Below are positions 1-64,000 of a DNA stretch of 64,000 nucleotides, one piece after another. The notes below the pieces were generated by a model that saw only the letters and a list, made by a program, of their open reading frames with translations, had not been told where the DNA came from and ran no database searches. The translations under genes were made by a program, and so were the position numbers. The DNA comes from Flavobacteriaceae bacterium (GTDB lineage Bacteria; Bacteroidota; Bacteroidia; Flavobacteriales; Flavobacteriaceae): NCBI GenBank assembly GCA_947446865.1, contig CANFHX010000001.1, positions 158,098-222,097 of the forward strand, read 5' to 3'. Position 1 is the first letter of the stretch. Each line of letters begins with the position of its first letter.

Positions 1-1087
1 TACACCGGATTATTTTATTGATTGTGACATAGATATTATTCCTAAGCTTTTGCCTTTTTTTGAGATTGATTGGATTGTTATATTACCTACAACTGGAGCT
101 CGGTTTAAGAAAGAAAATTTTTTGGATCTTGTAAAGCAGTATGGATTAACTATTGAAATTGTTTATTGTCAATATAGGCAACGTGATGCCAGAAGGGTAG
201 CTTTTTATCTTAAATTATATCAGAAAATAAAATCTGTTTCTCCTGATTTAATATATTTAAATTATGGTGCGACTCCATTTTCAGGCGTGTTGACAAGTTT
301 ATTAAATAAAAACAGTACAATTATCACAGCTCATCAGGGAGAAGTTCATAAAGGTTTTCGCTTTCCATTGGTGGCAAACATAATAAGAAATCTATATTAT
401 TGGAAGGTTAAATATGTAAACATGTTCTCACCTTCACAAACTTTATTGTTTAATAAAAATTATCCTAATTCACATGTTTTTATGATATTATTAGGTTTAA
501 AGGATTTTGGAGAGAGTAAAGCAGTAAAAAAGATAGATGCAGTTCAATTTTTATCCTTTGGTATTATTAATTATGGTAAACATATTGATTTGTTAATTGA
601 TGCAGCATGCAATATTTACGAAAAAGGGATAAGAAATTTTAAAATTAAAATAGCAGGTGCTTGTGATAATTGGGATTTTTATCAAAATAAAATAAAATTT
701 CCCGATATTTTTGAGATTGATATTAGATTGATTGATAATAAAGAAATTCCTGATTTGTTTTCTGAATCCCATTATTTTGTTCAACCTTACAGAATAGTGA
801 CTCAAAGTGGTCCTTTAAAAATTGCTTTTAATTATGCAACTCCAGTAATAGTATCGGATTTACTAGGTTTTACAGATGAAGTTAAAGATGGGGTAAACGG
901 ATTTGTTTTTAAAAAAAATGATGTACATGATTTAGAAAATCTATTACTTAAATTGGTAGAAAACCATGACACTATTTATCCTGCTTTAATTGATGGTATG
1001 AAAACATATACAACTGACCACTATTCTATGGAGGTAATTACAAATAGTTATCTTAACATGTTTAATTTCGTAATTCAAAATAAATAA
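1..1087 (+). CDS. glycosyltransferase, GT4-like (5' end truncated by window edge)
   Basis: The frame is open from base 2 (TPDYFIDCDIDIIPKLLPFFEIDW...), so the TTG start at 50 is probably internal. C-terminal 'VQPYRIVTQSGPLKIAFNYATPVIVSDLLGFTDEVKDGVNGFVF' is typical of GT-B glycosyltransferases. Confidence 0.75.
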   Translation, partial: TPDYFIDCDIDIIPKLLPFFEIDWIVILPTTGARFKKENFLDLVKQYGLTIEIVYCQYRQRDARRVAFYLKLYQKIKSVSPDLIYLNYGATPFSGVLTSLLNKNSTIITAHQGEVHKGFRFPLVANIIRNLYYWKVKYVNMFSPSQTLLFNKNYPNSHVFMILLGLKDFGESKAVKKIDAVQFLSFGIINYGKHIDLLIDAACNIYEKGIRNFKIKIAGACDNWDFYQNKIKFPDIFEIDIRLIDNKEIPDLFSESHYFVQPYRIVTQSGPLKIAFNYATPVIVSDLLGFTDEVKDGVNGFVFKKNDVHDLENLLLKLVENHDTIYPALIDGMKTYTTDHYSMEVITNSYLNMFNFVIQNK

Positions 1088-1089
1088 TT

Positions 1090-2067
1090 ATGAAACATTT
1101 ATTTATTGCCCATTCCCATAGTTTATTTTTATCTGTTTTGGGAGTTATCGACTTTCTTAAGTTGAAAGAAGATGAGGTTATAGTTATTTATACTCGTAAT
1201 TATAGTAATAGTTTAATTAAAATACCGTACCAATCAATCGATCTATCTCTGATACATGAAGATTGTAAAACAATTGTTCGAAATCGGACACAAAGAAATA
1301 TAACGATAAAGGAGTTGGATATAATTATAGACCAATTGGTATCTGATAAATATGTTGCCTATGTACCTCACCTAGTATTTCCCATGTTTCAAATTTTAAT
1401 AACTAACACAAAGTGTTCTAGTTTTCATTATGTTCAGGAAACACCGATTGTTTTTAAAAGTGCTTTTTCCGAGGAGAAATCAATTGAGTATTATTTACAT
1501 CGCTTTTATAATAACACCATTTTACATGATAAAAGAATTTGGAAGTCAATTAAATGGACAATACCAGCTTTTCTAAAAAATGCAGCACTAACTGAAACTT
1601 TTGCAATTTCGGAGGAAATTTTTCAATACTTACCGAGAAAAAATAATTTGATTGAATGGCCAAAATTGCATTGTGACTATGAGTTAAATATAGAATACCC
1701 TTGTTTTATTTTTGAATCAATAATTGAAATGACAGCCATTGAGCCAGAAATATATTTTGATGCCATAGATAAATTAATTAAAGATAATGCTATCGAGTTT
1801 AATTATGTAAAGTTTCATCCGAATCAATCTATTGATAATAGAGAAAAAATAAATAAGCTATTTTTAAAAAACAATGTCCAAATGATAGAACTGCCAATGG
1901 ATATACCATTTGAAATTTTTTTATCAAAATTCAAATCACTTAAAGTTTGTGGTTTTGATAGTTCACTTTTGGTTTTAGCAAAACAACTTAATCATGTCGT
2001 AGTGTCAGGCAGAGAAAATTTGTTAACTAGCTTTATATATCGAAGATGGTATTCTCAACATTATTAA
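1090..2067 (+). CDS. possible polysialyltransferase-like glycosyltransferase; C-terminus apparently frameshifted
   Basis: 325 aa ORF with N-terminal 'FIAHSHSLFLSVLGVIDF' and 'KFHPNQ' and 'GFDSSLLVLAK' motifs, inside a polysaccharide locus. Family assignment is tentative. Confidence 0.5.
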   Translation: MKHLFIAHSHSLFLSVLGVIDFLKLKEDEVIVIYTRNYSNSLIKIPYQSIDLSLIHEDCKTIVRNRTQRNITIKELDIIIDQLVSDKYVAYVPHLVFPMFQILITNTKCSSFHYVQETPIVFKSAFSEEKSIEYYLHRFYNNTILHDKRIWKSIKWTIPAFLKNAALTETFAISEEIFQYLPRKNNLIEWPKLHCDYELNIEYPCFIFESIIEMTAIEPEIYFDAIDKLIKDNAIEFNYVKFHPNQSIDNREKINKLFLKNNVQMIELPMDIPFEIFLSKFKSLKVCGFDSSLLVLAKQLNHVVVSGRENLLTSFIYRRWYSQHY

Positions 2068-2205
2068 TCAAGAATTAGTGTTACATTCAGTTAATGATAG
2101 GTTGAAAAGAGTAGATTTTGAAAAATACAAGACTACTTATTTTTTAGTAATAAATTAAAAAATATAGCTAGATTAAAAAATAAATAATAATTTACATAGT
2201 ACTTA

Positions 2206-3279
2206 ATGAATATTCTTATTTCATCTCCAAGTTTAGACCCAACTAAAAATGTAAGTGGTATTTCAACCGTTACTATATCTATTATTAAATATAATAAAGA
2301 ACATCGATATTATCATTATTTATTAGGCAGACCTGATAAAAAAACAAATAATTTATTATGGGGTATCATGTTAATAAAACAATTTCTTCTATTTCCATTT
2401 TTCATTAAGAAAAATAAAATAAAAATTGCACATCAAAATCTCCCCTTGAACGCTAAAGGGATATTAAGAGAATTTGTAATAAATTGTTGGTGTTGTTTAC
2501 TGAGAATCCCTATAGTTTTACAGATACATGGAGGTTCATTTATAGCAGATGGGACTAGTAATTTTATATATAAAAAATTAGTACAATTCATATTTCAAAA
2601 TTCCAAGCAAGTTATTGTTTTAAGTGAAGTAGAAAAGACACTATTAGAAGAAAAATTTGGGTACATTAAAGCTATAGTTCTTCCAAATTGCATTGACACA
2701 TCTATCTTTAAATCTGATAAAAAAATTCAAAATTATAATAAACTAAATCTTTTGTTCTTAGGAAGAATCGAAAAAAATAAAGGGATTTATGAATTAATTG
2801 AAGCTCTTAAAAAACTTAAGAATGAATTTGATTTTAGTTTTTTATTGTGCGGGACGGGTCCTTTACTAGAACATTGTATTGAAGCTTTTGATAAAATTCT
2901 TGGAAAAAATTTTGAATATAAAGGAGTAGTTTTTGGGGAATCAAAAAATAATATAATCAAAAAATCAGATTTATTTATTCTACCATCATATTTTGAAGGT
3001 ATGCCATTGGCACTTCTTGAAACGATGGCGGCAGGAGTTGTGCCTATTGTAACAAGTGTGGGATCTATGAGAGATATTATTAAACATGGCGTCAATGGGT
3101 TACAGGTAGAAGCCCAAAATTCAAATGATTTGTATGTAAAATTAAAATACATACTCTTAAACCTAAATGAATATCAAAAGTTATCAATTAATGCTCAAAG
3201 TACAATAAAAGAAAACTATGATATAGAAAACTATATAGAAAAATTAAATAAAATATATAAGAGACTTGAAAATGTTTAA
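2206..3279 (+). CDS. glycosyltransferase family 4 protein
   Basis: 'LLFLGRIEKNKGIYELIEAL' and 'FILPSYFEGMPLALLETMAAGVVPIVTSVGSMRDIIKHGVNGL' are GT4 motifs. Confidence 0.9.
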   Translation: MNILISSPSLDPTKNVSGISTVTISIIKYNKEHRYYHYLLGRPDKKTNNLLWGIMLIKQFLLFPFFIKKNKIKIAHQNLPLNAKGILREFVINCWCCLLRIPIVLQIHGGSFIADGTSNFIYKKLVQFIFQNSKQVIVLSEVEKTLLEEKFGYIKAIVLPNCIDTSIFKSDKKIQNYNKLNLLFLGRIEKNKGIYELIEALKKLKNEFDFSFLLCGTGPLLEHCIEAFDKILGKNFEYKGVVFGESKNNIIKKSDLFILPSYFEGMPLALLETMAAGVVPIVTSVGSMRDIIKHGVNGLQVEAQNSNDLYVKLKYILLNLNEYQKLSINAQSTIKENYDIENYIEKLNKIYKRLENV

Positions 3280-3309
3280 TAAATAAGTTATTTCCAAATA
3301 AAATTAATA

Positions 3310-4059
3310 ATGATCAAATTCATTTCTAAAGTATCCCTTTTTAACTACTCCATTTATAATGGCAATTTAATGGATTGCATTACCTCAGAAAAAATACTAA
3401 TCAATACCATCAACCAATATTCGTTTTGTATTGCACAGGAGGATGAGGCTTTCAAAAAGGCATTGCAAGGTTCAGATGTGTTATTACCGGACGGTATGGC
3501 TATTGTATTGGCTACAAGACTTCTAACCCATACCAAAATAAAGAAGATTGCTGGTGCACAATTGCATGATTTTTTGCTTTCCAAATTGAACGAGACAGGA
3601 GGAAGCTGTTTTTATTTGGGGGCTTCCGAGGCTACCCTAGCTAAGATTACCGCAAAGGTAAATCGAGAGTTTTCAAAAGTTAAAGTATATAGTTATTCGC
3701 CACCGTTTAAAGCAGTTTTTACCGAAAATGATAACCAAAACATGCTAGCAGCAGTCAATGCAGTTACTCCAGAGGTATTATTTATCGGTATGACAGCTCC
3801 AAAACAAGAAAAGTGGGCGTTCCAACATAAAGACCTACTACATGTGAAAACCATTTGTTCTATTGGGGCTGTTTTTGATTTTTATGCGGGTACGGTAAAA
3901 CGACCATCCCCTTTTTGGGTTGCACTAGGATTAGAATGGTTTATTCGTTTGCTAAATGAACCCAAACGCATGTGGAAACGATATTTGTATTATGGACCCT
4001 TTTTTATAAGGTACGTAATTTGGGAGAAATTTAGAATTGTTTTTAAAAAGCAAAAGTAA
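3310..4059 (+). CDS. WecG/TagA/CpsF family glycosyltransferase
   Basis: 'LLPDGMAIVLATRLL...FYLGASEATL...FIGMTAPKQEKW...IGAVFDFYAGTVKRPSPFWVALGLEWFIRLLNEPKRMWKRY' is diagnostic of the family. Confidence 0.92.
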   Translation: MIKFISKVSLFNYSIYNGNLMDCITSEKILINTINQYSFCIAQEDEAFKKALQGSDVLLPDGMAIVLATRLLTHTKIKKIAGAQLHDFLLSKLNETGGSCFYLGASEATLAKITAKVNREFSKVKVYSYSPPFKAVFTENDNQNMLAAVNAVTPEVLFIGMTAPKQEKWAFQHKDLLHVKTICSIGAVFDFYAGTVKRPSPFWVALGLEWFIRLLNEPKRMWKRYLYYGPFFIRYVIWEKFRIVFKKQK

Positions 4060-4073
4060 TACTTAATTAAAAG

Positions 4074-5123
4074 ATGAAAAAAATCCTTATCACTGGAGGA
4101 GCAGGTTTTATAGGGTCCCATGTGGTTCGACGTTTTGTAAACAACTACCCAAAGTATCGTATCTACAATCTAGACGCATTAACCTATGCAGGAAATTTAG
4201 AGAACATTGCTGATATAGAAGCATCGTCCAATTATACCTTTATTAAAGGCGATATTGTAGATGCGGCTTTTATAGATCAATTATTTGCAGAGCATCAATT
4301 TGATGGGGTGCTGCATCTAGCTGCCGAGTCGCATGTAGATCGTTCCATTACAGACCCGTTGTCCTTTGTCAAAACGAATGTTATTGGAACCGTTAATTTA
4401 TTAAATGCGGCTAAAAATAGTTGGAAAGACAATTACGAAGGCAAACGTTTTTACCACATCAGCACCGATGAAGTATACGGAAGTTTAGGTGCAGAAGGCT
4501 TATTTACCGAAACCACCGCTTACGACCCTAACTCACCTTACTCGGCCTCTAAAGCCAGTTCCGATCATTTTGTTCGTGCCTATGGCGAAACCTATGGTTT
4601 CCCGTATGTATTGACCAACTGTTCTAATAATTACGGGCCGTTTCATTTTCCTGAAAAATTGATTCCTTTATTTATTAATAATATCCTAACCAATAAACCC
4701 TTACCCGTTTATGGAGACGGAAAATACACCCGCGACTGGCTTTTTGTAGAAGACCATGCCGTGGCAATTGATTTAGTTTTTCACCAAGGTAAAAACCACG
4801 AAACCTATAATATTGGTGGTTTTAACGAATGGCAAAATATTGATTTAGTTAAATTATTGTGTACCATTATGGATGAAAAACTGGGCAGAATCTCGGGAAC
4901 TTCAGAGCAATTAATAACTTATGTAAAAGACCGTCCAGGGCACGATTTGCGCTACGCCATCGATGCCAATAAAATTAATAAAGAATTAGGATGGAAACCA
5001 TCGGTTACTTTTGAGCAAGGTCTAGAAAGAACGGTTACTTGGTATCTAGAAAATCCAACTTGGTTGAACAACATTACTTCGGGGGAATATGCCTCCTACT
5101 ATGAAAAACAATATACAAATTAA
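4074..5123 (+). CDS. rfbB: dTDP-glucose 4,6-dehydratase
   Basis: 'ILITGGAGFIGSHVVRRF', 'HLAAESHVDRSI', 'YSASKASSDHFVRAYGETYGFP'; followed by rfbA and rfbC. Confidence 0.97.
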   Translation: MKKILITGGAGFIGSHVVRRFVNNYPKYRIYNLDALTYAGNLENIADIEASSNYTFIKGDIVDAAFIDQLFAEHQFDGVLHLAAESHVDRSITDPLSFVKTNVIGTVNLLNAAKNSWKDNYEGKRFYHISTDEVYGSLGAEGLFTETTAYDPNSPYSASKASSDHFVRAYGETYGFPYVLTNCSNNYGPFHFPEKLIPLFINNILTNKPLPVYGDGKYTRDWLFVEDHAVAIDLVFHQGKNHETYNIGGFNEWQNIDLVKLLCTIMDEKLGRISGTSEQLITYVKDRPGHDLRYAIDANKINKELGWKPSVTFEQGLERTVTWYLENPTWLNNITSGEYASYYEKQYTN

Positions 5124-5160
5124 GGCGAAAGTCGAAAAGCTGAATATAAAATAGAATAAT

Positions 5161-6030
5161 ATGAAAGGAATTATACTAGCCGGTGGATCTGGCACCCGCT
5201 TGCATCCCTTAACGCTTGCCATGAGCAAACAAATGATGCCGGTGTACGACAAACCCATGATTTATTATCCGCTATCCATCTTGATGTTGGCAGGTATTAA
5301 TGAAATTTTGATTATTTCTACCCCTACGGACTTACCAAATTTTAAAAAGCTATTGGGGGATGGTGCTCAAATTGGTTGCCGTTTTGAATATGCCGAACAA
5401 GCCATTCCAAATGGTTTAGCACAAGCCTTCGTAATCGGCGAAGAATTTATAGGAAACGATAAAGTAGCATTAGCACTAGGCGATAATATTTTTTATGGTA
5501 GTGGTTTAAGTAAATTGCTACAAGCCAATAACAATCCAGAAGGAGGAGTAGTTTATGCCTATCAAGTGCACGATCCAGAACGTTATGGGGTAGTAGAATT
5601 TGATCCAGATTTCAACGTGCTTTCTATAGAAGAAAAACCAATAGAACCAAAATCAAATTATGCAGTTCCCGGATTGTATTTTTATGATAATACCGTGGTG
5701 GAAATTGCTAAAAGTATCGCACCATCGGCCCGAGGAGAATACGAAATTACCGATGTAAATAAAGAATATTTAAAGCAAGGGAAATTAAAAGTAGGTGTAC
5801 TAGATCGAGGAACTGCTTGGCTAGATACGGGAACTTTCGAATCGTTAATGCAAGCAGGACAATTTGTGCAAGTTATTGAAGACCGCCAAGGTCTAAAAGT
5901 AGGTTGTATTGAAGAAGTAGCCTATAGAATGGGTTACATTACTGCTGAGCAACTTGAGGCTATTGCTAGTCCTTTAGTGAAAAGTGGCTATGGAAAATAC
6001 CTTTTAGAATTACTTCCTAAATCCAATTAA
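5161..6030 (+). CDS. rfbA: glucose-1-phosphate thymidylyltransferase
   Basis: '[39 protein letters not shown]'; synteny with rfbB and rfbC. Confidence 0.97.
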
Positions 6031-6033
6031 ATT

Positions 6034-6567
6034 ATGAAAATTTCAAAAGGAGCTTTACAAGATGTAATAATTATAGAACCTAGGGTTTTTGAAGACAGCC
6101 GTGGTTTATTTTTTGAATCGTTTAATAGCGAAACTTGGAAACTCCAAGGTCTTCCCTATGAATTTGTACAAGACAACCAATCGTATTCCTCGAAAGGGGT
6201 GTTGCGCGGTTTGCATTTCCAACAAGGAGCACACGCACAAGGCAAATTAGTGCGCGTTATTAGCGGACGAGTATTGGATATAGCAGTAGACATGCGCCCT
6301 GAATCTCCCACTTTTGGAAAATGGGAGTTTTACGATTTGGATGCCAAAACCAATAAAATGGTGTACATCCCAACCGGTTTTGCGCATGGTTTTCTAGCAT
6401 TAGAGGATAGTATATTTTCGTACAAGTGTACCGCTGGTTATAATAAAGAATCGGAAGGCGGCATTATTTGGAACGATCCAAAACTAAACATAGCTTGGCC
6501 AATTGAAGAACCGAATGTTTCTGAAAAAGATTTGATTTTACCCACTTTTGATTCTTATTTCGAATAA
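6034..6567 (+). CDS. rfbC: dTDP-4-dehydrorhamnose 3,5-epimerase
   Basis: 'VLRGLHFQQGAHAQGKLVRVISGRVLDIAVDMRPESPTFGKW...IPTGFAHGFLAL'. Confidence 0.97.
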   Translation: MKISKGALQDVIIIEPRVFEDSRGLFFESFNSETWKLQGLPYEFVQDNQSYSSKGVLRGLHFQQGAHAQGKLVRVISGRVLDIAVDMRPESPTFGKWEFYDLDAKTNKMVYIPTGFAHGFLALEDSIFSYKCTAGYNKESEGGIIWNDPKLNIAWPIEEPNVSEKDLILPTFDSYFE

Positions 6568-6569
6568 TT

Positions 6570-6731
6570 AGGAACTTAAAAATTTTAGTTTTTGGAAGAC
6601 ATGGTCAATTGGGTCAATGTCTTAAAAAAGTTGCGGATAGCGAGTAAATAGTAGGACTACTATATTTGGATGAAGTAAAGGATACTATTTTAGATACTAT
6701 TTATCGAATTTATTTTCAAAACACAATCTAA
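6570..6731 (+). pseudogene. rfbD: truncated/decayed dTDP-4-dehydrorhamnose reductase (rfbD) remnant
   Basis: Translating after the rfbC stop gives 'LKILVFGRHGQLGQCLKKVADSE*IVGLLYLDEVKDTILDTIYRIYF..', an RfbD-like N-terminal Rossmann motif. It has an in-frame TAA, no ATG, and no downstream coding sequence. Confidence 0.75.
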
Positions 6732-6964
6732 TTAACAACAAAAAGTGTCAAGTAATTTTAGGAAGGGTCAGGGAAAGACAATAAGTATAGTCCGTAGCTC
6801 AATAAGAACTTACCGAAGCTTAATCGTGATCTCCCGAAATTATTTCTTGTATTACGGAAGGTTTATCTTTACTTAAGGAAGCTTTATAAATACTTGTAGA
6901 AATTCCATCTTGACCTACCGAAGGGTAATCTTTACTTACGGAAGATCCTAAATGGTATACCTAA

Positions 6965-7275
6965 ATGGAATAAGTACTTACGGAAAACGAACAACGTTAT
7001 GCCAAAAGCAAACAGAGAGGTTCTAAAAGCACAAAGCCTTATGTAGAGAACGAACAGCGTTATATCAAAAGCAAATAAAGAGATTCCAAAAGCATAAAGC
7101 CTTATGTAGAGAACGAACAGCGTTATTTCAAAAGCAAATAGAGAGGGTACTAAAGCAGATAGCCTTATGAAGCGAACGAACAGCGTTAGGTCAAAAGCAA
7201 ATAGAGAGGTTACAAAAGCATATAGCCTTATGTAGAGAACGAACAGCGTTAGGTCAAAAGCAAAGAAGCACATGC
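6965..7275. repeat. tandem repeat, 63 bp period, about 4.5 copies
   Basis: 'agcctta(tgtaga)gaacgaacagcgtta' recurs at 7035, 7098, 7161 and 7224, exactly 63 bp apart. Confidence 0.93.
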
Positions 7276-7464
7276 TAAAGAGAATTAAAGTTGTCACTTA
7301 ACTCGCAACAACTCAGAATTACCTTTAGTACCCCCTCTCCTGTCATTGCGACGTTGGATGCAATCTAGGGGTTGGAGGAGAGGACAAATCGAAAGCTTGC
7401 AGTGACAGGTAACCGGCACTGTAGTTTTTCAAAACCCAAAACCCAGAACCCAGAACCTTTTGAT

Positions 7465-7757
7465 GAGATTCTTCCTTCGTCAGAATGACAAGTCGCCGGG
7501 GGTGAAGTGCACAAAACAATAAAATAGTCAGAACTCATTGTATAACGTAAAAAGTGTATTTGAAAACGATACTCACTCCCCTCTCCTTTTTAGAGGGGCT
7601 GGAGGTGAGGTTAACTTAGAACCTCAGAACCTTAGCGCCTTAGTACCTTAAGAAGAGATTCTTCCTTCGTCAGAAGGACAAGTCGCCGGCACTGTAGTTT
7701 TCCAAAACCTAGAACCTAGAACCTAGAACCTAAAACCCAGAACCCAAAACCCAAAAC
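7465..7757. repeat. long direct repeat copy A (~280 bp; copy B at 9102-9380)
   Basis: Both copies share 'gagattcttccttcgtcag..gacaagtcgccggg', 'aaaaagtgtatttgaa..acg', 'ctcactcccctctcctttt(t)agaggggctggaggtgaggttaacttagaacc', 'agaagagattcttccttcgtcag' and 'gttttccaaaacctagaacc'. Confidence 0.92.
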
Positions 7758-7809
7758 ACCATACAAAAAAATAAAATTATTTTTGTAATTTTGAAAAAAG
7801 ATTAAAAAA

Positions 7810-8040
7810 ATGAAAACATTAAGTATATCTATATCCGATTTAGAATTTAACAAATTCGGGATTAAAGAGAGTAAACTGAATTTTACTGATTTTGTAGACA
7901 TTGTAAGTAAAGAATTAACCCGCCAAAATTTAAGTAAGTGTATAAAACTTGCTGAAAAATATGGTCTTTCTAAAATGACAATGGATGAAATTACAGACGA
8001 AGTAAAAGCAGTTAGAAAAGATGCAAAGAATCGTAATTGA
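7810..8040 (+). CDS. putative antitoxin of a PIN-domain toxin-antitoxin pair
   Basis: 76 aa, overlaps the start of the downstream PIN-domain ORF; small DNA-binding-antitoxin size and arrangement. Confidence 0.65.
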   Translation: MKTLSISISDLEFNKFGIKESKLNFTDFVDIVSKELTRQNLSKCIKLAEKYGLSKMTMDEITDEVKAVRKDAKNRN

Positions 8041-8452
8041 TACCAATGTAATTATTTCATCATTAATTCAGAAAAGTTATCCTTATACAATTATAAACGA
8101 ACTTTTTATTGATGACAAAATAGAGATGTGTGTTTCCGAAGAATTAATGGCGGAATACTATGACGTATTAAGAAGAGAAAAGTTTGCTAAATTTCAAGAT
8201 TTTTTTGCAAGAGCAGAAGTTTTACTTGTAGAAATAGAAACTAAAGCAAAAATGTTTAATCCGAAAATCCGATTACAATTAATTTCCGATTTAGACGATA
8301 ACAAGATATTAGAACTTGCAGACGAATGTTTGGCAAATTTTGTAATAACCGGGAACACCACAGATTTTACATTCCCAACTTATAAAGAAACTAAGATTGT
8401 AACCCCAAGAGAATATTGGGAAATTCATAACCTTAGAGCCTTAGAGCCTTAG
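8021..8452 (+). CDS. PIN-domain putative toxin (type II TA, VapC-like)
   Basis: 'RIVIDTNVIISSLIQKSYP...DLDDNKILELADECLANFVITGNTTDF' shows PIN acidic residues. Confidence 0.85.
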   Translation: MQRIVIDTNVIISSLIQKSYPYTIINELFIDDKIEMCVSEELMAEYYDVLRREKFAKFQDFFARAEVLLVEIETKAKMFNPKIRLQLISDLDDNKILELADECLANFVITGNTTDFTFPTYKETKIVTPREYWEIHNLRALEP

Positions 8453-8551
8453 TGACTCAGCACCTTTTGAAGAGATTGCTTCGTCCCTCGAAATAACAAG
8501 TAACCGGTACCGCAGTTTACCAAAACCTAGAACCCAGAACCCAGAACCTTT

Positions 8552-8914
8552 TTGATCATGAACATAAATCTTATAAAAACAGAAGCCGATTATAATCAAG
8601 CGTTGGAAAGACTTGAAATAATTTTTGACGCAAAAAGAGGAACGGAACAAGGCGACGAATTGGAACTTTTGGGCATGTTAATTGACCAGTACGAAAACGA
8701 ACATTTTGCGATTGCTTTGCCAGATCCAATCGATGCAATAAAATTCAGAATGGAGCAATTAGGTTACAATCAAAATGATTTAGCAAGGATAGTCGGAATT
8801 AAGAGTCGAGCAAGTGAAATTTTGAACCGAAAAAGAAAACTATCATTGGAAATGATTAGACAATTACATAACGAACTTAATATTCCAACCGACGTTCTGA
8901 TTCAAACCTATTAG
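8552..8914 (+). CDS. HigA-like helix-turn-helix antitoxin
   Basis: 'DPIDAIKFRMEQLGYNQNDLARIVGIKSRASEILNRKRKLSLEMIRQLHNELNIPTDVLI' is typical of HigA-family HTH proteins. Confidence 0.85.
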   Translation: MIMNINLIKTEADYNQALERLEIIFDAKRGTEQGDELELLGMLIDQYENEHFAIALPDPIDAIKFRMEQLGYNQNDLARIVGIKSRASEILNRKRKLSLEMIRQLHNELNIPTDVLIQTY

Positions 8915-9101
8915 TAAAAATAAACGGACCATTCCTAACCCACGATCTTAGAAACGAACCTTAATGCCTTAGTTGCTCAGCGCCTTTAAAACAGATTGCT
9001 AAGCCAGTTCGCTATCGCTCGTGTCCCCGTGCATCGGAATGACATTTAACCGGTACTGCAGTTTTCCAAAACCCAGAACCTAGAACCCAGAACCTTAAGA
9101 A

Positions 9102-9380
9102 GAGATTCTTCCTTCGTCAGAAGGACAAGTCGCCGGGAGTATAGTGCTAATAACAACAAAATAGCAGAGACCTATTATAAAATAAAAAGTGTATTTGAAT
9201 ACGAAACTCACTCCCCTCTCCTTTTAGAGGGGCTGGAGGTGAGGTTAACTTAGAACCTTAGAACCTTAGCGACTCAGCACCTTAAGAAGAGATTCTTCCT
9301 TCGTCAGAATGACAAGTCGCCGGGGGTATAGTTTTCCAAAACCTAGAACCCAGAACCTAGAACCTAGAACCCAAAACCTT
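9102..9380. repeat. long direct repeat copy B (~280 bp; copy A at 7465-7757)
   Basis: See copy A; offset about 1637 bp, same orientation. Confidence 0.92.
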
Positions 9381-9439
9381 AAAAAACATTCCTCCTCCCT
9401 CGGAAAGACAAGCATCCGGAACCACAGTTCCCAAAAAAA

Positions 9440-9841
9440 ATGAAAAAACTCCTTTTTATTCTTACATTAGCACTAATAATTGGCATTTTTTATTTTTCGT
9501 GGTTGCCCGATTCCACATTAACTAGCGAAAGGTATTTGCCGATTTGGTTGCTAAACTGGAGTAATGAATATGTAAATTTGCGCACTGCCGTTCCTTTTGT
9601 AGTAATTGGGGTTGTGCTAGAAGCAAGAAGCGGTTTACAAAAACCTGTAAATAACAAAAGTTGGATCTATAACACACTATTGGCTGCAACAATAGTAATT
9701 AGCGCAGAGGTTGGGCAATATTTTACCGATAAACGCCACACGGATGTGTACGACATTTTGTTTGGTATCGTTGGCACCCTTTCGGGAATCGCCTTTTATC
9801 ACGTAATCCTTCAACTAGTAAAAAAATGTAAAAAATGCTAA
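9440..9841 (+). CDS. VanZ-like family membrane protein
   Basis: Short multi-helix protein with 'FYFSWLPDSTL...SAEVGQYFTDKRHTDVYDILFGIVGTLSG' motif. Confidence 0.8.
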   Translation: MKKLLFILTLALIIGIFYFSWLPDSTLTSERYLPIWLLNWSNEYVNLRTAVPFVVIGVVLEARSGLQKPVNNKSWIYNTLLAATIVISAEVGQYFTDKRHTDVYDILFGIVGTLSGIAFYHVILQLVKKCKKC

Positions 9842-11235
9842 ACAGACATAAATTTTCTTTTATTTTTTCCTGCATACTAAGTGATTTTCTAGCTATTATT
9901 GCTAGCGCTTGCATTTTTATTAAATATGTTCAAACGCAAGATCTAGCGGAAAACAGTACTAAATCTGACTATATTATTATTGCTTCGGTAATCACATGGT
10001 TACTTTCGGTACTTTATTTTAGGTTGTACAGTATTTCAACCACCTTTAATTTGGAATTTTTTTACCGCCAAACTTGGCGCGCCTTTTTGCTGCAAGGCAT
10101 TTTATGGCAAATTTTTATTTTTCTATTGCAGGGAGGTTTACAATACAAAAACAATACGGTTTCTAATTTATACCAATTTTCTTTTTGGATACTTTATATT
10201 TTCTTTTCGAGGAGCTTAATAACGTTATTGTTATTTCGTATGAAAAAAAAATTGAACAAACTCTTAAATGTTGCTATTTGGGGTTTTAATAAAACCAGTA
10301 TTGAATTGGCGGCGGTATTGGAGTCCAATGTCACATTTCTTAATTTTAAAGGAATTTTAAATGAAGAAATAGAAGCAGAAATAAATTCTCCGGAGGAGTA
10401 TAAAATAGAATTAAACAAAGCCATTAAACAAGCTCATAAGGAAAAAATAGACGAGTTGTATATTGTTACTGCTCCTAACAATATTGGCGATTTAAACCAC
10501 TATTTTAATTTAGCCGATTCCTATTGCATTCGATTGAAATTTGTACCCGATTTTTCAACTATTTCTTCCGAGTCCTTTGCTACCTCCAATTTTAATAATT
10601 TCCAAGTTATTAAGCCACGCCACGAACCTTTACAAAATGCCTATAACCGTTTATTAAAACGTATTTTTGATCTTGCTTTTAGTTGCTTGGTTATTGTTTT
10701 CATACTTTCCTGGTTGTATCCTCTTATAGGTGGCATTATTAAGTACCAAAGCAAAGGGCCAGTATTGTTCAAACAATTGCGTACCGGCAAGAAAAACAAA
10801 CCATTTTGGTGCTATAAATTCCGCAGCATGGAGGTTAACGAGAGTAGCGATAGTCTACAAGCGCAAAAGGGAGATGCACGAATTACTCCTATTGGCCAAT
10901 TCATCCGACGAACCAGTCTAGACGAATTACCACAATTTTTCAATGTGTTGTTGGGCGACATGAGCATTGTAGGACCGAGACCACACATGCTTAAACATAC
11001 CGAAGACTACAACGATTTGATTTCTAATTTTATGGTACGGCATTTTGTGAAACCCGGAATTACTGGTTTGGCACAAGTATCTGGTTTGCGTGGAGAAACC
11101 AAAAAAGTTTCCGACATGAAACGAAGAGTAAACGCCGACATTCAATACGTTCAAAATTGGAATATTATGAAAGATATAAAAATTTGCTTTTTAACAGTAA
11201 TCGTTACTATAAAAGGCGACAAAAACGCCTATTAA
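9835..11235 (+). CDS. undecaprenyl-phosphate sugar phosphotransferase (WcaJ/WbaP-like priming transferase)
   Basis: 'KRIFDLAFSCLVIVFILSWLYPLIGG...GPVLFKQLRTGKKNKPFWCYKFRSM...TSLDELPQFFNVLLGDMSIVGPRPHM' is the bacterial sugar transferase domain. Confidence 0.93.
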   Translation: MLNRHKFSFIFSCILSDFLAIIASACIFIKYVQTQDLAENSTKSDYIIIASVITWLLSVLYFRLYSISTTFNLEFFYRQTWRAFLLQGILWQIFIFLLQGGLQYKNNTVSNLYQFSFWILYIFFSRSLITLLLFRMKKKLNKLLNVAIWGFNKTSIELAAVLESNVTFLNFKGILNEEIEAEINSPEEYKIELNKAIKQAHKEKIDELYIVTAPNNIGDLNHYFNLADSYCIRLKFVPDFSTISSESFATSNFNNFQVIKPRHEPLQNAYNRLLKRIFDLAFSCLVIVFILSWLYPLIGGIIKYQSKGPVLFKQLRTGKKNKPFWCYKFRSMEVNESSDSLQAQKGDARITPIGQFIRRTSLDELPQFFNVLLGDMSIVGPRPHMLKHTEDYNDLISNFMVRHFVKPGITGLAQVSGLRGETKKVSDMKRRVNADIQYVQNWNIMKDIKICFLTVIVTIKGDKNAY

Positions 11236-11253
11236 CCCCAAATAAAAACCATT

Positions 11254-11427
11254 ATGTTAATAACCTACTTACTTGGATTCCTATCAGGTATTGCAATTGC
11301 TTCCTTTTTTATCGGAAAAGAATTGTATAAGTACTACATCAAAAACAAAGTACAAAGCAAACAGTTGGAACGTTTAATGCGTTTAAAACATAAAAATAAA
11401 AAAGCGGTGTTGGATGCGGGAATCTAG
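11254..11427 (+). CDS. small single-TM protein, 57 aa (not in supplied ORF track)
   Basis: ATG at 11254: MLITYLLGFLSGIAIASFFIGKELYKYYIKNKVQSKQLERLMRLKHKNKKAVLDAGI*. N-terminal hydrophobic helix, basic C-terminus, directly downstream of the priming transferase. Confidence 0.55.
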   Translation: MLITYLLGFLSGIAIASFFIGKELYKYYIKNKVQSKQLERLMRLKHKNKKAVLDAGI

Positions 11428-11504
11428 GTTTCGAGTTCCGAGTTTCAGGTTTCGAGTTTCGAGTTTTGAGTTTTGAGTTTCAGGTTTTGTGTTCTAGGTT
11501 TTGG
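11428..11504. repeat. heptanucleotide microsatellite, 11 degenerate units (consensus GTTTYRR/GTTYYGA)
   Basis: gtttcga gttccga gtttcag gtttcga gtttcga gttttga gttttga gtttcag gttttgt gttctag gttttgg. Confidence 0.93.
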
Positions 11505-11882
11505 AAAACTATACCCCCGGCGACTTGTCATTCTGACGAAGGAAGAATCTCATCAAAAAGTTCTAGGTTCTAGGTCTTGGAAAACTACAGTACCGGCGGC
11601 TTGTCATTCCGAGGCACGAGGGCACGAGCGATAGCGAACTGGCTTAGCAATCTCATCACATGTTTCTGGGTTCTAGGTACTAGTTCCTCATAACTTAACA
11701 CTGACAACTTAATTCTGCTTTCTGAAAACTGAAAACTGACCACTAGTACCCCCGGCGACTTGTCATTCTGACGAAGGAAGAATCTCATCAAAAAGTTCTA
11801 GGTTCTAGGTTTCGAGTTTCAGGTTTCGAGTTTCAGGTTTTGGGTCCTCATAACTTGTTACTGACTACTAAATTCTGCTTTC

Positions 11883-11932
11883 TGAAAACTGAAAACTGAA
11901 AACTGAAAACTGACCACTGACCACTGACCACT
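11883..11932. repeat. heptanucleotide microsatellite (AAAACTG)n then (ACCACTG)n
   Basis: Read directly: 'tgaaaactgaaaactgaaaactgaaaactgaccactgaccactgaccactc'. Confidence 0.93.
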
Positions 11933-12015
11933 CAACCTACTCCCTAGAAAAAAACTAATTATATAAAAAAAAAACCTATTTTTGTCGCGCCATACGCTTA
12001 ACCTAAATAATTTCT

Positions 12016-12795
12016 ATGCAAACACCTTTTCCAAAAACGCTACTCCTAGTACTTATTGCTATAGTAGTTACCTCTTGTGTGTCAAGTTCTAAAATCACCT
12101 ATATGCAGGATATCTATTCAGCAAAAAAAGAGGGGCAAGCCAAAACCAATTACGAACCAAAATTGCAAGCAGACGATTTGTTAAGCATTATTGTTTCTGC
12201 AGAAAATCCAGAGAATGCGTTACCATTTAACCTTCCTACTATCCAAAGTAATTACAATACCGACGGAACGGTAGCCCAAAGTGCTATTAAAACCTACTTA
12301 ATCAATACCCACGGAGAAATAGATTTTCCGGTTTTGGGAAAAATAAAATTAGCAGGGTTAACGCATACCGAAGCCCACGATAAATTGGTGGCATTGGTAT
12401 CCGACTATATTAAAAACCCTGGAGTAAACTTAATCCTACTTAATTTTAAAGTATCGGTATTAGGAGAAGTAAATCGACCAGGAAGCATTCCGGTTAGAGG
12501 AGAACGGATTACTCTTTTGGAAGCTTTGAGTATAGCTGGGGACTTAACTATTTATGGTAAACGAAATAACATCTTAGTAATTCGCGAGCAAAATGGTGAA
12601 AAAACCTACCAAAGCATAGACATTACCAAATCAAGTTTTATCCATTCGCCTTTTTATTATTTGTCCCAAAACGATGTAGTGGTAGTAAGTCCTAACAAAA
12701 CTAAAATAAATGCCTCTGCCGTAGGGCCGAATACCTCAATAATTATTAGTTCTATTTCATTGTTATTGACCTTATTAATATTACTTAAAAAATAA
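12016..12795 (+). CDS. polysaccharide biosynthesis/export protein (Wza-like outer-membrane lipoprotein)
   Basis: Lipobox 'VTSCVSSSK', 'LQADDLLSIIVSAENPENALPFN', 'VLGEVNRPGSIPVRGERITLLEALSIAGDLTIYGKRNNILVIREQNG'. Confidence 0.92.
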   Translation: MQTPFPKTLLLVLIAIVVTSCVSSSKITYMQDIYSAKKEGQAKTNYEPKLQADDLLSIIVSAENPENALPFNLPTIQSNYNTDGTVAQSAIKTYLINTHGEIDFPVLGKIKLAGLTHTEAHDKLVALVSDYIKNPGVNLILLNFKVSVLGEVNRPGSIPVRGERITLLEALSIAGDLTIYGKRNNILVIREQNGEKTYQSIDITKSSFIHSPFYYLSQNDVVVVSPNKTKINASAVGPNTSIIISSISLLLTLLILLKK

Positions 12796-12798
12796 AAT

Positions 12799-15243
12799 AT
12801 GCAAGATTCTTTTAATATGCAAGAGGAAGAAGAGAATGAAGTTTCTTCTTTTAAAATTTTAAGCCGGTACATACGATTCTGGAAATGGTTTGTAATAAGC
12901 ATACTAATTTGTACTGCTATTGCCTTCTTAAAATTGCGGTATGCAACTCCCCAATATAAAGCTACTGCTAAGATTTTAGTAAATGATGAAAAAAAGGGTA
13001 ACCTCGCTTCTGAGCTTGGTGCTTTTGCAGATTTAGGGATGTTAGGTGGAGTAAAAAACAATGTAGACAATGAAGTAGAAATCTTGAATTCGACTACTTT
13101 AGTGGAGAAAACAGTAGAAAAACTGCGTTTTAACATTGTTTATTTAAGAAAAGGCAATATTCGGGATGCAGAACAGCATGGCGAAACCCTACCAATTGAA
13201 TTGCAAATTACCAACGCAAGTGATGCTTTCAATAAAAATGGTCAAAGTTTTATTGTAAAAATAATTTCTAATTCTAATTTTGAATTAGAATATGCTTCTG
13301 GAAAAAAACTTGGAACCTTCCATTTTGGCTCCCCTATAGTTGTTAAAGAAGCACGTATTTCAATCCAAAAAACCCCTTTTTTCAATACAATTGCTCCTAT
13401 TGATGATAGTTATATTATTAATAGATACCCTGTAATTGCAAAAGCTTCAGAATACAGTGCTTCGTTATCGGTAGAAGCTTTAAGTAAAACGAGTAGTATT
13501 GTAAACCTAAGTGTAAACAATGCAGTTCCTAAAAAAGCTGCCGATTTTTTAGATGGATTAATTACCATTTATAATGAAGAAGCGATTAAGGATAAAAATC
13601 AAATTTCAGAAAATACCCTGAAATTTATTCAGGAACGTTTAGGGATCATCTCATCCGAATTGGGCGCGGAAGAAAGTAAGGCCAAAGGCTTTAAGGAATC
13701 GAACCAATTGGTAGATATTACTTCCAATGCTAATATCTATTTAAGGAATTTTTCAGATCTTGATAAAATGCTCATCGAAACCGAAACCAAATTGCGGGTA
13801 ACCGAAATAATGGCGGATTTCATGAAGCACAAAAGTAGGTCGGAATTAGTGCCAGCCGAACTTATTCCGAGTGAAAGAATGACTGCTCAGGTAAATCCGT
13901 TAATCCAACAGTACAACAATTTAGTATTACAAAACAACCGTTTGCTTAAAGATGGTAAGAAAAGCAATGCTACTTTAGTAAATATAGACCAGCAATTAAC
14001 CGATTTAGAACGCGATATAACACAGAGTATTTCGCAATACAAATCCAAATTGGTAGTCGAAAAAGGCGATTTGACCAAACAATACAATTTAATGTCGGGT
14101 AAACTAAGCCAAATTCCTACACAAGAACAGGAATTCCGTGTGATAGAGCGCCAACAAAAAATTAAAGAAGGTATTTATTTGTATTTGATACAAAAAAGAG
14201 AGGAAACCGCGATAGCCTTATCTGTAACCGAACCAAATGCCAAAATTGTAGATGCCGGTCGTGCCTTTCCAAATCCTATATCTCCTAACAGAAATATATA
14301 TTATCTGGTTGCCTTGCTATTGGGCTTGGGTATTCCTTTCGGGATTTTATATGTTATTTTCTTATTGGATGATAAAATATATAACGGTAGTGATGTAGAG
14401 GAAAAATCCAAAGGTATTCCGGTACTGGCAGAAATTCCAAACGTGTTAGAAGGAAAAAATGGCGAGGCACAAAAATTGGAGGCCTTTAGAACCTTACTTA
14501 ATAACACGAACTTTATTACACCTTATGATGAAAACGACGAGGGTAAAGTAATATATGTATCCTCCGCCAAAAAAGGAGAAGGTAAAACCTTTGTAGCTTA
14601 CAATCTTGCTAATTCCTATTCTAGTCTGGAGAAAAAGACCATCTTAGTAGGTACCGATTTTAGAAATCCACAGTTACATAAATATTTGAATCAAAGTAAA
14701 TCTGCCAACAAAGGGCTTTCTAATTATTTACACAATAATTCTTTTAAATGGAGAGATTTAGTTATTTCCCCAGCAGAACAAGGCTTTGTATTTGACATGT
14801 TGTTAGCTGGAGATATCCCTCCAAATCCTACTTTACTTTTGTCTAGTAAGCGTTTTGCAGATTTTATGGCAGAATTGAAAAAAGAATACGATATAATTAT
14901 AGTGGATACTGCTCCAACCTTATTGGTTTCCGATACCTTGATTATTTCTAAATATGCAGATACAACTGTGTTTGTAGCACGATCTGGAGTAACCGAGAAA
15001 AAATTAATTCAGTATGCGGTTAAATTGAAGGAAGATGATAAAATTAACAATGTTGGATATGTAATAAACTCAATAGATTATTCAAACACCTACGGATATG
15101 GTTACGGATATGGGTATGGCTACGGATATGGCTACGGATATAACTATGGTTATGGTTATGGCTACGGAGCAGAAGAAGCCGCTAAACCTTGGTACCGAAA
15201 AGGCATTATAGGTCGCTTTTATAAAAAGGTATTTAAAAGATAA
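12799..15243 (+). CDS. polysaccharide biosynthesis tyrosine autokinase (Wzc-like BY-kinase)
   Basis: Wzz domain plus 'VIYVSSAKKGEGKTFVAYNLANSY', 'TILVGTDFRNP', 'YDIIIVDTAPTLLVSDTLII'; C-terminal Tyr/Gly-rich tail. Confidence 0.95.
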   Translation: MQDSFNMQEEEENEVSSFKILSRYIRFWKWFVISILICTAIAFLKLRYATPQYKATAKILVNDEKKGNLASELGAFADLGMLGGVKNNVDNEVEILNSTTLVEKTVEKLRFNIVYLRKGNIRDAEQHGETLPIELQITNASDAFNKNGQSFIVKIISNSNFELEYASGKKLGTFHFGSPIVVKEARISIQKTPFFNTIAPIDDSYIINRYPVIAKASEYSASLSVEALSKTSSIVNLSVNNAVPKKAADFLDGLITIYNEEAIKDKNQISENTLKFIQERLGIISSELGAEESKAKGFKESNQLVDITSNANIYLRNFSDLDKMLIETETKLRVTEIMADFMKHKSRSELVPAELIPSERMTAQVNPLIQQYNNLVLQNNRLLKDGKKSNATLVNIDQQLTDLERDITQSISQYKSKLVVEKGDLTKQYNLMSGKLSQIPTQEQEFRVIERQQKIKEGIYLYLIQKREETAIALSVTEPNAKIVDAGRAFPNPISPNRNIYYLVALLLGLGIPFGILYVIFLLDDKIYNGSDVEEKSKGIPVLAEIPNVLEGKNGEAQKLEAFRTLLNNTNFITPYDENDEGKVIYVSSAKKGEGKTFVAYNLANSYSSLEKKTILVGTDFRNPQLHKYLNQSKSANKGLSNYLHNNSFKWRDLVISPAEQGFVFDMLLAGDIPPNPTLLLSSKRFADFMAELKKEYDIIIVDTAPTLLVSDTLIISKYADTTVFVARSGVTEKKLIQYAVKLKEDDKINNVGYVINSIDYSNTYGYGYGYGYGYGYGYGYNYGYGYGYGAEEAAKPWYRKGIIGRFYKKVFKR

Positions 15244-15323
15244 GAAGTTATAGGATAACTAGAAAAAAAGGAAGTCTTTAATATCCAAAACCAGTACCTC
15301 CTTTTATAATTTCATTGGTATAA

Positions 15324-15359
15324 AAAAAGCGTCGGAAGATTTTCCCGACGCTTTTTTTA
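15324..15359 (+). terminator. rho-independent terminator downstream of wzc-like gene (possibly bidirectional)
   Basis: aaaaagcgtcggaagattttcccgacgcttttttt; stem AAGCGTCGG/CCGACGCTT followed by T-run. Confidence 0.9.
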
Positions 15360-15361
15360 TT

Positions 15362-15742
15362 TTATAGAAATAAGCTTTTATAAGAGCTCCAATTTTTATA
15401 AATCAATATTCCGTTTAAGACGGCAACAATTAAAGCACCTGCAATCCCGGAAGCATCTAAAAAGAGATGAAACAACACGATGTTAATAGATATTGGTACT
15501 AAGGAAAGCAAAGCAAAGGCCACCCATTTTTTTGCTAATAAAAGCACGCCTATAATTAATTCCAATAAGGCTACCGTTTTCAAAATATACCCTGTTGCTA
15601 CCAAGGAAGACAAAAAAGCAGCGGCCTTTTCTGGTGGCACTGGCAACGGAATAAAAGGTTGCGGCAGCAGTATATTCAATCCGAATAAAACAAGAATACC
15701 ACCCAGTATTCTTCTGACAATTTTAGTAAACATGGAATTCAT
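15362..15742 (-). CDS. DoxX-like small membrane protein
   Basis: MNSMFTKIVRRILGGILVLFGLNILLP...; four hydrophobic segments. Start placed at MNSMFTKI rather than the longer ORF start at 15901. Confidence 0.65.
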   Translation of the reverse strand: MNSMFTKIVRRILGGILVLFGLNILLPQPFIPLPVPPEKAAAFLSSLVATGYILKTVALLELIIGVLLLAKKWVAFALLSLVPISINIVLFHLFLDASGIAGALIVAVLNGILIYKNWSSYKSLFL

Positions 15743-15908
15743 AATTGGTTGGTTTAAAGGTTCGTATAAAGTAAATTTATAAATAATTTTTAACACTACC
15801 CAATTATTCCTCTCAAAATATAGGAAAACCAAGTGTTTGCTGGAGGTTCCAACGTATTCCAATCCAATTATATAACCTACGCAAGATAGGTACAATTGCA
15901 ATTGCTAA

Positions 15909-15946
15909 TCAGTGTTCAGTGCTCGGTGTTCAGTGCTCGGTGTTCA
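15909..15946. repeat. heptanucleotide microsatellite (TCAGTGY/TCGGTGT)n
   Basis: tcagtgt tcagtgc tcggtgt tcagtgc tcggtgt tca. Confidence 0.92.
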
Positions 15947-15950
15947 CAAA

Positions 15951-16481
15951 TAAAATCCGTTCTAATCCGTGCAATCTGTGGCAAAAACAACTACTTGCTA
16001 TGTATTCTATGCAAAGCGAAGCGCCTTAACTCCATTAAAAACCTATGAATCTCCTATGTGGTTAAAAAACAATTTCAATTGTAAATAAAATCCGTTCCAA
16101 TCCGTGCAATCTGTGGCAAAAACAACTACTTGCTATGTATTCTATGTAAAGCGAAGCGCCTTACTCCATTAAAAACCTATGAATCTCCTATGTGGTTAAA
16201 AAACAATTGCAAAATCAGCGATCAGTGTTCAGTGCTCAATGCTCGGTGATCAGTAATACAAAACACAATACCAATTGCCATCCTAAATTAAACAGTAACA
16301 ATATTCATCTGCGTTATCTGCGTAATAAAATTCAATGGCAACGTCAAAATCAATAACAAATAAAATCCGATCCAATCCGTGCAATCTGTGGCAAAAACAA
16401 CTACTTGCTATGTATTCTATGTAAAGCGAAGCGCCTTAATCCATCTTAAAACCAATCCATCTATGTGGTTAAAAAAACAAT
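15951..16481. repeat. three direct copies of a ~120 bp intergenic repeat (15951-16072, 16085-16206, 16361-16481)
   Basis: Each contains 'taaaatccg(t/a)t(c/t)(c/t)aatccgtgcaatctgtggcaaaaacaactacttgctatgtattctatg(c/t)aaagcgaagcgcctta...ctatgtggttaaaaaa'. Confidence 0.93.
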
Positions 16482-16488
16482 AGCAATA

Positions 16489-18696
16489 TCAAATCACAAA
16501 ATTAATCCCTAAAACAATATTCCTTCCAATATTAGGAATCCCATCATTTTTAAGTCTAGATAAATGAGAAATATACTTTCTATTTAGTAAATTATTGGCA
16601 TTCAAATTAACATCAAAAGCCATTTTACCTAACGTAACTCTCCCACCAAAACCAAAATTCAATAACGTATAATCGTTGGATTTGGTTTCAAACGGACCTG
16701 GATTATTTTGATTTAAAGTATGTTCCACATTCAAAACCGCAAAACTATCTTTTAAATATTTAGTCGACTTAAATTCGGTTTTAATAGAATTATTCCATTT
16801 ATTAGCCGGAATCAAAGGCAAGTTATCTCCGTTTTGTTTTTTACCCGTTACGCTTTCCAAACTACTCGTAATGTGCAACCAATCTAAAGGATGCGGATGG
16901 AAGTGAATTCCGGCTTCCCCACCATATAAATTGGCATTGGCTTGGGCATAATTGTAAGCATCCAACCCATTAATTTGAGTGCCATTTGGAGCAATAAAAA
17001 TATAATTGTTGATGTGATTGTAAAAACCATTTACAAACAATTCAAAATGCGAATTTCGGTATTCCAAATTCAAATCGGTTTGAAAATTTTGTTCTTTTTG
17101 CAAATTTACATTCCCAATTTCGTAGCGGTTACTTCCTTCGTGAACGCCATTCGAAGTTAATTCTGCCAAGTTGGGAGCCCTAAATCCAGAAGCAAAATTT
17201 AATCGCAAAATGATATTTTCCTTCAAATTCGTTTTAAATCCTAAAGACGAATTAAAACTTTGAAATTTCTTGTCTACCGATTGGAAATATCCTTCTTCGC
17301 CAACAATTCCGTGTTCGGTGGCAGATACATTTCTAGTATCAAATCGGATTCCGGCTTGAACTACATTCTTGTTCCATTCGTAATTGGCAGTTCCAAAAAC
17401 TCCAAAATCATTTGTTGTTGCATTCGGAATTAAATATTCTATCCCAGAATTGGTATTGGTTTGGTGCATTCCTTGCGTGCCTAGTATCGATTCCAATTTT
17501 CCGAATTTTGGCAAATAATACTTCACATTATAATTGTAGGTTTTCAATTTCATGTGCAAATTGGCCACATCGCTATCTACATACTCACTTCTATCGTTGG
17601 AAATATACCCCAAATCGGCATCTAGTTTGGAGTTTTTAAAGAAAAAAGTGTTGTTTAAACTTACAATAGTTGCAAAAACGGCTTGCTTTGGATAGGTAGT
17701 TTTCTTGGAAGACGTTTGTTCCGCAATGCCATTTTCTGGAATTCCTAAATCTAATTTATTGAAATTGTATCGTAACGTAGAAGTGAATTTGGCATTAGAA
17801 TATCCCAAAGCAGTTTTAAAATCCGATTCGTTGTAACGGGTGTTGGTGACTCTAGTTCCGTTTGGAATTTTATAATCGGCATGGGTATTATAACTGCCGC
17901 GTGCTAAAAATTTGAAATTATCCGAAGACGTTTTCACCCCTAAAGTAGTGTTGCTTCCGTTGGTATTAGAGAATAATTTCTGACTAAAATTAGCATCCAT
18001 GGTATTGGGAGAAGCAAATTTTTCGGGGTTAAAATACAAAACACCCCCAATAGCATCGGACCCATACAATAACGAAGCAGGCCCTTTAATCACCTCCACA
18101 CTTTCTATTCCAGCATCGTTCAAACCAAGACCGTGCTCTTCGCCAAATTGTTGGTTTTCCAACCGAACTCCCTGCGAATACACCAAAACTCTATTGCCAC
18201 TCAACCCGCGAATTACGGGTTTGCCAATAGAAGTTCCCGTTGAAACTTGCGAAACGCCTGGTATGGTTGCCAAACCTTCTATTAAAGTAGAAGTGCCTTT
18301 TTGTTGCAACGTCTTCATCGATTGGTGTTCCACTTTCATTACGTTTTGCGATTGCAATTTATTGAAAGCAGTGGAAATAATTACCTCGTCCATTTGGTGT
18401 ATGGTTTCCTCCAAAACAACATCCATTTTAATTTCTTTTTGATTCATTAAAAGCGATTTGGATTGTGTTGCAAATCCTATAAAGGAAAATACAATTTTGA
18501 AATTTCCAGAAGGTAAATTAGTGAAAACATAGGCTCCGGTTGCATCGGAAATAGTTTCCTTATGAATTTCTGGAATAGAAATAGTTACGCCAGGCATTGG
18601 CTTATTTTGAACGTCTTTGATAGTTCCTGTAATTTTGTTTTGCGCGTTAGCAAACAGGGAGAACCCTAAAAATAGGGCGTATAAAAATGATTTCAT
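16489..18696 (-). CDS. TonB-dependent outer membrane receptor with carboxypeptidase-regulatory-like N-terminal domain
   Basis: Signal peptide MKSFLYALFLGFSLFANAQ, 'ITGTIKDVQNKPMPGVTISIPE', plug 'GKPVIRGLSGNRVLVYSQGVRLENQQFGEEHGLGLNDAGIESVEVIKGPASLLYGSDAIGGV', C-terminal beta-barrel. Confidence 0.95.
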   Translation of the reverse strand: MKSFLYALFLGFSLFANAQNKITGTIKDVQNKPMPGVTISIPEIHKETISDATGAYVFTNLPSGNFKIVFSFIGFATQSKSLLMNQKEIKMDVVLEETIHQMDEVIISTAFNKLQSQNVMKVEHQSMKTLQQKGTSTLIEGLATIPGVSQVSTGTSIGKPVIRGLSGNRVLVYSQGVRLENQQFGEEHGLGLNDAGIESVEVIKGPASLLYGSDAIGGVLYFNPEKFASPNTMDANFSQKLFSNTNGSNTTLGVKTSSDNFKFLARGSYNTHADYKIPNGTRVTNTRYNESDFKTALGYSNAKFTSTLRYNFNKLDLGIPENGIAEQTSSKKTTYPKQAVFATIVSLNNTFFFKNSKLDADLGYISNDRSEYVDSDVANLHMKLKTYNYNVKYYLPKFGKLESILGTQGMHQTNTNSGIEYLIPNATTNDFGVFGTANYEWNKNVVQAGIRFDTRNVSATEHGIVGEEGYFQSVDKKFQSFNSSLGFKTNLKENIILRLNFASGFRAPNLAELTSNGVHEGSNRYEIGNVNLQKEQNFQTDLNLEYRNSHFELFVNGFYNHINNYIFIAPNGTQINGLDAYNYAQANANLYGGEAGIHFHPHPLDWLHITSSLESVTGKKQNGDNLPLIPANKWNNSIKTEFKSTKYLKDSFAVLNVEHTLNQNNPGPFETKSNDYTLLNFGFGGRVTLGKMAFDVNLNANNLLNRKYISHLSRLKNDGIPNIGRNIVLGINFVI

Positions 18697-18789
18697 TTTG
18701 TGAAAATTATAGATTATTTCTATGGGAACCATTAAGAAATTAAGGTTCATAAGAAACAATTTGATTATTGTTTAATTTTAAATAAGGAA

Positions 18790-19137
18790 TTAAGCAATAA
18801 TTGGAGGTGCTCGAAGTGCAAAAAGACTGCCTCGAAACGATTGGGTGATTTCTTTAGAATAGAAATAAGAATACGAAACTGGGATTAGTTCTTTCTTAAA
18901 GGAGAAAGAAAAAATATCCGATTTTAAAGAAGTGCTAAAGGCAAATTCACAAACAAAACAACGGTCTAAATTGTGGTGTGCATGCGTAAATTGGTTTTGG
19001 TTTTTAGCATAATGATGGAGACATTGCTTTTGGGTAAGTTCTTTTTCTAAGTGTACAAAGGAGTGCGTGGACTGCAGTACTATTGCGAACAATACTGCTA
19101 AACCAAATGCAAAACTTACTAAAGAGTTCTTTTTCAT
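18790..19137 (-). CDS. small secreted/membrane-anchored His/Cys-containing protein upstream of the TonB receptor
   Basis: Start placed at MKKNSLVSFAFGLAVLFAIVLQSTHSFVHLE...; contains 'QKQCLHHYAKNQNQFTHAHHNLDRCFVCEF'. Confidence 0.65.
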   Translation of the reverse strand: MKKNSLVSFAFGLAVLFAIVLQSTHSFVHLEKELTQKQCLHHYAKNQNQFTHAHHNLDRCFVCEFAFSTSLKSDIFSFSFKKELIPVSYSYFYSKEITQSFRGSLFALRAPPIIA

Positions 19138-19159
19138 CCCAACAAAAGTAACGAACCTA

Positions 19160-19210
19160 AAAAGAAAAACCATTGAAATTAACAAACTATATAGTTAATT
19201 TCAATGGTTT
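19160..19210 (-). terminator. terminator downstream of asd
   Basis: Perfect 17-bp inverted repeat aaaccattgaaattaac ... gttaatttcaatggttt with a 10-nt loop; T-rich on the minus strand after the stem. Confidence 0.75.
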
Positions 19211-19229
19211 GAATTATCAAAAAAATAGT

Positions 19230-20219
19230 TTACACTAGTTTATGCGCTACTAAATATTCGGCAATTTGAATGGTATTGGTTGCGGCGCCTTTTCTTAAAT
19301 TATCAGCAACAATCCACATATTTAAGGAATTGGCTTGGCTTTCGTCACGACGAATTCTTCCAACAAAAACATCGTCTTTTCCTTGTGCGAATAAAGGCAT
19401 AGGGTAGGTATAGGTGTCGTTGTTATCTTGTACCACCACGCCATCGGTATGGTGCAGAATAGAACGGATTTCACTCACGTCAAAATCACTTTCAAATTCT
19501 ATATTCACCGCTTCACTATGTCCGCCTACAATGGGCACACGAACTGCGGTAGCTGTTACTGCAATAGAATTATCGCTTAGTATTTTCTTGGTTTCTTTAA
19601 CCAATTTCATTTCTTCTTTAGTGTAACCGTTTTCTTCAAAACTATCGCATTGCGGAATAGCATTGCGGTGAATTGGGTATTTATAGGCCATTTCGCCTTG
19701 CACTCCTGCGTATTCGTTTTCTAGTTGTTGCACCGCTTTTACTCCTGTTCCAGTTATGGATTGGTAGGTAGAAACGATAACGCGTTTGATTTTATATTTA
19801 GCATGCAAAGGTGCCAAAACTAGCACCATTTGGATGGTAGAACAGTTAGGGTTTGCAATGATTTTATCTTCTTTGGTTAATTGGGAAGCGTTGATTTCGG
19901 GAACGATTAATTTTTTAGTAGGATCCATTCTCCATGCTGAGGAGTTATCGATAACGGTGGTTCCTGCTTCCGCAAATTTAGGAGCCCAAACCAAAGAAGT
20001 TTCGCCACCTGCAGAAAATAACGCAATATCTGGATGCATGTCTACAGCGGTTTGCATGCCAACCACTTTATATTTTTTACCTTTAAATTCGATTTCTTTC
20101 CCAACTGATTTCTCCGATGCCACCGGAATTAACTCGGTAACTGGAAAATTTCTCTCTGCTAAAACTTGAAGCATTACTTCGCCAACCATTCCGGTAGCAC
20201 CAACCACAGCAACTCTCAT
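19230..20219 (-). CDS. asd: aspartate-semialdehyde dehydrogenase
   Basis: 'MRVAVVGATGMVGEVMLQVLAERNFPVTELIPVASEKSVG...ANPNCSTIQMVLVLAPLH...STYQSITGTG'. Confidence 0.96.
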   Translation of the reverse strand: MRVAVVGATGMVGEVMLQVLAERNFPVTELIPVASEKSVGKEIEFKGKKYKVVGMQTAVDMHPDIALFSAGGETSLVWAPKFAEAGTTVIDNSSAWRMDPTKKLIVPEINASQLTKEDKIIANPNCSTIQMVLVLAPLHAKYKIKRVIVSTYQSITGTGVKAVQQLENEYAGVQGEMAYKYPIHRNAIPQCDSFEENGYTKEEMKLVKETKKILSDNSIAVTATAVRVPIVGGHSEAVNIEFESDFDVSEIRSILHHTDGVVVQDNNDTYTYPMPLFAQGKDDVFVGRIRRDESQANSLNMWIVADNLRKGAATNTIQIAEYLVAHKLV

Positions 20220-20340
20220 ATACTACTTATTTAGATTTTAATAAATTCTCGAAAAACAAAAGTAAACAGAATTTTGCTTTTAGGGTAAGTTTTGAAATAA
20301 AAAATGTTGTTTACTTTATTGTGGGCAAAGATTTTAATAG

Positions 20341-20527
20341 GTTTTTATCCGCGTTGCTTTGCATCCGCTTTATCTGCGTCCAATTTGATCTTGAAATCGG
20401 AATGGCACGCGGATTTTACGGATATTCTAACGCGGATTCTAACGGATTTTTATCCGCGTTGCTTGCATCCGTTTTATCCGCGTCCAATTTAATCTTGCAA
20501 TCGAAATGGCACGCGTATTTAACGGAT
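20341..20527. repeat. two direct copies of an ~80 bp dispersed repeat (third copy at 50807-50903)
   Basis: 'tttttatccgcgttgctt(t)gcatccg(c/t)tttatc(t/c)gcgtccaattt(g/a)atcttg(a/c)aatcg.aatggcacgcg'. Confidence 0.92.
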
Positions 20528-20547
20528 TTGCACTATCGAAACCATTA

Positions 20548-21630
20548 TCAAAATTCAAACCGCAACTGCACTACCACTGTTTTCTTCACATCGGTATTCA
20601 AGTTGTTTAACGAAATTCCGAGTAAGCGCACCGAGTCTTTCATTCGTTCTTGAAACAATAATTCTTTTGCAGTTTCCAACAGCAACCCTTTATCGGCAAT
20701 GAAATAGGGTAGGGTTTTACTTCGGGTTTGGGTAGTAAAATCGCTGTATTTTATTTTCAGGGTAACCGTCTTCCCCGAAAGGGTATATTTCTTTAATCGT
20801 TTTTCCAGTTCGGCAGCAATTCGTTCTAATTTCTCCAACATAAAAATCTCCGAAGTAAGATTTTCATTAAACGTATGCTCTGCCGCCACCGACTTCGAAA
20901 TTCTATTGGGTTTCACCTCACTGTTGTGAATGCCTCGTACAATATTGTAGTAGAATCCACCACTTTTGCCAAAATGTTGCTCTAGATATTCTCTGGTTTT
21001 AGACTTTAAATCTTTGCCCGTAAAAATACCATGTTGGTACATTTTCTCTTTAGTAACCTTGCCAATTCCGTAGAACTTTTTAATCTCTAAGTTTTCTAAA
21101 AATCGTTCTACTTCTTCCGGATTTACTGTTTTTTGACCGTTAGGTTTGTTGTAATCACTAGCAATTTTGGCAACAAATTTATTTACCGAAATTCCCGCAG
21201 AAGCATTCAAGCCCACTTCATCGTGAATACGTTTCCGAATTTCTTGCGCAATCAAACTTGCACTCGGATTTCCTTTTTTATTTTGTGTAACATCCAAATA
21301 CGCTTCGTCCAACGAAAGCGGCTCCACCAAATCGGTGTAATCCAAAAAAATCTTCCGGATTTTGTTAGAGATTTCTTTATAGCGGTCAAAACGTGGTCGC
21401 ACAAAAATTAATTCGGGGCAATTTCGTTTGGCTTGCACACCACTCATGGCACTTCGCACCCCAAATTTTCTTGCCTCATAACTTGCCGCCGAAACCACAC
21501 CCCGCACTTCACTTCCGCCCACAGCCAAAGGTTTTCCTCGAAGTTCGGGAAAGTCCATTTGCTCCACCGAAGCGTAGAATGCATCCATATCGACATGGAT
21601 TATTTTTCGTAATTGGATTTCTTCTGACAC
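20548..21630 (-). CDS. dinB: DNA polymerase IV (Y-family)
   Basis: 'IIHVDMDAFYASVEQMDFPELRGKPLAVGG...SYEARKFGVRSAMSG...SLDEAYLDVT...GISVNKFVAKIASDYNKPNG'. Confidence 0.96.
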   Translation of the reverse strand: MSEEIQLRKIIHVDMDAFYASVEQMDFPELRGKPLAVGGSEVRGVVSAASYEARKFGVRSAMSGVQAKRNCPELIFVRPRFDRYKEISNKIRKIFLDYTDLVEPLSLDEAYLDVTQNKKGNPSASLIAQEIRKRIHDEVGLNASAGISVNKFVAKIASDYNKPNGQKTVNPEEVERFLENLEIKKFYGIGKVTKEKMYQHGIFTGKDLKSKTREYLEQHFGKSGGFYYNIVRGIHNSEVKPNRISKSVAAEHTFNENLTSEIFMLEKLERIAAELEKRLKKYTLSGKTVTLKIKYSDFTTQTRSKTLPYFIADKGLLLETAKELLFQERMKDSVRLLGISLNNLNTDVKKTVVVQLRFEF

Positions 21631-21692
21631 ATTACAAATTTAGTTTTTTTATTGAACCAAGAAATAGTATTTTTGAACAAAACTAGAAGGCT

Positions 21693-22160
21693 ATGATAGA
21701 AATAGAACGAAAATTTTTAGTGACTTCTACGGCATTTATACCCGAATGTTTTGCGCAACACACCATTGCGCAGGGCTATCTTAATTCGAATCCAGAAAGA
21801 ACGGTTCGCATCCGAATAAAAGGAGAAAAAGGGTTTATTACCATTAAAGGAATTGGTAATGCAAGTGGTGCCTCCCGATTGGAATGGGAAAAAGAAATTC
21901 CACTAGAAGAAGCCAAATTATTGGTGCCGTTATGCGAAAAAGGAGTTATTGAAAAAACCCGTTACGAAGTAAAATCGGGCAATCATGTTATAGAAGTAGA
22001 TGTTTTTCACGGAGAAAATGAAGGCTTAATTCTTGCCGAAATAGAACTAAAAAACGAAAACGAAACGATAGAAAAACCTGTTTGGCTTGGCACAGAAGTA
22101 ACCGGAGATAAGCGCTATTATAACTCTTATCTCAGTTTACATCCGTATAAAATTTGGTAA
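21693..22160 (+). CDS. CYTH domain-containing protein
   Basis: 'MIEIERKFLVTS...IAQGYLNSNPERTVRIRIKGEKGFITIKG...EVDVFHGENEGLILAEIEL'. Confidence 0.92.
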   Translation: MIEIERKFLVTSTAFIPECFAQHTIAQGYLNSNPERTVRIRIKGEKGFITIKGIGNASGASRLEWEKEIPLEEAKLLVPLCEKGVIEKTRYEVKSGNHVIEVDVFHGENEGLILAEIELKNENETIEKPVWLGTEVTGDKRYYNSYLSLHPYKIW

Positions 22161-22161
22161 T

Positions 22162-22653
22162 TTATTTTTGTAAAACCTCCATGGAAACATTGATGTAACC
22201 AGCACCACTGCTTGAGGCAATACTGAAAAATGCTTTTTTAGACAAATCTATTTCACGACCTCGCACAAATGGACCTCTGTCAGTAATTTCTACCACTACC
22301 GATTTCCCGTTAGTAGCATTAGTCACCCGAACTATAGTTCCAAAAGCAAGTGATTTGTGCGCTGCGGTTAATTTGTTCATGTCATAAACTCTTCCACTTG
22401 CAGTGCGCCTTCCGTGAAATTTATTAGCATAATAAGATGCACGAGAACTTTTCTTGTAAGGCTTAAATTTACCTTTATAGGCAACAACAGAATCGGTAAT
22501 TATGGGTTCCTTTTCTGGTAATTTAATTTTTTTAATCGTGTCTTTGCTAGTTACTTTAGTGTCTTTTTTCCCAACTAAAATAGATTGCGCAAAAAAACTC
22601 GTGCCAATTAAAGCAATAATAAGTAGGAGTATTTTTGAAATTCGTTTTTTCAT
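22162..22653 (-). CDS. septal ring lytic transglycosylase RlpA family protein
   Basis: '[76 protein letters not shown]'. Confidence 0.93.
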
Positions 22654-22686
22654 TAGAACTTGTATTTTAAAAACTAGGAAAAAGGT

Positions 22687-23118
22687 TTACATTTTGTTAA
22701 ACCATAATTGCCAAGGTATTCTAGCTAATATTAATAATAATCCTAATCCGTAAAAAATTGCAATTGTTTTATATTTAGATTCGCTAGTAGCAGCTTTTTT
22801 ATGTTTAGACCATCCAATGGTGATTAGAACAATGGCAATAATATTCATTAAAGGATGTTCTAACGAAGTTAATCGTGCAGTGGCATCACTCATTTGACCT
22901 AAACTTGCTTTTCCTAATGGAGATACAAAATATAAAATTAATCCAACTAGTAATTGAATGTGGGTAAATACCAATCCGAATAGAGCTATTTTTCTGTCTT
23001 TTGCAGTAAATTCTTTTTTAGAAGTTAATCCAATTACAGAATTAAGAACTGTAATTACTAATAGTAAAAGAGCTAAATAAGCCCAGCCAGAGTGAAATTT
23101 TTGAAGAAAATCGTACAT
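22687..23118 (-). CDS. conserved four-TM membrane protein
   Basis: 143 aa hydrophobic protein with conserved His residues in TM segments. Confidence 0.7.
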   Translation of the reverse strand: MYDFLQKFHSGWAYLALLLLVITVLNSVIGLTSKKEFTAKDRKIALFGLVFTHIQLLVGLILYFVSPLGKASLGQMSDATARLTSLEHPLMNIIAIVLITIGWSKHKKAATSESKYKTIAIFYGLGLLLILARIPWQLWFNKM

Positions 23119-23290
23119 AAAAAATAATTTTGTTTTAACAAATATACCAAAAAAATGGAAAATAAAAACCTAAATTAATGCCACTGACAATAAAATAAAT
23201 TATCGCATTTTTATTAAATACTGACAAATAACAACTTATACAGAAAATAATATATAATTAGGAGCATCAATTTTACTAGAAAAAAATGCT

Positions 23291-23863
23291 CTATCGTTCC
23301 TTTTTTAAGTCTTCGGCAACTTTTTCCAATTCCATATACCAGTCCTCTCCAAATCTTCGAATCAAGGCCTCCTTAACAAATTTATAAATGGGAACTTGTA
23401 ACTCTTTTCCTAGAGAACAGGCATCATCACAGATGTCCCAACGGTCGTAATTTACTGCAGCAAATTCGGTGAAGTCTTTCACGCGAATAGGATATAAATG
23501 ACACGAAACCGGTTTTTTCCATGAAATAACACCCTGATTGTAGGCTTGCTCTATTCCGCAAAGTGCTGTTTTACCATCAAAAATAACATACGCACAATCC
23601 TTATTATCTATAAGCGGCGTTTCCAAATCTTGATCGGTGCCTTTAACCCAAGTTCCTAATCGTTCAATGGCTTCGATACCTTCCTTGCGAAGAAATGGCT
23701 TTACTTTTGGGTAAATGGCTTCCATTATTTTTGTTTCTTCTTCGCTCAATGGTGCGCCCGCATCTCCATCTACACAACAAGCGCCATGGCAAGCAGAAAG
23801 GTTGCAAACAAAATCTTTTTCTAATATATCTTCCGAAACGATGGTTTTTCCTAATTGAAACAT
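23291..23863 (-). CDS. DUF3109 family protein (Cys-rich)
   Basis: 'DFVCNLSACHGACCVDGDAGAPLSEEE...NKDCAYVIFDGKTALCGIEQAYNQG...KPVSCHLYPIRV..RWDICDDAC'. Confidence 0.85.
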   Translation of the reverse strand: MFQLGKTIVSEDILEKDFVCNLSACHGACCVDGDAGAPLSEEETKIMEAIYPKVKPFLRKEGIEAIERLGTWVKGTDQDLETPLIDNKDCAYVIFDGKTALCGIEQAYNQGVISWKKPVSCHLYPIRVKDFTEFAAVNYDRWDICDDACSLGKELQVPIYKFVKEALIRRFGEDWYMELEKVAEDLKKER

Positions 23864-24005
23864 GGCTGCTGCTAATTTTAAATATTGCCAAAGGTACAAC
23901 GGATTTTTATTTTTTTGCCAAGAGTTATTTATCCTAAAATTAACAAAGCCATTAGTTGGTTAGTATTTGTAAAGGCTTAATTTTGCAAAATAAATAAACA
24001 TAATT

Positions 24006-24584
24006 ATGTTAGGATTTGATTTTAAAGAAATTGCCACTATCGGAATGGTGCTTTTTGCTGTAATTGATATTGTTGGGACTATTCCAATTGTAGTAGATTT
24101 AAGACAAAAGTACGGCCATATTGAATCGGAAAAAGCATCTATAGCAGCAGGAATAATAATGATAACTTTCCTTTTTGTAGGAGAAGAATTATTGAATTTA
24201 ATTGGTATTGATGTCCATTCATTTGCTGTTGCAGGTTCGTTTGTGTTGTTTTTTCTAGCCTTAGAAATGATTCTTGGTATCCGCCTTTATAAGGAAGAAG
24301 AAGCGAGTTCGGCATCTATTGTGCCTCTTGCTTTCCCTTTAATTGCAGGTGCTGGAACGATGACCACTTTACTTTCGTTACGCTCCCAATTCCAAACTGT
24401 AAATATTGTCATTGCCATCGTATTAAATATCATATTGGTATATATAGTCTTAAAATCATCGGCTAAAATTGAAAAAATGTTGGGCAAAAATGGTTTGGGA
24501 GTTATCCGAAAAACCTTTGGGGTGGTACTCTTGGCGATTGCTGTTAAATTATTTGCAGCTAATGTTAAAGGATTATTTGTTTAA
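24006..24584 (+). CDS. MarC family membrane protein
   Basis: 'FAVIDIVGTIPIVVDLRQKYG...VPLAFPLIAGAGTMTTLLSLRSQF'. Confidence 0.88.
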   Translation: MLGFDFKEIATIGMVLFAVIDIVGTIPIVVDLRQKYGHIESEKASIAAGIIMITFLFVGEELLNLIGIDVHSFAVAGSFVLFFLALEMILGIRLYKEEEASSASIVPLAFPLIAGAGTMTTLLSLRSQFQTVNIVIAIVLNIILVYIVLKSSAKIEKMLGKNGLGVIRKTFGVVLLAIAVKLFAANVKGLFV

Positions 24585-24621
24585 TTCCTTTTTCACTATT
24601 TTTACACTTTAAATTCCTACT

Positions 24622-24822
24622 ATGAAAATTTTTACTACTACATTGATTGTTATTGCAATTGGGCTTGTCATTTTTAACTTAACAATGTTGGATTTCAAGA
24701 AACCTTTTGAAGGGAATAGCATGATAGCATTGATTGGTGTTGTGGCTTCTTTTTGCGCAGTTTTCATCCTTCTTATTTTCAAAATGTCTAAAAAAATTGA
24801 AGACAAACTTAAAAATCAATAA
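24622..24822 (+). CDS. small two-TM membrane protein
   Basis: 66 aa hydrophobic ORF in the gap after marC, co-directional with neighbours. Confidence 0.6.
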   Translation: MKIFTTTLIVIAIGLVIFNLTMLDFKKPFEGNSMIALIGVVASFCAVFILLIFKMSKKIEDKLKNQ

Positions 24823-24840
24823 ATTTTTAATTCCTAATTT

Positions 24841-25449
24841 ATGTTGGATGTTTTAATTATTGGCGGAGGAGTTTCTGGAGTTTCTTGTGCATTAGTTTTA
24901 GGCTCTGCTAAAAACAAATCTTTTGTTTCCGACAAGAAAATCGGAATCATCACCCATCAAAAAACATCTGCATTACAAGAAGCTTTATTTAATAATGCTT
25001 ACGGAATTGCTCCAGGAAAATTAGGCTCTGAACTATTATCTGAAAGTTTGGAACAACTAGAAAATGTATACCCTCATATTACTCAAATTGAAGAAGAAAA
25101 AGTAATTGCTGTAACTGGAGAATATCCACATTTTACGGTAGTAACGAATAAAAATACCTATCTTACTAAAAATGTTGTGGTTGCAATTGGCGCTTCGAAT
25201 ACCTTTGCTATTGAAGGTTTAATGAACTACGTAGAGCCACATAAAAAATCGATTGCCGAAAAACAACGCATTCAACTCCATAACGACGACCATTTAGTTG
25301 CAGATGGAATTTATGTAGCCGGAACTCTAGCCGGTCACCGAAGCCAATTGGCAATTGCTGCCGGAAGTGGTGCTGCCGTTGCTACGGATATTCTAACTTT
25401 ATGGAATGATGGAATTTCGAGTCAAAGTCACGATTCTATAAAGAAATAA
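24841..25449 (+). CDS. short FAD-dependent pyridine nucleotide-disulfide oxidoreductase-like protein
   Basis: 'MLDVLIIGGGVSGVSCALVLG' dinucleotide-binding motif and 'VADGIYVAGTLAGHRSQLAIAAGSGAAVATDIL' FAD motif; only 202 aa. Confidence 0.8.
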   Translation: MLDVLIIGGGVSGVSCALVLGSAKNKSFVSDKKIGIITHQKTSALQEALFNNAYGIAPGKLGSELLSESLEQLENVYPHITQIEEEKVIAVTGEYPHFTVVTNKNTYLTKNVVVAIGASNTFAIEGLMNYVEPHKKSIAEKQRIQLHNDDHLVADGIYVAGTLAGHRSQLAIAAGSGAAVATDILTLWNDGISSQSHDSIKK

Positions 25450-25451
25450 GA

Positions 25452-25597
25452 CTTAATTCTACTATTTACAACTTTTGTCATTCCGACGAAGGAGGAATCA
25501 CATAACGTGAGCAACTAATGTGATTCCTCCTTCGTCGGAATGACAACAAAACTAACAATATTGGTTTTCTACAAATGCTGTAAATAATAGAATTAAG
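25452..25597. repeat. nested inverted repeat between convergent genes (likely bidirectional terminator; repeat-family palindrome)
   Basis: Inner 29-bp perfect stem ttgtcattccgacgaaggaggaatcacat / atgtgattcctccttcgtcggaatgacaa (25475-25546). Outer 19-bp arms cttaattctactatttaca / tgtaaataatagaattaag, one mismatch. Confidence 0.92.
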
Positions 25598-25608
25598 CGA
25601 GAAATAAT

Positions 25609-27183
25609 TTACTTCTTCAAAACCGCCTTAATCATGTTATCTTCTTTCAAGATAATTTGATAGTATTGGTTTTCACCAAATAATTGTCGGGCGAATTCTG
25701 CAGTGATATATCGGTTTACGACCTCCGTATTTTTAGTTAAGTTGAGATCAATCCCTGCTTTAAATAAATACTTTTGAAATTGGTTTAAATAAAAAGCATC
25801 CTTTTGCATTTGAACCTGAAATTGCGCCATGTTTATGCCTTGAAATGCTTTTGGATTTTGATCTAATTGTTCAAAGACAAAGTGCCCTACAACGCCTGTT
25901 TGCAAAACATATTCCAAACTTTCAGTACCTTGCGAAACTTCCAGAGGAACGAACACATCAGGAACAATACCGCCACCACCATAAACAATTCGTCCTTTTT
26001 TGGTTTTGAATTTTAAAGAATCGGCAATTTTTATTTTGCCTTTTTCGTATAATTCACCACTTTCAAATCGGTTTTCCGATTCTTTATAGTAATCTTCGCT
26101 ATCGCCTTTTTTATAGTGTTTTTGGATGGAGCGCCCACTTGGAGTGTAATACCTCGCTATGGTTAACCGAACTGCAGAACCATCGTCAAAGTCCATTTCG
26201 CGTTGCACTAATCCTTTTCCGAAAGATCTTCTTCCGTAAATAGTTCCACGGTCATTATCTTGTATTGCACCTGCTAAAATTTCGCTAGCCGATGCCGAAT
26301 TTTCATCAATTAAAATCGAAACCCTACCCGATTCAAAATCGCCATCTTCTGTGGCAAATGTTTTATCTATAGTGCCTTTTTTATTTTTTGTGAAAACAAT
26401 AAGTTCTTTATCTTTTAGTAATTCATCGGCAATTTGAACTGCCATTTCCATAAATCCGCCACCATTATTTCGCAAATCTATCACCAACGAGTTAATCCCG
26501 CCTTTCTTTAATTGCAAAAGTGCAGTATGAAATTCTTGACCAGTAGTTTCCGCAAAACGATTGATTTTTATATAACCAGTAGTTTTATTCAATAGTAGGG
26601 CAACATCCACACTTTTAATAGCAACCACATCGCGTTTTACCTTAACTTTAAGTCTTTTATTTTCCGATTTTCTGTAAACGGTTAAGGTTACCTCCGAGTC
26701 TTTTTCGCCTTTTAATTTGCTAAATAAAACTTCATTATTAAGTTTTTTGCCAAATAATTGGAAGTTGTCGGCATACAAAATTCGGTCTCCTTCTTTAATT
26801 CCTGCTTTTTCTGCAGGACCGTTTTTAATAGGTTTTATAACCGCAATAGTATCTTTATAGGAATAAAAATTAACGCCAATTCCTACAAAATCTCCTTTCA
26901 TACTTTCTGCAATAGAAGATTGTTCGCTTGGCGGAACATATACCGAATGCGGGTCGAGATTTGCCAAAATAGTAGTAACGGTTAAATCTACAATAGAGTC
27001 GGTTTGTACATCGTCTACATATTCGTTATCGATAAAATCAAGCAGTTTATTGAGTTTGGTCTTGTAATATTTTTTACCTAAAGTGGTTTTGGAAGCTGGA
27101 TAATTTATGAATCCGCCAATTACGATTCCCAATGCAACGCAAGAGAAAAACAAAAGTGGCAAATAGGTTTTTTCAATTTTCAT
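25609..27183 (-). CDS. S41 family C-terminal processing peptidase (CtpA-like, PDZ domain)
   Basis: 'DLTVTTILANLDPHSVYVPP', PDZ 'GPAEKAGIKEGDRIL', 'VIDLRNNGGGFMEMAVQIADELL', 'SVSILIDENSASASEILAGAIQDNDRG-TIYGRRSFGKGLVQ' region. Confidence 0.95.
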   Translation of the reverse strand: MKIEKTYLPLLFFSCVALGIVIGGFINYPASKTTLGKKYYKTKLNKLLDFIDNEYVDDVQTDSIVDLTVTTILANLDPHSVYVPPSEQSSIAESMKGDFVGIGVNFYSYKDTIAVIKPIKNGPAEKAGIKEGDRILYADNFQLFGKKLNNEVLFSKLKGEKDSEVTLTVYRKSENKRLKVKVKRDVVAIKSVDVALLLNKTTGYIKINRFAETTGQEFHTALLQLKKGGINSLVIDLRNNGGGFMEMAVQIADELLKDKELIVFTKNKKGTIDKTFATEDGDFESGRVSILIDENSASASEILAGAIQDNDRGTIYGRRSFGKGLVQREMDFDDGSAVRLTIARYYTPSGRSIQKHYKKGDSEDYYKESENRFESGELYEKGKIKIADSLKFKTKKGRIVYGGGGIVPDVFVPLEVSQGTESLEYVLQTGVVGHFVFEQLDQNPKAFQGINMAQFQVQMQKDAFYLNQFQKYLFKAGIDLNLTKNTEVVNRYITAEFARQLFGENQYYQIILKEDNMIKAVLKK

Positions 27184-27224
27184 TATAATATTCTACAAAA
27201 AGTAATATTGCTACTAGTAATTAT

Positions 27225-27653
27225 TTATTCTAAATCTTCAATCTGTGCAACTTCAATTCCGGCTTTAACCAAAAAATCAATTCCAGAAGTATCGCGGTAG
27301 CCATTTTTATAAACTACTCGTTTTATTCCCGATTGGTGAATTAGTTTGCTGCACTCCTTACAAGGCGAAAGGGTGATGTATAAAGTTGCATTGTCGCAGG
27401 TTTGAGTAGAACGAGCAACTTTTAAAATAGCGTTGGCTTCGGCATGAAGAACATACCATTGGGTTAAACCTTCGGTATCTTCACAACAGTTTTCAAAACC
27501 AGATGGAGTTCCGTTATAACCATCCGAAATAATCATTCTATCGCGAACTATTATGGCACCTACTTGTTTGCGTTTGCAGTAAGAAAGCTTGCTCCATTCG
27601 GCAGCAATTCTCAAATAGGCTTTATCGTATTTATGTTGTTTTTTATCTGTCAT
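27225..27653 (-). CDS. dCMP/cytidine deaminase family protein (ComEB-like)
   Basis: 'GAIIVRDRMIISDGYNGTPSGFENCCED...VLHAEANAILKVARSTQTCDNATLYITLSPCKECSKLI'. Confidence 0.94.
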   Translation of the reverse strand: MTDKKQHKYDKAYLRIAAEWSKLSYCKRKQVGAIIVRDRMIISDGYNGTPSGFENCCEDTEGLTQWYVLHAEANAILKVARSTQTCDNATLYITLSPCKECSKLIHQSGIKRVVYKNGYRDTSGIDFLVKAGIEVAQIEDLE

Positions 27654-27738
27654 GTCATTTGCCGCTGAGGCACTAAGGCGCAAAGTTTAAATTGTTTGTG
27701 GTGTACAAATATAGTTAGGGTTTGGCTTACTAAACAAC

Positions 27739-28335
27739 TTATTTCTTCCAAATTGGATTTTCTATAATCAAAGGCACAACTACACCTATTACAAAACTAG
27801 ACATTATAAGAGTAAAATCGCGCTTATTAAATCGGAGTAAATTCTGTGCTATGAAGGCTAAAATTAAAACAGCAATCACCACAATTATTTGAGCACCCTC
27901 TATACCGAGAGCAAACTCTAATAATGGTAAGAGTTTCTCTGTAGGTTTTCCGGGTAAAATGGTATTGAAATAATTAGAAAATCCCAATCCGTGAATGATT
28001 CCAAAGAAAACAGTTACGATAGCAATAAAACTTATATTTCCGTTTTTGGAAGATTTTCCAACTAAAATAAGATTCGAAAATGCCGTTATAAAAATGGTAA
28101 TCGGTATTAATAACTCTACCCAACTAGACTTCACCATTACAATATTAAAAACTGAAAGGAATAAGGAAACGGTGTGCCCAAGTGTAAAACACGATACCAA
28201 AATCATAATTCGTTTCCAATCTTTGGCAATATAAGGAACCGTTAGGGCGATTAAAAAAAGTAAGTGGTCGTAAGCATGTATATTCAATACATGGGTGAGT
28301 CCTGTTTTTAAAAAAATTATAAATTCGTCCATCAA
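27739..28335 (-). CDS. HupE/UreJ family membrane protein
   Basis: 'GLTHVLNIHAYDHLLFLIALTVPY...LVSCFTLGHTVSLFLSV...FGIIHGLGFSNYF'. Confidence 0.88.
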   Translation of the reverse strand: MMDEFIIFLKTGLTHVLNIHAYDHLLFLIALTVPYIAKDWKRIMILVSCFTLGHTVSLFLSVFNIVMVKSSWVELLIPITIFITAFSNLILVGKSSKNGNISFIAIVTVFFGIIHGLGFSNYFNTILPGKPTEKLLPLLEFALGIEGAQIIVVIAVLILAFIAQNLLRFNKRDFTLIMSSFVIGVVVPLIIENPIWKK

Positions 28336-28475
28336 TAATTGTTCTTTAACTTTTTGTAATTGTAAACTTACAAATTATTTCCAATTTTTATAAAAAACCA
28401 CCGAAATTTAGTTAGTTTTTCTTTCATATTATTGAAAATTTCTTTAAATTTGGGTATAACTTAATACCATTTATT

Positions 28476-28907
28476 ATGTCATTCTCCGATTTATTTAACA
28501 GCGAATTCAAAGCCCGAAACAAAGGTCATTTTTCAGCAATAGTGCGCGTTGCCACTGCAGATGGAAGTTTAAGCAAAGAAGAAAAAGAATTTTTAGATAA
28601 ACTTGCTTTACGATTAGAAATTACTCCAGAAGAATATGCGGAGATTTTAGAAAATCCATTGAAATACCCAATTAACCCTCCTTATTCTTATGCCCATCGA
28701 TTGGAGCGTTTGTATGATTTATCTCGCATGGTTTATGTAGACCACGTTTTGGGAGAAAAACAAAAACAAATTCTAACCCGATTTGCATTAGCATTGGGCT
28801 TTACGCCTGGAAACGTGCATTACATTGTAGATAAAGCATTGTCTTTATTAGTGCTTGGAGTAGATCTAGATACTTTTACCTACGAGATGCAACACATGAA
28901 TAAATAA
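28476..28907 (+). CDS. TerB family (tellurite-resistance-like) protein
   Basis: 'FSAIVRVATADGSLSKEEKEFLDKLALRLEIT' TerB-like helical motif. Confidence 0.85.
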   Translation: MSFSDLFNSEFKARNKGHFSAIVRVATADGSLSKEEKEFLDKLALRLEITPEEYAEILENPLKYPINPPYSYAHRLERLYDLSRMVYVDHVLGEKQKQILTRFALALGFTPGNVHYIVDKALSLLVLGVDLDTFTYEMQHMNK

Positions 28908-28963
28908 TTTAACACATTTAAGATAACTTATATTAAGGGTTAGAATATCATTTTTTTAATCAA

Positions 28964-29401
28964 TTGAATAATATGAGAATAAAGAAATTCGAATTTAGTA
29001 TTGAGGGTTATTTTCGAGATAGTTATTCTTTAAAATATAAAAAAGGAATTTTTGAGTACCGAGCAGATGTAGTTAAAAATCAAATTACTACTATTAACCC
29101 TGTATTCAAAAATGAATATCATTTTAAAAATGTAGCAGTTTTTTCAATGGATTCGTTAGATGCGGATTTAATTATTTCAGAAGAACGAAAAAATAATTTT
29201 TATATTTACATTACTCGATACTGCAAATCATGGGACATCGAGTATCAAGACCATGATGTTTGTGATGGTACAGGCTGGGAATGTACTATTTGGATTGATG
29301 ATTTTAAGTTAGTATCTCGAGGTTATGAAGCTTATCCAAGTAATTTTAAAGCATTTATGAATAAACTTAAAGTCTTAACTAGCGGAAAGATTTTTAAGTA
29401 G
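28964..29401 (+). CDS. hypothetical protein
   Basis: 145 aa ORF with plausible coding composition, co-directional with flanking genes; no recognised family. Confidence 0.55.
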   Translation: MNNMRIKKFEFSIEGYFRDSYSLKYKKGIFEYRADVVKNQITTINPVFKNEYHFKNVAVFSMDSLDADLIISEERKNNFYIYITRYCKSWDIEYQDHDVCDGTGWECTIWIDDFKLVSRGYEAYPSNFKAFMNKLKVLTSGKIFK

Positions 29402-29521
29402 TTTTTCAAATTGTTTGATGAAAACTGTTATATATTATTTGTTAATGCAACAGCTTGCATTATAAATTTTGAAAAAGAGTAATTATTTTTTAATCTTTAC
29501 AAAAAATAGTAACATCAAAAA

Positions 29522-32188
29522 ATGAGAAATTTTACACTTGCTTTAATTGGACTTTTAATAAATATCCTAACCTGTTCTGCCCAAACAGAAAAAGAAAGTA
29601 TCAATGAAACTTGGAAACATTTTACTGGTGAAGTTGATGGCGCTGAAAAAGTAGATTTTAATGATAAATCGTGGCAAACAGTGAATCTTCCACACACTTG
29701 GAATGCAGTGGACGCTTACACTGAAAAAAAATATTATAGAGGAATTGGTTGGTATCACAAAAACCTACTTCTTACCCAAAAATATCAAGGTAAGAAACTA
29801 TTCATCCATTTTGAGGGCGTATTTTTAAAAGCATCCGTGTACCTTAACGGAAAGTTTGTAGGGGAACATAAAGGGGGTTATACTGCTTTTTCATTTGATA
29901 TTTCAAACTTCGTTTCTGTTCCAGGCAATAACACCATTGCTGTAAAAGTAGACAGTAGCAAAGACTTAAATTTACCTCCAATTTCCGGCGATTATACTAT
30001 GTTTGGTGGAATTTATAGAGATGTATATCTTATATCTACCAATTCCGTTCATTTTGATACTATGAATCTGGGTAGCAGTGGCGTTTTTATAGAAACACCT
30101 TTAGTGAATGAAAATTCCGCGAATGTTAAAGTTAGAGGGTCAGTTTCGAATCAATCTACTGAAAATAAGAATTTAACGATCATCTCAAAAATTATTGATG
30201 AATCGGGTGTAGTTATTACCGAAATAAAATCCAAACTTAAACTCGCAGCCGGAGCAAATGGAAATTTTGAACAGCTTTCCAATATAATTACCAATCCAAA
30301 CTTATGGTCGCCCGACAATCCCTATTTGTATACTGTTGAAACAGCAATACTTTCTGATGACAAAACAAAAACGGTTCTTGATTTCAAAAACCAACCACTT
30401 GGATTTAGATGGTTTTCATTTAATGCCGATTTGGGGTTTTCTTTAAATGGAAAATACTTAAAACTAATAGGAGCTGCCCGTCATCAAGATCACATAGGGT
30501 TAGGTAATGCATTAGACAATGACCTACAAAGAAGGGACGTGGAATTATTGAAAGCAATGGGAGGAAACTTTATTCGGGTGAGTCATTATCCGCAAGACCC
30601 TACTATTGTTGAAATGTGTGATAAGTTAGGAATATTAGTTTGGGAAGAAACACCGCTTGGCAATACCTTTTACGATGATGAAGATTTGAAGGCAACCTGC
30701 ATTAGCAGTTTAAAAGAGATGATTCGGCAGAATTATAATCACCCAAGCATTATCATTTGGGGATATATGAATGAAGTAGGACTTGCAACATCTAAAATGG
30801 CTGATAATGAAAAGAAAAAAGAGATTTATGAAATTACCGCCAAGTTTGCTAAAGAATTAGAAGGTGTTTTACGAACGGAAGATAAAACGCGGCTTTCTAC
30901 AATGGCTTTAAACTCGGGAGGTACTAGCTATTATAAAGACTATGGGTTTTCAAGTTTGACAAATGTAATCGGATGGAATACCTATTACGGATGGTACAAA
31001 GGAGCGTTTGAAGACTTTGGTGTTTTTATGGATAAAGTACACAAAGAATCTCCTGAAATAAATAGCATAATCAGTGAATATGGAGCTGGTAGCGATCAGC
31101 GATTACATAGTTTAAATCCCGAACAATTTGATTTTAGTATTGAATGGCAGCAGTTGTACCACGAATCCTATTTGAATCAAATATTCAGTCGGAAATTTAT
31201 TGCTGGAGCCACGGTTTGGAATTTTATTGATTTTAATGCCGCAGGTCGTCAAGAAAGTACGCCACGCATTAACAACAAAGGATTGCTTTATAATAACCGC
31301 ACCCCTAAAGATGTTTATTATTTATATCAGGCTTGGTTGGTTAAATCCCCTGTGCTTCATATTGCTAGCCGTGATTGGCAAATTAGAAAAGGTATTCAGG
31401 CAGATCCAAAAGATACAACGGTAACTCAGCCTCTTAAAATTTATTCTAATATTGATAAAGTGGAATTGTTTTTAAATGGAAATTCATTAGGAGTTCAAAC
31501 TAGTAAAAATGGCTTTTCAATTTGGAATGTCCCTTTCATAAATGGTAAAAATTTTCTATTAGCAAAAGGAGAAAGTGCAAATAAAATTTATGAAGATGCC
31601 TTGCAAATTGATTTTGAAATTGTCCCAGCAATCCTAAATCAAGTGACTAATAAAGATTTTGAAATTGCTGTAAATATAGGTAGTAATTGTTTTTTTACGG
31701 ATCCTATAAATAACGTTACTTGGATGCCAGACCAACCTTATAAAGCGGGCGGTTTTGGCTATGTAGGCGGTGAAATGTATAGACCTGAAGAAGGTAAAAT
31801 CGGACATCAATCGGAAGTTTTTCAAACCCGAAATGTTCCATTATACCAAACATTTAGATATGGATTGAGCGACTATAAATTTGATGTGGCCGACGGGGAA
31901 TATGAGGTTGAATTGCATTTTGCTGGATTTGGAACTAAATTATCAAAATCGATATACGATGTAAGTGAATCCGAAGAAAAGGGGAATGAAACCAGCCAAT
32001 TTAATGTGCTTTTAAATGGCACTTTGGCGCTTGAAAATTTTTGTCCCGAATTACAAAATGGCGCATTAAATGCCGTATACAAAACATTTGTAGTTCAAGC
32101 AAAAAATTTAAAAGGACTTACTATTTCATTTGAAAAATTGAAAGGAAAACCTTTTATTAATGCAATTAAAGTTAGAAGATTAAATTAA
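29522..32188 (+). CDS. glycoside hydrolase family 2 (beta-galactosidase-like) with C-terminal malectin-like domain
   Basis: Signal peptide; 'NETWKHFTGEVDGAEKVDFNDKSWQTVNLPHTWN', 'GFRWFSFNADLGFSLNGKYLKLIGAARHQDHIGLGNA', 'NHPSIIIWGYMNEVG', 'ISEYGAGSD', C-terminal 'YEVELHFAGFGTK...FNVLLNG'. Confidence 0.94.
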   Translation: MRNFTLALIGLLINILTCSAQTEKESINETWKHFTGEVDGAEKVDFNDKSWQTVNLPHTWNAVDAYTEKKYYRGIGWYHKNLLLTQKYQGKKLFIHFEGVFLKASVYLNGKFVGEHKGGYTAFSFDISNFVSVPGNNTIAVKVDSSKDLNLPPISGDYTMFGGIYRDVYLISTNSVHFDTMNLGSSGVFIETPLVNENSANVKVRGSVSNQSTENKNLTIISKIIDESGVVITEIKSKLKLAAGANGNFEQLSNIITNPNLWSPDNPYLYTVETAILSDDKTKTVLDFKNQPLGFRWFSFNADLGFSLNGKYLKLIGAARHQDHIGLGNALDNDLQRRDVELLKAMGGNFIRVSHYPQDPTIVEMCDKLGILVWEETPLGNTFYDDEDLKATCISSLKEMIRQNYNHPSIIIWGYMNEVGLATSKMADNEKKKEIYEITAKFAKELEGVLRTEDKTRLSTMALNSGGTSYYKDYGFSSLTNVIGWNTYYGWYKGAFEDFGVFMDKVHKESPEINSIISEYGAGSDQRLHSLNPEQFDFSIEWQQLYHESYLNQIFSRKFIAGATVWNFIDFNAAGRQESTPRINNKGLLYNNRTPKDVYYLYQAWLVKSPVLHIASRDWQIRKGIQADPKDTTVTQPLKIYSNIDKVELFLNGNSLGVQTSKNGFSIWNVPFINGKNFLLAKGESANKIYEDALQIDFEIVPAILNQVTNKDFEIAVNIGSNCFFTDPINNVTWMPDQPYKAGGFGYVGGEMYRPEEGKIGHQSEVFQTRNVPLYQTFRYGLSDYKFDVADGEYEVELHFAGFGTKLSKSIYDVSESEEKGNETSQFNVLLNGTLALENFCPELQNGALNAVYKTFVVQAKNLKGLTISFEKLKGKPFINAIKVRRLN

Positions 32189-32392
32189 AGGCAGCATTTA
32201 TTGAAATGAAGGATTTATATAATTTTGATAAATAAATATTTTTTAACGCCTTTTTTTCTATTAAGCAAATAACTATTAAGTCAAATTTGTAAATTTTTCC
32301 AATAGGGGGAGTTTAAAACCCGATACGAAAGTGTCGATTTTTTATACATCATATTTGGCGCACATAATTTTGTTTTGTAATCTATTGAATTG

Positions 32393-32425
32393 TTGTATAT
32401 TGCAGCCATTATTGTTTTAATTTTG
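32393..32425 (+). promoter_or_regulatory. Bacteroidota-type promoter candidate (TTG-N22-TAATTTTG)
   Basis: TAnnTTTG match taattttg at 32418-32425, with TTG at 32393-32395; upstream of the T9SS gene. Confidence 0.35.
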
Positions 32426-32447
32426 CCCCAACATAAATACTACCCTC

Positions 32448-35400
32448 ATGAAGAAAATTTTACTTTTTTTATTTTTTATTACTTTACAGTCAGCTTATGC
32501 GCAACCACAAATTAATACGCCAACTAATTATAATTTGTGTGATGTAGACAATAGTGGCTCTGAGATTTTTTATTTACCTTCCAAAAACTCTGAAATTTTG
32601 GGCAACTTATCCCAAAATGTTTATGCAGTAACGTACCATCTTAGTCAAGCTGATGCGGTTGCAAATAGCAATGCATTATCAAGCCAATATTTGTGTGCTT
32701 TTTCTGGCCAAATAGTATTTGTTAGGGTTACACAAATAACTAATCCAACTAATTATTCAATTACCACCTTAGGGTTGTTTTTTAATCCTGTACCAATTGC
32801 CAATACCATATCGACTACTTTTTGTTACAATCAGCAATGTTGGGATTTAACACAACTAATTCCAGTTATTACTAATTCAGATCCTAGCTTGTTTGTTACT
32901 TTTTATACTACACAGGCAGACGCGGAGTCTAATACTAATCCGATAGCGAATCCTAGTTGTGTTTTTAGTACAACAACTACTCCAACTATTAATTTTTATT
33001 ATTCCGTTATTTATACTGTTTCCAGTTGTTCCTCCGTTGGAGTTATTAACGCCCAAATAATAACAAGTTGTCCTCCTGTAGATTGTATTCCTCCAGTTTT
33101 AACCGTAGGAAATGCCACTCAAACTAGTGTTAATGTAACTTACGTACCTTCAGACCCTAATACAATTACAGAAATTGAAATTGCTGTTTATCCTATGGGA
33201 GCTCCAATTCCTACTCAAGGAGTTTTTTATGCTTCTAACAATATGGTTATAACAGGCTTAGATTGCGGTGTCGATTTTCAAATAATTGCTAGAAAAATTT
33301 GTATTATTAATGGCATGACCGCAATGAGTTCTTGGTCTAATCCTATTGTTTTCACTACTCCTTCCTGCATTCCACAATTTGGGCAACCTCAAAGTTTTAC
33401 CACCTGTACCGACACCAATCAGTCTTGTTTTAATTTAACAGATAACAATGACGATATTATTGGAACTATGAATCCAAGTGATTATACCATAACCTATCAT
33501 AATTCAGGTACAGAAGCAGAACTCAATATTAATCCATTAAGTTCTCCTTATTGTGCCAATATTGGAAATACACCAATTTATGGTAGAATATCCTATAATA
33601 ATAACCCGGGGCAATATTTTACCACTGTGTTTTATTTGAACGTAAGTGCTTATAGCTACAATCAAACGCCAATTCAATCACTTGAGCAGTGTGATGATGA
33701 TGCTAATGGAATGATTACTTTTAATTTAACTTCTGTTCAATCACAAATCAACATTAGTAACCAATTACAATATTATACTTCATCACAAGATGCAGAAGCT
33801 TCACAAAACGCTATTTTTAATCCAAGTGTTTATAATGTAAATGTGCAAGGAAATATAATTCCAATTTTTATTAGAGAAACCATTGTTAATAGTTGCGATT
33901 CTATTTATTCTTTTACTTTAAGAACCTTTGCTAATTGCAACAATGCATCGGTATGTAGTCAGGCAAACTCATTGTGTTCTTCCTTAGGGGTTCCGTTTCC
34001 TAATACAACTAATTTGCCTTCAACAGGCACTATGGGTTGTTTAAGCACTACTCCAAATCCTACTTGGTTTGTAATGCCAATTAGCCAAGCTGGAACTATA
34101 AATTTAATGATCCAACAAAGCACAGATATTAATTTTAGCTTGCCTAATTTAGATGTAGACTATGTGGTTTTTGGCCCCTACTCTAATCCAACAACACCAT
34201 GTAATGGTCAGTTAACTTCAAATTACATAGCAAGTTGTAGTTACTCTCCTAATAATGTGGAGTATCCTATAATTCAAAATGTACAACCGGGACAGTTTTA
34301 TCTTATTATGGTTACAAATTATAGTAACTCCCCTGGGTATATTAAAATTACAGATATTGGCGGTACTTCTACAGGCGGAATTAACTGCAGTGGATTGCGA
34401 TTAAATGCCTTTTTAGATAGTAATAGTAATGGAATAAAAGACAATGGAGAACAAAACTTTCCTCTAGGTCAATTCCATTATGAAATGAATAGTAATGGGA
34501 CGGTTCACAATATTTCAAGCCCAACAGGAGTTTATAATTTGTATGATATTAATACCACTAATTCCTACAATCTTAGTTATACTATAAATTCTGATTACTT
34601 GTCTAATTACAATTTAACAACGGCAACTTACAATAATATTCATGTTACCAACGGAGCAGGAATGTTACTTTATAACTTTCCAATTACCGTTTCTCAAAAC
34701 TATAATGACCTATTAACGGCTATTATTCCAATCAATGCTCCAAGACCCGGATTTGTTAATGAAAATAAAATAGTTTACACTAATCTAGGAAGTCAAACAG
34801 TAGCATCAGGAACCCTAACGTTTGTTAAAGATAGCAATGTTAGTATTACAGGAGTTACACCATCAGGAGTTACACTTTTACCAAACGGATTTAGCTATAA
34901 CTTTACCAATCTTGCGCCGTTTGAATCTCGAACTATTTCGGTATTGATGCAGGTGCCAACTATTCCAACAGTTATTGCAGGACAGTTATTAACGAATACG
35001 GCTACTATTACTCCTACAGCTGGGGATATTGTTCCAGCAAACAACAACAGTAGTTTAACACAAATTGTAGTAAATTCGTATGATCCAAACGACAAAATGG
35101 AATCGCATGGTGAGAAAATAATATATAATTCCTTTACTTCTAATGATTATTTAACGTACACTATTAGATTTGAAAATACAGGATCGGCAAGTGCTTTAAA
35201 TGTTAGAATAAATGATATTTTAGATGCAAAACTAGATGAAACCTCTTTGAGAACCATTAGTTCAAGCCACCCTTATGTGTTAGATAGAATTGACAATAAA
35301 TTAAATTGGAGATTGGATGACATTCAACTTCCGGTATCTATTGCTAATACATCTACAGGAAAAGGATATGTTACTTTCCAAGTTAAACCAAAACCAGGAT

Positions 35401-35765
35401 ATTCTGTTGGCGACATTATCCCAAATACCGGTTTTATCTATTTTGATTTTAACCCAGCAATTATCACGAACACATTTAACACAGAGTTCATAGCACTATT
35501 AGCAATGCAAGAATTTGCAAATAATAATTTGATTGTTTATCCAAATCCAGCCAAAGAAAAGATAACAATACAAATGACAACTTCTAATTTTATTAAAGAC
35601 ATTAAATTAATTGATATGCTTGGAAGAACCATTAAAGTGGAGCATTTTACTTCTTCTAATTTATCAGAAACACTGCAATTAAAAGAAGTAACTAATGGAA
35701 CTTATTTTATTGAAGTAACAACCGATTCAAACAAAAAAGAAATTAAGAAAATCATAGTGAATTAG
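32448..35765 (+). CDS. large secreted protein with T9SS type A C-terminal sorting domain
   Basis: Signal peptide MKKILLFLFFITLQSAYAQ; 'SYDPNDKMESHGEKI...LTYTIRFENTGSASALNVRINDILDAKLD' domain; C-terminal 'NNLIVYPNPAKEKITIQ...GTYFIEVTTDSNKKEIKKIIVN' sorting signal. Confidence 0.95.
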   Translation: MKKILLFLFFITLQSAYAQPQINTPTNYNLCDVDNSGSEIFYLPSKNSEILGNLSQNVYAVTYHLSQADAVANSNALSSQYLCAFSGQIVFVRVTQITNPTNYSITTLGLFFNPVPIANTISTTFCYNQQCWDLTQLIPVITNSDPSLFVTFYTTQADAESNTNPIANPSCVFSTTTTPTINFYYSVIYTVSSCSSVGVINAQIITSCPPVDCIPPVLTVGNATQTSVNVTYVPSDPNTITEIEIAVYPMGAPIPTQGVFYASNNMVITGLDCGVDFQIIARKICIINGMTAMSSWSNPIVFTTPSCIPQFGQPQSFTTCTDTNQSCFNLTDNNDDIIGTMNPSDYTITYHNSGTEAELNINPLSSPYCANIGNTPIYGRISYNNNPGQYFTTVFYLNVSAYSYNQTPIQSLEQCDDDANGMITFNLTSVQSQINISNQLQYYTSSQDAEASQNAIFNPSVYNVNVQGNIIPIFIRETIVNSCDSIYSFTLRTFANCNNASVCSQANSLCSSLGVPFPNTTNLPSTGTMGCLSTTPNPTWFVMPISQAGTINLMIQQSTDINFSLPNLDVDYVVFGPYSNPTTPCNGQLTSNYIASCSYSPNNVEYPIIQNVQPGQFYLIMVTNYSNSPGYIKITDIGGTSTGGINCSGLRLNAFLDSNSNGIKDNGEQNFPLGQFHYEMNSNGTVHNISSPTGVYNLYDINTTNSYNLSYTINSDYLSNYNLTTATYNNIHVTNGAGMLLYNFPITVSQNYNDLLTAIIPINAPRPGFVNENKIVYTNLGSQTVASGTLTFVKDSNVSITGVTPSGVTLLPNGFSYNFTNLAPFESRTISVLMQVPTIPTVIAGQLLTNTATITPTAGDIVPANNNSSLTQIVVNSYDPNDKMESHGEKIIYNSFTSNDYLTYTIRFENTGSASALNVRINDILDAKLDETSLRTISSSHPYVLDRIDNKLNWRLDDIQLPVSIANTSTGKGYVTFQVKPKPGYSVGDIIPNTGFIYFDFNPAIITNTFNTEFIALLAMQEFANNNLIVYPNPAKEKITIQMTTSNFIKDIKLIDMLGRTIKVEHFTSSNLSETLQLKEVTNGTYFIEVTTDSNKKEIKKIIVN

Positions 35766-35792
35766 AACTATTTCAATTAATGGACACACTTT

Positions 35793-35828
35793 AAGAGCCT
35801 TTACAGAAATGTAAGGGCTCTTTTTTTT
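35793..35828 (+). terminator. rho-independent terminator
   Basis: agagcctttacagaaatgtaagggctcttttttt: stem AGAGCC.TTACA/TGTAA.GGCTCT plus T-run. Confidence 0.88.
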
Positions 35829-35924
35829 AAAAAATGTCTTCCTTTGCATACCCATTTCCTAAAGTAAATAGGAAACAATTATTTTTTTGGCTTACCTTTA
35901 TAAATTGCAAATCAAAAGATACCC

Positions 35925-36554
35925 ATGAAAGACTTACTCCACCAAATTTACGGAACCATATTAGAAGAAGCGCTTCTTAACGAAATTGAAGAAGTTGCAA
36001 TACTTAAAGAATTCAAAGAAGGGGATGTGATTATTGACTTTGGGGATTATATAAAAAAGATGCCACTCCTACTTTCAGGAGCGATAAAAATTTTACGGGA
36101 AGATTTTGACGAAGGAGAACTACTTCTTTATTTTATTGAAAAAGGAGATACATGTTCCATGTCGATGGCATGCTGTCTTGGCGACACTAAAAGTGAAATA
36201 AGAGCCGTGGCAGAAACCGATGGTCAAGTAGTAATGATTCCGGTAATGTACATGGAATTATGGCTAGGAAAATACAAATCTTGGCGCAACTATGTCTTTG
36301 CTAGTTATAATAATCGTTTAAAGGAAATGCTGACTGCTATTGATAATTTAGCATTTAGGAACATGGATAAACGTTTGCTGAATTACCTTTTAGAAAAGGC
36401 TAAAATCAACACCACTAAAGAAATTAACACCACCCATCAAGAGATTGCTTACGATTTAAATACGTCTCGGGTAGTTATTTCTAGATTATTGAAAGCCCTA
36501 GAAAAAGAGGGGAGAATCAAACTACACCGCGCTCATATTGAACTTATAAGTTAA
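35925..36554 (+). CDS. Crp/Fnr family transcriptional regulator
   Basis: cNMP-binding-like N-terminus and HTH 'STTHQEIAYDLNTSRVVISRLLKALEKEGRIKLHRAHIEL' region. Confidence 0.92.
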   Translation: MKDLLHQIYGTILEEALLNEIEEVAILKEFKEGDVIIDFGDYIKKMPLLLSGAIKILREDFDEGELLLYFIEKGDTCSMSMACCLGDTKSEIRAVAETDGQVVMIPVMYMELWLGKYKSWRNYVFASYNNRLKEMLTAIDNLAFRNMDKRLLNYLLEKAKINTTKEINTTHQEIAYDLNTSRVVISRLLKALEKEGRIKLHRAHIELIS

Positions 36555-36655
36555 ATTCCATTTCTATTTTTAATTGATTTTCTTCTCTGTAACACTTGTT
36601 ACTGTAAAAGGAATTTTGCCAACTTACTTTTGCTTCATAATTTAGAAACTATCTT

Positions 36656-37969
36656 ATGAAGAAGAAACAACTCATTTATATTACAGGAACACTTTTGGTT
36701 TCCTTTTTTGGTTATAGTCAAGATACCTTGTCTATTTCTAAAAAAGAATTGCTGGAAAAGGTATCCGAGAAGAATTTGCAAATAAAAATTGCTGAGAAAA
36801 CCTACCTCTCTGCCAAAGCAGATTACCAACAATCTAATGCACTTTTTTTACCCAACATCAATGTTTCCCATACGGGAATTTTAACTACCAATCCGTTAAT
36901 GGCGTTTGGATCTAAATTAAATCAGGAAGTTTTAACCGCATCCGATTTTAATCCAGCATTACTAAATGACCCAGCTCGGACTCAAAATTTTGCAACCAAA
37001 TTTGAAATCCAACAACCATTAATTAATGTGGACGGAATCTATGCGCGCCAGGCTGCCAAAACCAAAATGGAAGCCTTTCAATTGCAAACCGAACGCACCA
37101 AAGAATATCTGGAATTAGAAGTTTTTAAATCCTACATGCAATTGCAATTGGCCTACAAAGCAGTGAAAGTTTTAGAAAAAGCGAACACCACTGGGAACGC
37201 CAATTTGAAATTAGTTCAAAATTATTTCCAACAAGGATTATTGCAAAAAACCGACTTATTAAACGTTCAAGTTCGAGTGAATGAAATTGCGAATCAATTG
37301 CAATATGCTAAAAGTAATGTTCAAAATGCTTCCGATTATTTAGCATTTTTATTGAATGAAGATATCAAAGATAAAATATACAAACCTTCCGAAGCTTTAG
37401 AGAATACCATTGCAATAGAAACCATCAATATTTCCTTGTCAGAAAATAGAAAAGACATTCAAGCCATGAATAAATCGACTACTGCATACCAAAAAATGTA
37501 TATGTCTAGCAAAATGAACTTTCTACCAAGATTAAACGCTTTTGGAAGTTATGAATTGTACGATAAGAATTTCTTAGGCACTTCTGCCAAAGGCTATTTA
37601 GTTGGAGCACAATTGTCCTGGAATGTTTTTGATGGATATAAAACCATTGGTAAAATGGAAAAAGCCAAAGCCGATTTTCAAAAAGCCGAAGTGGAAACCG
37701 AGCAGTACAAAAAACAAAGCCAATTGGAATTAAACAAAACCAATCGCCAGTTGCAAGATGCTGAAAACAAAGTAAATCTTTCCCAATTAGCTTTTGAACA
37801 ATCGCAAGAAGCTTATAGAATTCGCCAAAATCGTTTTTCACAAGGTTTAGAAAAAACCACCGATTTATTACAATCCGAAACCCAAATGATCCAAAAAGAA
37901 TTAGAGCATTTGCAAGCCATTTTCGAATATAATTTCACCAAACAGTATTTACAGTTTTTAACCAAATAA
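36656..37969 (+). CDS. TolC family outer membrane efflux protein
   Basis: OEP domain; 'TKFEIQQPLINVDGIYARQAAKTKMEAFQLQTERTK'; precedes an RND adaptor and permease. Confidence 0.93.
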   Translation: MKKKQLIYITGTLLVSFFGYSQDTLSISKKELLEKVSEKNLQIKIAEKTYLSAKADYQQSNALFLPNINVSHTGILTTNPLMAFGSKLNQEVLTASDFNPALLNDPARTQNFATKFEIQQPLINVDGIYARQAAKTKMEAFQLQTERTKEYLELEVFKSYMQLQLAYKAVKVLEKANTTGNANLKLVQNYFQQGLLQKTDLLNVQVRVNEIANQLQYAKSNVQNASDYLAFLLNEDIKDKIYKPSEALENTIAIETINISLSENRKDIQAMNKSTTAYQKMYMSSKMNFLPRLNAFGSYELYDKNFLGTSAKGYLVGAQLSWNVFDGYKTIGKMEKAKADFQKAEVETEQYKKQSQLELNKTNRQLQDAENKVNLSQLAFEQSQEAYRIRQNRFSQGLEKTTDLLQSETQMIQKELEHLQAIFEYNFTKQYLQFLTK

Positions 37970-38014
37970 AAGAGTATTAAGATTTTAGTATTAAGAATTA
38001 AGACATATCAAATC

Positions 38015-39100
38015 ATGAGAAAAGCAATAACCATTCTAACCCTTTCAACATTCTTATTTCTATCCTGCGGAAAAGAAACGAAAGAAACAACTAATAATGA
38101 ACCAGCAATTGCTGTAAAAGTAAGCGGAATTTCTGCGGATACTAATGGCGAATTCGTAACTGCAAGCGGAAAAATTGAAGCCGAAAATAGCGCCAACGTT
38201 TCCACTAGAATGATGGGCTACGTAACCAAAGTCAATGTAAAAGTGGGACAAAAAGTAAGCGCTGGGCAACTTTTGGTAAGCATTAACAACACCGATTTGC
38301 AAGCCAAAAAAGCACAAGTAGATGCCTCTATTTTACAAGCAACCGCTGGTTACAATAATGCCAAAAAAGACTACGAAAGATTTACCGCATTATTCAATCA
38401 GCAAAGTGCTTCCCAAAAAGAATTAGACGACATGACTTCACGTTATGAAATGGCAAAAGCTGGTTTGGAAGGTGCTAAACAAATGCGAAATGAAGTAATG
38501 GCGCAGTTTTCTTATTCTAATATTACGGCACCATTTTCGGGAGAAGTGACCAATACTTTTGTAAAAGAAGGCGATATGGCCAATCCGGGAATGCCTTTGG
38601 TAAGTATAGAAGGCGCGTCGCATTTGCAGGTAACTGCAATGGTTTCAGAAAGTGATATTACTTCCATAAAAAACGGTATGAACGTAAAAGTTTTGGTAAA
38701 ATCTACAAACCAAGAGTTAGCAGGTAAAGTATCCGAAGTAAGTGGTTCGGCTAAAAATACTGGCGGACAATTTTTAGTAAAAATCAATTTGATAAACGCT
38801 GGAAGTAAAGTCCTTTCAGGAATGTTTGCCAATGTTCAATTTCCTATTGCAAATAAACCGCAAGCCGCAACAGTTGTTTCTGATAAGGTTTTAGTTCCCG
38901 AAAGTGCTTTGGTACACCAAGGACAACTTACCGGAATTTACACCATCGGAAACGGAAACACCGCAATATTAAGATGGTTGCGCATCGGTATATCCTTCGG
39001 AAATCAAGTAGAAGTTTTATCGGGTTTGTCTGCCAATGAGCAATACATCGTTTCAGCAGATGGGAAATTATATAATGGAGCGAAAATTAGTGTTCAATAA
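38015..39100 (+). CDS. RND efflux periplasmic adaptor (membrane fusion) lipoprotein
   Basis: Lipobox 'LFLSCGKE'; 'MMGYVTKVNVKVGQKVSAGQLLVSINNTDLQAKKAQVDA'. Confidence 0.93.
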   Translation: MRKAITILTLSTFLFLSCGKETKETTNNEPAIAVKVSGISADTNGEFVTASGKIEAENSANVSTRMMGYVTKVNVKVGQKVSAGQLLVSINNTDLQAKKAQVDASILQATAGYNNAKKDYERFTALFNQQSASQKELDDMTSRYEMAKAGLEGAKQMRNEVMAQFSYSNITAPFSGEVTNTFVKEGDMANPGMPLVSIEGASHLQVTAMVSESDITSIKNGMNVKVLVKSTNQELAGKVSEVSGSAKNTGGQFLVKINLINAGSKVLSGMFANVQFPIANKPQAATVVSDKVLVPESALVHQGQLTGIYTIGNGNTAILRWLRIGISFGNQVEVLSGLSANEQYIVSADGKLYNGAKISVQ

Positions 39101-39238
39101 GCCCCACCCGGCCTCCCCAAAGGGGAGGAGACTAGACGTTATGAAAATCATATAATATCTCGAATAAAAAAATAAAAATTGTTTAACCATTAAATCCACC
39201 CCAACAATTCCCCCTTCGGGGGTAAGGGGGCTAATATC

Positions 39239-42200
39239 ATGCAAGAAGGTATATCCGGTAAAATAGCACACTTTTTCATCAACTCTAAATTGACCATTCT
39301 GTTAATGGTTGGTTTGATGATTATTGGTGTATACAGTTCGTTTTTAATCCCAAGGGAAGAAGAACCACAAATTAATGTTCCAATGGCCGACGTAATGGTG
39401 GGTTATCCTGGCGCAAGTCCGAGTGAAGTAGAAAGTCGCGTGGTAAAACCATTAGAAAAAATCCTTTCCAACATCAAAGGAGTAGAACACGTGCACAGTA
39501 TGGCCATGAACGGCCAAGCAATGTTGATTGTTCAATTTTATGTGGGTCAAGATGTAGAGCGTTCGTATGTAAAATTGTACGACGAGTTGGCGAAACACGA
39601 AAATATGTTTCCACAAGGCGTTTACAAACCCATGGTAAAAACCCGTTCTATTGACGATGTTCCTATGTTGGGATTGACCCTTTGGAGTGAGAAATTGAAT
39701 GATTATGAAATCCGTCAAATTGCCGAAGAAGTTACATCGGAAGTAGAAAAAGTAAAAGACGTTGCTATTACCCGTGAAATTGGTGGAAGAAACCGCCAAG
39801 TAAAAGTGGTTTTAGACAAAGATAAAATGGCCGAAAATGGAGTAGATGCTCTTGGAATTATGCAAATGATTCAAGCCAATAACGGCAGTTCACAATCGGG
39901 AAGTTTTGTCAATAACGATCAAGAATATTTGGTTACAACCGGACAATTTTTAAAATCTTCGGAAGATATTGAGAATTTAGTGGTAGGTGTCAATGCTAAT
40001 TTGCCAGTGTATTTAAAACAAGTGGCTAAAGTAGAAGACGGACCTTCCACACCAAGCAGTTATGTTTCTTTTGGATATGGTAAAGCCAACGAAAAATTCA
40101 AAACTGCAAAATCAGAATATCCTGCCGTAACTATTTCTATCGGAAAAGTAAAAGGTGCCGATGCCATGAAAATATCCGAGAAGATATTGGAACGCGTAGA
40201 GCAATTGAAGAAAACAATAATTACCAACGATGTTCACGTAGAAGTTACCCGTAATTATGGAGAAACGGCTTCGGATAAAGTTGGCGAATTGTTACTTCAC
40301 CTAGGAATAGCCATTATTGCCGTTACCTTTTTAGTAATCTTAGCCATGGGATGGCGTGGTGGATTGGTAGTGTTTTTCTCCGTTCCGTTAACCTTTGCTT
40401 TGACCTTGTTTGCCTATTATTTATTAGGATATACCTTAAATAGAATCACCCTTTTTGCCTTAGTTTTCGTGGTCGGAATTGTGGTAGACGATAGTATCAT
40501 CATTGCCGAAAACATGCACCGCCATTTCAAAATGAAGCGATTGCCGTTCAAACAAGCAGCAATTTACGCCATAAACGAAGTAGGAAATCCAACCATTTTG
40601 GCAACCTTCACGGTTATTGCAGCAATACTTCCGATGGCATTTGTATCTGGAATGATGGGGCCTTACATGAGTCCGATGCCAATTGGTGCGTCTATTGCCA
40701 TGTTACTTTCGTTATTCGTAGCATTGACCGTTACGCCTTACTTAGGATACCATTTGTTACAAGAAAAAGAAGAACAAAAACACAAAGTAGAACAAGGTTT
40801 AGAAGCCAATTGGGTTTATAAAATCTATAACAAACTGGAACGTCCGTTATTGGAAAGCAGTAAAAAACGACGTATTTTAGTTGGACTAACCGTAGTGTTA
40901 TTAATAGGTTCTGTACTGATGTTTTTTACCAAATCGGTAATTGTAAAAATGTTGCCTTTTGATAATAAAAACGAATTTCAAGTGGTGGTTGACATGCCCG
41001 AAGGAACTACTTTAGAACGCACTGCAGCAGTAACTCAAGAAATTGCGCAATACCTTTCTACCGTTCCAGAAGTGGTGAATTATCAAAATTATATTGGAAC
41101 TTCTGCACCAATTACCTTTAACGGATTGGTTCGTCATTACGACTTGCGTGGTGGTAGCAATATGGCCGATATTCAAGTGAATTTGTTGCATAAAGAAGAA
41201 CGCGATATGCAAAGTCACGGAATTGCAAAAGAAGTGCGTCCTGAAATTCAGAAGATTGCTAAAAAATATGGTGCTAATGTAAAAATCATCGAAGTGCCAC
41301 CAGGACCACCTGTTTTATCAACTTTGGTAGCCGAAATTTATGGGCCAAATTATAAAGACCAAATCAAAGTGGCCAATCAGGTGAAAACAATTTTGGAAAC
41401 TACTTCGGATATTGTGGATGTCGATTGGATGACGGAAGACAATCAAACGGAATACAAACTGGAAGTGGACAAAGAAAAAGCGATGCTTAACGGAATTGCT
41501 CCACAGCAAGTGGTTGGAAATTTGACTTATTTGTTAAAGGAATATCCAATTTCTAATTTGTACGATGAAAATTCTAATGACAACGTTGGAATTGTTCTTT
41601 CGCTTGATGATAAAGATAAAACGAGTTTGCAAGATATTGAAAACCTGAAAATCAAGGGAAGTCGTGGCAACGTAGTTCCGGTTAGTGATTTGGTTAAAGT
41701 GGTTAAAGATACTTTGCAGAAGACCATTTACAGAAAAGATCAAAAACGTGTGGTTTATGTAACGGCAGACATGGCTGGAGCATTAGAAAGTCCGGTGTAT
41801 GCAATTCTGGGGATGAATGAAAAACTTCAAAAAATGCACTTGCCAAAAGGCTATAAAGTGAACGAATTGTATATGGACCAACCCACAGATGAAAGTGATT
41901 TTACTGTAAAATGGGATGGTGAATGGCAAATAACGTTGGAAGTTTTCCGAGATTTGGGAGTAGCATTTATGGTTGTAATTGTAATTATTTACATGCTGAT
42001 TGTAGGTTGGTTTCAAAACTTCAAAACGCCAATGGTAATGATGATGGCAATTCCACTTTCGTTAATCGGAATTGTTTTCGGACACTGGTTATTAGGAGCA
42101 TTTTTTACTGCAACTTCCTTTATCGGAATGATTGCCTTAGCCGGTGTAATGGTCCGGAACTCGGTCTTGCTCATCGACTTTATTGAAATCCGATTGAACG

Positions 42201-42472
42201 ATGGCATTCCATTAAAACAAGCCATTATTGAAGCAGGAGCCGTTCGAACAACCCCAATTTTATTAACCACAGGAGCCGTAGTTATTGGAGCATCCATCAT
42301 ATTATTTGATCCAATATTTCAAGGATTGGCCATCTCTTTAGTATTTGGAGCCATTGTTTCCACCGTACTTACTTTATTGGTTGTGCCGATAATTTATTAT
42401 GTTACCGAAAGAAAAAAATGGGAAACTCCCCAAGATTCAGAGGAAACCCAAGACCATGAACCTAATATTTAA
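39239..42472 (+). CDS. RND efflux inner membrane permease (HAE1/AcrB-like)
   Basis: 'VMVGYPGASPSEVESRVVKPLEKIL', 'ALVFVVGIVVDDSIIIAENMHRH', 'ATSFIGMIALAGVMVRNSVLLIDFIE'; 1077 aa. Confidence 0.95.
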   Translation: MQEGISGKIAHFFINSKLTILLMVGLMIIGVYSSFLIPREEEPQINVPMADVMVGYPGASPSEVESRVVKPLEKILSNIKGVEHVHSMAMNGQAMLIVQFYVGQDVERSYVKLYDELAKHENMFPQGVYKPMVKTRSIDDVPMLGLTLWSEKLNDYEIRQIAEEVTSEVEKVKDVAITREIGGRNRQVKVVLDKDKMAENGVDALGIMQMIQANNGSSQSGSFVNNDQEYLVTTGQFLKSSEDIENLVVGVNANLPVYLKQVAKVEDGPSTPSSYVSFGYGKANEKFKTAKSEYPAVTISIGKVKGADAMKISEKILERVEQLKKTIITNDVHVEVTRNYGETASDKVGELLLHLGIAIIAVTFLVILAMGWRGGLVVFFSVPLTFALTLFAYYLLGYTLNRITLFALVFVVGIVVDDSIIIAENMHRHFKMKRLPFKQAAIYAINEVGNPTILATFTVIAAILPMAFVSGMMGPYMSPMPIGASIAMLLSLFVALTVTPYLGYHLLQEKEEQKHKVEQGLEANWVYKIYNKLERPLLESSKKRRILVGLTVVLLIGSVLMFFTKSVIVKMLPFDNKNEFQVVVDMPEGTTLERTAAVTQEIAQYLSTVPEVVNYQNYIGTSAPITFNGLVRHYDLRGGSNMADIQVNLLHKEERDMQSHGIAKEVRPEIQKIAKKYGANVKIIEVPPGPPVLSTLVAEIYGPNYKDQIKVANQVKTILETTSDIVDVDWMTEDNQTEYKLEVDKEKAMLNGIAPQQVVGNLTYLLKEYPISNLYDENSNDNVGIVLSLDDKDKTSLQDIENLKIKGSRGNVVPVSDLVKVVKDTLQKTIYRKDQKRVVYVTADMAGALESPVYAILGMNEKLQKMHLPKGYKVNELYMDQPTDESDFTVKWDGEWQITLEVFRDLGVAFMVVIVIIYMLIVGWFQNFKTPMVMMMAIPLSLIGIVFGHWLLGAFFTATSFIGMIALAGVMVRNSVLLIDFIEIRLNDGIPLKQAIIEAGAVRTTPILLTTGAVVIGASIILFDPIFQGLAISLVFGAIVSTVLTLLVVPIIYYVTERKKWETPQDSEETQDHEPNI

Positions 42473-42476
42473 TATC

Positions 42477-42782
42477 ATGAAATTACTAATAATAACCGCG
42501 ATTGAATCCTTTGAAAAGGAAATCAAAATAATGCTTAAAAAAGCAAACGTTACAACCTTTAGTTATAAAAAAGTAACTGGTTTTAGAGATATTTCGGGAG
42601 AAGCAATTGAAAATAATTGGTTTGCTACAGAAATTAATGAAACCGAATCTATTTTATTTTATGCCTTCGTGCCCAAAGAAAATGTGGATTTATGTTTTGA
42701 TTTTGTAACCGATTTTAACGCCAAACAGGAAACGTTATCACACATTCATGTGGCAGTTTTAAACATTGAAAAATCTAATTAA
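42477..42782 (+). CDS. small conserved protein following RND permease (PII-like fold possible)
   Basis: Start placed at MKLLIITAIESFEKEIKIMLKKANVTTFSYKKVTGF; the listed ORF start at 42399 would overlap the permease. Confidence 0.7.
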   Translation: MKLLIITAIESFEKEIKIMLKKANVTTFSYKKVTGFRDISGEAIENNWFATEINETESILFYAFVPKENVDLCFDFVTDFNAKQETLSHIHVAVLNIEKSN

Positions 42783-42831
42783 TAATTAATGCTTTGCGCC
42801 TTTGCGTCTTAGCGAGAAATAAAAAAACATT

Positions 42832-43017
42832 ATGAAAAACAGAATCGTAAGAGCAATAGCAGGAACTTTTATCCTAATAAGTGTAATTTTATCTATTTAT
42901 GTAAATCAAAATTGGCTATGGTTCACCGCATTTGTGGGGGCTAATTTATTACAATCCTCTATAACCAAATGGTGTTTGATGGACGATATTTTGACTAAAC
43001 TTGGGGTGAAAGACTAA
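42832..43017 (+). CDS. DUF2892 family (YgaP-like) small membrane protein
   Basis: 'NRIVRAIAGTFILISVILSIYVNQNWLWFTAFVGANLLQSSITKWCLMDDILTKLGV'. Confidence 0.88.
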   Translation: MKNRIVRAIAGTFILISVILSIYVNQNWLWFTAFVGANLLQSSITKWCLMDDILTKLGVKD

Positions 43018-43040
43018 ATAGAATTTAGAATACTATTTTC

Positions 43041-43078
43041 AAAACAGCAGTAAGCAAAAGTTTACTGCTGTTTTTTTA
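43041..43078 (+). terminator. rho-independent terminator
   Basis: aaaacagcagtaagcaaaagtttactgctgttttttt. Confidence 0.88.
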
Positions 43079-43555
43079 TGCTTTAATAGTTTTCTTTATT
43101 TTGAGATTTTCAACAACGGGCTCTTGAATTACATTCAAAAATTCAATATATTTTTCTCGTCTAGAATTAATAAATGCTTCTCGATCTTGAAATATTTCAG
43201 CCTTTATGGCCATTTGAGATTCATTTAAAATAGCTTCTGATAGCGATTCGATAGAAAACAAATACAATTCTACAAGAACTGGCAGCACACAAATTCCTTT
43301 GCGAGTAGCAATAAATGTGGCACTTTTTTTAGTGCCTTTGGGATTGAATTTAGAAATGAATCCTGCTTCCTCTAAATAAACCAATCGGTTGGTAAGAATG
43401 TTACTTGCGATTTTTTCTTTAGAATTTGAAAATTCTTTAAAAGTAGATTTTCGATGCAACAACATATCACGCAAAATCAACAACGACCATTTGTCGCCAA
43501 ATAAATCAACAGAAACGGCAATTGCGCAGGTAGATCTAAAATTATTGTTCGTCAT
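43076..43555 (-). CDS. HxlR family transcriptional regulator
   Basis: 'CAIAVSVDLFGDKWSLLILRDMLLHRKSTFKEFSNSKEKIASNILTNRLVYLEEAGFI'. Confidence 0.93.
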   Translation of the reverse strand: MTNNNFRSTCAIAVSVDLFGDKWSLLILRDMLLHRKSTFKEFSNSKEKIASNILTNRLVYLEEAGFISKFNPKGTKKSATFIATRKGICVLPVLVELYLFSIESLSEAILNESQMAIKAEIFQDREAFINSRREKYIEFLNVIQEPVVENLKIKKTIKA

Positions 43556-43661
43556 GAGTTTATTTAAGAAATCGAATGTTTTTTAAGAAGAAAATTATAG
43601 TACAAAATTACTTATTAAAATTTTTAAAAAAAGTAAAATTAACAATTTATTAGTTTGTTAG

Positions 43662-43691
43662 TTGCGATTTGAAAGTAATTTTATATGTTTG
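43662..43691 (+). promoter_or_regulatory. Bacteroidota-type promoter candidate (TTG-N19-TATGTTTG) for the NTF2-like lipoprotein genes
   Basis: TTG at 43662-43664 and TAnnTTTG (tatgtttg) at 43684-43691 in the divergent region with hxlR; 32 bp upstream of the proposed ATG at 43724. Confidence 0.55.
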
Positions 43692-43723
43692 CAATCCTAT
43701 TAATCCTATTAACCAAATCTATT

Positions 43724-44194
43724 ATGAAAAAAATTATCCTAACTGCACTAGTTGCAACTACTCTATTTGCTTGCAAAGAAACTGCAACGCCAAAACCAGA
43801 ATTTGATTTAGCAAATGCTAAAAAAGAAATTGAAGCAGCCAATGAAACCTTAACTAATGCTTTAGCAAAAGGAGATTCTGCAACTGTTGGAAATTCCTAT
43901 ACAATGGATGCAAAATTTTTAGAGTCTAACATTCCAGCCGTTGTAGGACGTGCTAAAATCCAAAACCTTTGGGCTGGATATATCAATATGGGAGCCACCA
44001 AATTAAAATTAACCACTTTAGATGTTTGGGGAAATGAAAATTTAATTACCGAAGAAGGTACTTATGATTTCAAATCCAAAGAAGACAAGCCTGTAGGCAT
44101 TGGAAAATATATGGCAGTTTGGAAAAAAGAAGATGGAAAATGGAAACTTTATAGAGACATGGCAAATTCTGACTTACCAATATCAAAAGAATAA
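43724..44194 (+). CDS. NTF2-like (DUF4440/SnoaL-type) lipoprotein 1
   Basis: Start at MKKIILTALVATTLFACKE (lipobox LFAC); 'GDSATVGNSYTMDAKFLESNIPAVVGRAKIQNLW...YMAVWKKEDGKWKLYRDMANSD'. Confidence 0.88.
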   Translation: MKKIILTALVATTLFACKETATPKPEFDLANAKKEIEAANETLTNALAKGDSATVGNSYTMDAKFLESNIPAVVGRAKIQNLWAGYINMGATKLKLTTLDVWGNENLITEEGTYDFKSKEDKPVGIGKYMAVWKKEDGKWKLYRDMANSDLPISKE

Positions 44195-44237
44195 TTCAAT
44201 TATTAATTCAAATTCAATTAACCTAAATCAAACTAAA

Positions 44238-44765
44238 ATGAAAAAAACAATTGCCCTTATCGCCTTAACAGGCCTATTATTTATCTCTTGCAAGAAAGAG
44301 GAAACCGCTGCGCCAGTAGCAGCAACGAGTGAAATTCCTGCAACTGCAGATGGTTACACAACTCATGAATCTGAAAACATTGATTTAATAAAAAAATGTA
44401 ATTCTTGTTGGGAAAATGGTAATGTTGTAGAATATAAAGCGTATTATGCTGACGATGCAATTTTCCATGATAATGGAAAGCAAACAACCCTTGCGGAAAA
44501 TATTTCAAATAACGGGAATTTTCAAAAAATGGGAATTAAACCAACCATGAAATATGATGAAATTTGGGAAAGCATAGACAATAAAGCAAATAAAAAAGGT
44601 GTAAAAAATTACGTACTTGCTTATTGCACGAATACTTGGACCAAAGGAACTAAAACTTTAGAAGCCGTTGTGTTTCAAATAGACGCCATTAAAGATGGTA
44701 AAATTGTAGAAGAATGGAACGTTTATGACTCTGCAAAACTTATGGAATTAGTTAACTCAAAATAA
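44238..44765 (+). CDS. NTF2-like lipoprotein 2
   Basis: Start at MKKTIALIALTGLLFISCKKEE (lipobox); listed ORF start at 44100 overlaps the previous gene. Confidence 0.85.
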   Translation: MKKTIALIALTGLLFISCKKEETAAPVAATSEIPATADGYTTHESENIDLIKKCNSCWENGNVVEYKAYYADDAIFHDNGKQTTLAENISNNGNFQKMGIKPTMKYDEIWESIDNKANKKGVKNYVLAYCTNTWTKGTKTLEAVVFQIDAIKDGKIVEEWNVYDSAKLMELVNSK

Positions 44766-44771
44766 AAAAAC

Positions 44772-45257
44772 ATGAAAAAAACAATTGCCCTTATCGCATT
44801 AACCTGCTCTCTTTTTGTTGGATGCAAAAATGAAAGTGCCGATAAAGAAAAAATTGCTCAAGACAACATTAAATCCTATTCCAAAACTTGGGATTTAGTT
44901 ATTAATGAAGGAAAAGTAGATGTTTTAGACACTGCTTATGCTGCCGATATCGTATTACATACTGTCCCTGAAATTAAAGGTATAGCAAAATCTAAAGCCT
45001 ATTATGCAAATTTTGTTACTGGATTTTCTAACAGACAATTTATCGTAAAAGATATATTTGCTCAAGGAGATAAACTAACCAAATACTGGGAGTTCAAAGG
45101 AACACATACTGGAGATTTCATGGGAATTCCTGCAACAGGAAAAACCATTGATGTAGAAGGATGTACCATTGCCCGAATGGTAAACGGAAAAATTGTGGAA
45201 GAAAGAGATTTCATGGATAACATGGATTTCTTAAAACAATTAGGCTTAATGAAATAA
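44772..45257 (+). CDS. NTF2-like lipoprotein 3 (SnoaL/ester-cyclase-like)
   Basis: MKKTIALIALTCSLFVGCKNE; 'GEPTGDFMGIPATGKTIDVEGCTIARMVNGKIVEERDFMDNMDFLKQLGLMK'-type C-terminus. Confidence 0.88.
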   Translation: MKKTIALIALTCSLFVGCKNESADKEKIAQDNIKSYSKTWDLVINEGKVDVLDTAYAADIVLHTVPEIKGIAKSKAYYANFVTGFSNRQFIVKDIFAQGDKLTKYWEFKGTHTGDFMGIPATGKTIDVEGCTIARMVNGKIVEERDFMDNMDFLKQLGLMK

Positions 45258-45283
45258 TAGATTAAACTAGCCAAAAACCATTA

Positions 45284-45312
45284 AAGACTGTCCCATAAGA
45301 CAGTCTTTTTTT
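45284..45312 (+). terminator. rho-independent terminator
   Basis: aaagactgtcccataagacagtcttttttt. Confidence 0.88.
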
Positions 45313-45498
45313 GCTTTAAATTGAACATAGAATTACTAATAATCCGATTTCTACCAATTTTAAAATCACCTGAAAAACCCTGGTTAAATTATAAAAATTA
45401 TATAAATTGAGTTTTACCTAACGAGTAATAAATTATATTTGCTAACCTATAGTGCTTTCGGGTAGTCTATTTGGTTTCGAATTAGAAAATCTCTTTAC

Positions 45499-46731
45499 AT
45501 GTTCTCGATAAAATCTCTTTTTACTTTTGTTTTGGTAGCGTTTTTGGCGGTAACCTTGCGAGCGCAAAAAATTGACGACTGGGTAGTTAAAAAGATAGAT
45601 TCCACTGCTTTAAATGGTATTGATTATTCTAAAAACAACCTCGAGAATACGAATTCGATGTTTCCGTTGTTGGCTAAATTGTATAAGATTAAACATTTTA
45701 GCAAAGAAAATGCGGTCTTTGTTCATATTGGAGATTCGCATATTCAAGCCGATGTAGCAACTTCGGTTATCCGAAATGAATTGCAAAGTTATTTTGGTAA
45801 TGCCGGCCGTGGATTGGTTTTTCCGTACCAAGTCGGAAAATCGAATGCGCCTTACGATATTGTTTCGAGTTCTAAAAGCAGCTGGAAAAGCAACCGCTTG
45901 GCGCGAATAGACACGCTTATTACTTGTGGTGTTTCGGCATTTGGTTTGCAATCGCAAAGTGTTAATCCGGAATTTAATTTGGAACTACGATCTATTAACG
46001 GCGTTCGAGATAATTTTGATAAAGTAAATTTATTTATGGGTGGTCCGATATCGGAATTGTATATGGAATACAACGATACCCAAGCCGAAAATGGTTGTTA
46101 TCCGTTGGCTCCCGATTATACCGTTTTTAATTTAAAATCGCCTACCTCTGGCTTCCGATTGACGTTCCCCACTACCGATTCCATTCGTTTTTATGGTGCC
46201 TCGCTTGAAAAAAAGGATGCTTGCGGAATTATCTACCACAGCATTGGTGCAAATGGTGCTAAATATTCGGATTATAATAAAACCAAACAGTTTTGGAAGC
46301 AACTAAACAAGTTGCGTGCCGATTGCTACATTGTTTCACTAGGAACCAATGAAGCACAAGATCCAAATTTAACTGCCGAGGGGTTTCTAATAGAAGTGAA
46401 AATTATGGTTGCTAAATTGCAATTGGTTTCTCCCAAAGCTTGTATTATTCTTACCACGCCACCAGTTTCTTATTATAAAAAAAGGAACCCCAATTTCTCT
46501 TTAGAAGTTATTACGAGTGCCTTGATAGAGTATTGCAATGCCAATAATTTGGTCTATTGGGATTTATTTAATGTCTCCCAAGGTTTGGAAGGTGCTAAAA
46601 TTTGGAGGAAGAAACAACTCCTCCGACAAGATTTAGTGCATTTCTCTAGAGAAGGTTATGTCTTGCAAGGAAACTTATTTGTAGATGCTTTCGCAAAAGT
46701 GTGGAACGAGTTTTTGTGTAAGAATTATTAA
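45499..46731 (+). CDS. SGNH/GDSL hydrolase family protein
   Basis: 'FVHIGDSHIQADVATSVIRNELQSYFG' (GDS block) and 'QDLVHFSREGYVLQGNLF' (block V His). Confidence 0.85.
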   Translation: MFSIKSLFTFVLVAFLAVTLRAQKIDDWVVKKIDSTALNGIDYSKNNLENTNSMFPLLAKLYKIKHFSKENAVFVHIGDSHIQADVATSVIRNELQSYFGNAGRGLVFPYQVGKSNAPYDIVSSSKSSWKSNRLARIDTLITCGVSAFGLQSQSVNPEFNLELRSINGVRDNFDKVNLFMGGPISELYMEYNDTQAENGCYPLAPDYTVFNLKSPTSGFRLTFPTTDSIRFYGASLEKKDACGIIYHSIGANGAKYSDYNKTKQFWKQLNKLRADCYIVSLGTNEAQDPNLTAEGFLIEVKIMVAKLQLVSPKACIILTTPPVSYYKKRNPNFSLEVITSALIEYCNANNLVYWDLFNVSQGLEGAKIWRKKQLLRQDLVHFSREGYVLQGNLFVDAFAKVWNEFLCKNY

Positions 46732-46735
46732 GTTT

Positions 46736-47071
46736 TTACCCTGCAATTTTCACAACACTGTCTAAAAGTTCTACATTAAAATTTACTTTCGCATTTAATG
46801 CTTTAAAGACTTTAAGGATGGTTTCGAGAGTAACATTAGTAGTATTGTTTTCTAGTTTTGAGATTTGCGCTCTTTGAACTCCAATTAGTTTTCCTAAATC
46901 TTCTTGCGTCATATTCTTTCCTAAACGCACTTTTTTTATTAGATTGCCTAGTAGTTCCATTTGAAGTTCTTGTTCGTAAAAGGCTCTTTTTACAGTGCCA
47001 ATTTCTCCAATAAATTCGTCTTTGATTTCATCAAAAGAGAATATTTCCAAGTCTGTATCTTTATTTTTCAT
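46736..47071 (-). CDS. XRE-family antitoxin (HTH)
   Basis: 'LGNLIKKVRLGKNMTQEDLGKLIGVQRAQISKLENNTTNVTLETILKVFKALNAKV'; overlaps the toxin ORF end at 47061. Confidence 0.88.
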   Translation of the reverse strand: MKNKDTDLEIFSFDEIKDEFIGEIGTVKRAFYEQELQMELLGNLIKKVRLGKNMTQEDLGKLIGVQRAQISKLENNTTNVTLETILKVFKALNAKVNFNVELLDSVVKIAG

Positions 47072-47411
47072 TTCTCTTATCTTTAAGTTCAAAGTATCTC
47101 AATCTAATATTTTCGGCTTTTTCTATTTCTTTTTCAGGAGTTTTTCCGGTTTTCTTAATTATTCCGTGGGTTGCTAGAACTAACGTATTAATTTTCTCTG
47201 TTTTGTCCCAAAAGGCAAAAATTCGGAAGTAAGTTTTATTGTACAAAGTTCGAAACTCCCATATTTCCCCTTTCAATTTTTTGAACAACTCAGTATCATT
47301 TTTAATTTTCGATTTGTCAATATTAAAAATGATCTTGTCCCGACTTTTTTCTTCTAATCCAAGAAGAAATTCCCTAGCCTCCGTTAAAAAAAGTACTTTA
47401 AATTTATCCAT
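47061..47411 (-). CDS. RelE/HigB-like (Gp49-type) toxin
   Basis: 'LTEAREFLLGLEEKSRDKIIFNIDKSK...FKKLKGEIWEFRTLYNKTYFRIFAFWDKTEKINTLVLATHGIIKKTGKTPEKEIEKAENIR'. Confidence 0.9.
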   Translation of the reverse strand: MDKFKVLFLTEAREFLLGLEEKSRDKIIFNIDKSKIKNDTELFKKLKGEIWEFRTLYNKTYFRIFAFWDKTEKINTLVLATHGIIKKTGKTPEKEIEKAENIRLRYFELKDKRNEK

Positions 47412-47495
47412 TCAAATACGATTGTTTCCATACAAAGATACAAACAAAATAAAAAGAGGTGAATATTTTTTTAAAATATTTTAAGAAACGAAACT

Positions 47496-48974
47496 CTAAA
47501 ACTGCAAATAAATTGGCATTACTGGTTGTGCGCTTTTAAAGAAGGAATACAAAGCAATAAATAAAAACATTCCCACAACGTAGTACACCATAGGAAAACG
47601 CTTTTGTTTTTCTATGATTTTTTCCGGGAAACTGTCTGGAATTAGGTGAATTAAATAGCCAATTACAATTAGTATAATAACGTATTTATAATTTTCTACA
47701 TATTCATAAGCACCGTCAAAAGTGAATTGGTATACTATCTGATGGATGAATTGCAAAGCGTTATCCAAATTACTCGCTTTGAAGAAAATCCAACAGAAAC
47801 ATACAAAATGAAAGGTAATAATAGCAAAGAAAAAGTTGCTAACTGCCGATGGAAAAATTTTAATTCTTCCGAAAAGGAATGTCCATAGTTTGTTAATCAT
47901 CAAACCCGTTCCGTGCATTGCTCCCCAAATAATAAAATTCCAACTAGCACCATGCCAAAAACCGCCAATTAACATCGTTAAGAATAAATTCAAATTGGTT
48001 CTGAATTTACCTTTTCGATTACCACCCATAGAAATGTACAAGTAATCGCGCAACCAACTAGATAACGATATGTGCCATCTGCGCCAGAATTCACTCACCG
48101 ATTTACTTTGATAAGGCGACAAAAAGTTAGTCGGGATAGTAATCCCCATCCATTTAGAAATTCCGATAGCAACATCGCTATAACCACTAAAGTCACAGTA
48201 AATAACAATAGCATAGCCGTACAACGCCACTAAACATTCCAATCCATTATGCAGGTGTGGCCCATCAAAAACATAGTTTACTAAATTCACCGAAATATAA
48301 TCGGAGATGATTAATTTCTTGGTCAATCCAGTAATTATCAAATAAAATCCTTTCGAGAAATCGGTGTCGCTTACAAAATAATCTTTCTTTAACTGAGGAA
48401 TAAAATCTTTAGCACGAACTATTGGACCCATTACCAATTTCGGGAAGAACGAAAGAAACAACATATAATTCACGATTCCTTTTTCAGGTTCTATTTCCCC
48501 GCGGTATACATCTATAGTGTAACTTAGATTTTCGAAAGTAAAAAACGAAATCCCTATTGGCAATAAAATATGTAAAGCATCAAATTTTAACGTAGAAAAA
48601 TTATTCAAAACCTCTAAAAAGAAATTGGTATATTTGAAATAAAACAACAATCCGAGATTGAAAATTACACTTAAAAACAGTAAGAATTGTTTGCCGCCTT
48701 TCTTCTTCACCTTGAAAATCCAATTGGAAATACCGTAGTTGAAAAATGCCGAAAGAATCACAATTAACACAAAACCACCACTTGCTTTATAGAAAAAATA
48801 CAACGAAAACAAGGTAAGAACCATCGCTCTATGCTTGTAGTTTTTTCTAAAAAGGTAATAGAACACGATAAACGCCGATAAAAAATACACGAAAAACCCA
48901 TTGTTAAACAACAACGGACTATGAGCATCATACAACAACTGCTCTTTTACGCTATTCCAATCTATTTGTATCAT
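47496..48974 (-). CDS. MBOAT family O-acyltransferase (AlgI-like)
   Basis: 'LPIGISFFTFENLSYTIDVYRGEI', 'FWRRWHISLSSWLRDYLYISMGGNRKG', 'LIGGFWHGASWNFIIWGAMHG'. Confidence 0.95.
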   Translation of the reverse strand: MIQIDWNSVKEQLLYDAHSPLLFNNGFFVYFLSAFIVFYYLFRKNYKHRAMVLTLFSLYFFYKASGGFVLIVILSAFFNYGISNWIFKVKKKGGKQFLLFLSVIFNLGLLFYFKYTNFFLEVLNNFSTLKFDALHILLPIGISFFTFENLSYTIDVYRGEIEPEKGIVNYMLFLSFFPKLVMGPIVRAKDFIPQLKKDYFVSDTDFSKGFYLIITGLTKKLIISDYISVNLVNYVFDGPHLHNGLECLVALYGYAIVIYCDFSGYSDVAIGISKWMGITIPTNFLSPYQSKSVSEFWRRWHISLSSWLRDYLYISMGGNRKGKFRTNLNLFLTMLIGGFWHGASWNFIIWGAMHGTGLMINKLWTFLFGRIKIFPSAVSNFFFAIITFHFVCFCWIFFKASNLDNALQFIHQIVYQFTFDGAYEYVENYKYVIILIVIGYLIHLIPDSFPEKIIEKQKRFPMVYYVVGMFLFIALYSFFKSAQPVMPIYLQF

Positions 48975-50515
48975 ATAGAATCGCCTTTTTTAACAGGAGG
49001 TTTCGGAACTATTTCTTTAGGAATCACTTCTTTTATCACTTTGGGTTTTAGTACCTCCACTTTCGGGGCTGCCGGTTTTGGGGTATCTTTTTTGACTTGA
49101 ATCGTTTCTTTTATAATCGTTTTAGGAACTACCACAGCAGGAACAACAATTGGTTTGCCACCTTTTTTGAGCAGTACCCCTTTTTGGTAATCGTGCAATA
49201 GTGCCTTAAAAATGATTTTACTTACCGCTTTAGCACCTCTAAAATTAAAATGGATATAATCCTTATTAGCATATTGAACGGTGCTGTCTGCCCATTTTAC
49301 AATGGTTCCGCTTCCGCCAATAGATTTATAGAAATTATAAAACGGAATATCGGTATCATAAGCCAATCGTGCTTGCGTATGAATCAACGAATCAATACCC
49401 ACGGCAGTTTTCCATTCGCCATCATAATTAAACGCTCTATCCGAACAACTAAACAATAAAAACTCGGTATTGGGTAGGTTGTTTTGAAACTTTTTAAGCA
49501 CCGGTCGCATGCCGCGATAGTAATAATCGTAGTTGGTGTCGTTGGGTTGGAACATCAAGTTCACCCCATATTGAAAAACAATCAAATCATAATAGCCCGA
49601 TCGGCTAATTTCTGCCAATAAATCACTGTTTATTTTCTTCAATTCTACACCGGTAATTCCTCTAAACGAATAATTATCCAATACAATTCCCGATTGTGGT
49701 TCCGAACTTACTCCAAAAATCGGAGTTCGCTTTGCCGAAACCGTAAACTTCGCTTTATTAGAAACCCCACTTCCTACCAATACCCGGTTGAACTCCGAAT
49801 TGGCAGGGTATTTCCGAACCGAATCGTTTATCTTAACCGAAATAGAATCGCCTTTGCCATAAAGCAACCATTTTTGGGTAATTTGAGTGCTACTTTTCTT
49901 CACATTATCTCTAAAATCCACCTCTAAATTGTTACTATAAAAAGAATATCCCGATAAAAACAAGCCACCATTATGTTCTTGTTTCTTAAAATTATCCACG
50001 TTCACATCGCCGGTAGTAAAAACTTTGGCAGTCCTTCTAAAGTCCGATGAAACACAAGAAATAGGAACATAACCAACCCCTTTTTGTTGTCCAAAATAAT
50101 TCTGAAGTTGCTCCCTAACATCCTGCGTAATAAAATCGCCTTCAATCTGGCTATCACCAAACCAGGCAATTCGTATTTTAACATTTTTACCTTCCGATAA
50201 AGCAATTAATTTTTGTGTAAGTTTAGGCAAGGCAGGCGCCACGGTATCGGCATTAAAACGAATAAGAGCATCTTTCTTTTCGTAAGCCTCAAATTCATTT
50301 TTAGGCAAACTATCTTCCGAAACCGAATTCCCAATCCCTTTAGTTGTAACAGCCCCTTTTTTAGTTTTTTCCTTCACCAAAATATCCGAAAGCAAATTCA
50401 CATTTTTAAAATACGGATACTGCCCAATAAACTCTTTCGAGAATACCGACAACAGCAACTGAATGCTAGTGACTACTAAAATTAAGGTAATAACTTTTTT
50501 GCTCTGGTTCATCAA
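48971..50515 (-). CDS. SGNH hydrolase-like protein with Lys/Pro-rich C-terminal tail
   Basis: 'IRIAWFGDSQIEGDFITQDVREQLQNYFGQQKGVGYV' and 'KDYIHFNFRGAKAVSKII'; ATGA overlap with the MBOAT gene. Confidence 0.85.
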   Translation of the reverse strand: MMNQSKKVITLILVVTSIQLLLSVFSKEFIGQYPYFKNVNLLSDILVKEKTKKGAVTTKGIGNSVSEDSLPKNEFEAYEKKDALIRFNADTVAPALPKLTQKLIALSEGKNVKIRIAWFGDSQIEGDFITQDVREQLQNYFGQQKGVGYVPISCVSSDFRRTAKVFTTGDVNVDNFKKQEHNGGLFLSGYSFYSNNLEVDFRDNVKKSSTQITQKWLLYGKGDSISVKINDSVRKYPANSEFNRVLVGSGVSNKAKFTVSAKRTPIFGVSSEPQSGIVLDNYSFRGITGVELKKINSDLLAEISRSGYYDLIVFQYGVNLMFQPNDTNYDYYYRGMRPVLKKFQNNLPNTEFLLFSCSDRAFNYDGEWKTAVGIDSLIHTQARLAYDTDIPFYNFYKSIGGSGTIVKWADSTVQYANKDYIHFNFRGAKAVSKIIFKALLHDYQKGVLLKKGGKPIVVPAVVVPKTIIKETIQVKKDTPKPAAPKVEVLKPKVIKEVIPKEIVPKPPVKKGDSI

Positions 50516-50811
50516 CCTTCGTTTGGGTATAAAGTCCGCGAAATCCTTTTTAGAGTGTTAAGCGATTGTAAAATTCACGGCAAAAGTAAAAAAAAGGAAG
50601 CGTGTTTTACACTTTAAACAAAAATAATTTTTTAGCACAATTAGAAGCGAAACTTTGGGGCATTTTAGTAAGCGTCTTTCCCGCTTTTCGCACCGCACGG
50701 CGGATTGCTTCAATCGGGGCTAGACAGGTTATGTCTTTTGTGAAAATAAAATTTCAAAAGAAACCTTTGCGTAAAGTTGACCTTCTGACCAAAGGAAGAA
50801 TCCCAATTTTT

Positions 50812-50902
50812 ATCCGCGTTGCTTGCATCCGTTTTATCCGCGTCCAATTTGATCTTGCAATCGTGATGGCACGCGGATTTTACGGATGCAAGCAACGCGG
50901 AT
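50812..50902. repeat. dispersed ~80 bp repeat (copy C) ending in a 20-bp perfect inverted repeat
   Basis: atccgcgttgcttgcatccg ... cggatgcaagcaacgcggat. Confidence 0.92.
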
Positions 50903-50927
50903 TATTACGGATTGTTGTAGATGCCAT

Positions 50928-51160
50928 CGACATACATAATTATGCCGAAATTTTATAATTTTTCCTCTAGAATTATAAAATTATGCCATCGGCAATGTTG
51001 TAGATGCCATCGTCATACATAATTATGCCGAAATTTTATAATTTTTCCTCTAGAATTATAAAATTATGCCATCGTCATACATAATTATGCCGAAATTTTA
51101 TAATTTTTCCTCTAGAATTATAAAATTATGCCATGGTCATACATAATTATGGCATCGGCA
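50928..51160. repeat. 62-bp tandem hairpin array
   Basis: 'cg(t/a)catacataattatgccgaaattttataatttttcctctagaattataaaattatgccat' starts at 50928, 51011 and 51073, with a partial at 51135. The second-to-fourth starts are 62 bp apart. Each full unit has the 12-bp perfect stem aattttataatt/aattataaaatt. Confidence 0.93.
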
Positions 51161-51510
51161 ACATTGTAGATGGCATCTACAAGTAATTTTATGGCAAAAT
51201 CATATAATAAGATCCTTTATAATTGTATAATTATGCTGTTTGCAACATTGTTTACGGCAGTTACAACTATGTTTTTGGCGTATACAACCACGACGGGAGT
51301 TTCTATTGAGTGGACAGAATTTTGTGTAAACTCTAAAAATGCTTAATAAATACAACTTTGTGCAGAGGGGTTTCTTTTGGAATAGTATTTTCACAAAAGA
51401 CATAACCTATCTAGCCCCGATTGAAGCAATCCGCCGTGCGGTGCGAAAAGCGGGAATGACGTTTACTACAATGCGCAAGTCCTTCGCTTCTAAAAGAAAA
51501 ATATTTTAAT

Positions 51511-51540
51511 ACCTAACAGGTTGAAAAAACCTGTTAGGAT
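51511..51540. repeat. short palindromic hairpin cctaacaggtt-gaaa-aaacctgttagg
   Basis: Read directly; perfect inverted repeat just outside the right arm of the IR element. Confidence 0.88.
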
Positions 51541-51587
51541 AGGTAGTAAATTGTGGCGATAATATTGAGATTGCTTCGTGCCTCGCA

Positions 51588-51618
51588 AAAAAAAACCGCC
51601 TCCAAAAGGAAGCGGTTT
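51588..51618 (-). terminator. rho-independent terminator downstream of mscL
   Basis: Minus strand: gaaaccgcttccttttggaggcggttttttttt. Confidence 0.85.
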
Positions 51619-51645
51619 CTAGTAGGTTATAGGGTAGAAGATTTA

Positions 51646-52044
51646 TTATTTTTTTAATAAATCTCTGATTTGAGTTAGTAATTCTTCTTGAGATGGACCA
51701 GAAGGAGCTGGGGCAGCAACTGGTTTTCTCAATTTGTTGTACGATTTTACGATGACGAACATCACAAATCCAACCACTAGTAAACTAATAATAGTGTTAA
51801 TCCATTTACCAATAGCGATAACATTTGCTGGAACTTCAGTGCCATCGGCTTTTTTGGTGGCTTCGTCTAGCGTGATTGCAATGGAAGAAAAATCCATTCC
51901 GCCAGAGAAATGCCCAACAATTGGCATAATAATGTCGCCAACAAAACCAGTAACTACTGCTCCAATTGCGCCTGCCATGATTACCGCAACTGCAAATTCC
52001 ACAACATTACCTGTCATGATAAAATTCTTGAATTCTTTCAACAT
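51646..52044 (-). CDS. mscL: large-conductance mechanosensitive channel
   Basis: 'MLKEFKNFIMTGNVVEFAVAVIMAGAIGAVVTGFVGDIIMPIVG'. Confidence 0.95.
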   Translation of the reverse strand: MLKEFKNFIMTGNVVEFAVAVIMAGAIGAVVTGFVGDIIMPIVGHFSGGMDFSSIAITLDEATKKADGTEVPANVIAIGKWINTIISLLVVGFVMFVIVKSYNKLRKPVAAPAPSGPSQEELLTQIRDLLKK

Positions 52045-52128
52045 AATACTTTTGTTTTTTAAGATTAATACTATTTGAATATCAAAGTTAAAAAAATATT
52101 TATTAAAATAATAATAATAGGAAAATTA

Positions 52129-54573
52129 TTACTCTCTGTAGAAAACTCGTTTCACTCTTTGGGAGATGCTCGTCATGATTTCATACGGAATGGTATCCAG
52201 TCGTTTAGCTATATAAGAAACGCTTGGAGATTCTCCGAAAATAATAACTTCGGCGCCTTCTTTACATTCTATATCGGTAATGTCTACCATTAGCATGTCC
52301 ATGCAGATGCTTCCCACTATGGGTGCTTTTTTGTTTTTTATGACGACATAACCGGTTCCATTGCCCCAATGGCGTGAAATTCCATCGGCATAACCTATTG
52401 GGATGGTGGCAATTTTGGTAGGTTTATCGGCTAGAAATCTTCTTCCGTAACCTACACTTTCGCCAGCATCGATAGTTCGTATTTGGGAAATGATGGATTT
52501 TAGGGTTCCTACATTTTCTAATAACTTTTGTTCGTCTTCGTCGTTGGAAACTCCGTAAAGCCCTATTCCTAAACGAACCATATCGTATTGCGCTTGTTGG
52601 AAATTAGAAATTCCAGAGGTGTTTAGTAAATGTCGAATTGGGTTTATTTGTAATTCTTCCATTAGGGTAGAAGACATTTTTTCAAATAATTTTATTTGCG
52701 AAAGCGTGAAATCTATAAATTTCATATCATCACTCGTTGCCAAGTGGGATAGAATACTTTTTACAACTACTCTTTTATTATCTTTTAATTTTGCGATTAG
52801 TTCGGGTAGGTTTTCTTCTTCAAATCCCAAGCGGTGCATGCCGGTATCCAGTTTTATATGGATTGGAAAGTTTTTTAATTTCTTTTGTTCGGCAAGTTTC
52901 AAGAAAGCATTTAAGCCTTTTGTAGAATAAATTTCGGGTTCCAATTGGTGCTGAATAATGGCTGTGAAACTTGTACTTTCTGGATTCAAGACCATAATTG
53001 GCAAATCGATTCCTGCCAAACGAAGGGAGATTCCTTCATCGGCGAAAGCCACACCAAGATAATCTACTTTATGGTGCGAAAGTAATTTGGCTACCTCAAA
53101 ACCGCCGTTGCCATAACTAAACGCTTTTACCATTACCATTAATTTGGTGTCTGGGTTCAACTTGGATTTGAAGAAATTCAAGTTATGACTGATGGCATTC
53201 AGATTGATTTCTAAAACCGTTTCGTGTGTTTTTTCTTCTAAAAGAGAAACGATTTCTTCAAAATGAAAATGTCGTGCTCCTTTTACTAATATGGTTTCGT
53301 TTTCAAATGGAATTGTATCGAAACCTTCTAGAAATTTTTCGGTGGTTTCAAATGCTAAGCAATTTGGAAACTTCTTTTTGAATCCAGCAATAGTTTTTCC
53401 GATGGCAATCACTCGGTTGATTTTGTTGGAAACAATTAAATGGGAAACTTTAGAATACAGCTCTTCGGTAACTAAACCCGATTGAACAATGTCCGAAAGA
53501 ATTAAGGTTTTCTTTTTGAATTGCTTTTGATTTTCTAAAAAATCTAATGCTATTTTTAACGATTGAAAATCGGAACTATAACTGTCGTCAATGATGGTGG
53601 TGTTGTTGCTTCCGTTTTTAACTTTTAGGCGCATTTCAACTGGATACAACAGCAACATGCGTTGGCGAATAATATCTTGATCGTATCTAAAATACAACAT
53701 CACCATCAAGCATTGCAAGGCGTTTTCTATAGATGCTTGGTCGGAAAACGGAATGGTAACTGTAAAACAAAGTTTTTGGTAGGTGATTTTAAGTTCGGTT
53801 TTGTCGGGGCTTTCTTTTGCAATTACAAAAACATCGGCTTTCCCATCGTCGGAACTCCAAGTGAAGGTTTTTATTTTCGGATTTAAAAAAGCTTCAACGG
53901 TTCGGTTTTTATTCATAATTAAAACTTCAGCCGAACTGAAAAGTTTTAATTTTTCTTTAATTTTTTCTCCAGCATCGTGAAACCCTTCGTCGTGAGCCGA
54001 TCCTATATTGGATAAAATTCCGATAGTTGGCTGGATGATTCTTTGAAGATTGGCCATTTCATTAACCGTTGAAATTCCGGCTTCAAAAATTCCGAGGTTG
54101 TGTTTTTCGTTGATTCCTAAAACAGAAAGCGGCACACCCACTTGGGAGTTATAACTTTTAGGGGATCGAATAATATTATAATCGGGGCTTAACAAGAAAT
54201 TCAACCATTCTTTGATGATGGTTTTTCCGTTGCTGCCGGTAATTCCGATAACAGGAAAATCAAAATCATTTCGGTAGGCTGCTGCAAAGGTTTGAAGGGC
54301 TTGCAAAGTATTTTCGACCACTAAAAAATTGGCTTTGCCTTGTAAATTGGAGGGGATATAACTGACTACAAAATTTAGTACGCCTTGTTCTAATAATTCG
54401 GCAACATAGTGGTGTCCGTCATGATTGGGGCCAAGAAGCGCAAAATACAACGTACTGCTGGTATTTTGCAACGAACGGCTATCAATAGAGATAGAATCAA
54501 TAATGGCTATGTCGTTTTTGCCAACAAATTTGGCTTTTAGAATTGGGATTATATTTCGGATGGAGAGTGTCAA
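52129..54573 (-). CDS. bifunctional MurF (UDP-MurNAc-tripeptide:D-Ala-D-Ala ligase) / alanine racemase
   Basis: N-terminal Mur ligase 'VIGITGSNGKTIIKEWLNFLL'; C-terminal Alr 'MVMVKAFSYGNGGFEVAKLL' PLP-Lys motif and 'VGYGRRFLADKPTKIATIPIGYADGISR'. Confidence 0.94.
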   Translation of the reverse strand: MTLSIRNIIPILKAKFVGKNDIAIIDSISIDSRSLQNTSSTLYFALLGPNHDGHHYVAELLEQGVLNFVVSYIPSNLQGKANFLVVENTLQALQTFAAAYRNDFDFPVIGITGSNGKTIIKEWLNFLLSPDYNIIRSPKSYNSQVGVPLSVLGINEKHNLGIFEAGISTVNEMANLQRIIQPTIGILSNIGSAHDEGFHDAGEKIKEKLKLFSSAEVLIMNKNRTVEAFLNPKIKTFTWSSDDGKADVFVIAKESPDKTELKITYQKLCFTVTIPFSDQASIENALQCLMVMLYFRYDQDIIRQRMLLLYPVEMRLKVKNGSNNTTIIDDSYSSDFQSLKIALDFLENQKQFKKKTLILSDIVQSGLVTEELYSKVSHLIVSNKINRVIAIGKTIAGFKKKFPNCLAFETTEKFLEGFDTIPFENETILVKGARHFHFEEIVSLLEEKTHETVLEINLNAISHNLNFFKSKLNPDTKLMVMVKAFSYGNGGFEVAKLLSHHKVDYLGVAFADEGISLRLAGIDLPIMVLNPESTSFTAIIQHQLEPEIYSTKGLNAFLKLAEQKKLKNFPIHIKLDTGMHRLGFEEENLPELIAKLKDNKRVVVKSILSHLATSDDMKFIDFTLSQIKLFEKMSSTLMEELQINPIRHLLNTSGISNFQQAQYDMVRLGIGLYGVSNDEDEQKLLENVGTLKSIISQIRTIDAGESVGYGRRFLADKPTKIATIPIGYADGISRHWGNGTGYVVIKNKKAPIVGSICMDMLMVDITDIECKEGAEVIIFGESPSVSYIAKRLDTIPYEIMTSISQRVKRVFYRE

Positions 54574-54583
54574 GTTTGAATAA

Positions 54584-54739
54584 TTATTTTTTATAAATTA
54601 TTAGATCTTCTTTTCCATCTACTAAATCTCTTAAGTAAGACTCGACCATTTTGGATAAACTAATTTTTTTACTAGCAGCTAATTTTTTAGCATCAATAAT
54701 GATTTTTTTATCAGTTTTAATAACAATTCTTACATCCAT
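54584..54739 (-). CDS. small ribbon-helix-helix antitoxin-like protein, 51 aa (not in ORF track)
   Basis: Minus-strand translation MDVRIVIKTDKKIIIDAKKLAASKKISLSKMVESYLRDLVDGKEDLIIYKK*; RHH-like 'KKLAASKKISLSKMVESYLRDLV'. Confidence 0.7.
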   Translation of the reverse strand: MDVRIVIKTDKKIIIDAKKLAASKKISLSKMVESYLRDLVDGKEDLIIYKK

Positions 54740-54835
54740 AACAATACTTATTTATTTTTTATTGTAAACCTCAATATCATAATTATCGCCATTTACGGTA
54801 TACTAAAAATACTAAAAATAGCTTTTTTATAAAAA

Positions 54836-55462
54836 CTATTTTTTAACATCGCCTTTTATATGCTCGGCATCTTTAACTTCCAAATTTTCTCGCATTGCTC
54901 TATAATAAGCGGCACGACTTAACGGCTCGTATTCTTCGGTTTCTCCTAATAAAACCAAATTAGTACTATCGGCTTTTCTAAAACTGTAATTGGCTAAATT
55001 CCCAGTGCGGGTGCAAACGGCATGAACTTTAGTAACATATTCAGCAGTTGCCATTAGTGCCGGCATGGGTCCAAAGGGATTCCCTTTAAAGTCCATATCC
55101 AATCCTGCAACGATTACTCGAATTCCAGAATTGGCCAAATCGTTACAAATTTTCACTATTTCATCGTCAAAAAACTGGGCTTCATCAATACCAACCACGT
55201 CACAGCCTTGCGCCAAAATTGCAATATTGGCAGCAGCAGGAACTGGCGTAGAACGGATTTCGTTTTTATTGTGAGAAACCACCATTTCTTCGTCGTAACG
55301 AGTATCAATGGCGGGTTTAAAAATCTCCACTTTTTGCTTAGCAAATTGTGCTCTGCGCAACCTACGGATGAGTTCTTCGGTCTTTCCCGAAAACATCGAG
55401 CCGCAGATTACTTCAATCCAACCAAATTGTTCTTTATGATTTACAGTATTTTCGAGAAACAT
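54836..55462 (-). CDS. tdk: thymidine kinase
   Basis: '[43 protein letters not shown]...[15 protein letters not shown]...[15 protein letters not shown]'. Confidence 0.96.
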
Positions 55463-55563
55463 TTTGTATTTTTAGACCTTAAAAAAGGATTTGTTTTTAT
55501 TACTTTGTATCGAAACAAATTTATTATAAAATAAGATAAGTTAGTCACTATAATTTTAAAGTT

Positions 55564-56472
55564 ATGAAAAAAAGATTGGAAGCCGAATTAATAAGCCTTG
55601 CGCACCGGGTTTTAAAACTAAAAAATAAATCGGAAATAGATCAATTGTATCTAGAATCTAGAAAATTATACGAAACTTTAGCTGTTTTAAAATTCTATGG
55701 CGATAATTACGAGCAAGTTAAATCGGAAATTACCCAAGAGGATTTAGAGGAAAAATTAACTGCTGTCGCAGAAGATATAACTTTAATAGAAGTGAAACCA
55801 AAAGAAGTTGTTCCTGTTATAGAAGAACTTGTTGCAGAAGCAACGCCTGAAATTGAAGTTATTGACCAAACCGATTCGGAAACGGAAGACAATGAAATTG
55901 AGGAAGTGGAAGAAGTTATCGAAGAAGACAATGAAATTGAAGAGGAGGAAGAGGAATATTCAGGTGAAATTGCAAATGAAGAAGAGGAAGGGCTTCCTAA
56001 ACCAGAACTAGAAGAAATGAATTTTGAACCAATATTTGAATTGGCTGAAGAAGAACCTATAGAAGAGGTTAAAGTCGAAAAAACCGAAAACAAAAAGGCG
56101 GAAGCTAAACAAATTTCTTTTGAAGATTTACTTGGAGAAAACTATAATGATACCATTTTTGTAAAACCAAACGATGTGGTTATCCCTCCATCTTTAAAAA
56201 GTGTTTTGGATGAAAAACCGATGTCGCTTAACGACCAACATTCTAAAGCAATTAATATTGGAATGAACGATAGGATTGCTTTTGTAAAGCATTTGTTTGC
56301 CGATAGTGACGAAGATTACAATCGCGTTTTATCGCAATTAAATACCTTTGGCACCCAAGAAGAAGCACTCGATTTTATTGAAGAAATCATCAAGCCAGAC
56401 TATAACAATTGGAAAGGAAGCGAAGAATATGCAGAGCGATTTATGGAAATTGTAGAGAACAAATTTAACTAA
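55564..56472 (+). CDS. hypothetical protein with long acidic (Glu-rich) low-complexity region
   Basis: 302 aa; folded-looking C-terminus 'MSLNDQHSKAINIGMNDRIAFVKHLFADSDEDYNRVLSQLNTFGTQEEALDFIEEIIKPDYNNWKGSEEYAERFMEIVENKF'; stop immediately precedes the rsmI ATG. Confidence 0.8.
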   Translation: MKKRLEAELISLAHRVLKLKNKSEIDQLYLESRKLYETLAVLKFYGDNYEQVKSEITQEDLEEKLTAVAEDITLIEVKPKEVVPVIEELVAEATPEIEVIDQTDSETEDNEIEEVEEVIEEDNEIEEEEEEYSGEIANEEEEGLPKPELEEMNFEPIFELAEEEPIEEVKVEKTENKKAEAKQISFEDLLGENYNDTIFVKPNDVVIPPSLKSVLDEKPMSLNDQHSKAINIGMNDRIAFVKHLFADSDEDYNRVLSQLNTFGTQEEALDFIEEIIKPDYNNWKGSEEYAERFMEIVENKFN

Positions 56473-57174
56473 ATGTCGAAACTATATATTGTTCCTACGC
56501 CAATTGGAAACCTAGAAGACATGACTTTTAGAGCCATTAGAGTTCTAAAAGAAGCCGATTTAATCTTGGCAGAAGACACGCGCACTAGTGGGAAATTGTT
56601 AAAACATTACGAGATTTCAACCCACATGCACAGCCACCACATGCATAACGAACACAAAACGGTAGAAAATTTAATCACCCGATTGAAAGGTGGCGAAACC
56701 ATTGCTTTAATAAGCGATGCAGGAACACCAGCCATTTCTGATCCTGGGTTTTTACTCACCCGTGCTTGTGTAGAAAATAATATTGAAGTAGATTGTTTGC
56801 CAGGAGCAACGGCCTTTGTACCCGCCCTTGTAAACAGCGGTTTACCCAACGACCGATTTATATTTGAAGGCTTCTTGCCCGAGAAAAAAGGAAGACAAAC
56901 CCGTTATTTGTTTCTAGCCGAAGAAACACGCACTATGATTTTTTATGTTTCCCCACATAAATTAGTAAAAACCTTAGCCGAATTTGTACAGTATTTTGGT
57001 GCCGATAGACCCGTTTCTATCTCCAGAGAATTATCCAAACTGCACGAAGAAACCATCCGTGGTACTGCAGAAGAAGTCCTTAAACACTATGAAGCAAAAC
57101 CTCCAAAAGGAGAAATTGTTGCAGTTGTTGGCGGGAAAATCATTAGTAAAGAATTGAGAAAAGAGCAAGAATAA
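56473..57174 (+). CDS. rsmI: 16S rRNA (cytidine(1402)-2'-O)-methyltransferase
   Basis: 'KLYIVPTPIGNLEDMTFRAIRVLKEADLILAEDTRTSGKLLKHYEI...LISDAGTPAISDPGFLL'. Confidence 0.96.
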   Translation: MSKLYIVPTPIGNLEDMTFRAIRVLKEADLILAEDTRTSGKLLKHYEISTHMHSHHMHNEHKTVENLITRLKGGETIALISDAGTPAISDPGFLLTRACVENNIEVDCLPGATAFVPALVNSGLPNDRFIFEGFLPEKKGRQTRYLFLAEETRTMIFYVSPHKLVKTLAEFVQYFGADRPVSISRELSKLHEETIRGTAEEVLKHYEAKPPKGEIVAVVGGKIISKELRKEQE

Positions 57175-57252
57175 CATTTAAATTATATTTTAAATGTTTG
57201 CAAAAATGTAAGCCAAAAAAACATAATTCGTAATTTTTAATTCCTAATTAAA

Positions 57253-58944
57253 ATGCGTTGGACTATAAAATCAAAGCCAGAAAAAGAGAAAGTTCAAAAA
57301 CTGCAAAATGAACTTCAAATTGACGAACTTATTGCTACCCTATTGGTACAACGTGGGGTAGATAATTACGACCAAGCCAAAACATTTTTCCGACCATCGT
57401 TAAATGATTTACACAATCCGTATCGGATGAAAGATATGGACAAAGCCGTTGCTCGTATTGAAACTGCAATTGCCAACGAAGAAAATATCTTGGTTTTTGG
57501 CGATTATGATGTAGATGGAACCACTGCTGTTTCGTTAGTTTCGAGTTATTTAAGAAGTTATTATCCCAATGTTGCCACCTACATTCCCGATAGATACGAC
57601 GAAGGTTATGGAATTTCTTATAAAGGAATTGACTTTGCCGAAGACAATGAATTTTCCTTAATTATTGCGTTAGATTGTGGAATAAAATCCATCGATCATG
57701 TCGCTTATGCTAAAGCAAAAAATATAGATTTTATCATTTGCGATCACCACCGTCCAGGGGATGCATTGCCCAATGCTGTTGCCGTTTTAGATCCAAAACG
57801 AGAAGATTGTTCTTATCCTTATGATGAACTTTGCGGTTGTGGTATAGGTTTTAAATTAATTCAAGCCCTTGCCGAACATCGAGGGCAAACTATAGAAGAT
57901 TTAGTGCTTTATTTGGATTTAGTTGCTACTGCAATTGCTGCCGATATTGTTCCTATAACTGGGGAAAATAGGGTTTTAGCCAAATTTGGTTTGGAAGTTA
58001 TCAATGCTAATCCTCGACCTGGAATTAAGGCTTTAATTCAGAATGTAAAAAAACAAGTATTAACAATAACCGATGTGGTTTTTATTATTGCTCCGCGAAT
58101 AAACGCTGCCGGAAGAATAAAACATGGCAATGAAGCGGTTGCTCTATTAACGGAATACAATTTAGATCAAGCCGAACAATTTGCTTCTGAAATTGAACAA
58201 CACAATACCGACCGAAAAGGTTTAGACAAACAAATTACTGTGGAAGCCTTAGCCCAAATAGAAGCCAACAACGAAAAAGAAAATTTCACTACGGTTTTAT
58301 ATCAAGAAAATTGGCACAAAGGCGTCATCGGAATTGTGGCTTCGCGATTAACCGAAACTTATTACCGCCCCACGATTGTATTTACTAAAAGTGGCGACAA
58401 ACTTGCAGCTTCGGCACGGTCGGTAAAAGATTTTGATGTGTACAATGCTTTGGAGGCTTGTGCCGAACATTTAGAGCAATTTGGAGGACATAAGTATGCC
58501 GCAGGAATGACTTTGAAAGAAGAAAATTACTTGGCGTTCAAAGAGGCATTTGAAAAAGAAGTCCGAAATACCATTCCACCTGAATTATTAATTCCAGAAA
58601 TAGCGGTAGATGCCGAGATTAACTTAAGTGCTATTAACCCTAGATTTATACGATTATTGAGTCAGTTTGAACCTTTTGGGCCGGAGAATATGACCCCAGT
58701 ATTTCTAACCAAAAACATAAAAGATACCGGCTACGCCAAACCACTTGGTAAGGACGACGAACATTTAAAATTATTTGTAAAACAAAATAACTCCGAAGGT
58801 TTTGGAGCCATTGCTTTTAATTTTGGAAACAAACTAGAAATGGTTACGAACCAAAAACCTTTTGAAGCCGTTTACTGTATTGATGAAAATGAATATAATG
58901 GAGCGGTAACCTTACAATTAAGAATTAAAGATTTGAAGAAGTAA
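57253..58944 (+). CDS. recJ: single-stranded-DNA-specific exonuclease RecJ
   Basis: 'ILVFGDYDVDGTTAVSLVSSYLR', 'IICDHHRPGDALPNAVAVLDPKR', 'GCGIGFKL', 'FGGHKYAAGMTL'. Confidence 0.96.
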   Translation: MRWTIKSKPEKEKVQKLQNELQIDELIATLLVQRGVDNYDQAKTFFRPSLNDLHNPYRMKDMDKAVARIETAIANEENILVFGDYDVDGTTAVSLVSSYLRSYYPNVATYIPDRYDEGYGISYKGIDFAEDNEFSLIIALDCGIKSIDHVAYAKAKNIDFIICDHHRPGDALPNAVAVLDPKREDCSYPYDELCGCGIGFKLIQALAEHRGQTIEDLVLYLDLVATAIAADIVPITGENRVLAKFGLEVINANPRPGIKALIQNVKKQVLTITDVVFIIAPRINAAGRIKHGNEAVALLTEYNLDQAEQFASEIEQHNTDRKGLDKQITVEALAQIEANNEKENFTTVLYQENWHKGVIGIVASRLTETYYRPTIVFTKSGDKLAASARSVKDFDVYNALEACAEHLEQFGGHKYAAGMTLKEENYLAFKEAFEKEVRNTIPPELLIPEIAVDAEINLSAINPRFIRLLSQFEPFGPENMTPVFLTKNIKDTGYAKPLGKDDEHLKLFVKQNNSEGFGAIAFNFGNKLEMVTNQKPFEAVYCIDENEYNGAVTLQLRIKDLKK

Positions 58945-58982
58945 TCAAATAAAATAACACCAACTATTTTTTTATTAGCAGC

Positions 58983-59165
58983 GAATGGCTTGCGCATTTT
59001 AGCAAACGTCTTTCCCGCTTTTCGTTACAATCTGCCATTGCGAGGAACGAAGCAATCTTACAACACTATTCATTGATCGCAATGCCAGGATTTCCACTTC
59101 ACTCGGGGCTAGCAAATAATGGTATTGAATAGATATAAAATTTCTAAGAAACCTTTGCCAAATTG
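58983..59165. repeat. diverged relative of the 50641/51497 inverted-repeat arm
   Basis: 'gcgcattttagcaaacgtctttcccgcttttcg', 'cactcggggctag' and 'aagaaacctttgc' occur in the same order as in the 50641-50779 arm, with intervening unrelated sequence. Confidence 0.7.
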
Positions 59166-59433
59166 TCATTCTGACGCTGGAAGAAATCCAAACCAACCAA
59201 AACAAAAACCCACCAAAATCACTTTTGTTGGGTTCTATTATTTTAATAAGTAAAAACTTCCAAAACGTTTGTGCCTTTTGTGGTAAAAAATCCGAACTAA
59301 TCCGCGTTGCAAAGCATCCGTAGGATCTGCGTTCCATCCCAAGCGTTCGTCTTTAATTCACCGAAGCGAATTAGTAACCCAAGGAAGCTAAACAGTGATC
59401 GACCGAACCCCAATAAAATAAGAAAAAAACAAA

Positions 59434-59464
59434 AAACCTCGTTCCAATTAAGAAACGAGGTTTT
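59434..59464 (-). terminator. rho-independent terminator downstream of pyk
   Basis: aaaacctcgttccaattaagaaacgaggtttt. Confidence 0.88.
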
Positions 59465-59487
59465 GTATATAAAAACGAGTAGTTAAA

Positions 59488-60918
59488 CTATTCTATCTCC
59501 GAAATTCTTAAGGTATTTACCATCCCTTTATCTATTACAGGCATTGCAGCAAGATTGATAAGGATATCTCCTTTTTTTACATAACCATTCTTTTTAGCCA
59601 TTTGGTTGATGTCTTCTACAGTGTCATCGGTACTAACAAATTTATCATAGAAAAAAGCATTTACTCCCCAAAGTAAATTCAATTGGGTTAAGATTCTTCT
59701 ATTAGAAGTATAAACCAAAATATGAGCCGAAGGTCTCCATGCCGAAATTTGAAAAGCAGTATATCCACTATTAGTTAAGGTAGAAATTGCTTTCGCTTTA
59801 ATGTCGTTAGCCATAGTAGCCGCGTGGTAACAAATAGATTTGGTAATAAATCGTTTGGTTCTAACGTGAGGTGGGTTTTGAGGAACTGTAATTAACGGTG
59901 AATCTTCAACAGCTTCAATAATTTGCGTCATTTTTTCAATAACTTGAACCGGATAATTCCCTACAGAAGTTTCTCCAGAAAGCATCACAGCATCAGCACC
60001 ATCCATTACCGAGTTGGCAACGTCGTTAACTTCAGCACGTGTAGGTGTTAAACTAGTAATCATCGTTTCCATCATTTGTGTTGCCACAATTACTGGAATA
60101 CGAGCCGTTTTAGCTCGGTGTATTAATTTCTTTTGAATTAACGGTACTTCGTGAGCTGGAATTTCAACTCCAAGATCGCCACGAGCAACCATCAAACCAT
60201 CGCAAAAAGCAACAATTTTATCAATGTTTTCTACCGCTTCTGGCTTTTCAATTTTAGCTATAATCGGAATTTTATGATCCGAATGTTTTGCAATTAAATC
60301 TTGCAATTCTTCTAAATCGGCTGGCGTTCTTACAAAAGAAAGCGCAATCCAATCTACATTTTGTCCAATTGCAAAAATGGCATCTTTAATGTCTTTTTCA
60401 GTTAAAGCAGGAAGGGAAACTTTAGTATTAGGTAAGTTGACTCCTTTTTTAGATTTCAATGGACCACCTTGAATTACTTTACAAACTACTTCAGTTGTAC
60501 CATTAGTTTCTAGAGCTTCAAACATTAGTTTTCCGTCGTCCAAAAGTATTTTTTCTCCCGGTTTTACATCTCTAGGAAACTCTTTATAGTTCATGTACAC
60601 TCTTTCAGCAGTACCAGGAACATCTTCGGCAGTTTGAAAAGTAATAATATCACCAGGGTTTACTACTACATCTTCTTTCATAACTCCTACACGAAGTTTT
60701 GGGCCTTGTAAATCTCCTAAAATAGCAGTAGTGTAACCGTATTCTTCGTTCAATTCTCTTATGATATGGATACGTTCTTTTACATCAGCATAATCGGCAT
60801 GCGAAAAATTAATACGGAATACATTTACTCCAGCATCAATCATGTCTTTAATTACTTCTTTTGAACTACAAGCAGGACCTAGCGTGGCTACAATTTTAGT
60901 CTTTTTTCTTGTTGACAT
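59488..60918 (-). CDS. pyk: pyruvate kinase
   Basis: 'TKIVATLGPACSSKEVIKDMIDAGVNVFRINFSHADY...GLMVARGDLGVEIPAHEVPLIQKKLI...MLSGETSVGNYPV'. Confidence 0.97.
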   Translation of the reverse strand: MSTRKKTKIVATLGPACSSKEVIKDMIDAGVNVFRINFSHADYADVKERIHIIRELNEEYGYTTAILGDLQGPKLRVGVMKEDVVVNPGDIITFQTAEDVPGTAERVYMNYKEFPRDVKPGEKILLDDGKLMFEALETNGTTEVVCKVIQGGPLKSKKGVNLPNTKVSLPALTEKDIKDAIFAIGQNVDWIALSFVRTPADLEELQDLIAKHSDHKIPIIAKIEKPEAVENIDKIVAFCDGLMVARGDLGVEIPAHEVPLIQKKLIHRAKTARIPVIVATQMMETMITSLTPTRAEVNDVANSVMDGADAVMLSGETSVGNYPVQVIEKMTQIIEAVEDSPLITVPQNPPHVRTKRFITKSICYHAATMANDIKAKAISTLTNSGYTAFQISAWRPSAHILVYTSNRRILTQLNLLWGVNAFFYDKFVSTDDTVEDINQMAKKNGYVKKGDILINLAAMPVIDKGMVNTLRISEIE

Positions 60919-60923
60919 TTTTA

Positions 60924-61412
60924 TTAAAAAATTAAATTATTTTTAGATTTTATCTTATTTTTAGTAACACTATAAACTAGGTTAACAGCGTCTATTTTGC
61001 TAATCTGAACCATTACTTCATCAAGGTCAATTTCATTGTCGGCATTTTCAATTTTAACAAAGAAATCTACTTTTTTATATTCGGGCAACAGATAAACAGA
61101 AGAAGAAAATGAATTTTTAGTATTCGAAAATAAATCGGTAGTCGTTATATTTTCTATATTTTCTATTTCATTTTTGTTTTGTACTAAATCCCATTGGATT
61201 AGCTTTTTTTCATCTTCAAAAGTGAATCGGATAAAGGAGGTCTTCATCCCTTTTACTTGCAACGGAATATCGGATTTACTTTTGGATAATCCAATACCAA
61301 GTTCTCGATTCAAAAAATAAGCTAATCGATAATCTTCTAATGAAGTATGAAGAGCGATTAGATGGTAATCTTCCTCTACAAAATCTTCAATATATATTTT
61401 ATGAATAGCCAT
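60924..61412 (-). CDS. IPExxxVDY family protein
   Basis: 'YRLAYFLNRELGIGLSKS...YLLPEYKKVDFFVKIEN' and adjacency to pyk. Confidence 0.85.
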   Translation of the reverse strand: MAIHKIYIEDFVEEDYHLIALHTSLEDYRLAYFLNRELGIGLSKSKSDIPLQVKGMKTSFIRFTFEDEKKLIQWDLVQNKNEIENIENITTTDLFSNTKNSFSSSVYLLPEYKKVDFFVKIENADNEIDLDEVMVQISKIDAVNLVYSVTKNKIKSKNNLIF

Positions 61413-61526
61413 TTATTGCCAAAATAAGTTGTAAATATAGTGTTAATCGAAACTCAAAATACCTCTACTAGGTTAGATTAACGTTATTTTATGAACGATA
61501 ACGTTATAGTTTTTTAAGAAATTAAT

Positions 61527-62273
61527 TTAAATAGTGTTAATTTTTTCTTGAAATGCAAAATAAGCTCTTTTGGAAGCAATTTCTTCTGCCTTCTTTTTAG
61601 AAGTAGCTCTCGATTTGGCAATCACTTTATCGTCAATACTTAATTTGACTCCAAAATAGCGTTGTCCATCGATGCCATTATCGTCATAAACATCATAGAA
61701 AAATTGTTTTTTCTCTTTTTGACACCATTCGATAACCAAACTTTTATAACTAATGACTTTGCCTTCTAGTCGGGCAATATCTACATACGGAAGAATAACC
61801 CGTTGTTGAATAAATAATTCGCAACCTACATAACCTTTGTCTAAAAAAATTGCGCCTACTAATGCTTCAAAAAGATTGCCGTGAATGTTTTCGCCAAAAT
61901 GTTGTGAAGGCACTTTGCTTTCTACAAATGCAATAAGATTCATGTCTCTCCCCAATTCGTTCAAATGCTCTCTACTTACAATTTTAGACCGCATTTTGGT
62001 TAAGTAACCTTCATCTCCGGTTGGGACTGCTTTATGTAAATGGGCAGCAATGACGGCACTTAACATAGCGTCTCCAAGAAATTCCAATCGTTCGTAGTTT
62101 AATGGAAGTCCATCTTCATCTAAAATATTAGAAGACCTATGGGTAAAGGCTTTTTTATAATATTTTAGGTTTATTGGCTTAAAGCCAACGATATTTTGAA
62201 TGGTAATAAAAAAATTCCCGCCCTCTTTAGGACGGGAATTTTTAGAAAATATTTTTTTAAGAATTTGTTTCAA
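61527..62273 (-). CDS. rnc: ribonuclease III
   Basis: 'NYERLEFLGDAMLSAVIAAHL', 'GNLFEALVGAIFLDKGY', C-terminal dsRBD. Confidence 0.96.
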   Translation of the reverse strand: MKQILKKIFSKNSRPKEGGNFFITIQNIVGFKPINLKYYKKAFTHRSSNILDEDGLPLNYERLEFLGDAMLSAVIAAHLHKAVPTGDEGYLTKMRSKIVSREHLNELGRDMNLIAFVESKVPSQHFGENIHGNLFEALVGAIFLDKGYVGCELFIQQRVILPYVDIARLEGKVISYKSLVIEWCQKEKKQFFYDVYDDNGIDGQRYFGVKLSIDDKVIAKSRATSKKKAEEIASKRAYFAFQEKINTI

Positions 62274-62276
62274 AAC

Positions 62277-63530
62277 TTAATCAACTAGTTTTTTGAATAA
62301 AACACAAGCGTTATGCCCTCCAAATCCAAATGTGTTACTCATGGCAACATTTATTTCTCTTTTTTGAGGAACATTTAAAGTTAAGTTTAAAGAAGGGTCG
62401 ATGTTTTCATCCACAACCTTATGGTTAATGGTTGGAGGAACAATACTGTTTTGCATTGCCAAAATAACCGCAATCGATTCAATAGCACCTGCAGCACCCA
62501 ATAGGTGACCAGTCATGGATTTAGTAGAATTAATATTGATGTTTTTAGCATGCGCACCAAATACATGGCTTATTGCTTTTAATTCGGCTACATCTCCAAG
62601 CGGAGTTGAAGTTCCGTGAGTATTGATATGATCTACCATGTCTGGCGTCATTCCAGCATCACGCAAAGTATTTTCCATAACAGCAATTACGCCAATTCCT
62701 TCAGGGTGTGGAGCAGTTAAGTGGTAAGCATCGGATGACATTCCGCCACCGCCAACTTCACAATAAATTTTAGCACCACGGGCTTTAGCATGTTCGTATT
62801 CTTCTAAAACAATAGCGCCCGATCCTTCACCAAGTACAAATCCGTCGCGAGTTGCATCGAATGGTCTTGAAGCCGTTTCTGGACTGTCGTTTCTTGTAGA
62901 TAAGGCGTGCATGGAATTAAATCCACCCATACCTGCAATGGTTACTGCTGCTTCCGATCCACCGGTAACAATAACGTCACACATGCCTAATCGAATATAA
63001 TTAAAGGCATCAATCATGGCGTTAGCCGAAGATGCACAAGCAGAAACTGTAGTATAATTAGGACCCATATAACCATTACGCATCGAAATGTGTGCTGGAG
63101 CAATATCGGCAATCATTTTAGGAATAAAGAAAGGATTGAATTTTGGAGTTCCGTCACCTTTAGCATAATACATCACTTCGTCTTGAAAAGTTTCTAGACC
63201 GCCAATTCCTGCGCCCCAAATAACTCCAACTCGGTGTTTGTTTACATTGTCGTGTGTAATTCCGGCATCTTTTATAGCTTCGTCACTAGATGCAATAGCA
63301 TACTGAGAGAATTTATCCAATCTACGAGATTCCTTACGGTCCATATAATCTTCAATATTGAAGTTTTTCACTTCACAAGCAAATTTTGTTTTATGCTTTT
63401 CAGTATTATAATAGGTTATAGGGGCAGCACCACTTCTACCATTAATTAAACTATCCCAATATTCTTGGATAGAGTTTCCTATAGGAGTTAATGCTCCAAG
63501 ACCAGTTACAACAACACGCTTTAATTGCAT
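62277..63530 (-). CDS. fabF: beta-ketoacyl-ACP synthase II
   Basis: 'RVVVTGLGALTPIGNSIQEYWDSLINGRSG', 'TVSACASSANAMIDAF', 'INTHGTSTPLGDVAE', 'NTFGFGGHNACVLFKK'. Confidence 0.97.
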   Translation of the reverse strand: MQLKRVVVTGLGALTPIGNSIQEYWDSLINGRSGAAPITYYNTEKHKTKFACEVKNFNIEDYMDRKESRRLDKFSQYAIASSDEAIKDAGITHDNVNKHRVGVIWGAGIGGLETFQDEVMYYAKGDGTPKFNPFFIPKMIADIAPAHISMRNGYMGPNYTTVSACASSANAMIDAFNYIRLGMCDVIVTGGSEAAVTIAGMGGFNSMHALSTRNDSPETASRPFDATRDGFVLGEGSGAIVLEEYEHAKARGAKIYCEVGGGGMSSDAYHLTAPHPEGIGVIAVMENTLRDAGMTPDMVDHINTHGTSTPLGDVAELKAISHVFGAHAKNININSTKSMTGHLLGAAGAIESIAVILAMQNSIVPPTINHKVVDENIDPSLNLTLNVPQKREINVAMSNTFGFGGHNACVLFKKLVD

Positions 63531-63662
63531 ATAATTTTTTTTAAATAGTATTTAAATAAATAATACCCTGTTTTCTTTATGTAAAAGCTTAAAGAGACAA
63601 GGTATTTCAATATTCGGTGATTGAAATTCAATCAAAAATAGTTTAATTTTTTTAATAATAAT

Positions 63663-63698
63663 AAAAACCCGTATACAAATAATGCATACGGGTTTTTT
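63663..63698 (-). terminator. rho-independent terminator downstream of acpP
   Basis: aaaaacccgtatacaaataatgcatacgggtttttt. Confidence 0.85.
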
Positions 63699-63703
63699 AT
63701 TTA

Positions 63704-63940
63704 TTATTTTTTTGCTTCTTCAATATACGAAATAGCTTGACCTACTGTAGCAATGTTTTCTGCTTGGTCGTCTGGAATTTGGATATCAAATTCTTTTTCG
63801 AACTCCATAATAAGCTCAACAGTGTCTAATGAATCCGCTCCTAAATCGTTAGTGAAGCTTGCTTCTGTTACAACTTCATTCTCGTCAACGCCTAATTTGT
63901 CTACGATAATCGCTTTAACTCTTGATGCAATGTCTGACAT
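63704..63940 (-). CDS. acpP: acyl carrier protein
   Basis: '[27 protein letters not shown]' phosphopantetheine site. Confidence 0.98.
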
Positions 63941-64000
63941 AATCTTTAATTTTAAAATTTAAATTGTTGGCAAAAATAAAAAACTTTATCTTAATACCAC

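Follow-up and report, generated by a model that had tools for sequence, protein, structure and literature searches.

The non-coding block at 50641–51497 of the window (the whole stretch of 64,000 nucleotides that was analysed) is almost certainly a repeat-filled synteny junction, marking the join of two distant chromosome pieces, and not a single element. Its parts are of known kinds, namely dispersed Flavobacterium repeats and an insertion-sequence fragment. The features of the block and its surroundings are listed here; G040 is the genome of a close relative, described below.

20551–21627, − strand: dinB; probably the original neighbour of the SGNH gene, from which 29 kb now separate it; CGCGGAT repeats flank its 3′ end
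48971–50515, − strand: SGNH gene, downstream of the block
50581–50588, − strand: predicted SGNH promoter box TACTTTTG, read from the sequence; outside the block and conserved in relatives without the repeats
50641–50765, + strand: left arm, an extended Flavo-1 in the short-hairpin form (Rfam core 50673–50725 on the − strand; RF01705, 32.5 bits)
50691–50764, no strand: core of the left arm, a likely gene-conversion tract
50812–50902, no strand: dispersed ATCCGCG...CGCGGAT inverted repeat of dinB–SGNH origin
50913–51290, no strand: dispersed hairpin array of 62-bp ATGCC...GGCAT units, then degenerate copies
51308–51345, + strand: terminal 38 bp of an IS256-family element
51369–51493, − strand: right arm, an extended Flavo-1 in the short-hairpin form (Rfam core 51409–51461 on the + strand; RF01705, 32.9 bits)
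51512–51538, no strand: CCTAACAGG...CCTGTTAGG hairpin between the right arm and the mscL terminator; reversed in G040, where it lies next to a second Flavo-1 copy
51594–51617, − strand: mscL intrinsic terminator; synteny with relatives restarts at 51586–51589
51646–52044, − strand: mscL

All three features described in an earlier note on this DNA, namely a pair of arms in inverted orientation, a smaller inverted repeat inside them and a tandem array of hairpins, are present at the stated positions, far beyond chance. The arms are 125 nt each and 90% complementary, with a spacer of 603 nt, and the right arm was returned as a match to the left at E = 1.9e-44 in a genome-wide search. The inner repeat (50812–50848 and 50866–50902) has halves of 37 nt at 86%, including a perfect part of 21 bp, and the array comprises about three 62-bp units followed by a degenerate continuation. 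As had been reported, the interior holds no credible gene, its open frames being chance ORFs of 61–118 aa, and inspection of the outer arm edges by eye showed no target-site duplication.

Both arms matched the Rfam Flavo-1 family (RF01705) over the full length of the model, with E ≈ 5e-5 in a whole-genome search, and neither reached the gathering score of 42 bits. Because of this combination, we class the arms, as judged from their sequence, as degenerate or short-hairpin relatives of Flavo-1. Flavo-1 copies are common: the 3.07 Mb genome has 81 matches to the model, 72 of them above the cut-off, the related genomes examined have 8 to 99 and a genome of another family has 1. Flavobacterium genomes carry dozens of copies each. 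An alignment of the two arms, 24 other copies and the G040 and G042 copies showed that the arms and the above-cut-off copies share conserved stretches flanking a variable hairpin: an outer half (AGCGAA...GGCATTTTAGTAA...TTCCCGCT), a hairpin that is highly variable from copy to copy, and an inner half (TCGGGGCTA...ATGTCTTTTGTGAAAATA...). The arms differ from the usual Flavo-1 in that a short CACCGCACGGCG hairpin replaces the long one, which is the likely reason for their low score, and from the model in carrying conserved extensions, AGCGAA... and ...TTTTGTGAAAATAAAATTTCAAAAG, beyond its 76 positions. Rfam microRNA matches in the block (MIR4239, mir-3910 and others) fell far under their gathering scores and reflect the palindromes only.

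The origin of the arms became apparent from 14 relatives that were fetched, which encode the SGNH protein at 52–98% identity. In G040 (SGNH 98%), the SGNH gene follows dinB, and the interval between them contains a long-hairpin Flavo-1 and a CGCGGAT repeat, arranged as the corresponding pieces are in the left part of the block. The mscL gene of G040, on the same contig but about 80 kb away from the SGNH locus, has a short-hairpin Flavo-1 directly behind its terminator, and this copy matches the right arm at 90% identity over 146 bp. The two arms thus have separate counterparts, and synteny with G040 stops at 50887 and restarts at 51586. These comparisons show that the left arm and the CGCGGAT repeat belong to the dinB–SGNH gap of the relatives, and the right arm to the 3′ flank of mscL. 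The earlier note had favoured a unit bounded by inverted repeats, such as a MITE-like element or a site; that idea is rejected. Each arm is its own copy of a widespread repeat, with its counterpart at a different locus of G040, and the interior pieces are dispersed as well, which is the outcome that the note had named as refuting its idea.

The neighbourhood of the SGNH gene varies among the genomes. Five different genes are found as its upstream neighbour: mscL here, dinB (G040 and G044), asd (G041), a phnA-like gene (G042) and atpD (G043), the last three names having been read from the encoded sequences. In G048, too, dinB is close upstream, with a single small gene in between. None of the 14 relatives fetched has mscL upstream of the SGNH gene. 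In G042, mscL adjoins and faces dinB, and in the present genome dinB adjoins asd. The same few intergenic places are thus joined differently from genome to genome, and this variation, together with the separate counterparts of the arms, leads us to regard the block as a repeat-built synteny junction. The dinB–SGNH gap of G044 contains none of these repeats.

Three other regions of the window may be mentioned here. The SGNH–MBOAT–SGNH genes at 45430–50690 form a conserved unit whose upstream neighbours differ in many related genomes. Within it, the MBOAT gene and the second SGNH gene are separated by a two-gene module (46736–47411) resembling a RelE/HigB toxin and a helix-turn-helix antitoxin, and the homology pattern suggests that this module is absent from G041, G043 and G044. 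A further break in synteny with G040 (58944/59363) coincides exactly with a third Flavo-1 (52.9 bits) and a CGCGGAT-type repeat at 58975–59338.

Another way to obtain facing arms would be a local inverted duplication, in which one Flavo-1 was copied in place, making the arms sisters. The perfect core that the arms share, and their 90% identity overall, would fit, but the left arm has the SGNH locus as its outer flank (88/90), and G040 has a distinct counterpart of the right arm beside mscL; we consider such a duplication very improbable. An inverted pair of Flavo-1 copies also lies beside mscL in G040, so that pairing is not unique to this site, which, like the low model score of the arms, counts against the junction reading.

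The high similarity of the arm cores has a different probable explanation, seen when the left arm was compared segment by segment with the two G040 copies. Against the SGNH-locus copy, the left arm matched at 88/90 positions in the outer part, 9/23 (plus 48 gap columns) in the hairpin, 29/51 in the inner half and 42/44 in the inner flank. Against the mscL-locus copy, the corresponding values were 54/82, 23/23, 50/51 and 31/45. Over the 74-bp core, this amounts to 73/74 for the mscL-locus copy versus 38/74, with the 48 gap columns, for the SGNH-locus copy. The left arm is therefore a mosaic, in which the 74-bp core was in all likelihood replaced between retained flanks, the mark of gene conversion; such a replacement would account for the perfect arm core noted earlier. 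Since G040 and G042, the latter being the nearest genome at the SGNH gene (94%), both have the long hairpin, the replacement most likely occurred in the lineage of the window. A short hairpin at the SGNH site of the distant genome G047 counts against this direction of conversion.

BLAST found about 40 arm-like pieces elsewhere and the interior pieces at separate sites. Two close copies of the 50812–50902 repeat lie behind dinB, at 20342–20527, and further copies elsewhere. Relatives of the 62-bp hairpin array occur on at least seven contigs. Both this array and the inner 37-bp repeat are thus found apart from the arms. No other locus was found to carry the arms together with the same interior, let alone several copies sharing both ends and interior. 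A non-autonomous, MITE-like element, with the arms as terminal inverted repeats and the interior as cargo moved by a transposase in trans, is consequently very improbable, for although the inverted arms are long and coding capacity is nil, single copies of the arm repeat stand at about 80 sites, the two arms correspond to different copies in G040, the interior pieces are found without them, their outer flanks differ and no target-site duplication is visible.

One interior piece is derived from an insertion sequence. The 38 bp at 51308–51345 recur, with one mismatch, in at least 10 other places; the 10 ends compared are identical to one another, and each is followed by the same sequence up to a contig break. 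Inward from the end, the sequence encodes the C-terminus of a transposase, and on another contig the IS-end DNA completes an open frame that strongly matches PF00872 (Transposase_mut, the IS256 family), the linkage being made through identical DNA at the contig break, where the transposase frame of contig C51 overlaps the IS-end contigs. The end common to the copies is thereby linked with a PF00872 transposase, and 51308–51345 is, on sequence grounds, a remnant of an IS256-family element. Unlike a complete element, it has only the one end in the window, and the block has neither a transposase nor a second end. The statement that the block is not a recognisable insertion sequence needs correction in this respect, since the 38-bp end had been overlooked; "decayed mobile DNA", one of the options raised earlier, describes this remnant but not the block as one unit.

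The IS256-family ends lie at contig ends of this genome (C1:89–126, C7:118646, C9:95612, C14:64782, C27:8, C69:90, C74:86 and others). Judged by eye, 7 of the 10 adjoin the ATGCC...GGCAT array, and the same arrangement was seen in G042 (on C142). G040 gave no match to the IS256-family end and none to the array. Either the insertion sequence prefers the array, or both spread together. In being a mosaic of intergenic palindromes, often with an insertion sequence beside the array, the block resembles the REP/BIME clusters targeted by insertion sequences (PMC1525189), from which it differs in its repeat sequences and in that no RAYT gene was found beside them. We considered a RAYT as the mover of the repeats and rejected it: the three PF01797 (Y1_Tnp) loci have no Flavo-1 or array motif within about 1.5 kb, and one of them has a single AATCCGCG nearby. 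A literature search on Flavobacterium intergenic palindromes returned nothing. Other repeats in the window include a 63-bp tandem repeat of 4.4 copies at 6986–7264, a 135-bp tandem duplication (2 copies, 96%) at 15948–16212 and numerous heptamer arrays in the region from 7.4 to 11.9 kb.

Together, the end products at the junction suggest a course of events. Recombination at dispersed repeats would have joined the dinB–SGNH and mscL places, perhaps started and probably helped by the IS256-family element whose end is still at the join, and this joining would have left two Flavo-1 copies face to face by chance. Gene conversion from the right arm, or from a similar copy, would then have replaced the left arm's hairpin and inner half. 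The roughly 100 bp between the right arm and the terminator are a reverse match to the flank of the second, inverted Flavo-1 beside mscL in G040, and the history therefore took more than one step.

It might instead be supposed that the block, about 0.85 kb long, acts on the SGNH operon as a structured non-coding RNA or cis-regulatory leader. Folded as a single RNA strand, it is predicted to be very stable (z = −21.6), and Flavo-1 itself is catalogued as a probable RNA (PMC2864571). However, the strong predicted fold is a consequence of the arms and other inverted repeats; relatives have the same gene without the block while the predicted promoter is kept; and in F. psychrophilum, Flavo-1 hits lie sense and antisense to transcribed regions, with many outside them (PMC9723704). 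A leader of this kind is very unlikely, and what survives of the structured-RNA suggestion is that the arms belong to a catalogued RNA motif, not that the block does so as one unit. As a repeat-filled junction, the block requires no function as a unit, and the predicted SGNH promoter box lies outside it and is conserved in repeat-free relatives.

The copies of Flavo-1 with the AGCGAA extension showed a directional placement. Where flanking genes were in tandem, they read into the AGCGAA side in 23 cases versus 1 (binomial p = 3e-6), a count that needs repeating, as it comes from 46 copies that are not independent, 41 of them from this genome, with genes called as ORFs of at least 90 codons and the extension called by a simple motif. 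In this genome, a T-rich tract lies directly before the start of the element in 27/41 copies versus 15/41 on the other side. The right arm obeys the rule; the left arm breaks it, its AGCGAA side facing the 5′ side of the SGNH gene. Core-only Flavo-1 copies, 86 in eight genomes, had no significant orientation bias (32 versus 19, p = 0.09), which fits the pattern in F. psychrophilum, where hits occur indistinctly in the sense and antisense of transcribed regions (PMC9723704).

These counts give rise to a tentative and rather doubtful proposal, that extended Flavo-1 is a directional, terminator-associated element that enters or is kept behind the 3′ ends of genes in one orientation, swaps hairpin cassettes by conversion and provides joints for rearrangement. 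Its one-way placement behind gene ends may be new. This placement also suggests that read-through from the upstream gene usually yields, in this genome, the complement of the strand that Rfam models.

A candidate new element is thereby removed, being accounted for by known repeats. In its place, the block illustrates cleanly, relatives serving as controls, how a Flavo-1 core was probably swapped for that of another copy at a breakpoint reused across related genomes. To our knowledge, no function has been assigned to Flavo-1, which has been in catalogues since 2010, and the directional placement of its extended form is a concrete lead.
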